This document shows positions 1-64,000 of a stretch of 64,000 nucleotides of DNA, piece after piece (position 1 is the stretch's first letter; each line of letters starts with the position of its first letter). Made by a program: the position numbers and the translations under genes. The stretch is taken from positions 16,968,260 through 17,032,259 of the forward strand of contig OZ035998.1 of NCBI GenBank assembly GCA_964035015.1, in the 5' to 3' direction. A model generated the notes under the pieces. The model was not told the DNA's origin. It worked only from the letters and a program-made list of their open reading frames with translations, and did not search any database. This DNA comes from Corallium rubrum (taxonomy: Eukaryota > Cnidaria > Anthozoa > Scleralcyonacea > Coralliidae).

Positions 1-105
1 AAATAACGTAATAGACCTTTTCACCAATGACCAATAGCGGCGCCATCTTGAATTCGCAATGCATCCTGGTGAGTGGTCTATCCAGGGTAATAAGCTCAAT
101 TAAAA

Positions 106-382
106 GGGTGATTGTTTAGTGTTGAGTCACAATGCGGTAATTTTTTCTTGATAAACACTTTCATGGCAACAATGTCTAGATATGATCGTTGTCATATTGG
201 TAAAGGCAATGATTCTCGTACGTATAAGGATACATTTGTCATGAATCTATCCTTACACGCGTCCAATAATTGTTTCTTTTACCAATATGACAATTATTAT
301 ATTTAGATATTGTTGCCACGAAAGTATTTATAAAGAAAAAATATACCGCATTGTGTCTCAACACTACGCAATCGCCCTTTAA
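106..382. repeat. Nested hairpin element inside the 10-1277 fold-back
   Basis: Positions ~106-235 fold onto ~255-382 as imperfect inverted arms. Both share the AGGGTGATTG / CAATCGCCCT ends, the TTGAGTCACAATGCGGTA block, the GGCAACAATGTCTA block and the CATATTGGTAAA block. Short open frames here are by-products of the repeat. It is probably a separate MITE inserted within the larger element. Confidence 0.65.
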
Positions 383-394
383 AGAGGGTGGTAA

Positions 395-1178
395 AGGGTA
401 TTTTCGTGAGCCGTGAATTGCCAGTATATAGTTTCTTGTGAAATGTGAAATGCTGGAATTTTGTGTCGTGAAACGTGATTTGTATTCCATCCGTGAGCCG
501 TGATTGTCGATAATAATTGTCCGTGAAATGAGAATAAAGTACTTAAGTTGTCGTGAACTGTGATTAAGCATTACGTATTTTATAATTTTTAAGATTTATA
601 AGTTTAATTTGTTCTGATCTGCGAGAGCCGTTGTTCTCCTAGATTTGTCAAACTCTCTCGCTTATATAGTCTATATATCGATACTTTGAACAAAATGATC
701 AAGGTGTTTATGGTCCATAATTTATTTAGTTAATTTTTAGAAAGCATGGGTATATAATGCTGTATAATTTTCTCAATAAAGTTTAGAAAACATCAATTTA
801 GACAAAATATTTTGTAAAAATGATAAAATGTGCCATTAAAAATATGTTTTAAAAGTTTCAAAATTTTGCTCAGTCTGCTGTCAGATCGCGGGATCGGAAA
901 TGCCATTTTAGAGACCCCAATTTCAAAAATGTTTCCGGAGAGCATACCCCCAGACCACCCTACAACTGTGGACCACAACTTTGACTGACGTTTTCAAAAT
1001 CCTAAATTCGCCCCTGATTATGACGAATATGAGCTTCAATCTATTTCGCCTTTTGTGAATAATTGTCACAGAGTTGATTAAACGTTCCCGTAATATTTTG
1101 TGAAACGTGAAATGGCAGTTTTCGTATCCGTGAAATGAGAAATGACTTTTTTATTTCCCGTGAAACGTGATCCGTACC
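395..1178. repeat. Reiterated CGTGAAACGTGA-type motif region
   Basis: Variants of GTGAAACGTGA / GTGAGCCGTGA / GTGAAATGAGAA recur at 405-560 and again at 1085-1175, always on the + strand. Positions 795-1000 hold a separate repeat whose left part (about 800-890) recurs at 63913-64000. Its right part has the GCATACCCCCAGACC signature of a dispersed family also seen near 3490 and 47645. No gene seen. Confidence 0.55.
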
Positions 1179-1277
1179 CCCCCATTCACCACCCTCTTTT
1201 ATTGGAGCTTGTTACCCTGGATAGACCATAATGCATTGCGAATTCTAGATGGGCCGCTACTGGTGAAAAGGTCTATT

Positions 1278-1977
1278 GTATTTGTAATACGAGTATGGTT
1301 TAATAATTTGGTAACTTTGCTTGATATGGCAAATTCGCTCTACTGATGACATGCAAATATACAACAGACATCTTATGTACAATTTTTTGTTTTCAAAAGA
1401 GCCACTGAAAGGATTACATTTATTTCGGTTACCAAAAATGACCATAAAACGCCATCTAATATATTGGCTGGAAAATTGTTACGGGGAAGGCGACATTGGT
1501 GACAATATAATCTATTTACGGTGAAAAAAATGTTGGAAAGTATACTAGCTTGTTGGTAACTAAGAAAGAAGAACGGTTTATGAATTTACTTGACATGATA
1601 TAAAAATCTTAAAACTGATAAAAATGTAAACGTTTGTTGTGGTTTTTGTCTAATAAAAAAACAATTTTTCTGTTCCAGTCCTTTCCCATGCAGTTAATCT
1701 ATTTCTAGTTCTTCTTGCTATAAATAGCTAAAGTGTCATTTTTTCCGGTCGGCGTTTTCTTCCTGGAGATAAGATTCTGAGTACGGGGTTGGTCGACAGA
1801 CAGTTCTAAATACTGTTTTATAGACGTTTTGGCGATTTGCAGTTTTCTTTTTTTCATTAGTGCAAGATATCTATTAAATAAAGAAACTTTATAGTATTAT
1901 TGAATTATCATTTAATACTGGGCTGTGTTTCTTCTTCTTTGTTCGGAGTCCTTCCTTTATATACATGGATCGCGAAT
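1278..1977. other. AT-rich spacer, no gene recognised
   Basis: Only short uninformative open frames are present. No splice-bounded coding exon, RNA gene or clear repeat was recognised. Confidence 0.5.
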
Positions 1978-2177
1978 GTCGACTGCGCATGAGAATGACC
2001 CGTTCTGAGTCGGGATAAAACTTATTTCAATTTATAACATTAAGCTGAGGAATTCAGTACAATGAGTTCAGAAATGTAAATGAGAATGCAAATGAAAACT
2101 GCAGCTTTAGCCTGATGTTATAAAGTTAATTAACTTTTATCTCGACTCAGAACGCGTCATTCTGATGCGCAGTCGAC
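1978..2177. mobile_element. ~200-bp fold-back MITE
   Basis: The termini GTCGACTGCGCATGAGAAT (1978 on) and ATTCTGATGCGCAGTCGAC (to 2177) are inverted. Complementarity continues through GTTCTGAGTCG and TTATAACATTAAGCT / AGCCTGATGTTATAA. It lies about 230 bp upstream of the dehydrogenase start codon. Confidence 0.7.
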
Positions 2178-2199
2178 GTATTAAGCCATTCTTAATAAT

Positions 2200-2344
2200 G
2201 CGGTATATATCATTAGCGTATCGCAGGCGCGGGCTACGGGCCGAAGGAAACCCGAGCGCGTTCCGAAAATTAAATAACGGTCGGGCCTCGGGTTTCCTTC
2301 GGTCCCGTAGCCCGCGCCTGCGATACGCTAATGATATATACCGC
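2200..2344. repeat. Near-perfect 57-bp-arm hairpin
   Basis: The arms at 2200-2255 and 2287-2344 match except for about one inserted base, with a ~31-nt loop. The arms are GC-rich in the middle and start with GCGGTATATATCATTAGC. It sits about 65 bp upstream of the dehydrogenase ATG, so it would lie in the promoter or 5' UTR. It is either a MITE or a long-hairpin transcript source. Confidence 0.8.
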
Positions 2345-2410
2345 CTTTAAAAATGGCAGATTCTGTCATTTTTTTGGTCTTGTGAACTGTGGAGTAGTGG
2401 CAAAGGTTAA

Positions 2411-2696
2411 ATGCTTGGCTTGAGAGTTCGCAGTCTACTCTTGCACCATCTATGGCAAAGAAATAATTTTAACAGTTTCCAACGCAGACACTGGTCGCTT
2501 AGTTTAGCTTTTCGTCTTGGCCGACGTTTCTTTCAGACTTCGTTCTCAACTATGGCGGCAAAAGAAGGCGAGCAGAACCTAAAGGGTGGGAATACTGTCG
2601 TATGTATGATTTCATCGTGCCTGGATTTAGTGGACGTTGTGCCCGTATTGACTGATGCTTGTCCCTCTGCTACGTTTGTTGAAATCGATTATAAGG
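2411..2696 (+). CDS. D-2-hydroxyacid dehydrogenase, exon 1 (N-terminus)
   Basis: First coding exon of an NAD(P)-dependent D-2-hydroxyacid dehydrogenase resembling glyoxylate/hydroxypyruvate reductases. That family interconverts 2-keto acids and D-2-hydroxy acids. From the ATG at 2411 the first ~47 residues are rich in Arg and hydrophobics and nearly free of acidic residues, like a mitochondrial targeting peptide. A second ATG at 2552 (MAAKEGEQ) would give a cytosolic form, so two products are possible. The following stretch (VVCMISSCLDLVDVVPVL) suits the first strand and helix of the substrate-binding domain. The exon ends at AAGG before GTAAAT (phase 1). Joining to 10220 forms an Asp codon and continues in frame into ISLKSLQEAEIIIADP. 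The hairpin at 2200-2344 lies just upstream, and the downstream intron is about 7.5 kb, filled with repeats. Confidence 0.75.
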
Positions 2697-2704
2697 GTAA
2701 ATAA

Positions 2705-2850
2705 AAGCTAGTTTCCACTCAGGAAAATTTTCCGCAGGATAGAAACGGACAGGAAAGTTTCTTTTGTGTTAAAGTCATTAGTTCCGACCGAGAGCTCACA
2801 AGACAAAGAAAACTTTCCTGTGGAAGATTTTCCTGAGTGGAAACTAGCCT
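2705..2850. mobile_element. MITE with TAA target duplication, at the exon 1 donor
   Basis: Inverted ends AAGCTAGTTTCCACTCAGG and CCTGAGTGGAAACTAGCCT are flanked by TAA at 2702-2704 and 2851-2853. A 3-bp TWA duplication is typical of PIF/Harbinger transposons. The left duplication is only 5 bases past the exon 1 splice donor, so the intron start overlaps the insertion site. The GTTTCCA core recurs in the element at 13474-14942. Confidence 0.7.
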
Positions 2851-2919
2851 TAAGGCTGCATTTACATGTAACTAAGTTGCAAAATTTAATTGCCGGGATT
2901 GCTAAAAATTTTGAATTGC

Positions 2920-3430
2920 TGGTACTATATCTATATGGGGGGGGAGTGAATGTGTGTGTGTGGAGGGGTGAATAGGTTTGCGGTTGGTGGATTCGGTCCT
3001 AAAAACCAGTGTGGATTTCTGTTCTGATCAAAATTTCTAACAGATTTGTGGAATCTTGTGAAAGTGGTAGATTGTGGATTTTCCCAATAATTGACCTTGG
3101 ATTATGGATTAATTTTCCATGCAACCTGGATCTTATTCCTGACAAATATTTCTGTCTTATAGATTGTGGATTTTTCCTTTATTGATCACTGATCAGATTA
3201 TATCGTTGATGATCTTTCATTACCATGAGATAAAAATTTTAGTTTGCTTGGTATCTATAATGGGGGGGGGGGGGGGGAGAAGTGAATGTGGGGGGTGAAT
3301 AGGTTTGTAGTTGGTGGAATTGGGCCTAAAAACCAGTGTGGATTCTGTTCTGATCAAAATTTCTAACAGATTTGTGAAATCTTGTGAAAGTGGTGGATTG
3401 CAGATTTTCCCAGTAATTGACCTTATATCA
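2920..3430. repeat. Direct duplication of ~170 bp, period ~330 bp
   Basis: The block at ~2925-3105 (TATCTATATGGGGG, GTGAATAGGTTTG, CCTAAAAACCAGTGTGGAT, CTTGTGAAAGTGGTAGATTG) recurs in the same orientation at ~3252-3425. Both copies start with a poly-G tract, of different length. Non-coding. Confidence 0.75.
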
Positions 3431-4098
3431 GAGCCTTGGCCAGGATTGGTAATCTACCCATCCAAAAGTGCCCACACTACTAGGGGAGTCTGGGGGCATG
3501 CCCCCCCTCCCCCCTCCCCTCCCCAATTTTTGAAATCAGGTCTTCTGAAAACATGATTCTGGGCATTCTGGAAAACAAAATGTACTCTAAATCGGAGAGC
3601 AAACTGCAGCAAAATATATCGTTTTCTTTGTCTATATTTAATGTCACCCATGCTATTTTGAATAACACAGGCTATATTTCGTACTGAAAACACATTGCTA
3701 ATACACGATGTTGTCATGTTGATAGGGTTATGGTTGATGTCCACCCTCTGCAAATTAAAATAATTGCCAAATTTAGTCCAAAAAATATACTAAATATTTT
3801 GCAAAAAAACATAGGAACTTGTATCTTGTGGTCAAGTTATGTACAATGACTCTTGAATCTCATAGCAAAACTAAAGCTTGTACAGTTGTATTAAAGAACT
3901 AAAGATGAAATACTGGAGTTTTGTTTTAATAAATTTTTGCCTGTCTACTTTCAAAAATGCCCATCCAAAAGATAGGTGGACAGGCCCCTGGCTAAGCCTG
4001 TACACTACATGCAGTTCAAGTAATAAATTGTCAGCATGTTGAAATAAAATTTGTGTAAATCATGCAAATTTAAACTTTCAACAAAATACCCATATATT
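3431..4098. other. Dispersed-repeat fragment and AT-rich intron sequence
   Basis: Positions 3478-3530 carry an inverted copy of the GGGGGCATGCCCCC dispersed signature with flanking C-runs. The open frames here derive from that repeat. Two short matches (CATCCAAAAG at 3458 and 3963) bracket it. Nothing else recognised. Confidence 0.4.
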
Positions 4099-4287
4099 GG
4101 GTCATTCCAGAAAAGATCCATACCTCCCCCACAGAGGAAATTTGTGCCATCCGGGGAGGGGAGGGGAGGGGAGGGGGGTAAATCTACTTCTGATAATAGT
4201 AAGATGTACTAGGATGTCCGAAGGGGGGAGGTGGTCAACTTCACATTTCCTCTGTGGGGGAGGTGTGGATGTTTTCTGGAATGACCC
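4099..4287. mobile_element. MITE with GGGTCATTCCAG termini
   Basis: Inverted ends GGGTCATTCCAGAAAA / TTTTCTGGAATGACCC extend through CCTCCCCCACAGAGGAAAT. They are flanked by ATT at 4096-4098 and 4288-4290. The centre is (GGGGA)n. No coding capacity. Confidence 0.75.
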
Positions 4288-4655
4288 ATTCACACACCCC
4301 TATTATTTTGCGTTTCAACCACTAACAACTACAGGTCAGTAGTTCCAACCCAATACAATTTATTATGCCAGGAGTCTGCTGCATTCAACTTGAGAATTTT
4401 ATTTACACAACCAATGAAAATTTGGGGTTGTTGCAGGATGCATTTTAGGTAGGTTCAATGGTGCACATTCGAATCATTTTTGGGGGTGTGTTTTTCATTC
4501 TGGGATGGACTTATTTCATCAGTCTATTTGAATGGCCATAGCCACCAAATTAAAAGTGGTCTGGTTGAGAGTGGCACTTGAAAGCATGAGAAACTATGAG
4601 AGGGGGAGGGGTATCAATTTTCTAAGCCTCTTAAATAAATGCTATACTGTATATG

Positions 4656-4658
<3 letters not shown>

Positions 4659-4714
<56 letters not shown>
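4659..4714. repeat. (TA)n microsatellite
   Basis: Uninterrupted TA dinucleotides. The surrounding 4290-4880 shows no gene. Confidence 0.95.
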
Positions 4715-4716
<2 letters not shown>

Positions 4717-4879
4717 TGTATTTTGAGAGCAATATATAGACAGTGGCAAACACCAAACAATTTAGTCTATTTCTAATACTAACCTTAATTAATACTTTAA
4801 TACAATAAATGACCATGATTTGATAAGTTTAATATCTCTCGCCTTAAACTCACTCCTGATTCCCCTCAACCCTTCTAAA

Positions 4880-5400
4880 CTGGTGCATGCATGCCATGTA
4901 TGCACGCAGCATGCATGACTTCATGAAGTGTGTGCATGCAGCACAGGCATGCACTGTATCACTGCATGCAGGATGCATGCAAATTGGCACTTCATGCATG
5001 CATACATGTAAAAATATAGTACAGGTACTGGTGTGCATGCATGTGCCAATTTGCATGCATGCATGCATGTACTATATTTTTACAGGTACCAGTATGCACG
5101 CATGAAGTGCCAATTTGCAGGCAGGCATGCATGCATGCATGTACTATATTTTTACAGGTATGCATGCATGAAGCGCCAATTTGCATGCATGCATGTACTA
5201 TATTTTTACAGGTACCGGTATGCATGCATGAAGTGCCAATTTGCATGCATACATGCATGTACTATATTTTTACAGGTATGCATGCATGAAGTGATGAAGT
5301 GCATGTGTGCACAGGCATGCACTGTATGCATGCAAATTGGCACTTCATACATGCATGCATGCATGTCAAAATATAGTACATCCATGTAGTGCATATGCAT
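4880..5400. repeat. ATGCATGC-rich minisatellite, ~55-65-bp units
   Basis: About six degenerate units combine a GCATGCATGC palindromic core, GAAGTGCCAATTTGC and TACTATATTTTTACAGGTA. Some units are inverted (4980-5030 and 5330-5380), so the array can fold back on itself. Overlapping open frames in several frames are by-products of the repeat. Confidence 0.85.
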
Positions 5401-5473
5401 GCAAATGGTTAATGCATGCAAATCCATGCATGCAATAATATATGCATAAAGACGTATGACTGACAATAATATA

Positions 5474-5648
5474 TGATGACATGATAAGTTGTACATATAC
5501 ATGTAGTACATGTGGTACGTTTGCGAGCTTGGTGTAATATGTAACAAACGTTCGGTGGACGTTCGTCAACCAAACTTCTGTTACGTATTACACCAAGCTT
5601 GCAAACGTACCACATGCACTACATGTATTCATACAACTTATCATGTCA
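5474..5648. mobile_element. Hairpin MITE
   Basis: Inverted arms begin ATGACATGATAAGTTGTA and run through GTAGTACATGTGGTACGTTTG and GAGCTTGGTGTAATA to a centre containing CGTTCGGTGGACGTTCG. No coding capacity. Confidence 0.75.
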
Positions 5649-5706
5649 CTTTAACTGGGAGCACATATGACTATGAATTTGCAACCTTAGCTCTCCATCT
5701 GAGCCT

Positions 5707-5778
5707 CATGCAGTAGCTCAGTGGTTAGAGCGTCTAACCGGTCATTAGATGGTTGCAGGTTCGAACCCTGTCTGGGGT
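5707..5778 (+). tRNA. tRNA-Thr(GGT)-like sequence; pseudogene or SINE head
   Basis: A-box TAGCTCAGTGG and B-box GGTTCGAACCC are spaced as in a tRNA. The anticodon stem TCTAA/TTAGA closes a 7-nt loop CCGGTCA, giving anticodon GGT (Thr). The T-stem GCAGG/CCTGT pairs with one wobble. Against a working gene: the acceptor strands (CATGCAG versus CTGGGGT) pair at only three or four positions, and base 33 is C instead of T. A decayed tRNA or a tRNA-derived SINE head is more likely. Confidence 0.5.
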
Positions 5779-5789
5779 CTCAGAAATCT

Positions 5790-6743
5790 TTACTGAGTAA
5801 TTGAGCTTGACGAATGTCCACCAAATGTCTGTTACATAAATAATATATGATACTAAAATAATGAAAAAGTAACATAACTGCCAACACAAAAAGAATTGTC
5901 TATTTATTTATTAATATAAATATTTTGTGTCTGACCATAGATTAATTGCTAAGCTTCAAGATTATTGACTTGGATGTAAAGTGGTGTACAAAACACTTTT
6001 GGAAGTATTATTTTGCTCCAGCATAGAATCTAGATAAAACAATAATGCTCTTTCAGCTGGGTGTATTATTATTCATCAGTTAAAACTATTCTTCCTTGAC
6101 AATTAGGTTAAAAAATACTAATAGAATTTAACAGAACAGTTGTAAAATGCATGGACATCATGGACAGTGAAGCTCAGTACATTAGATTTGTGCATCATGT
6201 TCTATTTCAGCAGAGGACGCGGAAGCACCTGAAAAGTGTGTGTGTGTTGGGGGGGGGGGGGAGGGGAGGGGGGGTTGGCACCACCAAAAAGGGGCACCTT
6301 GGTTATTTTCAAAATAATCGGTATAATTTAAAACGTTGTACGGTTGTAACCAGTGGTTGTTACCACGGTTGAAACCATAGAGGTCAGTGGTTGAAACCAG
6401 TGATCTCTAGTTGAAATATCCATTTGATCACCGCCATTTTGTTTTTAACATAATTTCTTGGTCAGCGGTGTTTCGTTTAGAAATAGAATACTTCAAGTAG
6501 CACCAATGTGCTGGAAACTTACATTGTATCATATTTTATAAATACCTCTTTTACGTTGCCCCTTGGGCAATGGGACAGTCACTCTTTTCTACAGCAAATA
6601 ACAATGTCTTACTTCTACGAAAAGGGTACATTAATTCTTCCCAGTATAGGCAATATGCAGCAGTAAACCTTAACCGCCACATGCCACATTTATAAAAGGG
6701 CATTTTTATTTCAGAAAAAGGGCACATTTCCCAATTTTGAAAA

Positions 6744-6794
<51 letters not shown>

Positions 6795-7110
6795 GTCATC
6801 TGTCCCCAGTGCCCCCCGGTTCCACAGCCTTTGTATTTTAGATGAACAACTGCGTTTGTCACCTCATTGAGCAAAACACAGTCTGACAGTATTTTGATTT
6901 ATAAACATATTAGTCAACTGCTTTTTAGACAAAATTAATTTTAGTCTAACTGACATTATATCAATTTTATTAGTATAAGTCATGATATGTCAAATACAAG
7001 TGTTTTTTAATACTCACTAGTCTGAATACAACTTGTAACATATAGTTAAAATGCTTTTAAGTGTCTAACTCAGGATTTTCAGCAACAAAGACCCTTAGGT
7101 ACTATACCCA
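5790..7110. other. Intronic repeat-rich spacer with poly-G and (GT)n
   Basis: Poly-G tracts lie at 6250-6275 and 6778-6796, with (GT)n at 6747-6778. A small set of GTGGTTGAAACCA-like repeats is at 6340-6415. No exon or RNA gene recognised. Confidence 0.6.
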
Positions 7111-7116
7111 ACATCA

Positions 7117-7304
7117 ATACTAATTGGGGGGGGGGGGGGGGGGGGCAAGATAACTTCAGCCACATCTTATGATGCAATCAACTCACTAAATACACTTTAC
7201 CATGTACTAACTGCTTCACAAGACAAAGGTAAAGTGTATTTGGTTATAGATTGTATCATAAGACGTGGTTGAAGTTATCTTGCCCCCCCCCCCCCAATTA
7301 GTAT
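7117..7304. mobile_element. Hairpin MITE with poly-G/poly-C inside its termini
   Basis: Ends ATACTAATT / AATTAGTAT are followed by a G-run (left) and a C-run (right). The arms continue through CAAGATAACTTCA, CATCTTATGATGCAATC and AAATACACTTTACC. Homopolymer length differs between the arms. Confidence 0.8.
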
Positions 7305-8459
7305 TCATGGCGGCGCCCCTGCCCAACATTACAAATTTTTGCAATTAGTTTTTGAGCATTAAAAAGCACAGAAATCTGATTAGCAACAAGTTAGAATATT
7401 TCAGCCAGTCTGCACATTTATTATATAGTATTAAAATAAGTACATCTGTACAAGTTTGCAAGTGTACTGGAATTCTACAAATTAAGCGTATACTTTCTTC
7501 CTTTATACGCCTTCGTCACTGGGCAAACGTCCGACAATCATAGCAAAAAAGCGCACAACTTCAGCTGCACCTTTTCCATTTCCAGAAGATATTCCAGACA
7601 TTAAATGCTCTGTTACAAGTTGTATTCTGACATGATGAATATAATTGCATAAATTGCTTTGGTAGTATTGCAATCAGTAGTGGCTGTGCATGCATGCAAA
7701 TTCGTTACACATGCAATTACAAGGTATTTGTGCATGCATGCAAATATTGCTCATGCAAATGAGGGTACATGTAGGTGAATGCATGTAAAATGGCTGCATG
7801 CATGCAAATAAGAGTGCATGCAACTTTAGTGCTTGCATGCATATTTTGGAAGGGAAGTTTCCAAGCACCTGGCCATCGTACTGGTCGGTCGGAACTGAAA
7901 AGGTCAACCGACTTTGAAGTGTTGGCGGGGGGGGGGGGGGGGGGGGGGGGGTGTCACACTCCCCTACACGTAATGTGTGCCCCTGGGTTGGTTGCACTGA
8001 GGATTTTCAACATGGACCTCAAAAGAGCTTGTATTGGCAATATACTAGTATGCGATTGTAGTATTTGGCAGTACTGGTGGGCAGGTGCCGACTGCTAACT
8101 TTGCAAGCCATGCACAGAACAATTTTTTTGTATCTAGACAAAATGCACACATACTGGAACAAATTTAATATGCACATGCATTTAGGAGTCACATATGAGA
8201 GACAGCTAGGCTTTTAGCCTGAGAATTTTAAAACTGACTATCAAAACTATCACCCTATTTGGTGGGTGTAGCCATAAGAAAAAATTCAGTGGGCGTAGCT
8301 ACTAAAGTATTTTGATAGGTGCGAATTATTTGAAGTCTTATTTTATGTTCTAAATGTCTTTGGCTATATCCCAGGACATTTCCTCAATTTAAAAATCTTA
8401 TTCGGCTATCGCCTCGTGTTTTATATCCGATAAAGCCCTCCTGCGCGGTTTTTAAATAT
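7305..8459. other. Spacer with GCATGCATGCAAAT repeats and a 26-nt poly-G
   Basis: TGCATGCATGCAAAT-type repeats at 7687-7835 resemble the core of the 4880-5400 minisatellite. A poly-G run is at 7926-7951. No gene recognised. Confidence 0.5.

Positions 8460-8537
<78 letters not shown>
8460..8537. repeat. (TA)n microsatellite
   Basis: Uninterrupted TA dinucleotides directly abutting the MITE that starts at 8538. Confidence 0.95.
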
Positions 8538-8539
<2 letters not shown>

Positions 8540-9022
8540 CCGGCCAAAATTTAAGCACGCTTAAGTTAAGCGTGCTTAAAATGCGCCACCTTGGTGAGTT
8601 TACACGGTCATTTAATAATCCCTTACTAAAACACGTACACCGTTATTCAACATGGAGGACGAGCTATATTTTTTGTTTTGGAAGCTTCGTATTGGTAGCC
8701 GAAGCGTGCGTCAAAGAACAACGGAAGACATCGGTGCACGAGAAAGAGTAATAGCTAAAAGAAAGAAAGAAACAAAGAAAGAAAGAATAGCGAGGTGGAA
8801 GCTTCTACAGCAGTATTTTATCGTATTAATAGCAAGCGTTTTTCAATCCCGTTGCGTTTACACGGCCAAGTTAAGCGCATTTAACTGTTTAATCCACCTA
8901 CTTGAGGTGGTGCAAACTAATCGCGATTAATTTACGCCGATCTGTTTACACGGACATTTTAAGCCCGCTTAAAGTCAGATGCGCCTCAGATCCCGCTTAA
9001 ATTTCGGCCTTGTAAACAGGGC

Positions 9023-9024
<2 letters not shown>
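8538..9024. mobile_element. Harbinger-type MITE between two (TA)n arrays
   Basis: The right end GGCCTTGTAAACAGGGC and left end GCCGGCCAAAATTTAAGC are related inverted termini; the left copy has lost its CTGTTTACA block. Inside, TTTACACGG and TTAAGCG/CGCTTAA motifs recur in both orientations, the architecture seen at 18591-19095 and 60060-60610. A short open frame (8652-8930) starts MEDELYFLFWKLR and is rich in Arg/Lys. It could be a transposase remnant but is not supported as a gene. Confidence 0.55.
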
Positions 9025-9077
<53 letters not shown>

Positions 9078-9099
9078 AAATCGCTTTTAACAATTTGAT

Positions 9100-9185
<86 letters not shown>

Positions 9186-9186
9186 T

Positions 9187-9252
<66 letters not shown>
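9024..9252. repeat. Three (TA)n arrays
   Basis: Runs at about 9024-9076, 9103-9178 and 9187-9250 are separated by short unique pieces. Reverse-strand Tyr-Ile open frames are artefacts. Confidence 0.95.
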
Positions 9253-9254
<2 letters not shown>

Positions 9255-9256
<2 letters not shown>

Positions 9257-10146
9257 ATATAGCTACTAATGGTATATGAGCTATCTTGCAATATGATTGG
9301 CTGCATTACTAACTGTATATCAGCTCATATACAGCGAGTAGTGAAAAACAAAATGGCGGCGTAGTTTTCTTAAACTATTGCAGATGAAACTGGCTGGTTT
9401 TTTCAACGTATAGCTCAGAAAAACGTGAGCTAAGAAGGGGAAACTAACATTTAACACAAAATACACAACCCAAATGCACAATTTACAAAGTTAAGATGGT
9501 AAATCCATTTTAAAAACCGTCTTAAGAGTTTACAAAACCCGATTTGAATTGTCAAGTTGACAACAATGTTTTGTCAGACAAATTAAAATCCACAAGAATT
9601 GAATTTATGAGTACAACCATTATTATTACTCAGCAAAGTTGGTTTTGAAGTAATAAATCATTATGGATAAAGACTGTGTTATTCTTTCAGGTTAGAAATA
9701 TTGAAAAACAACGCGTAATTTTCGCTATTAATCATATTTTTAGCTTCTTTGTCCATTTAAAAAGCCAAAGATTCACAACCACGACAGATTAAGAAATAAA
9801 TCACCCACCTTTTGACTTTTCAAAGCTGTTTTTATTCTTCATTCAATCTTTTCAACGTATTTTCTGGCTCTGAGAGAAAATTCTGAAGCTGTTTTCAACT
9901 CAGCAAGAAACTTGAAAACATAAACTACAATACGCATGACGGAAGCTCATATGTGGCGGATATTCAATTAATATAATTTATTGCAATAAATCAACAATTT
10001 TGCATTAATTATCATAACATATTTTGCTATATTATAAAACAATTATACCATTCGCTCTCGTCGTATATGAACTCATAGCCAACTCGGCGAAGCGCCTCGT
10101 TGGCTATGAGCTCATATACGACTCGAGTTCATGGTATAATTGTTAA
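9255..10146 (-). mobile_element. Hairpin-headed element, tail first (reverse orientation)
   Basis: The tail near 9289-9306 reads TTGCAATATGATTGGCTGC, the inverse of the GCAGCCAATCA-type tail. The head is a palindrome at ~10036-10146 with arms AACAATTATACCATTCGC... and GAACTCATAGCCAACTCGG around a GCGAAGCGCC centre. It is flanked by (TA)n on both sides. The ~700 bp between the ends shows no coding. Same architecture as 17500-18190 and 52112-52475. Confidence 0.55.
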
Positions 10147-10178
<32 letters not shown>

Positions 10179-10219
10179 GTAATCAAATTGTCTAAAAGCG
10201 ATTTTTACTTGCTTTGCAG

Positions 10220-10508
10220 ATATTTCACTAAAATCTCTTCAGGAAGCTGAAATTATTATTGCAGATCCAAAACATGTCGCCCCATGGGTTTTTCAACTCC
10301 CAAAGCTGAAATGGGTGCAGTCCACCTTTGCAGGTGTTGAAGATGTGTTAAAATATTTGCCCCAGGATAAACTCTACCAGCCATCATTTGTTTTAACAAG
10401 ACTTGGTGGGGTCTTTGGACCTATTATGGCTGAGTATGTTGTTGGCCACATTATTGCTAGAGAAAGAAAATTCAAACTTTTGTGGCAGTGTCAAAAGACT
10501 AAAGAATG
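10220..10508 (+). CDS. D-2-hydroxyacid dehydrogenase, exon 2
   Basis: Acceptor TTGCTTTGCAG, donor GAATG before GTAAGA. The exon encodes the second half of the substrate-binding domain: a strand ending EAEIIIADP, then LPKLKWVQSTFAGVEDVL, where S/T-x-x-A-G-V-E is the conserved loop contacting the 2-hydroxyacid. After that come RLGGVFGPIMAEYVVGHI and a helix leading to the split Trp codon completed by the next exon. Phase 1 in and phase 2 out match both neighbours. Confidence 0.85.
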
Positions 10509-10584
10509 GTAAGATTATATTATTTAATTCAAAAGGTGCATGGCTACTTCTAGATTTAGAATTTTGCACATTGCTTAATACTAA

Positions 10585-11135
10585 GGACTTATTAACCTAG
10601 TGCGAGGTCTATACGGGAAAGTATTTGCCTGAGGTTTTCGTACAGACCAAGCGACGAAGGAACGAGGTTTGTGCGATAAAACCGAGGGCAAATACTTTCC
10701 AGTACAGACCGAGCAAACGAGGTTAATAAGGAATTTATTATATGGCTATTTGTTCATTTTATTTTTAAGCTTCGAGTATTGTTTTCGTCTTCGGTGTATG
10801 TTGTTTTCCTTATTAAATACCTGTTAACTTTTGTACGTGTCGCTTCTTGGCCTTCTTGTTTACACCAGCTCGGCTTTTATTTGTCGTATTTTTAGATAAA
10901 CAGCTTTAAAGAAAACCAGCAGAAATGTTCCGACACATTTTATTGTTCAGAATATTTGAATAAAGATACCCAGTACTCTTTTATTTGTATTCAAATCAAC
11001 TCGGAAACTTACAGGGCCGAGAAAATAGTATATTGACCCCGAGGTCAATATCGTAAAATCCCAACCTCTCGGGGACCAATCATCGTGCGTCGTTTTGCGT
11101 ACGGACCGGAAATCAAACCCAGCCATATAATAATG
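10585..11135. mobile_element. Hairpin-headed element in the intron
   Basis: The head palindrome is at ~10590-10737, with arms TTATTAACCT / AGGTTAATAA and GCAAATACTTTCC-type blocks. The tail near 11060-11135 contains GGACCAATCATCG and AGCCATATAATAA, the latter inverted relative to TTATTATATGGCT at 10734. No coding. Confidence 0.5.
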
Positions 11136-11585
11136 CATTTTAGTACACTCAGGTGGTTGGAGAAATAATTATAGCAGGGGCAGCGTGGGACACCAGGAAA
11201 TTTTCCGGTCCGTCCCAAGGATCTGGACCTTGTGGGCTCCAACTGCAGTTTGTGACTGGTGTGGTCGCAATAATTTTTACGAAGTGGCTATAGGTCCGAT
11301 AAGCGGAACTCGTTCAAGAAAAACTACAGGTCCGGCAATCGGTTCCACTGAGTACCAGCGCAGCCAGATTCCGATTAAACGTCACTGTCGTTAACACGTT
11401 GTTTGCGTGTTGTCTTAATATCTTTCCTAGTCTTCGGTTCACTCAGCTCAGGTGTGTATGTGTGATGGCCTCGATCAACAAAGCTTCTTTTACGTTATGA
11501 GAATGTTTTAATTCATGTATAGTAACCTTGAACCAAAGGTAAAACTTTACACAGGGTCTTATCTCCGTTCCCCCGTCCACTGCTG

Positions 11586-12420
11586 CGAAAAGACCCTGGT
11601 TGCGGCTGGTCACGTGCCGCCTAAACGAATTCTATATCAAGGGAGGGGTGGTAAGCTTTAGTAAGCTGCACAATCAATGCTACAACACAAGTCCAGTTTT
11701 ATACTCGTATTCTAAAATCTGATATTAGATTTAGATAAAGTTAAATAAAAAGAGTGAAAAGCGCGATTCAAGAACTGTATTTACCTGAGTTTCTGTTGAT
11801 GACAAATGCGAGTGAAAGGACAATCGGCTTCGGCTTGATGTTGTATAGTTGCACTCTTGCCGAATCGCTTCTTTCGGCACTTCGCCGCGATTATACGGGA
11901 AGAGACTGAAATGTCAATGCATTTTAGTGCGAGAGAAAGCGGTTTGGCTATCGCAAACCAATTACGTCTTTAACTTTGTAAAATTTTGTAATCGTCGCGA
12001 TGAAGTCTTTGGCGGTAAAACATTTCGGCCGAATAAAGCAGTTAAAAATTTGCCTTGTTTTATCACCAACACTGCGACAAAGTCTATACACGAGTATTCG
12101 ACGGTGCATTAGACGATTGCTATATCTTCTTCGGGCCGTCGTGGTTTCTTTAACTTTTGGATTCGATATGACCTTTGACAACGTACACCACAGAAGAAAG
12201 CACGAGATATGTTTTGTTATAAACACTGAGTACGTTTGTTTTTTGTTAGTTTCATTCTAACAGATATTTTGCGATCAGACAGCCTGGCGCCAGTATAAAC
12301 AAAGGTGAAAACTTGTAATTGTGCCTTTGTCACTCCTCCCTAAACTACCATACCAACGCTAATTAAAAATCTGCTAGATTTTAGCATATCACGTGACCAG
12401 CGTCTGCCAGGGTTTTCGCT
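11586..12420. mobile_element. Non-autonomous element with CCTGG/CACGTG inverted ends
   Basis: The left end (~11586-11620: GACCCTGGTTGCGGCTGG then TCACGTG) is inverted relative to the right end (~12390-12420: CACGTGACCAGCGTCTGCC then AGGG). A close copy of the right end recurs at 14995-15085. No transposase is encoded. Confidence 0.55.
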
Positions 12421-12630
12421 CCGCGAGTCCGGCGAGGCGGGTGAAAAGCCAGGGTACGAGGTTGCCTACACGAGTGTGTTCGCGACTTAAATAGGACGTG
12501 TCTTAATTAAGTCGCGACTTATTTTGCCCCGCATAAAAGGCCCTAATTTCTCGCTCTACTGGTTTGGGTAGTATATTTGGAAAATACAAAGTGTGATTTG
12601 TCAGTTATTTTTTCATATTTTGCTTTGAAG

Positions 12631-13123
12631 GGTGCCAGGTAGAGATATAAAATATCGTTTGTTGTCTGGCGTAACTATCGGCATTATTGGGTTTGGAGAT
12701 ATTGGACGAGAAATTGCCAAATACTGCAAGTCGATGAAGATGACTGTCAATAGCGTACAAAGACAGGTTTCCTCTTCAAAGTTGCCTTTCGTTGACAATG
12801 CATTCTCAGTTCAAAATTTATCTGAGTGTTTAAAACAGTGCGATTATTTCTGCAACATCCTGCCCAGCTCTCCAGCAACCCATGGACTTCTTTCTGGTAA
12901 TGTTTTAGAAAGCTGTAAGGAAAAGAAGACTGTGTTTATCAACATAGGACGAGCAGATGTTATTGACAGTGATAGTCTTCTAAATGCTTTGAATAACCAA
13001 TGGATTGGTGGCGCCATATTAGATGTGTTTGAAGAAGAACCATTACCTAGCAACAACCCTCTGTGGGATCATCCCCAAGTCACGATTACTCCGCATTGCT
13101 CTGGATTAAGTTGGGAAGACCAG
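12631..13123 (+). CDS. D-2-hydroxyacid dehydrogenase, exon 3 (NAD-binding and catalytic core)
   Basis: Acceptor TGCTTTGAAG, donor GACCAG before GTAATG (phase 0). It completes the Trp codon from exon 2 and reads VPGRDIKYRLLSGVTIGIIG. It carries the Rossmann GxGxxG motif (GFGDIG, residues ~212-217 of the spliced protein). The catalytic triad positions are Arg in NIGRADV (~299), Glu in FEEEPL (~328) and His in TPHCSG (~347). The region is undamaged, so the enzyme should be functional if completed. What is missing is a short C-terminal exon that folds back onto the substrate domain; I found no convincing candidate downstream. A MITE nest begins about 30 bp after the donor. The exact substrate cannot be told from sequence. 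Confidence 0.9.
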
Positions 13124-13473
13124 GTAATGACTCTGTGCTATTTATAGAGTGTAAAGTCCCGCACACACGACCAAGTTTTCCTTGACAAGTTTTTTTTTTT
13201 GACAAGTTATATTTATTTCGTCCTACTCAAGGAGCCTTCTTCAAAATCCAGTCGTGCCAACAAGGAAAATTGTTCGTGTGTATAGTCGTCATGGAAAACT
13301 TGACAAGATATTTTGCAATACGTCGCTGCGCACCAACCTCCGAATCTTATTACGCGATCATTGCCGTCAAGGAAAACTTGTCCAACCATATACACTAGCA
13401 ATTATAACTTGTCAAGGAAAATTGTTGGAAAAAAACTTGTTCATCGTACACACCAAACAAGGAAAGCTACTAA

Positions 13474-14942
13474 AGTCTGGTTTCCATATAGTTGTAATTG
13501 TTGTAATTCACCTTTTCGATAATTACGTCACGCTGCATGAAAACGAGGCTCCCAGGCCAAAGTTTCACAATTTTAATTATCATAGTAACCTGCCATATTT
13601 GTTTATGGAAGAAGATGGCTAATAACGTCCAAACTATATATGGTAGAAATACATCGTGTACGTATGTTGTTAGGCATTTCATAAGCTTTCATTTGATTTA
13701 TATTTTAAGTTTCTATGTTGTGTGTAACTTTTTAAAATGTCCAAAATGTTCGCACCATTTCTCGTCAGAATTTCGGAAAGTATTTTAAAACTGATGGGAA
13801 AACGTACTATTATCTTGGTCTGAGTTGTAAACAAAACAAACTTAACAATTCATCCATCAGACCAAGATTTAAATTAATTTTTCTCATTTTTAAAATACTT
13901 CCCCTTAAGCTAGAAACTTGAAAGTTCTACCACAAATAGCATTTTACAGTATCGTCTGTTTCATATATGTTTCAAAGTTGTATGTTAAATATGAAGAAAT
14001 CCATATCATATTTATTACTTGACGAGCAATGGTGCGAACATTTTGGACATTTTAAAAAGTTACACACAACACAGAAACTTCAAATATACATCAAATGAAA
14101 GCTTATGAAATGCCTAACAACATACGTACACGATGTATTTCTACCATATATAGTTTGGACGTTATTAGCCATCTTCTTCCATAAACAGATATGACGGGAT
14201 TACTATGATATCAAAATTGTGAAACTTTGGCCTGGGAGCCTCGTTTTCACGAAGCGTGACGTAATTATCGAAAAGGTCTATTCAGTCGCCGATTGATCGG
14301 CGATTGTTTGCGATCTTTTACAACAGTCGTGTTTCCATATAGTTGTAATTATTGTAATTCAAAATCGCCGATAACGGATTCGCTCGGACTGAGGACTTCT
14401 CGGTTTTGACAAAGTTCAGATGAGCTAAGTTTGATATTCAAAAACAAATTGAATGACTAAAACTTTGTTTGTGATCATTTTCACAGTTTATATAACAATA
14501 TAACAAGCATTATTTAAAAGTTCAGTAACTTCGCCGCTTAAATCTCATGTTTCGTGAACTTTTGACGACAGTTGCAAACATTTGAGCTGGAGTATAGCAT
14601 TCAAGTCTTCGGACTAGTCATTTAGTAGACTTCTTTAACAAAATCGAGGGTTTTTTTGAAAGGATTTGGCCGGTTTTTGTAAATAATTTTGTGTTTTACG
14701 TTGCAAACATCTAGCAAAAAGTCGCCGACTGTCGGCGATTGATGTTTCCATTAACTGTTGTCGCATCGGCAACTGTTGTAATTGTTGTAGAAGTTCAACC
14801 TGATTCAACTTCTACAACAGTCGCCGACTGTCGCCGATTGGATTACAACAAGCGTTTCCATTAAGTTGTAATTGCTGTAAGACTTGATCGGCGACAGTCG
14901 CCGACTGAATTACAACAGTTACAACTATGTGGAAACCAGGCT
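13474..14942. mobile_element. Middle MITE of the nest, TAA target duplication
   Basis: Ends AGTCTGGTTTCCATATAG and its near-inverse ending GTGGAAACCAGGCT are flanked by TAA at 13471-13473 and 14943-14945. Internally the motifs GTTGTAATTGTTGTAATTC and GTCGCCGACTGTCGCC recur in both orientations (14280-14930). It is interrupted by an inner fold-back. TWA duplication suggests PIF/Harbinger mobilisation. Confidence 0.75.
13514..14277. mobile_element. Innermost fold-back element, ~260-bp arms
   Basis: The arm at 13514-13775 is inverted at ~14018-14275, with a few differences. Shared blocks include CCTTTTCGATAATTACGTC, GAGGCTCCCAGGCCAAAG, GAAGAAGATGGCTAATAACG and TTAAAATGTCCAAAATG. The ~240-bp centre is itself partly palindromic. 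The right end reads GAAAAGGTCTATT, matching the terminus of the 10-1277 element. Confidence 0.8.
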
Positions 14943-14994
14943 TAAGGAACTTGTCAAGGAAAACGTGGTCGTTCGCTTGCACGGACTCAAAATA

Positions 14995-15085
14995 TATTAG
15001 AATATTTTGTCACGTGATCTCCAGCCTTTGCCAGGGCGTTCGCTCGCCCCGCCGCATCTTTCCATGAACGCCCTGAGGACGAGTT
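14995..15085. repeat. Copy of the CACGTGA...CCAGGGCGTTCGC repeat end
   Basis: Resembles 12385-12465 in order: CACGTGA, CCAG, TGCCAGGG, TTCGCTC. Confidence 0.5.
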
Positions 15086-16855
15086 TAAAAATTATCTTCT
15101 ATGTCGAGTTTGTATATTATTTAGAACGAAAAACACTATAAACACAGAAGAACATCATACAAAACCACTCAATAGATGTATGGCATTTTAGTCTTGTTTT
15201 GTTTCTCTTTTTTGAGCATTATTTGATGAAAATTAATCTGTGAATTTTTGTTGTCAAAGTTAATTAATACTCCTTTAGTTGATGTTTGAGAAATAATACA
15301 ATGGTTGAACAATTCAAACTGCGACAAGTTTGTATATTTTACAACTGCTTTTTGACTCAGAAGGAATGTGACAAAACTGAGTGTTTACATTTAAGAAATA
15401 CTAATACTAAGACGTAAATAAAGCCAAGAGCCTTTAACAAGACCAAACCAATCAAACGTAGCAAAAATATAGCGCCAAAACTGAAACAAACGACACCAGG
15501 CATTGAAACGAAAACATGGCTCCATGCAAGGCCTTGATATTAAGCACACGAAGCCACAAACTTTTCTGTAAATGACATATTAACATTAATGAATTGAGAC
15601 TGCACTTCGTTGAAGTGTTCTTGTTTGTTTTTTCCATTTTCCTTGTAAATCTTTATAAATCGGCATTTTTTAACGTTTAAACAACCTTTACAACACCGCT
15701 GCCAAATGGCTCCTATATGACGTCACATCCACCTGCAACCTACGACCACCTGCATGTCATTTACGACCACTTTTACCTGGCAACAGGGGTTGTCGTAATT
15801 GAGTCGTAAAACTCGGGTTCTACCTTACATGTATAAAGGCGGTTTTCCACTAAGCGACTTCGAGTTATAATAAATACCCCAGTTAATGATTTGACCGATA
15901 AATACTGCCGGGAATTTTACTTGTTTCTCGGAAACTCGTGAAATACCCGATCGATCGGTTGTATTATCAGTCAGATCATAATTTCTTGGAGTAAATTGGC
16001 GTAACATGTAAACAACATGGTGAGGCTGAGCGGTCAAAGACACAAAGCCGAACGCTGGTATTGGTTGATTGCGCCGAACGCTGGTACACAGTATATGTTC
16101 AGCATGGGTGAAAGTGCAAATGTTTGCACAAAACGTGAACGAAACATAGAAGAAAAACGTTCGTCGCGTTTCCAGAAAATTTATAATAATCTAGATTTCT
16201 CAAATCATTAATAATACATGATTCTCGATCGTAGTCAATCCATGAATGTATACCACTTCACATGCATTCAGTTGATATCCAATGAAAACCTGTAGTTAAA
16301 CTGCATATCGAAATCAATGAAGAAAATACCGCAAATCGCAATTCGAATACTCGTTTGAGAAGCAGGATCAAACATTCGTTTACCGTGTTTCATCAGGGGA
16401 CTCCAAACACTCGAAAACAATAAAAACCTCGGAGCGCTATTACATCTGAAATATATCCACTCCACTCTACTCCGCTATGACTATGGAATTTAAATCGTTG
16501 ACCATTAGTGTGAAATTGTCTGAACTTTTTCTATTTTTAAGTTGAAATTTTAAATTTTGAAATAAACGCTGGCCCCTTCTCTAATAAACTCATCTCTCTT
16601 TTAACCCACCCCCACCCACCCACCCACACACACACACTTTATTAGAATAAAGACGGTAGTTGCATGGAATAATGGCCAAAGTATTGCAAAAAGCCAACCA
16701 GATTGTCTTTGATACATTGTTTCCACAGGTCCGGTTGGTCCGGTTTCAACCGAAACGGGGCATCGAAATCCCCCCCCCCCCTGTTTCCAAGTTAATAAGT
16801 TTATTGTATTAAGGTATTAAGGTTAGTGTTCTTAAGGTTAGTGTATTAAGGTTAG
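15086..16855. other. Spacer with no recognised gene
   Basis: AT-rich with scattered short open frames. I looked for the missing dehydrogenase C-terminal exon here and found none. A (CCCA)n/(CA)n tract is at 16605-16637, a poly-C at 16770-16780, and TTAAGGTTAGTGT repeats at 16810-16860. Confidence 0.45.
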
Positions 16856-17494
16856 TGTTCAATTCGACAACCAAATAGTCACCCAGAAACAGCATATAAA
16901 ATTTTTAGGGGTGCATATAGACGAAAATCTGTCTTGGAAAATACACATAAATTATATTTGTACAAAAATAGCCAAATCTGTTGGAATAATTTATAAATCT
17001 CGTTACCTTTTGTCATCTGCAACAAAATTATCTTTATACTATACTCTTATATATCCTTATTTAACTTATTGTAATATAGTATGGTCTTCCACTTATGTCT
17101 AATTTAAATAGAATTTTATTATTAAAAACGAGCTGTACGTACTCTTACAAACTCCGATTACCATGCCCATTCTGATCCACTTTTTAAACGACTAAAAATA
17201 TTAGACATATTCAAACTAAATTCATTTCATATTGCCAAATTTATGTTTTTATATCATCGTCACATGCTGTCTGCATGTTTTGACAACATATTTACCACAA
17301 ATAATCAAATACATGGTTATAACACTAGATCTGCTGCAAATTATAGATCTCATGCTTGTCGAACTAATATAAAACAGTTCACTATTCTATACTTAGGTCC
17401 AAATATTTGGAATTCCTTACCATTGTATATTACTGCTATAACCATTATCTCTTCTTTTAAGAAACAATTGCGTGATTACCTACTTACCAATTAG
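16856..17494 (+). mobile_element. LINE reverse transcriptase C-terminal remnant
   Basis: Translation in two or more frames gives the thumb and C-terminal region of a CR1/Jockey-type non-LTR retrotransposon: a KFLGVHIDENLSWKIHI block at 16900-16950, then a YCNIVWSSTY block. After a frameshift come DPLFKRLKILDI, HGYNTRSAANY, LGPNIWNSLP and SFKKQLRDYLL ending at a stop. The catalytic reverse transcriptase core and endonuclease are absent, so it is a dead 5'-truncated copy. The next repeat begins immediately after it. Confidence 0.85.
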
Positions 17495-17499
17495 TATAG

Positions 17500-18190
17500 G
17501 TAATCATATGATAGCGAGTGCAATTAATGATTTTACACTACTCGTGATATTTGAAAATTGATCCAAAATTGCACGAGCCGTAGGCGAATGCAATTTGGCT
17601 CAATTTTCAAATATCACGAGTAGTGTAAAATCATTAATTGCATGAGAAAAATCATATGATTACTTGTTTATTATATGCATGACAAAATTACGATATCCAT
17701 TTTAATTACAGTCAAAAATTTTTGTCTTAATTTGAATGTTTATTGGCCATACAACCACAGACAATCTTAAAACGTTATTCAAAGCAGTGAATTAATTTTT
17801 CTTTCTGGCAACTAACTATAAGTAATCACAAACTTCAAAACCAATTTACAATTACCTGAAGTGTCAATCCTTGTCGTACGCTTCGTAGTAATTCGTGCGT
17901 TTGAAAACATCTTATTTCGTTACAACTGGACAACAAACAGTTTCACTTATGGTGAGCAGATGTTACCTGTATTGATCTTCAAATATTTACATGAAATTTT
18001 CAGTTGAAAGTGTTCCACAAGTCGTTGGAAAGTCAATATCTTTCAATTTGAAAATACGCCGCCATTTTGAATTTTATTTTTTACCACTGTTACCATGGTA
18101 ACAATAATTTGCACTCTGGAGAGTGCAATTACGATATAATTGCACTCCTCTTAGCCAATCAGATTGCAGTAATTTTGTCATGCATACATT
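17500..18190 (+). mobile_element. Hairpin-headed element with CCAATCAGATTGCAG tail
   Basis: The head is a long palindrome at 17500-17664 (arms GTAATCATATGAT, AGTGCAATTAATGATTTTAC and ATATTTGAAAATTGA, centre near ACGAGCCGTAGGCGA). The tail at 18115-18190 has AGTGCAATTACGATATAATT, then CTCTTAGCCAATCAGATTGC. About 450 bp between them has no coding. Confidence 0.6.
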
Positions 18191-18590
18191 ATGACCATGT
18201 ATATTCAAATATAATAATTATGGTAAACTGTACTCTAATGTTGTAAATGAGGAGGCCTCTTAGCACAAACTTGACTTTCAAGGTCTCCTCAAAATCCTTT
18301 CCTCCAAAAATGTCCGCAAACAATTTTCAAACAATTTTTAAAAATTTCTTCTCAAATTAACTATAGTTATCTAATTATTTGAACTTTAATTCTCTGAACG
18401 AGGTGGCCTCTTTCGACACAAGCTTTAGCTTCTTGAGGTCTCCTCGCCAACCTGTATTTTTTCTTTATTTTGTAAATAGTCTGTTTTGGCAAATAAACCA
18501 TTCGTTCATTCTGTCCAACACATTTGATGTGAATTGCATTATAATTTTCCTGAACACAAAAGAAATTTTAAAGGGGGAATTGTAATATTA
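18191..18590. other. AT-rich spacer
   Basis: Contains a short direct repeat (GAGGCCTCTT...AAGGTCTCCTC at ~18252 and GTGGCCTCTTTCG...GAGGTCTCCTCG at ~18402). No gene recognised. Confidence 0.4.
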
Positions 18591-19095
18591 GGGCCTGTTT
18601 ATATGATCCCGGTGTACGGGGACGTCCCGGTGTACCGGGATCTCGGCTTGTAGATAATTTACTGTTATTTTCGCGGTTGCGTTTATATGGAGAACGGGAC
18701 GTCCCGGTGTACTGGGATCCCGGTTGAATCAACCGAGATCTCGGTACACTGGGACAGATTTTTTCCCATATAAACGCGACATCCCGGTACACCGGGATGA
18801 AGTTTACTGAACTACAATGCTTGTAACTTTGAATATTACGGTCAGAATTTCGTCCAAACGGTCAGGTCTAAAGACAAAACACGGAATAAAAGTGAAATAA
18901 CTTCTAACATTGTAGAATTAGGGTGACTTTTTGCTTTTTTGTCCATTTCCTTAAATTCCCGCGCTTTTTGACCCGGGATGAAATTCATCCCGGTCAACAG
19001 GGACGAGCACTTTGTTTACTCCATATAAACACGGGATGAAATTCATCCCGGGCAACCGGGACATCCCGGTACACCGGGATCATATAAACAGGCCC
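18591..19095. mobile_element. Harbinger-type MITE, TTA target duplication
   Basis: The ends GGGCCTGTTTATATGATCCC and its exact inverse are flanked by TTA at 18588-18590 and 19096-19098. CCCGGTGTACCGGGAT and variants recur about ten times, in both orientations, through the 505-bp element. The terminal GGGCCTGTTT and TWA duplication are typical of PIF/Harbinger (Tourist-like) MITEs. Confidence 0.85.
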
Positions 19096-19098
19096 TTA

Positions 19099-19990
19099 GT
19101 ATAGGAAATAACACGGTTCGAGAAGAATTAATGAAAAATCGCACGCGTGTTTGGCGAAACCTTCATAATACAAATTCGCCAAACACAAGTGTGATTTTTA
19201 TTTAATTCTTTTCGAGAACAAGTGTTATTTCCTTTTAATAACATTTCAATCAATTTTACCTTTTTCTCAAAATAATGCAAAGCTTGCCAAAACGGCGAAA
19301 CTATAAACATCAAACTCAGCAGCATGTCAAAAGGACGTCGAGTTTATTCACAGCGTGACATTGATTTAAACAGCATCTTTGGGTAATGTCTTCTTCTAAT
19401 TTTCAACTGTTTTAAGTAAACTTCTTGAACGCTCGGAAAAAGCAAGTAAACCAAGGACTCGTGTTGAACCGTGGTTGAACCATAGTCAATCGAGATATGG
19501 TCTGGAAACTCAACTAAAGTCTTTGGTCTATCTTTTTGTTCGTCTTTATGCATTTTTGTGCACGGTGTACGGTCACTGAACACATTGTATTTTAGTATAA
19601 TGAACGAATTGTCCAATAGCAACGTTTCAGTTCAATCACTCAACCGTGCCATTTAAATATTAATAAACCTAAAACAAAGGATGTGCACGGTGTAAGGTAC
19701 GGTTCAACATAAAATCCCAGCTCATTATAGGCGCTTTGAAGTTTGCCGAGTTTCCAGACCATATCTCGATTGACTATGGTTGAACTGACTTGTTTACTGT
19801 CAGCAATTGTTTCCATTGCCAAACTGACATGACGTCATTCTATGTCGTATCAAACGTTGCGGTATCAAGTCAGTTTGGCAGATGGAAACAAGTATTTACT
19901 GTGGTATTTTTTGTTAAATACCCCTAGTAAAACGATTTAAATTTAATACAGATGTCATTAGCCAATCAGGAATGAGGAAAATTGATTAAA
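19099..19990 (+). mobile_element. Hairpin-headed element, CCAATCAGGA tail
   Basis: The head palindrome at ~19106-19240 has arms GGAAATAACAC... / ...GTGTTATTTCC and centre CGCCAAAC. A further inverted pair lies at 19467-19512 and 19737-19786 (GAGATATGGTCTGGAAACTC core). The tail at 19955-19975 reads TTAGCCAATCAGGAATGAGG. It abuts the preceding MITE. No coding. Confidence 0.5.
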
Positions 19991-20094
19991 ATGTTATTAA
20001 TTGAAAATCACTTCTTATCGTCGTGTGCAATGATGAAATGGACTTTAAAATTAGGGTTTGTCACGGTATATATATTAATTCTTTTTTTGTTAAA

Positions 20095-20240
20095 AATACT
20101 CTCAAAATGCAGGAAATAACGTTTCCGAGGCTTAGAAAATCAAAAATTTTCCGGGGCAGCGAGCTCTGGACCCCCCTAGAGGTTTCTCGTGCCTTCGATG
20201 CTCGCCACTCTCAACCGGACCATTTGAAAATTGGTGGCTA
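20095..20240. repeat. Dispersed repeat fragment
   Basis: AATGCAGGAAATAACG, CGAGGCTTAGAAAATC, AATTTTCCGGGG and GGACCCCCCTAGAGG are shared in order with 47590-47690 (+). Family unknown. The flanking 19990-20580 shows no gene. Confidence 0.6.
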
Positions 20241-20599
20241 CAGCCCTGCAATTCATACACGCGTACAATGAAATTTACTTGGCGTAAAGGGTTCCCGACC
20301 TTCTGCTACTCTTAACTACGAAACGTTTGACTTGTTTAGATCGTTAAGAGATTTCTCGAAAACTTTCCCAAGTATAAGTCTGGAAAACCAATGGAGTATA
20401 CCGTGGACTTGCGCAAAGGATATTAACGCGCTGAAGACCTTTAGTAACTCATTAATTTGTTTTATTATTAATTTATTGGGGGAAGCAGGAAATGAGCAAA
20501 GAAACATATTTTTCCCAAAATCTCATCTAATATGTAACTATGTTGGACACTTTGGGTAATCCAGAATTCTAAAGGGGCCAGATAAAGTGCTAAAGTGTT

Positions 20600-21340
<741 letters not shown>

Positions 21341-21623
21341 TTTTTCGTGTTCGCTGAACGTTTTTCGCCAAATTCGAGAAGTTTGCTAAGATTTACCACC
21401 GAATTAAGGTACGTAATCTTATTTTATATAATAGTTGAATGTTTTCAAATCTCTTTTCCCTTTGCAAAAGCTATTTTTTGCGAAAGATACCTGCCTATGT
21501 ATTTGCTTCACGAATCACGGTATTAACAAAATAGTCGGTAAACAAGTGTCTTCCAAGTCTGCACGTGTACTTGTTTCTCTCTTTATTTTGTAGTATAAAC
21601 CCCGTATTATTAAATGGTTTACT

Positions 21624-22020
21624 GTGAAAGGAAACTGCATGGCTGCAGGAGTCATATACAAAGCTGATGTGACAACAACCAACGAAACAGACACAACAAA
21701 ACAATACGTAGCAATGACAGCCAACAACTTCAAGCAACGCTTCAACAACCACCAAAAGTCTTTCCATGACGAGAAATACAAGAACGAAACTGAACTATCG
21801 AAGTACGTTTGGGACTTAAAATCAAAAGGGAAACCGTTCAATGTAAACTGGTCCATTTTAATACGCGCCGCCCCTTACACAAGTGGAGCAAGCCGCTGTA
21901 ACCTGTGCCTGGAAGAAAAATTGCTTATTCTGAAAGCTAACAAGGCGAACTTGCTCAACAAACGATCGGGGTTAATTTCAAAATGCCGGCATGAAAATAA
22001 ATTTTATGCTAGGAACGTCC
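21624..22020 (+). mobile_element. Second Penelope-like GIY-YIG fragment
   Basis: The open frame from ~21624 carries GVIYKADVTTTNETDTTKQY, the related YVAMTANNFKQRFNNHQKS (Ile-Gly of YIG replaced by Val-Ala), then WDLKSKGKPFNVNWSI and a Cys cluster (CNLCLEEK, KCRH). No upstream reverse transcriptase is present. The catalytic YIG change suggests loss of nuclease function. It diverges head-to-head from the 20600-21340 copy, about 280 bp apart. Confidence 0.8.
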
Positions 22021-22291
22021 GCCGCTCTAGGAACAGAGATGTACATCCGGGAACAATCTCTCGAACTTATCCCGCAATTTCGCGCGTGCGGTGATGTCAC
22101 GTGTGCCGCGATCTCACACGTGCCACGCAATACAAAACAGAAGCTATATAGTGAAACGTTTTCAGTTGCCTGATGCTCGCTAACGCGTGAAACTCGGAGT
22201 AGCAACGTTCATTTTTTAAAAATAAAATCTTCTTGCTCTACCTTCAAAATTATCGATCACTCTGTGGTCTATTATAAACGACTATTTGAAC

Positions 22292-22292
<1 letters not shown>

Positions 22293-22374
<82 letters not shown>
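22293..22374. repeat. (TA)n microsatellite
   Basis: Uninterrupted TA dinucleotides. Confidence 0.95.
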
Positions 22375-22377
<3 letters not shown>

Positions 22378-22532
22378 TATAAATATAAAGTATGAAGTCG
22401 GAACTGATTTTAAACTCATGCATAAAGTATAGAATTTTCATCGACTATATTTGCCCTGAATTTGGCCTCCATTGCCCATTAGGCCGGCGATAAGATGGCA
22501 GTTCGCCAGTAGAGTTGAACACTTGAACTCCC

Positions 22533-22536
<4 letters not shown>
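22374..22536. repeat. Repeat unit also present inverted at 57437-57603
   Basis: GTTTATAAATATAAAGTATG, CATGCATAAAGTATAGAATT, GCCCTGAATTTGGCCTCC and AACACTTGAACTCCCATTT all recur inverted near 57437-57603. There too the GTTTATAA end abuts a (TA)n array. Confidence 0.8.
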
Positions 22537-22583
<47 letters not shown>

Positions 22584-22665
22584 ATGTTTACAACACGAAT
22601 ATTCTACACTCGAATTTTCCTTCACCCTAAATCCTTAGAACATGCTATGTAATCGAGTGAAATGC

Positions 22666-22726
<61 letters not shown>
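22537..22726. repeat. Two (TA)n arrays around a ~90-bp unique piece
   Basis: TA runs at ~22537-22580 and ~22669-22726. The enclosed piece starts GTAATGTTTACAACACGA, the same start as the hairpin elements at 23171 and 33949. Confidence 0.9.
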
Positions 22727-22729
<3 letters not shown>

Positions 22730-22939
22730 CGGCCTTTCGGGCCTCATCAGTGTAGTGCTGATGAGCAGGATGAAGGTAACTGCTATTTACAGACACCTTT
22801 GGTGCCTCACAAATTGTGGGACATCAAAGCCATGCCAGAGCGCTCAAACTGCAAGCAGTGAGCGTGCGCACAATCAGCGTAAGCAGCAATGGCTCATCCT
22901 GTAGAGCGCTCAATATGACCTAAAGGCCATAGAGCAATA

Positions 22940-23170
<231 letters not shown>

Positions 23171-23396
23171 TATGTAATGTTTACAACATGAGCGGCCCTG
23201 TTGTATTGAGTATACAATCACGAGCCGAAGGCGAGTGATTGTATATTCAATACAACAAGGACGCGAGTGTTGTAAACAACTTGTGAAATGAATAAATAGT
23301 AAAAATCCCTTTGGGATATTGAGATGCTAATTAGTTACAAGCACTAGTGGTTGTATCAGAAGAGTATACATCCACTAGTGGTTGTAACTAACTAGA
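23171..23396 (+). mobile_element. Hairpin-headed element, broken at its 3' side
   Basis: The head palindrome at 23175-23285 (TTTACAAC...GTTGTAAAC; centre CGAGCCGAAGGCGAG) is followed by CCCTTTGGGATATTGAGATG and two CACTAGTGGTTGTA blocks. An inverted, fuller copy is at 33630-33955. Here the copy stops at GTAACTA, exactly where the candidate Helitron terminus begins. Confidence 0.75.
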
Positions 23397-24751
23397 ATTA
23401 CTATCGCAAGTGAAGTGCTGCCTCAAATGGCAGGAATTTCCTGATTTATAGTTTCTGATGTTTTACAAAATTGCCCCAAAAAAAGCCTAGGCTGATATTA
23501 TTAATTGCAACAGACACCAGAGTATTTACAGATCTACTGTATTTTTAATTTTCTAATTATAAGATTTAAAATTACATATTTATACTAAAACTTATTTCTT
23601 GATATAATTGGCAAGGGTTTTGACAGGATATACAAGGCTTATACACTATTATAGTATAGAAATAATAAATAACCATGCCTCTTGCTCTGGGCAAGCTGTA
23701 AATGCAATTCAAAGTGTCTCGTGTTATGACAAATCTACAGCTGAAAAAGTATACAGCAATATACCATCGAGTACATCAGACTATTTTGCATAATTTTTAT
23801 AAGTAAAATAATTATGTTCGAAGATGTGGGCTAGCATTTTGGAGTTGCCCATTGTTTATAATCTCTGACTTTTGTTAGTCCTTGGTAACAATCCATTACT
23901 TTCAAGATGTCTGCACATAATTATTGTGTAGTAATCCATCATTAAAACATAGTTTATTTTCTAAGAGAACATAAATACTGTATTTACTGTATAGCAAACA
24001 TGGTTATCCAGGATACACTAATACTTCTGTTGGAAGTAGATCACATCAGTAAGAGTGCTTTTAGTGAAATTATAATCCATTTCTTCTCAGGTTTCAATGT
24101 ATCTTTCTGTAATAAACTAATACAGTACTGTGCAGATGCTGTGTATCCATATACGTCTTTGTGTGGAAATCCATCATTGAAACCAAATGTGTAGTTTATA
24201 TTCATTACTGTATGCAATTACTTCTTGTAGATATACTGTACAGCAGTCAAAGAGATGGTATTTTGTATATAGTTCAATCCATGGTGATTGATATTTAACA
24301 GATCCATTGTCTTTAGTGAATCAAGGACTTTTCTTAGTTTCCCTTGAAGAAGAACAGTTTGATAATTCCTTTCTTTTGAGGATACTTTGTAGTTACTTGT
24401 AGCCAGTAGACATTGCACTACTTGTATTGTATATCACAAATTATAAAAATCTATAAAAAGACAAAATTGTTTATTAGCATGCATATGAGTTCACACGTGA
24501 CAAACACAGGGAATTGGGAGAGGTTGGAATTTAGGGTTGATTAATAATTTACATTGAATAAGATATAAAGACTTACCATTGACCTTGCCAATCATCTTCG
24601 TAATTTTTAACACAAAAAGACTAGAGATTATATATACAGACTATAAATTAAAGTAGATATAATTTGTGAGTTAATTTGAATAACATGCACCTAGCAGTAC
24701 ATGTCGATGGAACTGAGATACAGAATTGAAATCCCCTGATATTATTCAACC

Positions 24752-27700
24752 TCAATGGTTTGATGAGTGAAATGCACCACATGTGATTTGTGCCAAATGA
24801 TCAAGCCTCTTTTCTTCTTGAAGCCTAAACTGTAAATTTGATGATGATTTTAAGCTTGTCAATCTTTCATAAGTCATTGGTTCAATAACACAAGAGGACA
24901 GTGTTTTTGCTCTACTGATTGCAACATAAGAGACTCCAGCAGTTCTCTCCGATTTACCAATATCTATCCAAGCCTTTGATAAAGTGAGTCCTTGGCTCTT
25001 GTGTATTGTTAGAGCCCAAGCAAGTCTGAGAGGTAGTTGTTGCCTCTCATGGAAACCATGTTCTGTCTGTGAGGAGACAGTGATTGGGCATATTGGGACA
25101 CATGATGGTTGGGTTTCATTAAATGAAGGACCTCTGTAGTTCTCAAACTGAACAATTACAGCAACAGGTAAGGCTGGAGGCTGATGGTTATTGTCAAAGA
25201 TGAAATCAATGATTGTTCCAGTAGCCCCATTGCAGAGACCAACACTTGACCATAAATTCATGGTTAGCATGACTCTAGCACCCTTTGCTAGAAAAATCAT
25301 AGGTTCTAATCCAGACATATCTTCTGAAGAGATTTTTTTTGCAATTGTAGATGAATGGCGAGCATTAATATGAGCAACTGGGTGCTCCAGTTTAGTCAGT
25401 TGTTCATGATTGTAATTCGCAACTTGTTCATTGCTGTAGAAGAGTCTGGTTGAATTTTCAAATTCAGACAAATTTGGGATGTTTGATGGCTGACGAGTCA
25501 AAAGTAATTTCCAGTCATCAACTGTTGACTCAGCTTTACGAAGTCGCAACAACAAATCTCTGAAGTTAACCTGTTCAGAACTCATACCTTGTACTCTCTG
25601 ATTTACAGTGAGCTTAACAACCTTATCAAACATTCTGTAAGTTTGATAGCCTTGTTCACCATCAGCACTGGATGGTTTAGCGTGATAAAGAGGCTTATCT
25701 GCTACGGGTGGTAACTGACCTGGGTCACCAATTAAAATCAGAGACTTTCCTCCAAGAACTTTGTTATGAAATCCTGTTGCTTGTTTGCAACGCCTATCTA
25801 TCCAGCCAAAAGCAACTTGACCAAGCATAGAATATTCATCAATAAGAACGTAATCAACTCCATTTAAGCTTTCTTGCAGTCTACACAGACTTTGACCTGC
25901 TAGATCTTTTCTACCCCGTGAACCAATGGGCAATTTCAACAACGAGTGTACAGTGATACCTCTTATACTATACGCAGCTTTTCCAGTTGTTGCAGTAACT
26001 ACACATTTACCTCGTAAAAAGTTACGAATAGCATTGATAAGGTAACTTTTACCAGTACCAGCAACACCAATAATAATAAGGCATAATGGTTCTTTTTCTG
26101 ATGAAATACATGTATCATCAAAATGTGACTTGACAATATTATAAGCAAGTCCTTGCATTTCACTGAAACTGTTTATATGTACAACTTCATACTGCTCATT
26201 AACAACATGATTATCCTTTTTTGTTTTTATCCATGTCGGCATTTCATAAATTTGTTGTTCAGAATACTGAGCTCTGTCTTGGTGCCAGTCATGTGTTAAC
26301 TCTGATGTTTGTTCAGAGTTGTCAAATGGAGTGTGGAGTTCGGATAAGATCATCCATTCCTCGCGGGTATTGCCTTGTTCTTCACAAGGTTCATCTTCTG
26401 GTTCTTGTTGACTCTGAATAACAGTCTGTAGTTTGTCAAACCAGTCAGGAACATTGGTTTGTCCATAAGGTGTCTGCAAGAATTCTTGCCAATGATTAGT
26501 TAAAATCTCATCAGTTGGTTCTTGGTCACCCCATGCATTGTTTTGGGTTATTTTCCATGGTTTATACCTCAGAAGCTGATACTTACAATAAAGACCAAAA
26601 TTTGGTCCTTTAGGATTAGAAGAATAAGTTGGAAATATTCTTGGAACAACATTCTCTGGTAGTTTTCTTAGCTCATTCTTAACAACTTGGTACATTGTAG
26701 TAAACTGAACAAAATTAATATTCATAATACCATGTGAACTGTCATACTGTTGACGGTTAGCATATACATCAAGAAGTGAATTATCAGTGCAAGTATCACC
26801 ATCTTCATTAGATTCATTGTCGCGTACTCTACGCGAACCGTTAAGACTCACTGGAATCACTTTAAAAGATGAGCTATGAAGTTTTAGTGACAACAAATGA
26901 TGCATTGTTTCTTGAGCTGCATAATCTCTTTCACCGAGAGTTTTCATTACTACCTTCTTGATAGCCCTGTGAGGGTTACTATTATTGTCAACATTCTGGA
27001 CAATAGAATTAAATGCCTGTTTCAGCATAGGTGACCTTGGTTCACCTTTAGCAGCATATTTAGTGAGATATTCAACACAAGCATAGTGATCAATAACAAC
27101 TTGAATATCACAGTTAGCTCTCCAACCTTGTAGCTGGAGTTGTTGTTGGTTGTTTAACCTCGAATCATTTCTCTTAGTTACAATCTTTGCTCTATATTGC
27201 ACATTATCACCTTTACTGTGAATTTTTTCAAATTCTAATCTTGTCTGAGGACAGTGATCAAATGGAAAATGAAATCTACATTTCAATTCTGATTCACTCG
27301 ACTTTTTTCTAAGACAGTAGTTTGTGCTACAACGAGTGTGTCGTTGAACCATATTTAAAAGATCTACATAATCAGATTCTACTTCAAACTCAGGAATGTC
27401 ATTATGACGTTTCTGACATGGATGGACTTGGGGCCTTATCCACATGTCCTCATCTGGTGAATTTGGGTTTACAGTCGACAATAACCAATCAACATACTGA
27501 CATGCTGTGTTAGCAGCTTTTTTACCAGCTTTAATATCCTGGTCTAGTTCTGTAGTATTAGGACAATCATTCTCATTCTTAAATGTCTGAGCTAAGAACC
27601 CTTTCAAAGCAGTCTGAGTAAGTTGACACAACCCTGGGTCATTATTTAGTTTAGCAGTACCATGACAATGGATACTACCTCTACCTTGATATTCATATCT

Positions 27701-28915
27701 GAACCAGTGCCACTTTGCACCAAGAGTATCATAAAGCCAGTGCTTAGCAAAGCTTTCTAGCCTTTGTGTGAAAAACCAATCCACAATATGAGGATTGTTA
27801 ATGACATTTTGTCGCCTAACCTCACTGGTGGCATTACGAGTATTTGCTCCAAACAGAGCATGTAATTCAGGCCAATGCATATCTGCTGATGAAAAAGTAA
27901 AGAACAACGTTGGTGCTCCAACATTAGTAATAATAGCTTTAAGTTCCTCTCTCACTTTATTCCAATAAGCATTTGTACCAGCAATATTGCCAACATACCT
28001 GGACACTTTAGACATGAATACAGCTGAGTTGTTACTTGAAGCCATTTCACGCAGCTCGTCAAGAGTAAGATGAGCTTCACCTGGATTTTGTTTTAGGAAT
28101 ATTCCACTTTGTTGCAAAATGCACTTTCTCTGAATCATGTTGAAAGCCCAGTATGAAAATCTGGGGTGGTTAGCAAAACGATACACCCATTTGCAATCAA
28201 TAATTTCAGCAAATTTCAAAAGATGCTTAATTCTTTCTTGAAGAGGCACATCTCTCAAGAGACTCTTATTGGTAGGATCACCTTTCCCATCAGGGAATAA
28301 TGTTGGAAAAGCCATAGTGGCCAGATGTGATATCTGATATTCATTTAATGGCTCATTTTCAACAGTGGGCCATGCCATTGGTTCATTTGCAGAAATTTGA
28401 TTTCTAACTGCTTCTATTTCTTGCTCTTGTTGTTCACCAACAGGTAAGAAACTACTCATCTCAGGGTTATCAGTAGGTGGGCCTAAATCAGGCATAGCAC
28501 TATCATCTGAGACTATTTCATCCTCAGTCTCAACAGTCATGAGATCTGCTGGAACACCATTTTCAGGTAAAGAGTTTAATACATCTACATTAATTTTCAA
28601 TTCAGAATAATGAGGATTATTATGTATCAGCCACAATAATGCATTGTGTACTTTTTCTCTCCTCACAGTCACATCTTTGAATGTGTTATTTCTACCTTTG
28701 GCCTTGACAATAATCACAGATAATTCTTTCGGATATCTCGGCAATGATGTTGCCAGTTCTTTCACATTTTGTGGCAAGTTAATACAATGCCCTGAGTAAC
28801 CTCTTTGTCCACCTGGTTTAATATAAACTCTCATAATGGGGAGAGCTCGAGCAATCAACATTTCCTCAACTTGAGTCAAACCATGTAACTCATGTGGTAC
28901 TGGTGAAGGAATCAT
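24752..28915 (-). CDS. Helitron Rep/helicase (rolling-circle replication initiator plus Pif1-type helicase)
   Basis: An open frame of 1387 residues with no stop over 4.1 kb. It begins [20 protein letters not shown], but the LINE shows that translation originally came through from upstream, so this Met is probably internal. The HUH nuclease has RGSIHCHG (~residue 415, two metal-binding His around Cys) and [11 protein letters not shown] (~615) with the spaced catalytic Tyr and Lys. The SF1B Pif1-like helicase has Walker [10 protein letters not shown] (~952), Walker B LIDEYSM (~1027), [27 protein letters not shown] and [10 protein letters not shown] (~1330). HUH cleaves and joins single-stranded transposon ends while the helicase unwinds. 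All motifs look intact, which suggests a young element even though it is now disconnected from its N-terminal part. Confidence 0.95.
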
Positions 28916-28944
28916 CGAATTTTCAAATGAGAACTTTTTAGGAA

Positions 28945-30276
28945 ACTTGATGAGAGTGGTTCATACAAACCAGTATGGCGCTATCCCTAAGTCGTCGACG
29001 ACGCATGCGTTACTAAGCATGATTCATGATTGGTCAGCAGGAACTGACGGCAACGGCGCAGCGGTTAGAGCCATTTTGTTTGATTACCGTAAAGCCTTTG
29101 ATTTCATTGATCATAATATTTTAGTACACAAGTTACGTAGGTTAATACTGCCACATAGTATTATTAATTGGATTACGGACTTCCTACGTGACCGGTCACA
29201 GAGAATCAAACTCGCGAATAATTGTTATTCTGAGTGGGGATCAGTACCATCTGGGGTTCCCCAGGGAACCAAATTAGGGCCTTGGCTATTCTTAATAATG
29301 ATCAACGACCTGGTTATTCCAAGCACTAGCGTATGGAAATTTGTCGATGATACGACAGTTTCAGAGATCATAAATAAGAATCAAGCGAGTGAAGCGCAAT
29401 CAATAGCCGACGATGTAGTACAATGGTCTGAAATAAATAGAATGCAGCTTAATGCTGATAAATGCAAAGAATTACGTATTTCCTTCGCTAAACATCACCG
29501 GGAATTTAGTCCCATTATAGTGAATAGTAAGTGTCTTGATGTCGTAACAAGTGTAAAGTTATTAGGTTTAACCATCAGTAATGATCTTACATGGAATGTT
29601 CATATAAACGATCTAGTTAAGAAGGCATCGAAACGTCTTTACTTCTTAGTCCAGCTTAAGAGGGCTAACGTATTACCTCATGATCTTGTTCTATTCTATA
29701 TTGCTTGTATAAGATCAATTTTAGATTACGCAGTTCCGGTATTCTACTATTCCTTGCCAAATTACCTTGGCAAAGAGCTAGAAAGAATTCAAAAACGCGC
29801 CCTTGGTATTATCTTTCCAAATTTAGAGTATCACAAATCCTTAGAAATCTTACACATAGAGAGATTATCTAATCATCATAAGAATATTTGTATAAAAATG
29901 TTCAACGAAATTGCGAATGATGTAGATCACAATATTCACCACCTAATACCAGACATTAGGAGTTCAAGCTACAATATTAGAAAGATTAGGAAGTTCGCAG
30001 TTCCACAGTACAAGACGAACCGTTTTGCAAATTCGTTTTTTATTGCTTCATGTCAAAACATTTCAGTTTAGAACTTTTAACATTGCTCCAATTTGTATGC
30101 TTCTAATAGTTTGTAAACATTATGACTTAACTTTAGGATTTAATATTGTAATACATTATAATCATTATTATTAGAATTTGTTAGTAGTATTATTGTCATT
30201 TAAATATTTTTATCATGTAAATACATAATTCAGCCTTTGGCTGCCAGTATTTATTTAAATAAACTATCTATCTATC
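28945..30276 (+). mobile_element. 5'-truncated LINE inserted in the Helitron coding region
   Basis: A 374-residue open frame (28947-30071) covers reverse transcriptase from the fingers onward: QYGAIPKSSTTHAL, FDYRKAFDFIDH, PSGVPQGTKLGPWLFL, the active site KFVDDTT (Asp-Asp retained) and a thumb with KLLGLTISNDLTWNVHI. No endonuclease is present. The 3' UTR ends AATAAACTATCTATCTATCT, a short tandem tail typical of CR1-like LINEs in place of poly-A. It separates the Helitron zinc-motif segment (to ~30277) from the Rep/helicase start. It lies opposite in strand to the Helitron and is apparently recent, as its frame is open. Confidence 0.9.
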
Positions 30277-31596
30277 TCTAGAACATCGTGAGCATACATA
30301 ATTATTGGGTGAACGTGGTTTAGATTTCAGTGGCCATGCCTCTTGACAAATTGTGCATTGACTGATGGAATATTCAACAGATTTATGAAATTTAGCAATT
30401 TTGGATTTTGCCCATTTTTGTTCTTGAATACTACCATTTTCTTTAATGTCAAATTCTTTCAAATAATCCTTCTGATTGATAACTTTATTGGTATTACTTT
30501 GTTTAGGTCTGGCACATCTTCTAATTTCAGATTTGTCTGAACACTTTTCGTTCAGCTTAACATTTGCAAGTTGAGCTTGCTTTTCAATAGTAGTCTCCTC
30601 TGCTCGTTTTCTTTTTCTATATTTTCTAGCATTTTCAAGTCTAGTTTGTGTTTCATTTTCAGTTTCTGCTGCTCGTTTAGTTTTCTGAAAATTTCTAGCA
30701 TTTTCAAGTCTAGTTTGTTTCTCATGTTCAGTTTCTACTGCTTGTTTAGTTTTCTGATATTTTCTATCATTTTCAAGTCTAGTTTGTTTCTCATTTTCAG
30801 TTTCTACCACTCGTTTGGTTTTCTGATATTTTCTAGCATTTTCTAAAATTCTAGTTTGTTTCTCACTATGAGTACTTGTACTTTGGACTAATGAAGGATT
30901 AGAGCCTTCTTGCATTATCTCAGAATTTGTTAACTGAACAGTTATCCCTTTAACTTCAAAAGGTGTTGCACTGCTTCGAGGTACAGTATTTTGGAAATAA
31001 ATCACCACATTGTTTATACTTCCAAGAGAAACTAATACACATTTTCCAAATGGATGTGGCATACCATATAAATCTCTTGAATGAGAGTCAAAAATTTTGA
31101 AGTTTCCTTCAGAAGTCCTGAAAATTGCAACCGTGTTGCAATCAATAGTCAATAGGCAATGTTGATAACTTAAATGAGAATCTAAAAACAGATTATTTAA
31201 AGCATTTTCCAAAGAATAATATGGTAGATTGTTAGTTGCCATAAACAAATCACCAGCAAATGGGTCACTGTATTGCAAGTAACACACTTTATTAGAAACT
31301 GCAACCATTTCTGGCACGTCAGTTAGAAGCAAGAATGTTTTATTAATAGAATTGCTTATACAAGTATAAAGGCTGTTTCCAGCACACAATATGTCATTCA
31401 AGCATGATGAATCCCATGCATTGATATTAATTGTTATTTGACTATGTATTACTGCAGTCAAAGACATGGCTACACATTGTTTACCAGCATTTTGTCTAAA
31501 CTTTTTTATATTACCTTGGCTAAAATCAGCATATATTGTTTTAGTAGGGTCAACCAAATCATATACTGTTGGTCCAGGATTTTCTTCGAACATCAT
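30268..31596 (-). CDS. Helitron N-terminal protein: protease-like domain, 23-residue repeats, zinc motif
   Basis: 442 residues. The frame closes at a stop in the LINE tail, so this is the upstream part of the Helitron polyprotein. Residues ~1-215 look like a small cysteine-peptidase fold: GKQC (Cys41) near the start and FDSHSR (Asp170, His172) later. That Cys plus Asp-x-His layout is known in OTU/papain-like and herpesvirus-tegument-type deubiquitinases; the assignment is inference. Residues ~246-345 hold four to five 23-residue Lys/Arg/Glu-rich units (EKQTRLENARKYQKTK type), matching the period of STPR DNA-binding repeats. The C-terminus has CTICQEAWPL and VCSRCSRDR, a four-Cys zinc motif that normally leads straight into the Helitron core. 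The start is uncertain: EENPGP follows at once, resembling a 2A peptide end. Confidence 0.8.
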   Translation of the reverse strand: MMFEENPGPTVYDLVDPTKTIYADFSQGNIKKFRQNAGKQCVAMSLTAVIHSQITININAWDSSCLNDILCAGNSLYTCISNSINKTFLLLTDVPEMVAVSNKVCYLQYSDPFAGDLFMATNNLPYYSLENALNNLFLDSHLSYQHCLLTIDCNTVAIFRTSEGNFKIFDSHSRDLYGMPHPFGKCVLVSLGSINNVVIYFQNTVPRSSATPFEVKGITVQLTNSEIMQEGSNPSLVQSTSTHSEKQTRILENARKYQKTKRVVETENEKQTRLENDRKYQKTKQAVETEHEKQTRLENARNFQKTKRAAETENETQTRLENARKYRKRKRAEETTIEKQAQLANVKLNEKCSDKSEIRRCARPKQSNTNKVINQKDYLKEFDIKENGSIQEQKWAKSKIAKFHKSVEYSISQCTICQEAWPLKSKPRSPNNYVCSRCSRDR

Positions 31597-31802
31597 TTGC
31601 CATTCTCAACAACAATGGAACATACACATTGTAGCATGACATTTCAGTGAAGGCTAACACAATCACTTGACTTAAGCATTTATATTGTTCTACCAACCGC
31701 TTTGTTGGCAAATATAATACACCCAGACAAAATATTCGTATCAATATTAATAATACCAGTACTGTTACTACCAGCTGAAATAACATCAACATTACCGTAA
31801 TT

Positions 31803-32363
31803 ATTCGAATAAACGCCTCCCTCGAATAAACGCCGCCCTCGAATAAACGCCGCAGGGACAAGCAAAAATATTATTAAACGCCGCCCTCGAATAAACGCCG
31901 CACCTGAAGCGCCAAAAATTTAATAAACGCCGCGGCGTTTATTCGGTACTTATCTTTAAAAAATAAGACAACATTAAATCTAAAGCAGTCTTGGATATTT
32001 ATTCTTCTCGATTACAATGTTATTTAGTTCAAAGTGGCTATACTTATAACGAGCCAGAAACGAATCCTTTCGACACTGAAGAATACACGTCTTCCGATGT
32101 TGAAGAGGCATGCCCTACTATTCAGCTGTTAGACTCGGACCACGAAGGAGACAGTGACATTGAAATAGAATGAAACTTAGTCATTATATAAGACAGTGAA
32201 CAGTTCAATTTTCATATATATTTATATATATTTAAAAGACATATGAATTTTATTCTTAGTTTTTTAATAAATTCACAGTTGTTGTTACAAAATTTGCAAT
32301 AAACGCCGCCCTCGAATAAACGCCGCCCTCGAATAAACGCCGCACCTGAAGCGCCAAAATTAA
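31803..32363. repeat. CGAATAAACGCCGC repeat clusters
   Basis: CCCTCGAATAAACGCCGC units occur in clusters at 31805-31915 and 32296-32352. The first cluster ends in the perfect palindrome AATAAACGCCGCGGCGTT (continuing TATT) at ~31921-31942, then CGGTAC. Both clusters are followed by CACCTGAAGCGCCAAAA. Between them a short acidic-ended + frame (to 32173, ending DSDIEIE) resembles the tail of a pogo/Tigger-type transposase but is too short to assign. Confidence 0.65.
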
Positions 32364-32579
32364 TAGCACAAAAGTCACCTTCATGTCGAGTTGAATACCC
32401 TTTGACTCTTACATTGTGTGCACCAATTTGGGCACGATATTGCTCAATTGTTATACCCATTTACTGAATTAGTTACGTAAATATTTAAAAGTCTTACCTC
32501 TACAAATATTTCTTTTTTCCACAAGCACTGCGGCTTGATTCAGTAAGAGTACGTTTACGTTTGTCAACAGTCAACAGGC

Positions 32580-32700
32580 ACGAATTATGCCTTCGTTTGT
32601 ATAGTTTTCAGCGAGCACTACGACTTCGCTAAGTTTGATTTTAACGAGCACAATGGCTTCGTTTATATTTTTGACGAGCACAATGGCTTCGTTTGATTTG
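32580..32700. repeat. ~28-bp tandem repeats (GAGCACAATGGCTTCGTTTG)
   Basis: Three to four degenerate copies of GACGAGCACAATGGCTTCG with T-rich spacers. Confidence 0.7.
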
Positions 32701-32901
32701 ATTTGCGTGATACACACACGCAGATAGTGTCTGATCAGAATGATGATCAGCGCGAACACAATGGCTCCTGTGAGAAGCAATAAACTCACACCAATATACA
32801 CCTAAAAATAGAAGAAAACAGTATAACTGACAAGAGACAAAACTACAGCGAAATGTTTGAAACAACAAACTTCCGGCATAGGCAACTAATATACTTCCGC
32901 C

Positions 32902-33047
32902 ATGCGCAATGATGCATTCACATCAGTAGAGTTTCTCGCTGAGGCTGAGCTGTTCGGTAAACAGTTTCGAAATGTTGTACGCGCTGGTATAAATGTTGCT
33001 GGAGAGGCAAAAAATGTGTTAAGCAGATCAACAAAAAAGATTAAAAG
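32902..33047 (+). CDS. Possible first coding exon of an unknown gene
   Basis: The ATG at 32902 has a good context (CGCC before it) and opens 48 codons plus 2 bases, ending AAAAG before GTGGGT, a plausible donor. The peptide begins MRNDAFTSVEFLAEAELFGK and is helical-looking with a Lys-rich end. No family was recognised and no partner exon is proven. The exon at 34229 does not match its phase directly, so any link would need an intermediate exon. Confidence 0.3.
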
Positions 33048-33049
33048 GT

Positions 33050-33628
<579 letters not shown>

Positions 33629-33629
33629 G

Positions 33630-33952
33630 AAATTCATTAATAATTCATGAGTTTTGCAGCCAATCCAATTTCAGAAATTACGTCACATGTATACCCCTGT
33701 AAACCCCATACAAACTAAAACCATTGATGCTAATTAGTTACAACCACTAGTGGATGTATACTCTTCTGATACAACCACTAGTGCTTGTAACTAATTAGCA
33801 TCTCAATATCCCAAAGGGATTTTTACTATTTATTCATTTCACAAGTTGTTTACAACACTCGCGTCCTTGTTGTATTGAATATACAGTCACTCGCCTTCGG
33901 CTCGTGATTGTATAATTCAATACAACACGGCCGCTCGTGTTGTAAACATTAC

Positions 33953-33955
<3 letters not shown>
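33630..33955 (-). mobile_element. Hairpin-headed element, inverted full copy of 23171-23396
   Basis: The head palindrome is at 33845-33955, the CACTAGTG hairpin at 33725-33806, and the tail TTTTGCAGCCAATCCAATTT at 33653. A (TA)n array lies on each side. It shows that the 23171 copy is missing its tail. Confidence 0.75.
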
Positions 33956-34005
<50 letters not shown>

Positions 34006-34131
34006 ATATGTTCTTACAATATATTAAAGCTGTGATAAACTTCAAATATACGACAAATTTTTTAATTGTAGACATGTTTCATTGTTTGAAACATGTCTAC
34101 AATTAAAAAATTTGTCGTATATTTGAAGTTT

Positions 34132-34192
<61 letters not shown>
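33956..34192. repeat. (TA)n arrays enclosing a perfect 49-bp-arm hairpin
   Basis: TA runs lie at 33956-34002 and 34136-34192. Between them, 34033-34081 and 34087-34135 are perfect inverted arms (TGATAAACTTCAAATATACG start) around a 5-nt loop TTGTT. Confidence 0.9.
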
Positions 34193-34198
<6 letters not shown>

Positions 34199-34228
34199 TT
34201 ACTTATTTAATATTTATTTACTTATTTA

Positions 34229-34387
34229 TTTACAACTCAAGAAGCCTCTACCGAGGAGAGGGATAATAATAAAATTTCTCGTGAAATGTCTGGAGTTAGA
34301 GAGGACGGCAAACGCTATACCATCTATGTTGGAGACTGCATGGATATGTCTTTCAATATTCAAGATAATTGGGGTTTTATGAAATAA
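34229..34387 (+). CDS. Possible terminal coding exon, unknown gene
   Basis: After an AG at about 34230 the frame reads ...STEERDNNKISREMSGVRED, then a YTIYVGDCMDMSFN segment, and stops at 34387 (TAA). The composition looks protein-like and unlike the neighbouring repeats. The acceptor is not strong and no upstream exon was confirmed. The 34390-34600 stretch after it shows nothing clear. Confidence 0.25.
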   Translation, partial: FTTQEASTEERDNNKISREMSGVREDGKRYTIYVGDCMDMSFNIQDNWGFMK

Positions 34388-35059
34388 TTACTATGGGACA
34401 CTGATTGATTTAATTAATGACTTTTAAGGCAATTATATAGCTTTATTATAGGCGTGAGTTATATGATATAGTGAGAGTTTTGGAAAAGAGGAGTGACTGA
34501 GCGACCGTCCTAGCCAGCGAACGTGAGTGACAGAGAACCTAACGAAAGTCGTGTCTGTCGTTGATCTATCCTCTTAGTAAAGGGCAATTTACTAAACTGT
34601 AGTGCCAAATGCCAATGGTGAGGAACGTACGCGGGGCCGGCTGGGAAGAAAACGCAAAAAAGGTAACCCGCGCGCTCGTGTTTGTCTCCCGCGCGAGCTC
34701 TTCCTTGCGCTTAAACCACGCATGAGAATTCACGATAAATTTTATCATCCCGTATATAAACTTTATTCCCCTATTTCCATAAATTCCCTTAAATCACCAA
34801 CAAAAGACACAAAAGAGACGATTGGGGCGAGTCAGACTGTGACCTATAACTGGAATCTTTCTTGGAATCCAATTTACTCGAGCTATACGCAAGTAGACGA
34901 GTCTAGGTTTCGGTCGTGTTATTGGTATTATTATTGTTTTTTGGGGTCGCGATATTGCCTGCGAAACCGAGATTTCACTTTCATGGCGAGTTGTCTCTTG
35001 AACGAAGCTTTTCTTGCCATTTTATCGATGTTTTTGAATATTTCCATGCCATTTGCTAA

Positions 35060-35309
35060 AACTGTTACTTTCCAGACATCCTTTTTCATAAGAGCTTCTA
35101 AGGCCTGGAACATTTTAACTAAAAAACTTCGTCATGGTGACACTAGTTTACGCGCTTTCAAATCAGGTCTTAAAATTTACTATAAAAATGCTTTGCTAAA
35201 TGTTTATAATTGTGATGATCCTCGTACTTGGAAATCCGTTTGCATCAAATGCAGAAAGGCTAGGCCTCTTGACACTTCTCCAAACTGCTGTACAGTAACC
35301 AGCACATAA
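35060..35309 (+). mobile_element. LINE C-terminal remnant
   Basis: The translation reads SFFIRASKAWNILTKKLRHG, then an SLRAFKSGLKIYYKNALLN stretch and DDPRTWKSVCIKCRKARPLD, followed by a stop at 35309. This matches the end of a CR1/Jockey-type LINE protein (FxxRxxxxWNxL...FKxxL, then a Cys-rich end). The open frame extends back to 34602, but that part has no LINE-like content. The MULE inserts just downstream. Confidence 0.7.
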
Positions 35310-35372
35310 ATGTTTTATTCAATCATGTAATTAGCAGTTTAATTAGATTAATTTTGTGTTTGTAATTAAGTT

Positions 35373-35381
35373 TCGATAATG
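35373..35381. repeat. MULE target-site duplication, left
   Basis: TCGATAATG, identical to 44063-44071. Nine bases is the classic Mutator-superfamily length. Confidence 0.9.
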
Positions 35382-35529
35382 GAGTTTGAGTAACTGTCGC
35401 GGGTCGCGGGTCGCGGGTAAGAAGTCGCGGGTCGCGGGTAAAAAGTCGCGGGTCGCGGGTAAGAAGTCGCGGGTTGGAAAAAGATTAAAATTTACGACCA
35501 TAGAAACAGTTCAGCGTCGGCCGCGGTCT

Positions 35530-35610
35530 TCGTAAACAAAACTCTTGGTTGGGTACTCGTCTCTCTATTTTTTCAGGCTGACGAGTACCCAACCAAGAGT
35601 TTTGTTTACG
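35530..35610. repeat. Perfect ~31-bp-arm hairpin next to the left MULE end
   Basis: CGTAAACAAAACTCTTGG... at 35530-35560 is inverted at 35579-35610. Followed by a tandem duplication of ~43 bp (ATGTCATCAGTACTGGCGGC core) at 35672-35760. Confidence 0.85.
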
Positions 35611-36168
35611 ACCATAATTTGCTTCTAGGATTAAACAGCTTACCGTATATTTGCACGCTGCGAGCCTTGCTAAAATATGTCATCAGTACTGGCGGCATCG
35701 AAAAGCACATGGTTTAAAATATGTCATCAGTACTGGCGGCATCGAAAAGCACATGGTTTAAACCACAGGGAGGTTGGCTATGATGCATGTTGTTCAGTTT
35801 GATCTTTCTGATTGGGTAAACTTTTTTTTTACTAGCCGTTTCCCACACGTTTTTCCAAAACAACAATTCCTTTTAAATAATTATTTGAAACATTTGAAAT
35901 GCTCCAAGTTATCGATTGGGACGTTTTTTCCAGATAAATAACCAGAGCTAAAAACAATACGTGGCCAAGCTGGCTAACACCTTTTCAGAGTTCTAACACT
36001 GAAATATGTCACATCACTAATGCCGTCATCTCAATCTGTATATGATACTTTCATCGTATTACAATTGTCTCATATCTTTCTTGATACTGAGTCACAAGGT
36101 TCACAGTGCTCAACTTTCCTTAAACAGCTTACTTTAGTGCTTGTGTTGGAGATATTTCTGTTTGCGCA

Positions 36169-36333
36169 ATGATGTCGAAACGTCTTTATTCAGAAGTGGT
36201 TAGTAAGGGTAGTTCAAGTGAGGACGACTCAGAAATGAGGACGCCAAAATCGGGGTGTCTTGTCAATTGGTTGCGAGAGTATCAAGATGACGAAGAACAA
36301 GTTGCTCTTGAGAAGGCTTTGGAATTGAGTAGG
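36169..36333 (+). CDS. MULE transposase gene, exon 1 (UIM-like helix)
   Basis: ATGATG start, 55 codons, donor AGTAGG before GTAAGA (phase 0). Residues ~40-54 read DDEEQVALEKALELS: an acidic cluster then L-x-x-A-L-x-x-S, the ubiquitin-interacting motif pattern. The upstream part is Ser/Asp/Glu-rich. The 133-bp intron that follows ends CAATCCTAG. Confidence 0.8.
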
Positions 36334-36467
36334 GTAAGATTCGTTACGGCTTTCTTATATTTCTATTATCGACGGAAATACAATTAGAGAAAGAAATTCA
36401 CCAATTTATTATGTCGTCAAATATGAACCAATATTATTATAACACTTTAGTCTTTACTCAATCCTAG

Positions 36468-36542
36468 GGTTCTTTTTCAACAAACACGGTTGGCCTGGCA
36501 GAGCAGCCGTCTACGAGTGGAACTTCTACTGTCATTGACATT
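36468..36542 (+). CDS. MULE transposase gene, exon 2
   Basis: 25 codons, phase 0 at both ends (AATCCTAG acceptor, ATT before GTGAGT). It ends STVIDI, joining to SDGSS in exon 3 to make V-I-D-I-S-D, a SUMO-interaction-type motif (hydrophobic core, then acidic). Confidence 0.8.
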
Positions 36543-36646
36543 GTGAGTTATTTGAACGTTTGTATATAGAAATAGCGGAATTACTGTCAATTAACTTTAT
36601 TTATATATATATATATATCGTCTAAATTGCTCTATATTATTTATAG

Positions 36647-36751
36647 AGTGATGGTAGTTCAACGACGACGGAGGGAAGTCCGTCTATCTTTCGCGCTTTG
36701 GAAATTGAGGATGCCGATGAACAGTTAAAACCACGGGCACAGTTTGGGCAT
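36647..36751 (+). CDS. MULE transposase gene, exon 3
   Basis: 35 codons, phase 0 (acceptor TTATTTATAG, donor CAT before GTAAGT). Encodes SDGSSTTTEGSPSIFRALEI and an acidic stretch. The next intron (36752-39101) contains a hAT-type MITE, a hairpin and a Helitron terminus. Confidence 0.8.
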
Positions 36752-37067
36752 GTAAGTAAAACACGAATTACTATATATATATTGATACTGTAACGCAATC
36801 GTTAGTTAAGGCCTTTTTTATGAATATCTAGCTTGTGTTAAGTAAAGGTTCTTCTACGTTTACCCTCTCGTAATTTTCTTCATACTCTGAAATGACTCTG
36901 GGGACGAGAAATTCGACGAAAAGCACGTGGGGGAATTATTTTGGCAAATTTAATATGGCCGTTTTCCTTGATCATGAAAAAATGGGCGGAGAAATAATGC
37001 ACATGCCAGATTCCCCGGGTAATGGCCCTATACTCGGGCTTATAGTTGTCTTTTCAAAATGTCTTTG

Positions 37068-37564
37068 CAGAGGCGGACTGGCCCACCGGGATCCCGGGAA
37101 ATTTCCCGGTGCGCCCCCTTGCTTTCGGTTTCAGGCGCCCCCACAAAGACAATTAACAAAATACAGCTCAACGTAAACATGAAATACAGTTGTTACTAGT
37201 TGCATTGCTTGTCTTTTCTTTGTTATTCACTGTATAAGATGGAACCCAAGTGATTTTTCGGGTATATAATAAATTTTATAACTCTAAGACTAAGAGTAGT
37301 TGAATCATGGAACAGTAACAACAAAATATGTGCATACACAATACATAAAATCGTTCTTAAAATTCTTGATGCCCCCTCCCAAAATCGAGGAAATACAATT
37401 TCAGAGGCTCAAAATTTAAAAAATTTCCTAGTGACCGGAATGCCACGGACGTACAGAGGCGCACTCCTCGGTCGGGTACCTTAGAACATTCGGCTTTGCA
37501 CTTAAATCAGGCGCCCCTTTCATATACTTTCCCGGTAATTTTTCTGGTGCCAGTCCGCCCCTGC
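37068..37564. mobile_element. hAT-type MITE in intron 3 of the MULE gene
   Basis: Ends CAGAGGCGGACTGGCCC and its near-inverse ending GGTGCCAGTCCGCCCCTG, flanked by TGTCTTTG (37060-37067) and TGTCTTTC (37565-37572), an 8-bp duplication with one mismatch as expected for hAT. A GATCCCGGGAAATTTCCCGG palindrome is inside. No coding support. Confidence 0.65.
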
Positions 37565-38407
37565 TGTCTTTCTACTATACATTCTACGTAGGACGTATGT
37601 GCGATATATAATGCATTAAGAAGAATATTTCGGATGCTTTTAAGTTAATAAAATATCTGTCGTGACCCTTTACTTTTAAGCGGCCGTGTTGCAGATTTTC
37701 CACTTATATTATTCTTCTGCATTTCGTGTCAGGCGATTTTGCAAAAATTTAAAGCCCCGAAATTTTCCCCCCATTATAGAGGTGCCATGGCTAACAGGCG
37801 TTTGAGTTCAGAACAGCATTAAACAGTGATTAATTAGATTACAATGCGTCTGTATGCCATAAGTGGGGCCACTTTGACACATCGTATTAAAGAACGAAAA
37901 TGGGGGGAAATAATAAGCAGCAAATTGGCCAATCATGATCTTGGCACAAAAGACAATGCAATTTTCAGAAGCGTGAAATTTGAATAAGTTTTCAACAACT
38001 ATTGGTAGTCACACACGCAAAAATTTGTTCGCCAATATGTCGCTTACAGAAACTTTCTATTTTTGTGCTGTAATGCATGCATGTGATTAGTTATATTGTT
38101 GAGCACGTGACGCCATTAACAGAAGGCTCACTGTAAAAGCGGCACATAGAGTTGTAACTATTCAATTATTACTTAGTGGCTCCCTTCTGTTTTTTTGAAA
38201 GATTTAACATTTTGAAGAAATATATGTTACTTGTTAGAAAAGAGAAATTGTGTGATGTTTCTTAAGCAATGCTATGACAGTGGAAATTTGTTCTCAAAAG
38301 TGCCTATCGTTGCTATGGCAAACAATGACGTTTCGATATGGCCGATCTTTTGCCTTTTAGCGTACTTGAATACAATTTGGTGACTCCCATTTTATTTCAA
38401 TGTTTTC

Positions 38408-38585
38408 TTATAGCATAAGTAATAATTTGAACAATTTAAAAAAATTCTGTAGAGCTAAATTTTTAAAAATTAAAAAGTATGATTATTCTAAATAATTATT
38501 TTTTGGCTTTACAGAAAATTTAAAATTGTTCAAATTATTACTTATGCTACTGGAACTTACTATCGCAAGTGAAGTGCTGCCTCAA
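38408..38585. mobile_element. Hairpin MITE abutting a Helitron 3' terminus remnant
   Basis: Arms TAGCATAAGTAATAATTTG (~38412) and CAAATTATTACTTATGCTA (to 38551) form a hairpin element. Directly after it, 38553-38585 matches 23397-23428 (ACTATCGCAAGTGAAGTGCT core), the candidate Helitron end, here with CCAG instead of CTAG. Confidence 0.6.
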
Positions 38586-39101
38586 AAGCTAAAAACATTG
38601 CCGCCATTGTAAATAAAACGCGCAATATATTATTACAATGTAATATATATCGTGGCGTTGTAATCAAATAAAAAGCGCAAAGACTGTTTATATATGTAGG
38701 CTGTTACTATTACATTCCCAACTTTTGTATGTTTTGAATAGTTTACCCAATTGGCAATTGACTGTCTATGTACCCAACAAGATAACTCGCAAGCCAAGGT
38801 CTAAGCAAATAAGCCAATATTTGAGCTGAGCATGATGAAAATTTGTCATGTAAACATTTTGTTCATGCCTGAGAAATATTATAATGTATTATACAAAAAA
38901 ATATAAGTCCTAAGGGAAGGAGAAACACGGCAAATTGCCCTCGTGTGTTTGCAAGTTTAAAAAATCCTATACCCCTGGCGCTTCTTTATAGATGCATTCA
39001 ATGGGGCTGTTGTCGGTCAAACCAATGTATGTAATACATTGTGAAACTTTTCATATATAACTCAGGTACAGTGACACAGGCTAATTATCGGTTTTAAACA
39101 G

Positions 39102-39197
39102 GTAAAAAAAGAACCGCATTTCAACTCGTGGGATGACGAGGAGTATAATCCAGGTAGACCGGTGCTACCAACCACGCATGGTTCTTTTTGGAAAAAG
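39102..39197 (+). CDS. MULE transposase gene, exon 4 (sumoylation consensus)
   Basis: 32 codons, phase 0 (acceptor TTTTAAACAG, donor AAAAAG before GTAATT). It opens VKKEPHFNSWDDEEYNPG. V-K-K-E matches the psi-K-x-E sumoylation consensus and is followed by an acidic patch (negatively charged type). Confidence 0.8.
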
Positions 39198-39591
39198 GTA
39201 ATTTGTTAAAAGAAATAAACATTTTTCATTGTTAATTCTCATTTGTTGCCACATACATAATCCTGACATAAAGTTAATGGTCTATACAGAGGGATAAATT
39301 ACTCGGAAAATCTTTGCACACTTCCACAAATAAAATATCCTAAATGCCAAAAATTCCGAAAAATCCCGAAAAATCTCAAAATCTCCCCCAAATCAAAATG
39401 ATATTTCTCAAAATCCCGCAAAATTGAGAAATCTATACAAAACTTAGTTACATTGATCAAGCTTGTCAGCAATCTGATGTCTACACTTCAGCCCAGTCAA
39501 TAATTGTACTTAATAGTTCCCATAATATCTAAAGCGGGAATTTTTATATAGACTATAATAGTGTAGGTGATAATTGTATATTTCTCCATAG

Positions 39592-39632
39592 GTTGATGTC
39601 GTAGATTTAACATCTGACACTTCGCCAATAAG
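39592..39632 (+). CDS. MULE transposase gene, exon 5 (SIM)
   Basis: 41 nt, phase 0 in, phase 2 out. Encodes VDVVDLTSDTSPI plus two bases of an Arg codon completed at 40180. V-V-D-L-T-S-D is a near-canonical SUMO-interaction motif. Donor AATAAG before GTAATG, acceptor TCATCTTAG. Confidence 0.8.
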
Positions 39633-39866
39633 GTAATGCCTTTACATTTGGTTTTCATTACAGTTTACAACGTAAGCACATTCGTAAGGGTAAGCATGAG
39701 AACGAAAAGTTTTGGTAACGCAAATATAATGCTTGCGTTCATTGCCGTATTTAGGCGTCTATCAAGAGAAAACCGTATCAAGACACCGTATCAAGGTGTC
39801 TATCCAGGTGCATTGTCTGAGATTGTTACCATGCTTACCGTGCTTGTGTTATCGAATGTTAAGGGA

Positions 39867-39870
<4 letters not shown>

Positions 39871-39925
<55 letters not shown>

Positions 39926-39931
39926 GGGGGG
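39871..39931. repeat. (GT)n then poly-G in intron 5
   Basis: Dinucleotide run followed by a G-tract. The intervening 39198-39591 intron has AAATCCCGAAAAATC low-complexity repeats. Confidence 0.95.
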
Positions 39932-40179
39932 GATATTACTACGAAATCTGTCCCACGGAAGGGCAGATTTCAAGGAATATCGCCCAAAGGGGGTAGCTGT
40001 GCCAACCGATAAGTTACAAGTTGAACCCTTACGCTTACGCTATAACGAAATCTATGCTTTATAGTAGGTACTCGAAATTTGAGTGGTTATTTTCAGCAAT
40101 ATCAAAAATCTAAAATCTTTGCAATATTGCCAAACCTTAGCATTATTAGAAAACTAAGTGAGTCCACATTTCATCTTAG

Positions 40180-42742
40180 GCCAATAAAGCGACAAAGGAG
40201 AAGACGTGTGAGTTCTAGCAGTTCATCTGGTCACGAATCTGTAAGCGAACGTCAGCACCCCAAAAGGCAAAGAAAATGTAGTCCTGAGATGTGGAAAACC
40301 GTCGACGACGAAAAAGTGGACGAGTTACCACATGGAATCGACGGGTTGTCACGCTATTCAATCAAGAATATCGTTGACGTCAAAGCTCGACGGAAAGCCT
40401 TGTCCTCTGACGGTAGGCGTTGGTCGAAAGATTCGTCGACGAGTTGGGCTGAATATGGCGAAATGCGCTTCGCAAATTGTCGTGGTTCCCATGTTTGCAA
40501 GAACGAAACATGTCCTTACAAAATTGAGTACGGTGTTGTGAACAAGCTACTGTTCACTAAAAAAAACAAGTGTACTGCCTGTGGAGTAACTGCAGACTTC
40601 GTTGTTTGTCCAGCTAGGCGTTATACTCATGTCAAAGGACCAAAATTAAACGTTTTCCACTGTGGTCTCCACACCTGTCCTGTGCGTGCTAAACAACCAG
40701 ATAAGCCGGTGGGCAATGTTAGAGATTTATTAAGAAAAGATCCAACCCTGAAGCCTTCAGAAGTTCAATCTGCACTACTTGTGTCATCACTGCGTGCAGG
40801 CGAATCATGGGAAAAGATCGAGAAACAAGCTAATCAACTTGTAGACAAGAATTGGATTACCAACCAGAAGCGAGCAGTAAGACGAGATATCAATCCTGTA
40901 GGAGAAAACTTTGAGGGACTGGTTACCTTCAAACATCATTGCGACAAGAATGACCCCTTTTACGTGTATAAGATTAACGACACAAGAGGCAACCCTGATT
41001 CTCCATCGTTTGTGTTTAAGACAAGTAAAATTAAATTATTAATGGCAAACAACATGAACAAAGATGGCGATCATTTCTTGAATAATGAATATTGTTTTTT
41101 TGACGGGAAAAAGAAACGCTGCAGAAATTACACTACACTTACAGCAAGTGTTTACCACCCGCTACTGAAGAAGCAAATTCCTTTGGCAATAATGGAAACA
41201 GAGGCAGAAGATGCGCGTTGTGTAACATTGTTTTGGACGTTATTCCAAGAAGCACTTCGCAAGGCAACATCTAATAACGGCAGCATTTTTAATCCAACGG
41301 GGTGGAGCACCGATATGGCTGGGGCCAATCTAGTTGGGATAAGAGATGTGTTCGGAAGCGAGGCGCTAAAACGGGTGAAGACCTGTGAATTCCATTTCAA
41401 GCAAAATCGCAACAAGAAGGCCAGACAACTCGACGATGAAAGTTCGCAAGAATTTAAAGACAAGTGTGAAGCATTGTTGGTTGCGCAGACTGTTAACGGC
41501 TATACAGCTGCAATGAACGATTTGATAAAATTTGTTAAGGACAGGCCTGACCGTGAATATTTAGACTCGTGGTTGAAGTGGTGGGATAACCGAAGGGAGT
41601 TCATTTTCAATGCGTTTGCCCCTTCAGATGGACCGAAAATGAATCAGGCTGAAGTGATTCATGCTGGTTGGGCTCATAGAGATCGGAGCAATCTGTCTCT
41701 GCTCGAAGCTGCCCATATGGATTCACGGGACAGTGTTCTATTAGAAGCACAACTGAGACAATATAAAGAGGGAACGTTGTCTGGTGGTACTGGCCCTTCC
41801 TTTGCACAACGGAATTTCAGACGTGAACTTGACGAGGCAGCGCGTTATGGGAGAGAGATAAATGAGCTTGGTATTGGCAACACGGTAGATGGTGAATCTG
41901 GACATCGTCCTCCTGAGCAGCGCAAAAGAAAAAAGGGCAAAGGAAAATCAAAGCAAAAAGAAAAGAGAGGAGTACCTCCTGCTTCGACTTCCTCTCAAAG
42001 TGCACCGAACAGAGTTCCTGCTTCGACTTCCTCTCAAAGTGCACTCAAAAGGGTTCCTGCCTCGACTTCCTCTCAAAGTGCCCCGACACCAGCTTTCAAT
42101 AGCCTTTCCCACGGCTACACTCAATCAGAAACTGTGCCTGCTAGGTCAACCATTCGGCAACCCTCGGAATTTTCAGTAACTGAACATTATCATCCTTTTT
42201 ATACTTTCCCGCCATCTCGTTTCCCGCCAGCAGAGATACGTAATTCTCTCACCATCCCAAATGATCCAATGGTCATGTCAAATGCCAATTATGGCAATTT
42301 TACCGTAAGATCAATGTTTCCACAACCACCCACTAGAACTTACATTCCTTCTCAGCTTCCCTCGACCTCTACGTCACCAACGCCAATATGGCATTCAGGA
42401 ATGTCGCCGAACCACTATGAACTTGTAATGTTACCAGCAAATGTTCGAAAATGTTATGGATGCGGAAGCGATTTTGTGGATAAATATCGACATCAACCGT
42501 ATAACGTTGTTGTGAAGCACGTTGATAGACGTATATTGCGAAAGGACCCTGTTACGGGATCCTTTATTTATAGCGCAGACTTTACTAACACGTACTATCA
42601 TCCCAGTTTAGACCATATAAGACGTAAAAACCCGCTTTTTACCGGTTTAGTGCGAATGTCGTCCAACCTCTACGCATCTCTTAGTGCTTTACAAAAACAA
42701 GTGTTAGAAAGCAACGATTTGAACACTCAGATTGTTGGATAG
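40180..42742 (+). CDS. MULE transposase gene, exon 6 (DDE transposase, zinc motifs)
   Basis: 853 codons; the spliced protein is ~1014 residues. No ATG opens the exon, supporting the upstream exons. Order: basic clusters RPIKRQRRRR and PKRQRK (nuclear import); a Cys/His cluster with CKNETC, CTACG, then VFHCGLHTC, similar in spacing to the WRKY/GCM1-type DNA-binding fingers of MULEs; then the transposase core. Candidate catalytic acids are Asp in CFFDGK, Asp in GWSTDMAG and Glu in MNQAEVIHAGW, with the MULE CEFHFKQN signature (C-x2-H) between the last two. A low-complexity linker with three PASTSSQSA repeats follows, then a C-terminal CYGCGSDF zinc motif domain. The predicted role is to bind the GTCGCGGGT-rich ends and cut and paste the element. 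Polyadenylation signals (AATAAA) follow at ~42971 and ~43047. Confidence 0.92.
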
Positions 42743-43887
42743 TTGTATTGTGGCTTGGCTCAGTGTATATCGAGTTCGCCTTATCTAAACGCTGCAATTT
42801 CACTTTTGCCAAATTTTTGGAAAAAACCCAACAAATTTCGCTGTTTTACAATCCTTAGAACTTACTCTTAAAAATAGAAAATTATTAAAATTTAGGGAAA
42901 ATTACCAATGTTTGAAGTGTTGTAGCTAGTATTTGAGTTGTTTCAGTTATTCGTTCTTGGGTTATGGATGAATAAAATTATTGACGACGTGCTGCGCGCC
43001 TCCATGCGGGACGTAAAATAATATGTTTCGTTAGAGAATATTAGTATAAATAAATAAATGCAACAACCCCTCGTCCACTTCATGCATTTTTGTAACACTC
43101 CCAACTGCTTTTACATGCTATTTTAATACATACAATATCCCCACCCCCGGTTAAAATTTAATTTATCATCTTCGTTCACCTTTTTACTTACCCGTTCGGA
43201 AGGTTGGTGCAAGCTGTAGCCCGGTGGGGGCCTGGGGCGAGTAGCGGTACTTGGATCCAGGTTAAGATCCATCCATGCAGGATCTTGAGCTGACCACCCC
43301 CACTCGGTATGGCTTGCACCGATCACACCAATTAATTGGTGGAAGTATTCCACTTACCTCTTTGATTGAAGGGAGGGACGGTGGGAATATCTGAGTTACT
43401 CTGACTCCAACACTGCGTCTGACAGCTAGCCCGTTAACGCGGCAATGACGACTCTCAACTAGTGCCAGTCTTCCAGGCCGCCAACCCCAAGCTTGCACCA
43501 CGCGCGGTTACCTAGCTGTTAACCTTGGTTATTGCATAACTTTATTTAATATTTTAATTTAATGAAGTTCAATACATATTATTTATTTACAAAGAATGGT
43601 ATACCATTAACAAAATTCAAGATTCCCTCAACAATGGTCACCTGAAACCTAGGAATTGATTTTATGGAGGGGGGAAACTGGGGAACCTGGAGAAAAACCC
43701 TCGGAGCACAGGAGAGATCAATATACTAAACTCTACTCACATGGTTAGACCAGTAGCTAAATATACGGTAAGCTGTTTAATCCTAAAAGCAAACTAAGTC
43801 GTAACAGCGTATGCAATTGTTAGAACAGCTAACTATATATAATAATTATTGATATTTTATTTTTCATTATAATATATTACTAATACA
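42743..43887. other. MULE 3' internal non-coding region
   Basis: 3' UTR followed by repeat-like sequence at 43190-43510 and 43640-43740. No second gene was recognised between the transposase and the right terminal repeat. Confidence 0.5.
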
Positions 43888-44062
43888 TTTTTAATCTTTT
43901 TTTCCGACCCGCGACTTTTTACCCGCGACCCGCGACTTTTCACCCGCGACCCGCGACTTTTTACCCGCGACCCGCGACTTTTCACCCGCGACCCGCGACC
44001 TTTTACCCGCGACCCGCGACTTCCTACCCGCGACCCGCGACCCGCGACAGTTACTCAAACTC

Positions 44063-44071
44063 TCGATAATG
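44063..44071. repeat. MULE target-site duplication, right
   Basis: TCGATAATG, identical to the left copy, immediately after the terminal CAAACTC. Confidence 0.9.
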
Positions 44072-44880
44072 GGATCGCCGTAATTGGGGTTACCTGTGGC
44101 GAACTCCCAAGCTCTGCTTATTTCTAATGTGGTGACTGAAGCTATCATTAAATCATTAAATCATTTCTTGGCACACTACACAGCAGTCGTCTCAAACCAA
44201 GATGTCAGAGTAGTCGGACTGTCAACGAATCAAGGTGTATTAAAAATAATTGGAAACTTTAAACTGAAGGAGTGAAGGACGTCAGAGAACAGTCATGTTT
44301 AATAATTGCGAAACCGAGGTTTGGCCGAGTTGTCTCCGGATGATCAGTGGTTGTCTCTTTTAAACGAAGCTTTTTTTGCCATTTTACCGATGTTTTCTAA
44401 TATTTGCAAGACAATTCACTGTTTCTCAGTTGTTTACTTGTTTGAATAGCTTTGCAAGTGACCGAGTTATAGTTGATCAGTAGTGCGGCTAACAATTGGC
44501 TTCAATTCATCGTAAACATGCTTACAAATTGTGGCTTTACAATGTTTACAACTGCACACGCAGGCGATCGCGGTAGACCTAGTACGTAAAAGATGACGAG
44601 CTATTTCAAAACAGATTGGTCCTGGCCTTGTTGCTTTAGAGTCCAACAACTACAAAATGCAAGTATAATAATAAGCACCGAATAGCAATACCGGTAAGAT
44701 ATCAATATGTTGAACATGTTCAGTGCATGTCTAGATATCGCGTGTCGTATTACATTTGGAAACGCGTGTTTTAAAACAGGTTTAAATATTTTCTGTTTGT
44801 CCAAATTTATGCAATTATGCATTGCCATTGTCATGTAGTCTTGCTAGAGTACGCACAGGCCACGCGAAGCTTTCAGAAGT
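44072..44880. other. Right flank of the MULE, no gene recognised
   Basis: A 63-codon + frame (44084-44275) has no recognised family. Positions ~44305-44400 resemble ~34958-35050 in direct orientation (GCGAAACCGAG, AACGAAGCTTTT, TTGCCATTTTA, CGATGTTTT), a diverged older repeat on both sides of the insertion. Confidence 0.45.
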
Positions 44881-45140
44881 CAGTAGCCCGAGTGAACGCC
44901 TGAGCAGGCGTCTTGTTAACAAATAGATTTCATTTTGTCGTTGTCTGTTCAGTTATAGATGCACAGATGACGTCACAACGTTGTAAGAACAAAAAAGTGG
45001 CTCACTGATGTTCTTACCACGCTGTTACGTCTTTTGTTGAATCATTTTGTTTTATACAATATTAAAATTTAAAAGGTTTTTATCGAAAATCTTGTCGGAT
45101 TTTGGGGTATGGAGAAGGAAAAAAGCAAGTCAGCTGACGT
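44881..45140. repeat. MITE-like repeat shared with 57770-58055 (inverted)
   Basis: 44922-45056 has inverted ends around AACAAATAGATT..., TTCAGTTATAGATGCACAG and GTTCTTACCACG. The block through GATTTTGGGGTATGGAGAAG and AGTCAGCTGACGTGATC recurs inverted near 57770-57920. GCCTGAGCAGGCGTCTTGTT at ~44897 resembles the inverse of ~49370-49400. Confidence 0.65.
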
Positions 45141-45198
45141 GATCTGACGTGTCAATGTGTCTGTCCTCTAATATATCATAAAACACGCATAGCAACCA

Positions 45199-45906
45199 GG
45201 CACTATGACGAGAAAATCGTGTATCTAATTTTGATTTCAGTGGAATATAATTTCCAAATGATGAATACTGGCGTTCTCAGTTTCTCAATATATTGTCTCT
45301 TTCTCGAGATATTCAGGTTTCGGAAAAAAATGCGTGCTTCGTGACGTCATGTTCTCACACATAAGATTTACAAATTGAGTAATATATATATCTGAAACTA
45401 AGAGGTAGAAATAGTTCAAACTTTGCACAAGAATAGTTATGGGGAAAATACACTCCAACGTTCATATTATGTTGTTTCCATGGATACCGTTTGCAAACCG
45501 GCGCCTTCCTTAAAACAACCTCTACTGCAATACATTTCGAATGTCTCGATCACTATATTTTGAAAAGAAACAATATTTTAATTTTTTAGTAAAAAGGCTC
45601 GTGTTTCTAAACGGTTTCCGTATCAACAGCATGATGTACACAGTGGAGTGTACTTTTATGATAACCATATTTGTGCAAAGTTTGAATTATTTCCCCTGGT
45701 ATTTGCATATATCTTAGTCATTTTGTTAATCTCATTTAGCCTAGGTGCCTTGTCACGTCAATTACTCACACAATTTACATGTTTCACAAACCTGAATATC
45801 TCGAGAAAGAGACAATATATTGAGAAACTGAGAATGCTGGTATGCATCATTTGGAAATTATATTTTACTGAAATCAAAATTAGATACACGATTTTCTTGT
45901 AGTGCC
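45199..45906. mobile_element. ~710-bp fold-back element
   Basis: The arm at 45199-45320 is inverted at 45788-45906 (GGCACTATGACGAGAAAATC start; TTCTCAATATATTGTCTC and CTCGAGATATTCAGGTTT inside). The open frame at 45648-45902 lies in the right arm and is not a gene. Confidence 0.75.
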
Positions 45907-46545
45907 ACTTAATTAGTAAGATATGATACTTCTCCTGGGCGAAGTGTCAATCACGGCATAATGTAACCTGCATGTTGTTAACTGTAAACACAGCTGTAGT
46001 GTGAGTGAATCATGAAAGGTCGTGGTATGCACATGCAAGCTCACATCGTACTGTATGTAAACTTAACCCCACTCAAATATTATATCATTAACATATAAAG
46101 GCCGCCGAGCTTAATCGTGTATATCGGAATCTGTTTCATATTAGGAGAAGAAAAGATCATTACCATTTTAATGCAATTATTTGCGGTGGAACAGTTTATA
46201 GTATTTGCAATCAGGCCAGTGCCTGTCGGCGTATCAATTTTGATGTGTCTGCACTCTAATTTTTACACAATCTTTTATAAGCTTATCCTATTCAACAATA
46301 AAAGAGATTGAGTAGAAAACGCAATTGGAAGCCAATTTGTTTGTAAATACAGCGATATACGGGATTTTGTGTGGATGCCCAACTGGATAGTTTTTAACTC
46401 TGTGGCCGACCGAGGGTTCTCTTTATGACGAGTAATTTAATCGTCTGGCATCAAGTTAAACGATTCCCCATATGCGATATGCGCTGAAGTTGAACGATTT
46501 ATAATAGAAACCAGACCCACTTCTAAAGAGCGGTGCAAGCCAGCG
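45907..46545. other. Spacer, no gene recognised
   Basis: No exon-like or repeat structure seen. Confidence 0.4.
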
Positions 46546-46546
46546 A

Positions 46547-46733
46547 GCGAGCGAGCGAGCGAACGAACGAACGAACGAACGAACGAACGAACGAACGAAC
46601 GAACGAACGAACGAACGAACGAACGAACGAACGAACGAACGAACGAACGAACGAACGAACGAACGAACGAACGAACGAACGAACGAACGAACGAACGAAC
46701 GAACGAACGAACGAATGAATGAATGAATGAATA
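46547..46733. repeat. (GAAC)n tetranucleotide microsatellite
   Basis: Starts as GAGC units, about 40 GAAC units, ends as GAAT units. Arg-Thr-Asn-Glu and Phe-Val-Arg-Ser frames on the two strands are artefacts. Confidence 0.97.
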
Positions 46734-46739
46734 AACGAA

Positions 46740-47185
46740 TCGTTGAATCATTCGTCTTCAGGTTGACGTCATCGGCCAAAAGATGAGAACTTTTGCTTGA
46801 GATCGACTTCAGTACGGACACTACAATCATTTTGGCAATACTGGGGCGTTTTGGAACCGTTAAACTAGCTTCAAATATTAAATAATCAGTTAACGGTTTC
46901 GTAAAATTGTCCACGAAGCAATCAGGAGAACTTAACTCACGCCGGTTTCGAAGACTGGGGACTGTATCTATCGTTTTCTATCTCTTTATTACATGAAAGT
47001 CTTACAGATCAAAACTTCAGATCACACGCATATTGGTCTGTCTGTAACAATCGGTTGCGATCTCTGATTCCAATCTGACGGTTTTACATTTTTAATCTTA
47101 TTTTATAATGTTACTCTCTGATACACCCTACTGCAATTGGCATGCGTGTCGTACATATAGCTATTTTTACAATGATTAGATTATA
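46740..47185. other. Spacer, no gene recognised
   Basis: Nothing recognised. Confidence 0.4.
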
Positions 47186-48226
47186 GGGGCCGACCACTTG
47201 ACTTGAGGGGGGGGATTTCAGAAAAAAAAATCCTGCAAGGTGGTTTGGGACGGGGAAAAAAGCATGCATTGAATCACAAAGAGAAAAAAAATATATCCTA
47301 CATCAAGTTTGAGCAGGAAAAAAATTGCATCACTTTTCAAAAACAAAGTTGAACGTTAATGGTTTATTTTTTAAAAAAGTAAACATGTAGGATGGTCTCA
47401 ATACATTCATCTCTGACTGACGATAAACTGTATTATAATAACTGTTATTTTGTTTAAATTCATCTATTAAATTTATCTTATATTTTTTAGTAGTTACAGT
47501 AAGTTTGTTTTGGCTCAATGCAGTTGTTCAGCAGGCAAAACCCTACAAAAGTTTAAAAATCACTACTCGGAATGTTAAAAATCGTATTTCAGAATGCAGG
47601 AAATGGCATTATCGAGACTCTAAATTTCAAAATTTTCCGGGGGTGCATGCCCCCGGACGGACCCCCCTAAAGGTTCTCGCACCTTCAGCGCTGACCAGTG
47701 TGCCCAAATAATCTCTGGATATGGGGCACTGTTCAGAACTACTCTCCTTTACGATTAATATATAGAACGATGTCTAAAACGAATTAAATGCGTCCAGATC
47801 AGATGTTTTATCCATGTGTCTGATACATGTGTCGCTTTTCAAATGCATGGAATTTCCAGTAAATGCATAAAAACTATTCCTATGTGTAATTTCGAGCTTC
47901 AGTAAGAATACACTATCATCGTATAAAATTACGACACACGTTACTTTCGTCTGCCAGACTTGCACATTTAAATGCAACGTATAAACAGGGCCTATTTAAT
48001 AAAGCTCTGAAGAATTGCTTATTTACCCATATCATTGGTGGATAAAAGTTAAACTAAAACTGCTCCAAAAAAAATCTTGCCGAAGCTAAAATGGTGAAAA
48101 AAATTTCACACATAGTTGTGTCCTGGGAAAAAAATATTCTTCAGCAATATGGGTACAGAAGAAATTTTTCATGCCCAAACAAGATCCCCCCCCCCCCCCC
48201 CCTCAAAAGTCAAATGGTCGGCCCCT
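47186..48226. mobile_element. ~1.04-kb MITE with GGGGCCGACCA termini
   Basis: Ends AGGGGCCGACCACTTGACTT then a G-run, and a C-run then CAAATGGTCGGCCCCT. It contains a dispersed-repeat fragment (47590-47690, also at 20095-20240). AAAAAA-rich, GGAAAAAA-type motifs recur near both ends (47220-47330 and 48065-48165). Confidence 0.7.
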
Positions 48227-48228
48227 TA

Positions 48229-48646
48229 GGCCCTGTTTACATGGAGGTAGGGTGACCCTTCTAGAAGGGTTACCCTGGTTCATTGTCTTTCCGTGTTTCG
48301 TTTACATGAGTGCTAGGCCTAGGGTGACCCTGGGGGGAGGGTTACCCTATCAGCTTGCTAGGGTAACCCTGGCATGTAAACGCGTTTGCTAGGGTGACCC
48401 TGGCAGCCGGGTTATGTTTCAATGAGAAAAATAACGCATACCGGACAAAATGTCTTAACAATTTTGTGGCTGCCCTTCCTGTTCTTATATACACCTTGTG
48501 AAGTCTATTGAAGATATCGAGTAAATGACGCCAACAATAACATGTAAACCAAAAATATAGTTAAATGGTCACGCAGAAATAATATGACCCTACTAGAAGA
48601 GTTAAACCCTGCTACAAGGGTCACCCTACTCCATGTAAACAAGGGC
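48229..48646. mobile_element. Harbinger-type MITE
   Basis: Ends GGCCCTGTTTACATGGAGG and (inverse) CTCCATGTAAACAAGGGC. AGGGTGACCCT, CTTCTAGAAGGGT and inverses recur about ten times throughout. TTA precedes it; the right duplication is unclear. It abuts the preceding element directly. Confidence 0.7.
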
Positions 48647-48839
48647 TATCTTTTGACTCACTTCAAAGGATAACCCTTCTAGAAGGGTCACCCTACTTAA
48701 TAAACCTATGTACAGGAAGGTCTAATCCCTTCTTCCTGAACTTAATACAATTTAAATAAATCCCCTTAATAAAAATTGACAACATGCAATAACAAATCAA
48801 TTAACACAATTACTAGTTAACTAAACAAAACTAAATACA

Positions 48840-48980
48840 ATGACTTCTTTAAATTGTAAAACGTATCTTGCTTTTTAACCGCCGTCGTCGTCCTAGGATC
48901 TTTAGGGACCTTAAGATGCTAGGACGACGACGGCGGTTAAAAAGCAATTCAAATTTTAGCATTAAAAAGAAGTCACGGTT
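48840..48980. mobile_element. Hairpin MITE
   Basis: Outer ends GACTTCTTTAA / TTAAAAAGAAGTC. Inner arms TTGCTTTTTAACCGCCGTCG and inverse (48869-48896 / 48918-48945) enclose AGGATCTTTAGGGACC. The following 48980-49440 shows no gene. Confidence 0.75.
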
Positions 48981-49439
48981 AACTGACTACCGTATTCAAT
49001 AATTGAAGCTTGTTTTTTAATTTTCAAAGTGTTAAAATGGTTGCAGTGTCTATGTTAAGGCAATCTCAGACAACAGTTCTCATCACTCCACGAGTCAACG
49101 TCGTCCTGAAGACGTGAAGATGGTCTGAGTGGCGTTGTGTACAGAGCGAAGACGGTGTTCAGATTACTCTTGGGACTAGAAATTATTCATTATCTTTGTT
49201 TTGCAAGAAGAATGCTTTTGTTTGAAGGACGTCGTCCTCGAAGTTGCCGTCGTAGATCTTAAGTCCCTTTTGTTAAAAAGACGCTAACAGAAGAATAGAT
49301 AATATACATGAACAAATTTCTCAATTTTGATTGGCTAAGAGCAGTGCAGTTTTAAGGAAATACAGTGCAGAAACAAGACGCCTGGTCAGGCGTTCACTTG
49401 GGCTACTGCACAATCACAGTACTATATATAGTAGGTGAA

Positions 49440-50990
49440 GGTGTTTGGGTAAATGGTACTGAAGTGTTATCGAAGCTGCATATGAAGACTTGAACTGGCC
49501 TTATTAAGTATGTATTTAAAATGCATATCCCAATTACGGCTATATGTAAAACCAGGACCCAGGACCCGGACCGGGGACCCGAGGACCCATGTAAAACCAG
49601 GACCCACATCAAATTGGACGGGGGGTTAAGAAAATATTATATTTTGTGGCGGGGGTGATATTTTATTGTACTACGTGCAAATTGTTGTAATAAGAAACTC
49701 AGCTTATGTCAGTAAAATTCCAACTAATCTGCTGCGTTATTGCTCTAATAAGAGGATTAGCAATCCGTTCAGAAAATAATTATTAGCAATCCGTTCAGAA
49801 AATAGCCCGAAATTGTACTCGCGTACTTGGCCGGCGTGAGAAGCTCGTTCGCTGAAGCGCGAAGCTAGGCCTTTTGCGGCAATAAATACGCTGGTTAAGC
49901 CACATTCGCGGGCCGGCTGTCTATGTTTTTTATCCTTAGTTTAGGTGTTTTCTCGATTCCAACGAGTTTTCAATCGATCCTAGCTCAAATACATCGTGTG
50001 GCATATACGGGTCCCCCTAAACAAAATACAATGAACTGACGGAATATCACAGCTGTGTGTGCGATAAAACTTCTCATTTTGACCAAGAAATTTTCGTTGC
50101 CCGCCTTCAAGATACGACCCAAGAGTTTCGGGATAACGCCAGACGTCTGCAGAGGAAAGCTAGTGGTCGGTCACTCGGTTGAAGCCGGTCTCGGCAGCAA
50201 TGGGTTAACAAATACTATTAAAGTGCGCGTTTAAAGTCCACGTCACAGCAACGTTTTTGCTTTGGGCTTCTTTGGTTGTTGTCGCGTATATTCTGTAAAT
50301 TCTGCAAACCGCACAAACAAGCTGTGTCATTCGGTCAGTTTATTGTGTTTTGTTTAGGGGGACCGTATATGCCACACGATGTATTTGAGATAGGATCGAT
50401 TGAAATCAAACATTGAGAAACTCGTCGGAATCGAGTATTTATGGCCGCTCAAACCGCTCTTAGATCAATAACGCAGCAGATTAGTTGGGATTATTCACTG
50501 ACATAAGCTAAGTTTCTTATTACAACCATTTGCACGTAGTACAATAAAATATCACACCCCCGCCACCAAATATAATATTTTCTTAACCCCCCGTCCAATT
50601 TGATGTGGGTCCTGGTTTTACATGGGTCCTCGGGTCCCCGGTCCGGGTCCTGGGTCCTGGTTTTACATATAGCCTCCCAATTACACGAGTTGTTTTGAAA
50701 AGTGACACCAAGTCGTTTAAGCCAGTCCTTACGTTTAATCAACTGGAGTGGATCAGGACGAGGTTTGAGGTATTTCCTTTCAGCACCATTTTCCAGCTTT
50801 TGCCGAGGTTGAGTGCCATTCGATTCTCATCTGCCCATTTCTTAATGTTTAATACCTCACCACTAGAGCTATCAGTACCACTATCTCGAATAGGAACACT
50901 AAGAGTCAGATCATGTGCAAATTTAACTTATAAACTAACTGACAGGATCAGCAACTTTAATATCATTTACCATTACGGAAAATATTATGG
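49440..50990 (-). mobile_element. LINE reverse transcriptase remnant split by a MITE
   Basis: The - strand from ~50990 reads KFAHDLTLSVPIRDSG (the Y-x-D-D box degraded to FAHD), NIKKWADENRMALNLGKSW, then after a stop and frameshift LKRLGVTFQNNSCNW. The frame resumes across the MITE at 49537 as NWDMHFKYILNKASSSLHMQ. The order and spacing match a CR1/Jockey-type reverse transcriptase. The catalytic box mutation, stop and frameshift show that it is dead. The 10-base duplication sits exactly in the Asn-Trp codons. Confidence 0.8.
49538..50674. mobile_element. Non-autonomous MULE-type MITE with 10-bp target duplication
   Basis: Ends GGCTATATGTAAAACCAGGA and exact inverse, flanked by TCCCAATTAC at 49528-49537 and 50675-50684. 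Arms ~200 bp (49538-49740 and 50465-50674), plus a second inverted pair (CAAATACATCGTGTGGCATA at ~49986 and its inverse at ~50372). A 10-bp duplication with long inverted repeats fits the Mutator superfamily. It is not related in sequence to the 35382 element's ends. GGACCC/GGGTCC motifs recur in the termini. Confidence 0.85.
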
Positions 50991-50999
50991 GATATAGAA

Positions 51000-52028
51000 A
51001 ACTAATTATCCAATTGAAAATATATCGGATTAATATTCTAATGCTTAAGCTTGTTACAGACGATGTCGTGTGGCAATCAAAAGCCTTACTGAAATCAAAA
51101 CTAAAAATAGGCATGTCCAGACATGCATGTATCTACTGCGTTCAATCATGTCTATAGCTACTATGGTAAAAACAATGCTGTAATTACTGTATGTACTTGC
51201 AGTGACCTTGTATTCAGAGCTGAACAAGATTTTTGTCAAGATTGTGAATGCTAGCCATGCTGTGTTTTTACCTTAAGAAAGGAACTCAGAGTAAAGCCAT
51301 CAAAGCACAGGAGACTGAGCACTAACAACTCTACTCATATCTGGCACAGAAGCATGAGTCCCAAGCCCATCCCATTCAAATACTAAACTCAAGTGTGATC
51401 ATAGCTTGAGTATTAAAGCTATGGTACTATTATGATGGTAATAAAGTATGATTGCTGTAAAGTTTAGTAGGCCAATCAAATTTTAATAGTACGTCAATAA
51501 CAGGTCGCAAAAATTGACTAATAAAGTTTTTAAATAACTTTGTTACAACAATTTGTCAAATAATCATAATGCAATCCAGTTGTTCAAAGCCGGTAAAGAA
51601 TTTTGCTCTGGTGTATTCTACATAACTCGAGAGGGAAATTTTGAAACAAATGGCTTTTTAGATCATGACGAGAACTGAATGATGCCTTGTCATATTTATG
51701 TGTCAACAACGAAAAAACTAAGAAACCGCGAACGAGAAAAACAATCCGAAAAGACTAGACTGAATTGGCAGTGTTTGTGGTCACAAAAGCAGGGAGATGG
51801 GGGGGGGGGGGGGGGGGGGTGTTAAAAAATGCATATAAAGCGGGCGAGGGGTTGTTGCGTTCATGTATTTCTAGTATTATACTATAAAAGAAACTACGCC
51901 GAGGCAGAGAAAATTGGATTCGCCATATCTGATCGTTGGAATAAGCTTTTATGAACCATTTATTTTAGCCTTGATTATTGCAGTGCACTGCTAGGAAATT
52001 CTCGTATATGTCCTGCCAATCACCACTA

Positions 52029-52029
<1 letters not shown>
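51000..52029. other. Spacer, no gene recognised
   Basis: A poly-G run at 51799-51819. Otherwise AT-rich sequence without recognisable exons. Confidence 0.4.
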
Positions 52030-52090
<61 letters not shown>

Positions 52091-52110
52091 ATATATATAT
52101 GTATGTATAT
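52030..52110. repeat. (TA)n microsatellite
   Basis: TA run with a few TG interruptions at its right edge. Confidence 0.95.
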
Positions 52111-52111
52111 A

Positions 52112-52623
<512 letters not shown>

Positions 52624-52912
52624 CCACGTGACTACACCGTGCTAAAAACAGGTCTCTCAAATAAAATCCCGGAAACTTGTCAACGGTCGAGGGTTTGTGA
52701 CCTGTTCATAACTGCATGGACTGCTTGCTTCTGTACTTTGAGTTGTGAAAAGTTGATGTCCGAATAGAAAAAGGCGCGAGCACGAAAACCAACGAAGATT
52801 ATACCCACCAGGTTCTGTCACAATAAATTTTTCTCTAATAATAATATTTTTTATTTATATTTTGCTAATGAAGAAAGAAACATAAATCTGAGACAATGTC
52901 AAAATATACATG

Positions 52913-53105
52913 GTCAGCGGTTAACCCCATGAACATAAGGACCCAATATTCCGCCATCTTGGGGTGGGGCTGCTTTCCATTTCAAAGCTGTCAAAAGCAA
53001 GCATAGGCGTACGAGCCGGGGGGCACGCCATCTTGGGGTGGGGCTGGGTTCCATTTCAAGGCTATGAAAAGCAAGCATAGGCGTACGAGCCAGATAATAC
53101 GCGAT
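52913..53105. repeat. ~70-bp direct duplication
   Basis: CGCCATCTTGGGGTGGGGCTG, cut here to CGCCATCTTGGGGTGGGGCT, and AAAAGCAAGCATAGGCGTAC occur twice (~52954 and ~53027), same orientation. It lies downstream of the GPCR gene. Confidence 0.8.
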
Positions 53106-53415
53106 AATATATTTATAACATGCCATATTGACTTTTGTACAAATAATGTTATATAAACTTGTGCACGCTGATTATAGATTGTATTTGATATGATATAAGA
53201 GTCGGGCTGTAATTAATTTGTGTCCGTACGCCTATGAAAGCAAGTCCATTCTGCCCTGACCGACCGTTGTAAATTGGAAGAAATTGGAAAGCGCCTTTGG
53301 TTCGGAGATTTTTAGACACGAGCAAGCAATCCAGTTATATACAGGTCAGTGGTTTGCACCGAATCAACGTAACTAAATATCCCAAAACACTGGCAAATCA
53401 TGTTTGAATAGTCTA

Positions 53416-54537
53416 CTAGACCGGAGTCGCTGGTAGCTTGCCATCGTGAAGTATTTCACAGTAAGGTCGGTTGCGTAATTCTTTCCTGAGGAATGCGCGA
53501 CAACAACAGATACTGCTGAGTCCCTTGAGCTTTTGGGCCAACTCTTTGATGCACAGTCGGTACTCGGACGCCATCAAAAGAAGAATGATCGGGTTAAACG
53601 CGCTCTCGGAGACCATCATGCACATGAAGAACGTGAACATTATTTCCTGCCGATCAAACGACTTCAACTCGAAGAACAGATGAGCCATCGAGAACAATAC
53701 TGGGGGTAGTGTCGTGATGGCAAAAGTCACAACCACAACAATAAGCATCTTGACCAACCGTTTGCTGCGTAGGATCAACGTGATGGAGTGCTTGTTGCCG
53801 TTGACGTCGCTACCTTGGTGGATTGTCTCACTCCTCTTTTTGTAAACGGCCTTGAGTGTCACGCCTATGGCCATGTAGCAAAACGTGACGACCACGAAGG
53901 GCACGAGGATCATAATGAAGCCGAAGCACACGTGTATTTTAAACAGTTTTTTCGACGGCCACTCGTACTTGCACTCCTTCGAGTTTCCCGTCTCGTCGAG
54001 ACGCGTGACGACAAGCAACGGTACGCCGTTAACGAGGTAGGCCGACACCCAGATACAACATATAATGAATTTCGCCACACTCTTGTTCGGTGTATGCAGC
54101 AGAGGCCTGGTAATCAGCCAGTAACGTTCAAGGCTCAGTGTTGTTATAGTCACCAAGGAGACGAGGATAAAGACGTCTCGCAATGGTAGTAACATCTTAC
54201 ATATAAACTTACCGAGGCTCCACGGGTGCAGCATCGACACCAGGTTCGTCACCGACGCCGCCGCTAAAACGCCCAAATCCGCCAACGCCAGATTAATGAT
54301 GTAATACCGTGAGCCCGTCGTGATGCCCTTTTTTCTGGTCAGCGGCAAGCGAAGTCCCGAGATAACGATTATGGTGTTTCCAACAATGCCAACAGCGACC
54401 ATGATAAAGGCCAACACAAGAAACACAAGCTGGGCGTCTAGAAGCACTTTTGGAGAAGATGTACTATGATTGGTGTTCGATATATTGCCTGGAAACATCG
54501 TTGATGGCATGGAAATCAATAAAGAAACATATGTCAA
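53416..54537 (-). CDS. Class A (rhodopsin-family) GPCR, peptide-receptor-like orphan
   Basis: A 373-residue single coding exon. The extracellular N-terminus has N-glycosylation sites at Asn18 and Asn23. Seven hydrophobic segments carry class A landmarks: GN at 53-54 (TM1), LALAD with Asp87 (TM2), Cys113 and Cys189 for the extracellular disulphide, ERY 137-139 in place of DRY (TM3), VP at 212-213 (TM5), TTLPP 275-279 where CWxP usually lies (TM6), and NPIIL 315-319 where NPxxY usually lies (TM7). CCC at 344-346 is a likely palmitoylation site. Ligand not predictable. An acceptor-like TTTTTTATAG lies upstream at ~54809 (-), so a 5' UTR intron is likely. It acts at the plasma membrane through G proteins. 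The absent Trp in TM6 and Tyr in TM7 are unusual. Confidence 0.93.
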   Translation of the reverse strand: MTYVSLLISMPSTMFPGNISNTNHSTSSPKVLLDAQLVFLVLAFIMVAVGIVGNTIIVISGLRLPLTRKKGITTGSRYYIINLALADLGVLAAASVTNLVSMLHPWSLGKFICKMLLPLRDVFILVSLVTITTLSLERYWLITRPLLHTPNKSVAKFIICCIWVSAYLVNGVPLLVVTRLDETGNSKECKYEWPSKKLFKIHVCFGFIMILVPFVVVTFCYMAIGVTLKAVYKKRSETIHQGSDVNGNKHSITLILRSKRLVKMLIVVVVTFAITTLPPVLFSMAHLFFELKSFDRQEIMFTFFMCMMVSESAFNPIILLLMASEYRLCIKELAQKLKGLSSICCCRAFLRKELRNRPYCEILHDGKLPATPV

Positions 54538-54811
54538 TTAACGGATCGAGATTACTTCAACAGCGATTTGTGTCTGATATAAATCAACGAGTGTCTAACA
54601 TTCACGAATACTCGACTGACAACTTCCTGTGAACAACTTAGTGTAGCGTTTACCCCAAGAAACACGAACGAGTGAACTGTTTGGGTTACTTGCCAAGAAG
54701 ACTAAAAAAAATGCGGTTCAAACTTGTCCGAAGAAGAGCAATGCTGCAACAAACCGATGAGACAAAGATCACTCACGTCTCGTCAAGACTCTCCTCTAGA
54801 CTTCACCTATA

Positions 54812-56159
54812 AAAAAATATAGAAATGATTAAAGTTTCTTGCATTCCACCAGTAATTTCAGGTATACAATTCACAAGGTCAAGAAACTGGCATAAAATTC
54901 AATATTTCCGTCCATTTCCGTACCGTTCTGAAGTGTTTAATACTAGTGTACTTGTATAAGTATTTGTTATGTTGACGTTTACTTTAATAATAGGCGTACT
55001 TCGACGACGTTGATAATACACCAGCGATCCTTTGTATACAGGGAATATTTTTAGTAGAATTTATCCCCCACGTTCACTGTACATCACAGCAACTGCACAA
55101 AACATACTGTGTACCTTGGCCACAGTTTGACGTTGTTTTAGTGAATGCTTGTCGTTCTCCGACCGCGTGTGCTCCTGCTGCTAAATCAATTTAAAGCGCA
55201 CAGCTTGTTGTGCTCATCAAAGAAAGGAGGCCATCGAACATCAACAAACCACCAAATGGCGAATGCCTTGCTGTGTTGTCTGTCAAGTCCCAAACATCAA
55301 ACATTTAATTGCATAATATCGACGCCTCTCGCTATTTGTCAACACATGCTCTTAGTAGTTACCCTCGCGTCGATTTCCTGCGCGTCAAACATCAAGCAAG
55401 CCGAAGTTGAAAATACGCAGAAGCATTCACAACATTGTTTCATAAATTAAAAGAAGATTGATCACATGTATGTAAACTCTATAGACTCTTATATCAGTGT
55501 CACGTCCTGATTCAGATTGCTAACGGGTAATTCTTTTTCCCTAAAAGGATCGAAATCTGCGAACTGAAATAAAGCCATATCGTACAAATAGTGCTTATCC
55601 AATAGCAAGGGAGCTTCCCTAACGTTGACTTTAGCTCAGACATGCTCAGAGACAGTAAGATTTTAACGTTGAGAAGACTGCTTCGTCGAGCTTGCCACGT
55701 CGTAGCTAGATATGAAGTCTTTATGACTTTATTGTGCCTTTACTCTCCGCTCACAGTGCTCTTTACCGAATACTTAGCAAATTGTCAATTGGATATTTCC
55801 ACTGATCTGATCTCTATATATTATATCTTCTTGTTTATATTATAATTGATTAATTATGTTCTATATTTAAAATATCCTATGTTCAATTATATATTTATGG
55901 CACACACACAATGACACAACACAAAATCGCACAAATGGCGAAGCGACGAGGAGGCTATGAAAACACTCGTGAAACACGACAAACTATGTGATTATTAATA
56001 TAGAGGCCAAAATGATTTAAGAGCTATGTTATTTCCAGAAAATGGAACTGTACATGTTGTGTGTACCTTCACCGAGTCGGCGTTCGTCCTGCACTAACCT
56101 GTACTGTATTATATTGTACTGTATTATACTGTACTGTATTATATTGTAACTACTGCGGT
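54812..56159. other. Upstream of the GPCR: no coding gene recognised
   Basis: Presumably contains the GPCR promoter and 5' UTR exon. Short frames (55145-55450, 55642-55845) have no family resemblance. Confidence 0.4.
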
Positions 56160-56300
56160 ATTGTATTGTATTGTATTGTATTGTATTGTATTGTATTGTA
56201 TTGTATTGTATAATTGTATTGTATAATTGTATTGTATTGTATTGTATAATTGTATTGTATAGTTGTATTGTATATTGTATAATTGTATTGTATTGCGTAG
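56160..56300. repeat. (TTGTA)n pentanucleotide array
   Basis: TTGTA units with interspersed TTGTATAA variants. Confidence 0.95.
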
Positions 56301-56642
56301 CGTTGCGTTGTATTTCGTTTCGTGTTGTGGTATTGCAGTGTAATTTGTTTTAATTCTAAGGCACTTCGGATAGAAAAATAGTTGTCAAAGTTGGACGTTA
56401 GCCTTTTAAGCATGCATGAGCGCCGAACAGAATATTCATATTTGCGGCAAGACAATGTACTGAAACAGTGATGCTTAAGTCATCAGCGCCAACGGTTATA
56501 CTGATATATCGTTAATGTATATCATCCAAATGATTGAAAAAAGTTCTGGGCACTTTTTTCGGCAGCAAACGAGGTTTTTTGTTTGGGTTAGTTGACCCAG
56601 AAAATCCTGCTTCGTCCGTTATATAGACTGATAAGCATATAT

Positions 56643-56930
56643 AGTTTAGTTTTAGTTTTAGTTTAGTTTAGTTTTTTAGTTTAGTTTAGTTTTTTAGTTT
56701 AGTTTAGTTTTAGTTTTAGTTTTTAGTTTAGTTTTAGTTTAGTTTAGTTTAGTTTTAGTTTTTAGTTTAGTTTAGTTTAGTTTAGTTTAGTTTTAGTTTA
56801 GTTTAGTTTTAGTTTAGTTTAGTTTAGTTTAGTTTAGTTTAGTTTTAGTTTTAGTTTAGTTTAGTTTAGTTTAGTTTAGTTTAGTTTAGTTTAGTTTTAG
56901 TTTTTAGTTTAGTTTAGTTTTAGTTTATAT
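56643..56930. repeat. (TTTAG)n/(TTTTAG)n array, ~290 bp
   Basis: TTTAG pentamers mixed with TTTTAG and TTTTTAG units on +. Not the canonical TTAGGG telomere repeat. Confidence 0.95.
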
Positions 56931-56939
56931 ATTATAAAC

Positions 56940-57436
56940 TGGGTGGTAAAGCCGTTTACCGGCTACCACACTAGTGTTTATACTATTATTGTTTAGGGTT
57001 ATAACTATAGGTATGAATTATTTAACAAACTTACAGTTAATTCAAACACATGCAGCTGCATGGGGTCACAACCTAAGTTCAAGCTGTCCCCGCCGGGAGT
57101 TCGGGATCAAACCACGTTACAGTAGAAATTTTAGACCCTAGGTTTTCTCAAAACGACTTTTGTCTTAACCTGGCCTTTCAACCCTAAATTCCCTTCAGTT
57201 AGTTGAAAGAGTTAAGGAGCAAACTTCCCGTTTTTTAGTCGCATTTGGTCCACCGCACTAAAAACGTACGATAACATAAAGATAACAGTTAAAGAAGAAC
57301 GAAGGAAACATCTTAAAACCTTATTTTAAAAACATTGTTTTGAAGAACAGCAAAAAGTGTAATAAATATGCTCATACTATAATTTAGAAACGGCGAACTT
57401 AAACTCGTATCTCACGTTTGCTCATTGCATGGGAAG
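56940..57436. other. Spacer, no gene recognised
   Basis: Contains CCCGCCGGGAGTTCGGGATC at ~57090, reminiscent of SINE or tRNA-like text but without matching boxes. Confidence 0.35.
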
Positions 57437-57703
<267 letters not shown>

Positions 57704-57865
57704 ACTCCGGTTGATATATGCGTGTTTTCATTGGTTGTTGCCCATGATCTATTAGGACAGACGCATGGACACGTCGGATCACGTCAGCTGACTTGCTTTT
57801 TCCCTTCTTCATGCCCCAAAATCCGGCAAGATTTTCGATAAAAACTTTTTAAATTTTTGTATTGT

Positions 57866-58051
57866 AGAAAACAAATAGATTCCATTTTTTGTTGTCTGTT
57901 CAGTTATAGATACACAGAAGACGGAGCAACGTGGTAAGAACATCAGTGACCCACTCAACTGCGTCTCGTGGGCCAGTTTTGTCCTTACCGCGTTGTGACG
58001 TCATCTGTGCATCTATAACTGAACAGACAACGGCAAAATGGAATCTATTTG

Positions 58052-58055
<4 letters not shown>
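57866..58055. mobile_element. Fold-back MITE with ACAAATAGATTCCATTTT termini
   Basis: Arms at 57866-57950 and 57970-58055 are inverted (ACAAATAGATTCCATTTT, GTTCAGTTATAGATACACAG). Together with the left flank (57770-57865) it is an inverted relative of 44922-45140. (TA)n follows at 58056-58097. Confidence 0.75.
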
Positions 58056-58097
<42 letters not shown>

Positions 58098-58101
<4 letters not shown>

Positions 58102-60059
58102 GGCCACGCGCAAGATGGCCATTTCGACGTCTTGTCCAAGGTGTCTAGTATATTCCATATATACCAAATAGCTTTCAGACGTCAGTTTTTCTATTACATT
58201 CATATATAATTGTAACGTGTTTCAACCACCCGAAAATATATAAAGGCTACACGAAAGTAGCAGCCCGGTGTAGCGGGCCTATATTCTATAATGCATGCTC
58301 AGTGGCAATGTTGAATTATTGATCTGCTCTTGCAGTGGAAAGCTGAAAGAATACTGGAGAAGCGTATTGAAAGAAGTCAACGAACACTGTACCTTCTTTT
58401 CGGTAGCAGTACGTCTTGACTGTTCTTTCAACTTGTCATAATTGGAAGTGGCTCAATAGAGTAATAGTCGCAATGCGTAAACTTGTGTGAAATACGATGG
58501 ACTAATCTGCATGAGTATCAACGACGACTCCACTGACTGACCCTATATATTATTTTTCACTTTGTAGCTTTGCTCAAGCCTGTCAACCGAATCGGAAATG
58601 TTGCGCGTTTTCAGTACTTTTTATGTATTAAACAGCGACATGCAGTTTGTGTGTCAAACTATAAAGCAGTTGTAATAATATACTAGAACAACATTTAGTT
58701 CATCACTAGGAAAAAAAAGTGCATGGCAACTGGCAATCAAGACTCTAGTTTTGAAAAATAACATGCATCAGTGACGTATTCTGAATATTTTTATGTATAT
58801 TAAACAGCAACATGCAATTTGTGTGTCAAACTATATACATGAGGTGTATGCATCATCTTGATTTATTTCATCAAGAGAGAATTAGACAAGCGGCAACTGG
58901 CAGCCAAGGCTCTAATTCAGTTGAAAAAGATTAACATCATGAGTGACGTGTTCTGATTGTTGCGTTCATTGCCGTTGACATTGTCAGTGTTTTTTGCCTT
59001 TTGGGCAAATTACGCAAATATGTTGAATCTCAGTGCGTGTTGGCTGGCATGTATCGCAATTTTGTTGTCGCAAATAAATGTGAAAAAATAGGAACAAGAT
59101 CGATGTAAGCATGCAGAAAAACGCGTATATACACATACAGTTGACGTACTGACTGCAAAAAACGGCATACCCGCGCTTTGATCAGTCATGGTATTGGTAC
59201 TGTAACGTGGATACTGACGCCATAAACCGTGCTTCAAAGCTCCAGATTGCTGAAGGTGAAAACTGAAATTGCCATAAATGTAAGAACTGATGACGGTCTG
59301 ACAAATGGTGCCATGCAGTAATATTGTTAAGTGACCTCGTGTCGCTTCGCTTGCATTACCAGAAATTTTGGTCATTTGTTCCTTATTATTTCCTGTGGAG
59401 AATCCCCATCATTATGGTCCTTAATACGCACGCGTGCCACCATCTTGTCCCAAATTTCTGCTAATGTGACAAATTGAATTGAAGTGGTTGATGTATAGCC
59501 GACAAATGATAGCCGTACAACGATGCCACTTATAGGTCAAAATATAAAGCAGCGCTAGCTCGTTCATTTTTTTGTTGTTCAGTCTTACGAGCGCTTTAAC
59601 ATAAATAGCGCATGCATGGGCCGCCAAACGGCACCTGTCGCCCGCTTAAAATCACCCTTGCTCGACACGCTTAATTCCGAATAGGTCGGACAATGACGAC
59701 TGACGACTCAAATTATATGTACCAAAGCGAACATGCAGTTTTTGGTTGTGATTCAGCCTTCGAACAAGCGGCTGTTAGTTAATGACGTTTTTCATAATAC
59801 CAGTCCACTTTCTCATTCTTTTGCTGCAACCCCCTTGTCCGGATTTATTTTGAAATTTTCGACAATTTAAGGCAGCATTCGCAACGTTATTAGCGAGGCG
59901 TAAATATAATTAAGCATGTTAAATATTGTTTTTACGTTCAGTAATGGTCGCAGGTCTCAAACCTTGGTATCGTAAAACGCTTTCTTTTTGCACTAGGGTT
60001 AAAACCAACTGCGACTACAGAACGAAAAAACGAATATTACATCAGCTTATCCACATTTA
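58098..60059. other. Spacer, no gene recognised
   Basis: A diverged direct repeat: ATTAAACAGCGACATGCAGT at ~58627 and ATTAAACAGCAACATGCAAT at ~58799, each followed by TTGTGTGTCAAACTATA and GGCAACTGGCA. No supported exon. Confidence 0.45.
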
Positions 60060-60610
60060 GGGGCCGTTTACATGAATCCGGATTGAGTTTCAATATTTTA
60101 AATAGTGTAATAAAAGTAGCGTGCTGCGTAGGCAGTGTAGAAACAACAATCGAAATATAGTAAGGTTAGATATACTGCCGAAACAGAGAACGTAGGAGCC
60201 TTCGTTTCTCTCTGACGAATGGCCTTCGCTCGAAACGTGACTCCTACGTTCTCTGTTTCGGCAGTCTATCTAACCTTACTATATTTCGATTGTTGAAAAG
60301 AAGTCAATCCGTGTTTACATGGGAATTGCGTTTCTGGATTGAAATCCGCCTGTCGCCTGAAATCCGTAAATATTAGAAAACACGCATGCATTGTTTGTTC
60401 TAGTCTGTCACGCTTTTCATTCCAGAATGAAACTCGCACCGCGTTTACATGATTCTGGAACGAAATTTCAATCCGGAATGAGATTTCAATCCGGAATGAG
60501 AAACGGTTGAACTCAATCCGGAATGAGCTAATCTCAATCCGGATTCATGTAAACAGATAAAGGAGTTCAATCCGGATTGAAATTCAGTCCGGATTCATGT
60601 GAACGGCCCC
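60060..60610. mobile_element. Harbinger-type MITE, TTA target duplication, with nested hairpin
   Basis: Ends GGGGCCGTTTACATGAATCC and CGGATTCATGTGAACGGCCC(C), flanked by TTA at 60057-60059 and 60611-60613. TCAATCCGGATTGA-type motifs recur in both orientations through 60300-60600. A perfect-looking hairpin (60144-60295; arms CAACAATCGAAATATAGTAA...) is nested inside. Confidence 0.85.
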
Positions 60611-60630
60611 TTACGGTAGGTGTGATCTGA

Positions 60631-61624
60631 GACCCCGTTCACACGAGTCCGGAGCGAGTTGAAAACGGCGCTAAAAAGTCACAAAATGCCGTTGCGCTCA
60701 CACGGCACTGGATCGAAATTGTGTGAAAACGGCGCTCTAACCGGAGCGTTTTGAAAACGATTTCTAGACGGAGCGAAATGAAAACGGAACCCTTGGCGGT
60801 GTCGTGCGAACACACAGGTCGACCTCACATCCAAAATTAAGGATTATCCTTAATTGTCAACTCGCCTAGGATTAAGGATAATCCTTAATTTTAAATGAAA
60901 AATCATCCCCCATACCCCCAACCCCTAACCACAACCCCCCGGAAACCCTAAACCTAACCACAACCCCCCGGAAACCCTAAACCTAACCACAACCCCCCGG
61001 TAGCGCTAAGCCTAATCACAACCCTCCGGAAAAAAGTTCCACCTCTCAGACCCCGACCGTTCAAGTTTAACATCCCGCTTGTGGGACAGATAAATTAAGG
61101 CCATGTCTTAATTGTAGCCCTATTTTAAAATTAAGGCCATGTCTTAATTCGAGCCCTATTTTAGACCCCGACCACAACGCCCCTAATGGTTCTTTTGTTA
61201 TATGCAATTTAGTTTAACATCCCGCATGTGGGACAGAATCTCACTTGAGTATCATGATAATCATCATATTCGACTGTGTGAAGAAATGATGATTATCATG
61301 ATACTCAAGTGGGAGGACATGTTGAAATAGAAGAAGATGAAGTCAATAAGGTGAGTTCCTAACGGAAAGACTAAAATTGTAAACCTAGAATGCACTATAC
61401 ACCTTGGGGGATAATATTCTTTGAATTGCTCCTCGTTTCCATTATTTACTTTTGACGAGATATGGCTATTTAAACAGTGCACAGCATTGAAATACTGGAT
61501 GTACACCGGAAGGTTCCGGTGTCGTGTGAACGCCTTTAAAGCGTCGTTAAATTATGACGGATTCGTGTGAACGTAACCACATTTTACCGTTTATCTTCTA
61601 CACCGGACTCGTGTGAACGCAGTC
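60631..61624. mobile_element. Second MITE with related termini, TGA target duplication
   Basis: Ends GACCCCGTTCACACGAGTCC and CGGACTCGTGTGAACGCAGT(C), flanked by TGA at 60628-60630 and 61625-61627. GGAGCG and GAAAACGG motifs recur near the left end. Nested within are AACCCCCCGGAAACCCTAAA tandem repeats (60915-61035) and a hairpin (61232-61311; CACTTGAGTATCATGATAAT arms). Confidence 0.75.
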
Positions 61625-61744
61625 TGACTGAACCTCGCTATTACGCGTTGCAGGTATAGTTTTTAGGACGTCAGCGTGACGTCATCAATACGTCATTGAG
61701 TCACTTCGGATCGGTTGCTTAACCAGATCCGCTATGTCATGAAC

Positions 61745-61930
61745 CAAGGAAATAATAATAGACTCATGGACCAGCTACAGGTTTTACAGAACAACACCGC
61801 CAGACTTATATTCTTGACCTTCCAGTACTACTTCTCTGCTCCAGAATCATTATATACCTACTCTTAATTGGAAACCACTATATCGTCGTCGCTATCACCG
61901 TACCAATTTATTTGACCTTCTCAAACCATT
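61745..61930 (+). mobile_element. LINE remnant
   Basis: RLMDQLQVLQNNTARLIF, then after a frameshift PTLNWKPLYRRRYHRTNLFD, the typical post-thumb region of a CR1/Jockey-type reverse transcriptase. Both ends are lost. Confidence 0.65.
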
Positions 61931-62604
61931 AATAATTCATGAGCTAGTTAGCTAATCAGAGAAAAATAATTGGTCGCGTGCATGAGTTTTGTAACCCGGT
62001 AAAGGTCGCGCAAACTGAATCTATAATAAAGAAATCAGATAATAAAAGGCACAAACAAAGAACCGTCGGTTTATTACCGCATTTCTTAATTATAAATTTA
62101 ACGTGAAGTCATAGTCTATAAATATAATATGCACCAATATCACCAAGTCCCTCTATTATAATAGACTGGAGAAGGAGTTATACAAACTCGAGAACAACAA
62201 AAATCACTCGGCCTATTACCTCGTCATGTTCAATGTTCTCTCGTGTTTGTAAAACATTCGAAAACAATAAAGATCACTCGGCTTGCAGCTTCGTGATTTT
62301 TATTATTCTCTCATGTTTTACAAAGTCTACAAACACTCGAGAACAATGAAAATTACTCGGTTATAACGGCATCGTGATTTTCATTGTCTTCTTGTGTTTG
62401 TAACCCCTGATAAAACACTCGTTTGTGAAATATTACTTAAAACATTGATTGATAAAACATCTGACAGGGGCGGATTTAACGTACGTCAAACCCGTCGAGC
62501 GACTAAGGTAAAAAATCCGAACAATAAATAATCCGGAAAACCATGGTTTCAAATTCAAAATTTAAAACAAATCCGGATAATATTTCTTGGCTTAATATAT
62601 TCTG
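61931..62604. other. Repeat-rich spacer
   Basis: GAGAACAATAAAAATCACTCGG-type phrases (e.g. ATCACTCGGC) recur at 62200, 62270 and 62350. CAGGGGCGGATTTAACG at 62465 resembles a hAT terminus, but no partner was found. Confidence 0.4.
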
Positions 62605-62875
62605 TCATTCTGGCCAATCACCACTCGTAATATTAAATTTACACCAATCCTGAGCGAAATACGTCGAGAAAACGAAGTCCGTCGAACCGTGTTGTGGCAG
62701 CCAATCAGCGCTCGTAATTTTCAACTTTGGCCAATGAAAAGCCAAGTACGTCGAAACTGCTTGGCAAGGTATTTCGACGTACTTGGTATTTGATTGGTCG
62801 AGTCGTAAAATAACGAGTTGTGATTGGCTGGGCTGAGCATGGTTTGCTGCACCGGCTCTAGCTTCGACCACCTTC
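62605..62875. mobile_element. CCAATCA-rich fold-back element
   Basis: Multiple CCAATCA / TGATTGG motifs (62613, 62700, 62795, 62821) and ACGTCGA / TCGACGT pairs form an imperfect palindrome centred near 62765. No coding support. Confidence 0.5.
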
Positions 62876-62879
62876 GACG

Positions 62880-63912
62880 TATGCGCCTTGAATTTATCCG
62901 TGGAATAACTTCTAAAGCGTGATTGAACGGTGTGCTACAGTAGGCGCTCTAAAGAGCAATGATGAAAACAAACTTCACCAAATCTTTCATGATTTGACGA
63001 AGAAAACACAATCCTATTCCATTCTCTTTGGTCACAGTGCTCTGGGCGAGAGCCTGTAGCGCAGATTGGGAAGACTTATATACCGTCATTTTGGAACGGA
63101 GACATATATTCCTAAATATGCCAAGTATAGTAGAATAACTTTATCTCTACCATATCTCTGCGCGGATCATTAGTAATTACATTCTGATTCATATGTTCAG
63201 TTGTAAGCTAATATTTTCGCGTCGATACCGAACCATAGGACAAATAGTTTATACCGTGTTTATACGGCGTTGACTTGATTGCTGTATGGTTTCATTATAA
63301 TCCGTTAATAGCTTTCTTGAATGTTCTGTGATTGGGAATTTGCGGTTAGTGACCGTCAAACTTGAATTAGTTATTTTTACGTAAGAATAAAGAAGAATAA
63401 CGATTGCGCTTTTTAATATACATTAATTTATGACATGATATGATTCGCTTCGCCTTGAACGTTAACAAGCTAGTCAACTATCTGAGTAATCTGACCACTT
63501 GTCTGCCAAGTGTTTAATATCAAATAACAAAGTTGTCAACGTTCTCGGTACCTGATCCTTGTTGATAATATTGAATTTTTTCACACTTCTGAATTCTGTG
63601 TCAATAGTAAATTTTTATATAGATCCGAAGCATCTGGCATAATAATTCCTTGATCGAAGATCTGTGAGCACTGCGTTCTTACCATGTGTAAATAGCTGAT
63701 TGAGTACTCAATATCAAACGATTTCCCAAAGCCATATCCAACTACCTTACAACCCTATTGTAGGTGGGGAACTTTTTTACGTACGTCAAAATTACTAAAT
63801 TTATTCAGGCTTTTCCCTGTATTTGTGTAATGAATCTGCAGATGTATGTGGCCCACGTTGCCATTTAATATTTAACATTGCCTATACTCATTTATACCTA
63901 CTCTAAAACTTA
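62880..63912. other. Spacer, no gene recognised
   Basis: No exon-like, RNA or repeat structure recognised. Confidence 0.35.
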
Positions 63913-64000
63913 CATAATATTCCATAAAAATGGTAAAATGTGCCATTAAAAACATGTTTTAAAACTTTTAAAATTTTGTTCAAATGTGCTATCAGAATGC
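63913..64000. repeat. Repeat shared with ~800-890
   Basis: TAAAATGTGCCATTAAAAA, ATGTTTTAAAA and TTTAAAATTTTG occur in the same order and orientation near the window start. Truncated by the window edge. Confidence 0.7.

Follow-up and report, generated by a model that had tools for sequence, protein, structure and literature searches.

A Mutator-like transposon of Corallium rubrum encoding a transposase with a conserved N-terminal region of predicted SUMO-interacting and UIM-like motifs

The window, the whole 64,000-nucleotide stretch of Corallium rubrum DNA analyzed here, holds what is apparently a complete anthozoan transposon of the Mutator-like (MULE-type), cut-and-paste kind. Judged by its sequence, the protein it encodes is a variant of the MULE-type transposase with a conserved N-terminus that carries SUMO-interacting motifs (SIMs) and a UIM-like helix, and recruitment of such a transposase to SUMO- or ubiquitin-marked proteins, as proposed in a preliminary description of this DNA, is plausible. 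The features of the element are, in window coordinates:

35373–35381, strand not applicable: left target site duplication (TSD) TCGATAATG, same as 44063–44071
35382–35474, plus strand: left terminal inverted repeat (TIR), 93 nt, 96% complementary to 43970–44062
36169–36333, plus strand: exon 1, placed by splice sites and frame, with conserved LYSxVV..., NWLxxYQ and the UIM-like helix
36286–36333, plus strand: UIM-like helix DDEEQVALEKALELSR at the end of exon 1, core L-x-x-A-L-x-x-S
36468–36542, plus strand: exon 2, ending in VIDI, the first SIM core (36531–36542)
36647–36751, plus strand: exon 3, beginning with SDGSS, the acidic/Ser tail of the first SIM, followed by conserved TTEGSPSI
39102–39197, plus strand: exon 4, with VKKE at its start and conserved FxSWDDEEYxPGxPVLP...HGSFWKK
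39592–39632, plus strand: exon 5, VVDLTSD (second SIM), then the CDK-type site SPIR; its junction with exon 6 is in phase 2
40180–42742, plus strand: exon 6, an open frame with a 43-row alignment; basic stretch, Cys/His-rich region, DDE core and C-terminal Cys motif
41102–41653, plus strand: catalytic core, with D at 41102, D at 41312, CxxH at 41384–41395, W at 41582 and E at 41651 (first bases of codons)
43970–44062, minus strand: right TIR, pairing with the left TIR 35382–35474
44063–44071, strand not applicable: right TSD TCGATAATG, same as 35373–35381

Five short exons had been proposed to join the transposase exon in one gene, and the frame bears this out. All five introns are GT...AG, with phases 0, 0, 0, 0 and 2, intron 5 completing an Arg codon (AG/G), and the spliced frame of exons 1–6 is open for 1014 aa; we are almost certain that the predicted gene structure is correct. 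The UIM-like helix, VIDI-SD, VKKE, VVDLTSD and the basic stretch (PIKRQRRRR, at the start of exon 6) each lie where they had been described. Relatives with cores 45–48% identical carry exons 1–4 in the same order, which supports the assignment of exons 1–5 to the transposase gene. Gene models of the element that begin at the big exon omit about 16% of the protein (161/1014 aa).

The same five exons as in the window copy are found in the related copies L021, L023 and L024, and exons 1–4 follow in order, with introns 1–3 in phase 0, in the more distant L027, L030 and L026/L031/L032 group, which supports the earlier view that chance is unlikely to have assembled the motif set. Intron 4 is in phase 0 in L026 and L036 and is aligned in phase 1, not 0, in L027 and L030, while intron 5 is in phase 2 in L036 and, by eye, in L025; L030 has a stop upstream of the Met used in the analysis. 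Absent or scrambled motifs in related copies had been named as evidence that would count against the reading, and the relatives mostly do not supply it: the UIM-like helix and SIMs recur in the same order, with the exon-2-equivalent SIM present in L027, L030, L031 and L032, but that SIM is lost or broken in two of the four copies of one subfamily, L026 (where a small deletion breaks the exon-2 frame) and L035 (which lacks the SIM). Each of these four copies has some defect within exons 1–4, and exon 4 lies in two frames in L031, L032 and L035. The Stylophora protein P0042 has a UIM-like helix and then a SIM, and rows with both motifs are spread over the two halves of the 57-row main clade. A search of 5.8 billion proteins with residues 1–161 gave no match with an E limit of 10, a likely reason being that the family is recorded mainly as single-exon predictions that lack the N-terminus.

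The assignment as a MULE transposase holds by anatomy and not by the Pfam model of the superfamily. In the alignment of exon 6, D308, D378, C402 and H405 are present in 43/43 rows, W468 in 41/43, and E491 in 41/43 with the remaining two gapped there, so that CxxH and W lie between the second D and the E of a DDE triad, the layout expected of a MULE when set against that given for Muta1 in the available part of its description. The element spans 35382–44062 and is bounded by the inverted repeats of 93 bp and, outside them, by target duplications of 9 bp without mismatch, within the 8–11 bp of MULE elements; the copy at L021 also has 9-bp duplications, identical on both sides and different in sequence from those of the window copy, while at L022, L023 and L024 a single element end lay within the stretch examined. 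Part of the left TIR is made up of a 21-bp tandem repeat, GTCGCGGGTCGCGGGTAAGAA, whose units may be binding sites for the transposase. The element family includes near-identical, TSD-flanked copies, and the window element has probably moved recently. On the other side, Pfam PF10551 (MULE) matched neither exon 6 nor any of seven relatives, even with the E limit set at 10, and the exon 6 core was not among the PF10551 matches of the genome (150 of 223 candidates scored). Alignment of the core by hhalign with PF10551-positive stretches of the same genome gave P 0.026 for L049, in the right register, 0.25 for L048 and 0.32 for both together, and a profile search of the PDB with the core retrieved no transposase. 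A SWIM finger was seen in P0049 alone in the Pfam scan of exon 6 and its relatives, scoring 17.7 bits where the cut-off is 19.6. The TIRs and TSDs, and the SPxR that follows the second SIM, are features beyond those of the preliminary description.

The UIM core at the end of exon 1 is kept in 11/11 genomic exon-1 sequences compared and in P0042, and all 12 have the acidic stretch (3–4 acidic residues within the 8 positions before the core), the hydrophobic-x-x-Ala and the Ser four positions after the Ala. Textbook UIMs have their acidic run about 2 residues closer to the core than this helix does. Exon 1 is under purifying selection, with dN/dS of 0.09–0.48 in the 26 of 55 pairs of the 11 genomic sequences that have finite dS. 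These sequences were gathered by similarity to exon 1, the exons of L041–L047 used for dN/dS were located by a pattern containing the helix core, and 17 of 29 exon-1 places were read, and in three of the others the match stops ahead of the helix or inside it; some of the motif's retention is thus due to ascertainment.

As an unbiased view of the helix, we consider the profile searches. A profile of 10 helix sequences ranked the tandem UIMs of ataxin-3 (2klz) first in the PDB at E 0.0049, a value that adds two weak stretches of E 8–12 each and a match that spans only profile positions 10–25 of 25, and three column-shuffled profiles reached at best E 0.078, 0.29 and 0.67, none of them with a UIM. 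The second match, cytochrome c oxidase subunit 13 at E 0.057, fell on the NWLxxYQ part, and the window helix as a single sequence retrieved a designed protein only (E 1.8). In Pfam, UIM was the sole family matched by the 25-aa helix pieces (3/10 members, best E 0.015), while one of two shuffled controls gave a stray match at E 0.026 and the window's own helix matched no Pfam family at E values up to 10. The gathering cut-off of PF02809 (21 bits) was reached by none of the 12 N-terminal or exon-1 pieces scanned, the best scoring 13.7 bits against 33.8 for the Vps27 positive control. The UIM-like helix of the preliminary description therefore stands as a conserved core with a leading profile match to known UIMs, but it falls below the Pfam cut-off and the label does not account for the conserved NWLxxYQ extension. 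We put the chances that this helix binds ubiquitin at about even.

It is possible, though somewhat unlikely, that the SIMs are real while the exon-1 helix serves in dimerisation or partner binding, with NWLxxYQxExExxALxKALxLSK being UIM-like by convergence. Conservation extends over a longer unit than a UIM, which together with the missed Pfam cut-off favours such a helix. Against it, the UIM Ala and Ser are among the residues that never vary in the 25-aa alignment (Q, E, A and S), and the profile search puts UIMs first. L025 ESEGMEIALAASLE and L028 EEEAIKIAIKRSMDED also have UIMs nearer to consensus, both ending at a donor, although their weight is cut by homology to the window exon 1 that is weak for L025 (tblastn E 3.6) and putative for L028, and by the lack of a Pfam UIM match for either.

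The two window SIMs, VIDI-SD across exons 2–3 and VVDLTSD in exon 5, each have a short aliphatic core with acidic or Ser flanks. At least one of two strict SIM patterns was found in 10/13 N-termini (the entry counted as L026, here as in the Pfam and SPx[K/R] scans, taking its exon 2 from the sister copies L031/L032), compared with 0.3–7% of shuffles for the first pattern and 0.02–4% for the second; a broad pattern matched 38% of shuffled window N-termini. The UIM core was present in 5/13 N-termini versus 0.2–2.7% of shuffles, several of the other eight being pieces without exon 1. A SIM followed by a CDK-type SPx[K/R] occurs in 5/9 N-termini, with a shuffle P below 0.002 for each. SIMs recur across the two main clades and outside them, L034 and L025 hold additional SIM peptides bordered by AG and GT, and equivalents of exon 5 are seen in L036 and, by eye, in L025, L034 and L028. 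We regard SUMO binding by the SIMs as quite likely.

The VKKE at the start of exon 4 had been offered as a psi-K-x-E site. Such sites occur in 3/13 N-termini, at differing places, and in 15–63% of shuffles, so that VKKE by itself is no evidence, and it was dropped as a conserved SUMO acceptor.

How the N-terminal region might work can be sketched from these motifs. The region is probably disordered, and there is an even chance that this stretch, encoded by five exons, reads small protein modifiers and docks the transposase on tagged host proteins; that docking is its main use we rate at slightly under even. On this model the SIMs, and with less certainty the UIM-like helix, would hold the transposase, or its complex with the TIRs, to chromatin proteins of the host that carry SUMO and/or ubiquitin, e.g., repair, replication or silencing factors, and phosphorylation at the CDK-type SPx[K/R] beside the SIM could tune this docking through the cell cycle. 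Modifier binding, a nuclear target, phosphorylation and a gain for transposition are all steps that we infer. In a bolder version, which strikes us as unlikely, an ancient anthozoan MULE lineage would read SUMO and ubiquitin together, with CDK-type phosphosites next to its SIMs, and this dual reader would bring the transposase, within one window of the cell cycle, to repair or replication chromatin that bears hybrid marks.

Quite unlikely, too, is that the motifs serve turnover or self-control, where the SIMs and UIM-like helix would recruit SUMO-targeted ubiquitin ligases or proteasome shuttles and keep transposase level or activity low and limited to part of the cell cycle. SUMO-targeted ubiquitin ligases do use SIMs, according to the available part of PMC6695498, and the frequent SPx[K/R] after a SIM fits cell-cycle control; the present data do not tell turnover and docking apart.

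Could exons 1–5 be a recent Pack-MULE type capture of host gene exons? The available part of one account states that MULEs capture gene pieces (PMC8277862), and 16/29 exon-1 places have no adjacent core among the cores listed, so an unlinked parent is possible. Nevertheless, a listed core is found no more than about 16 kb from at least 15/18 exon-4 places and 13/29 exon-1 places, and among those 16 places five were read in part, the longest (L041, 1.2 kb) resembling a decayed element copy. Exons of this type also recur in the lineages with 45–48% identical cores and in Stylophora, and we find recent capture very improbable. Each motif singly is short, but that non-coding DNA was misread as exons is hardly credible given the conserved exons, phases and selection, and given that the UIM core plus donor was matched 0 times in 200 kb of reverse strand, once in 109.6 kb of window sequence outside the element and, on the forward strand beyond the exon-1 places, twice, both within the core of L036/L037.

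A literature search with the hyphenated motif names found no paper naming a transposase with both SUMO-interacting and ubiquitin-interacting motifs, the papers pairing a transposase with one of the names were by title unrelated, and nothing pertinent was found on MULE/cnidarian/SUMO or MULE/coral. Transposase, SUMO and Mutator-like are co-mentioned in papers that include an FHY3/FAR1 review and the Ginger paper. Kaonashi (KI-MULE) elements are plant MULEs that, in the partial accounts available, tie to the SUMO pathway through captured ULP protease genes; the window element differs from that outline in being from an anthozoan and in having its modifier motifs within the transposase N-terminus. 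The Ovarian Tumour module is a deubiquitinase-type fold. MuDR-6_HM, which with the Ghost cnidarian subgroup is among the known cnidarian MULEs, is tabled with this module in the available part of a 2019 MULE clade survey, whose main text there lacks the words 'SUMO' and 'ubiquitin' (PMC6446971), and as described it is set apart by an enzyme-type module from the SIM and UIM-like reader motifs of the window element. The 504-aa transposase of Muta1, the MULE of Aedes aegypti, is given zinc and DDE domains only in the available part of its description (PMC5225508), with no SIM/UIM region, while the window protein has predicted SIMs and a UIM-like helix.

Among host proteins, the repair adaptor RAP80 has a SIM and tandem canonical UIMs in a short disordered stretch. 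The window protein shares the pairing of SIM with a UIM-like motif, but has one sub-threshold helix and another order and spacing; ataxin-3, the best PDB match of the helix, is a different protein with two UIMs. How DNA transposases sense the state of the host, and how they set the time and place of cutting, is for the most part an open question. With the conserved SIM and UIM-like front end, short peptides and point mutants can be used to test directly whether SUMO and ubiquitin marks are read by transposons, and a dual reader, if true, would be a transposon counterpart of the RAP80-type reader, for target choice or repair-coupled transposition.

The preliminary description had proposed six exons with GT/AG introns in phases 0, 0, 0, 0 and 2; this structure was confirmed, and the joined exons encode 1014 aa. 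Comparison of near-identical copies placed the boundaries of their common unit at 35382 and 44062, with TIRs of 93 nt each that are 96% complementary to one another and are partly made up of a 21-bp tandem repeat. Both ends could be located for the window copy and the copy L021, which have target site duplications present on both sides (TCGATAATG and ACTGAAAGT, respectively); L022, L023 and L024 have one end apiece within the stretch examined. Exons 1–5 of L021, L023 and L024 show 1, 0 and 0 differences from the window in 482 bases, and our spliced aligner recovered the identical five introns in these three copies, which were fetched across the whole gene. Repeats within the element are:

35530-35611: perfect 32-bp inverted repeat with an 18-bp loop, immediately inside the left TIR
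35671-35762: 44-bp sequence duplicated in tandem without mismatch, ahead of exon 1
39869-39923: (GT)27 tract within intron 5
41977-42086: 39-bp tandem repeat, in frame (13 aa), in the C-terminal part of exon 6

L024 (C51:6384800-6394799) is nearly identical to the window copy in exons 1–5 and introns, but its exon 6 differs at 102 bases (51 synonymous and 38 non-synonymous codons). The copy as a whole resembles a mosaic drawn from two subfamilies, evolving under purifying selection. An exon 1 that is 98% identical (G000:C37:12236851-12237015) lies ~7 kb upstream of L022 exon 4, just beyond the L022 stretch examined, and either an insertion or a lengthened intron is probable in this copy.

The window lies in a 474-Mb eukaryotic assembly, from which 14 loci, these three copies among them, were aligned to the N-terminal 328 residues with the purpose-written spliced aligner. 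Exons 1–4 come in order, with introns 1–3 all in phase 0, in L027, in L030 and in the L026/L031/L032 group (exon-6 proteins 45–48% identical to that of the window), and L036 (core piece 65% identical) yielded exons 3–5 in phases 0, 0, 2. Intron 4 is in phase 0 in L026 and L036 and in phase 1 in L027 and L030. Many of these copies are decayed, with exon 2 broken in L026, exon 4 broken in L031, L032 and L035, and a stop ahead of the Met used in L030. Spliced alignment did not recover exon 1 in the remaining loci of the 14. A pattern scan gave candidate equivalents with a donor in L025 (ESEGMEIALAASLE followed by GTAAGC) and L028/L029 (NEEEAIKIAIKRSMDEDVE followed by GTAAGC), against a background of 0 matches in 200 kb of reverse strand and 1 in 109.6 kb of window outside the element, with 2 more within the cores of L036/L037. 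L041 (C8:1326500-1327700) and places on C23, C28 and C32 are exon-1-like, 69–70% identical to the window, with no nearby core among the matches listed; L041 has an exon-3-like piece on the opposite strand and appears to be a copy that has decayed or been rearranged.

A genome-wide search with exon 1 matched 29 places, 17 of them within fetched stretches, and 11 sequences were compared once near-duplicates of the window and of L026 had been omitted. Of the 55 pairs, 26 had a finite dS, and in these the exon 1 dN/dS was 0.09–0.48, values that are rough for such short sequences and all below 1. The exon 4 sequence FxSWDDEEYxPGxPVLPxxHGSFWKK (39102-39197) ranks with the most strongly conserved N-terminal segments in the family, and we could name no motif that it matches.

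The exon 1 helix keeps [LF]xxA[LI]xxS in all 11 genomic sequences and in the Stylophora protein P0042, each with 3–4 acidic residues in the eight positions before the helix core. When a 25-aa profile was compared with 177,635 PDB sequences, the top match was the chain with the tandem UIMs of ataxin-3 (E 0.0049, summed over two stretches, each weak alone), followed by cytochrome c oxidase subunit 13 on the NWLxxYQ part (E 0.057); AN1-type zinc finger protein 2B, which also bears a UIM, appeared at E 0.93. After column shuffling, three control profiles reached E values no better than 0.078, 0.29 and 0.67, with a UIM in none. Scanned member by member against Pfam, UIM was the sole family matched (3/10 members, best E 0.015), and two shuffled sets gave one stray match (E 0.026) and none. 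No member scanned reached the Pfam UIM cut-off, which the Vps27 control does reach. On these comparisons we call the helix UIM-like, and the UIM label does not account for its conserved extension, NWLxxYQ.

Strict SIM patterns were found in 10 of 13 N-termini, and the database proteins lacking them (P0005, P0007, P0015) are probably single-exon predictions without these exons. By eye, SIM peptides of L034 and L025 lie within short AG...GT-edged stretches, the latter ending in phase 2 as window exon 5 does; L028 has VIDISSSESEDE ahead of the core. P0049 and L034, from a more distant branch, have a further SIM in common (DVITISDDEKS / DIVLVSDSEQE). Counting against SIM conservation, only 2 of 4 copies in the L026/L031/L032/L035 group keep the exon-2 SIM. 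In 5 of 9 N-termini (window VVDLTSDTSPIR, L027, L036, P0042, P0050) a SIM is closely followed by [ST]Px[KR], with shuffle P <0.002 in each; the combination is absent from the L026 form, L030, P0048 and P0049. L025 (VVVDLSSPSPKK) and L034 (VIVVSSDSDASPKK), found by inspection, also fit. SPx[K/R] is a CDK-type site, and because the pattern was picked after seeing some of the examples, we treat the association as a lead only.

In a 68-row tree, midpoint-rooted for drawing only, rows with both UIM and SIM are spread over the two halves of a 57-row clade, which itself has support of only 86/58 (each half has 100/99), and SIM-only rows also lie outside it. Omitting the less certain L025 and L028 leaves this picture unchanged. 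From this distribution we infer that the module would be ancestral to the family, with losses. Capture of exons 1–5 from the host is very improbable, and the slight chance we allow it is a little larger because 16 of 29 exon-1 places have no core nearby among the matches listed.

A Pfam scan of exon 6 gave no match worth naming, and exon 6 is absent from the 150 PF10551 matches that were scored genome-wide, out of 223 candidates. Across 43 aligned sequences, D308, D378 and CxxH are present in all rows and W468 and E491 in 41, a layout that is also that of the mosquito MULE Muta1, where D214, D283, H307, W401 and E419 were tested by mutagenesis (PMC5225508). Two stretches of this genome that do match PF10551 were set against the core in profile comparisons, with P 0.026 and 0.25 when taken one at a time and 0.32 combined, which is weak support at best. 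Since the DDE/CxxH/W layout is shared, PF10551 is not matched and profile support is weak at best, we class the core as MULE-type by anatomy and not by Pfam. Protein relatives occur in the octocoral Paramuricea clavata (78% identical across one third of the protein), Stylophora and Actinostola, which points to an anthozoan host, probably an octocoral.

Elsewhere in the window we observed the following:

24752-31596: region with a Helitron protein (Helitron_like_N, PIF1) on the minus strand
30268-31596, minus strand: ORF adjoining the Helitron protein, matching the herpesvirus tegument N-terminal region and STPR repeats
Between these two, plus strand: reverse transcriptase ORF

The tegument region is a deubiquitinase-type domain, and 24752-31596 is possibly a Helitron carrying its own deubiquitinase-like gene.

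A literature search, covering subscription papers in part, found no paper that has the word transposase together with both hyphenated motif names. Zinc fingers, SET and an Ovarian Tumour module are among the modules tabulated in a MULE survey, and in its main text 'SUMO' and 'ubiquitin' do not occur (PMC6446971). As a putative mechanism, we favour a transposase that would dock on SUMO- and/or ubiquitin-modified host proteins. The Sleeping Beauty host factor HMGXB4 is reported to be regulated by SUMOylation, an experimental link between SUMO and a transposon host factor (PMC10138897). A SIM review describes binding augmented by phosphorylation of core-flanking residues, and cites a paper on a Piwi SIM-type interaction required for transposon silencing (PMC12751080). 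Given these facts, a SIM in a transposase could act, in ways the data here do not separate, to target the enzyme, to control its turnover or to interfere with silencing based on SUMO.
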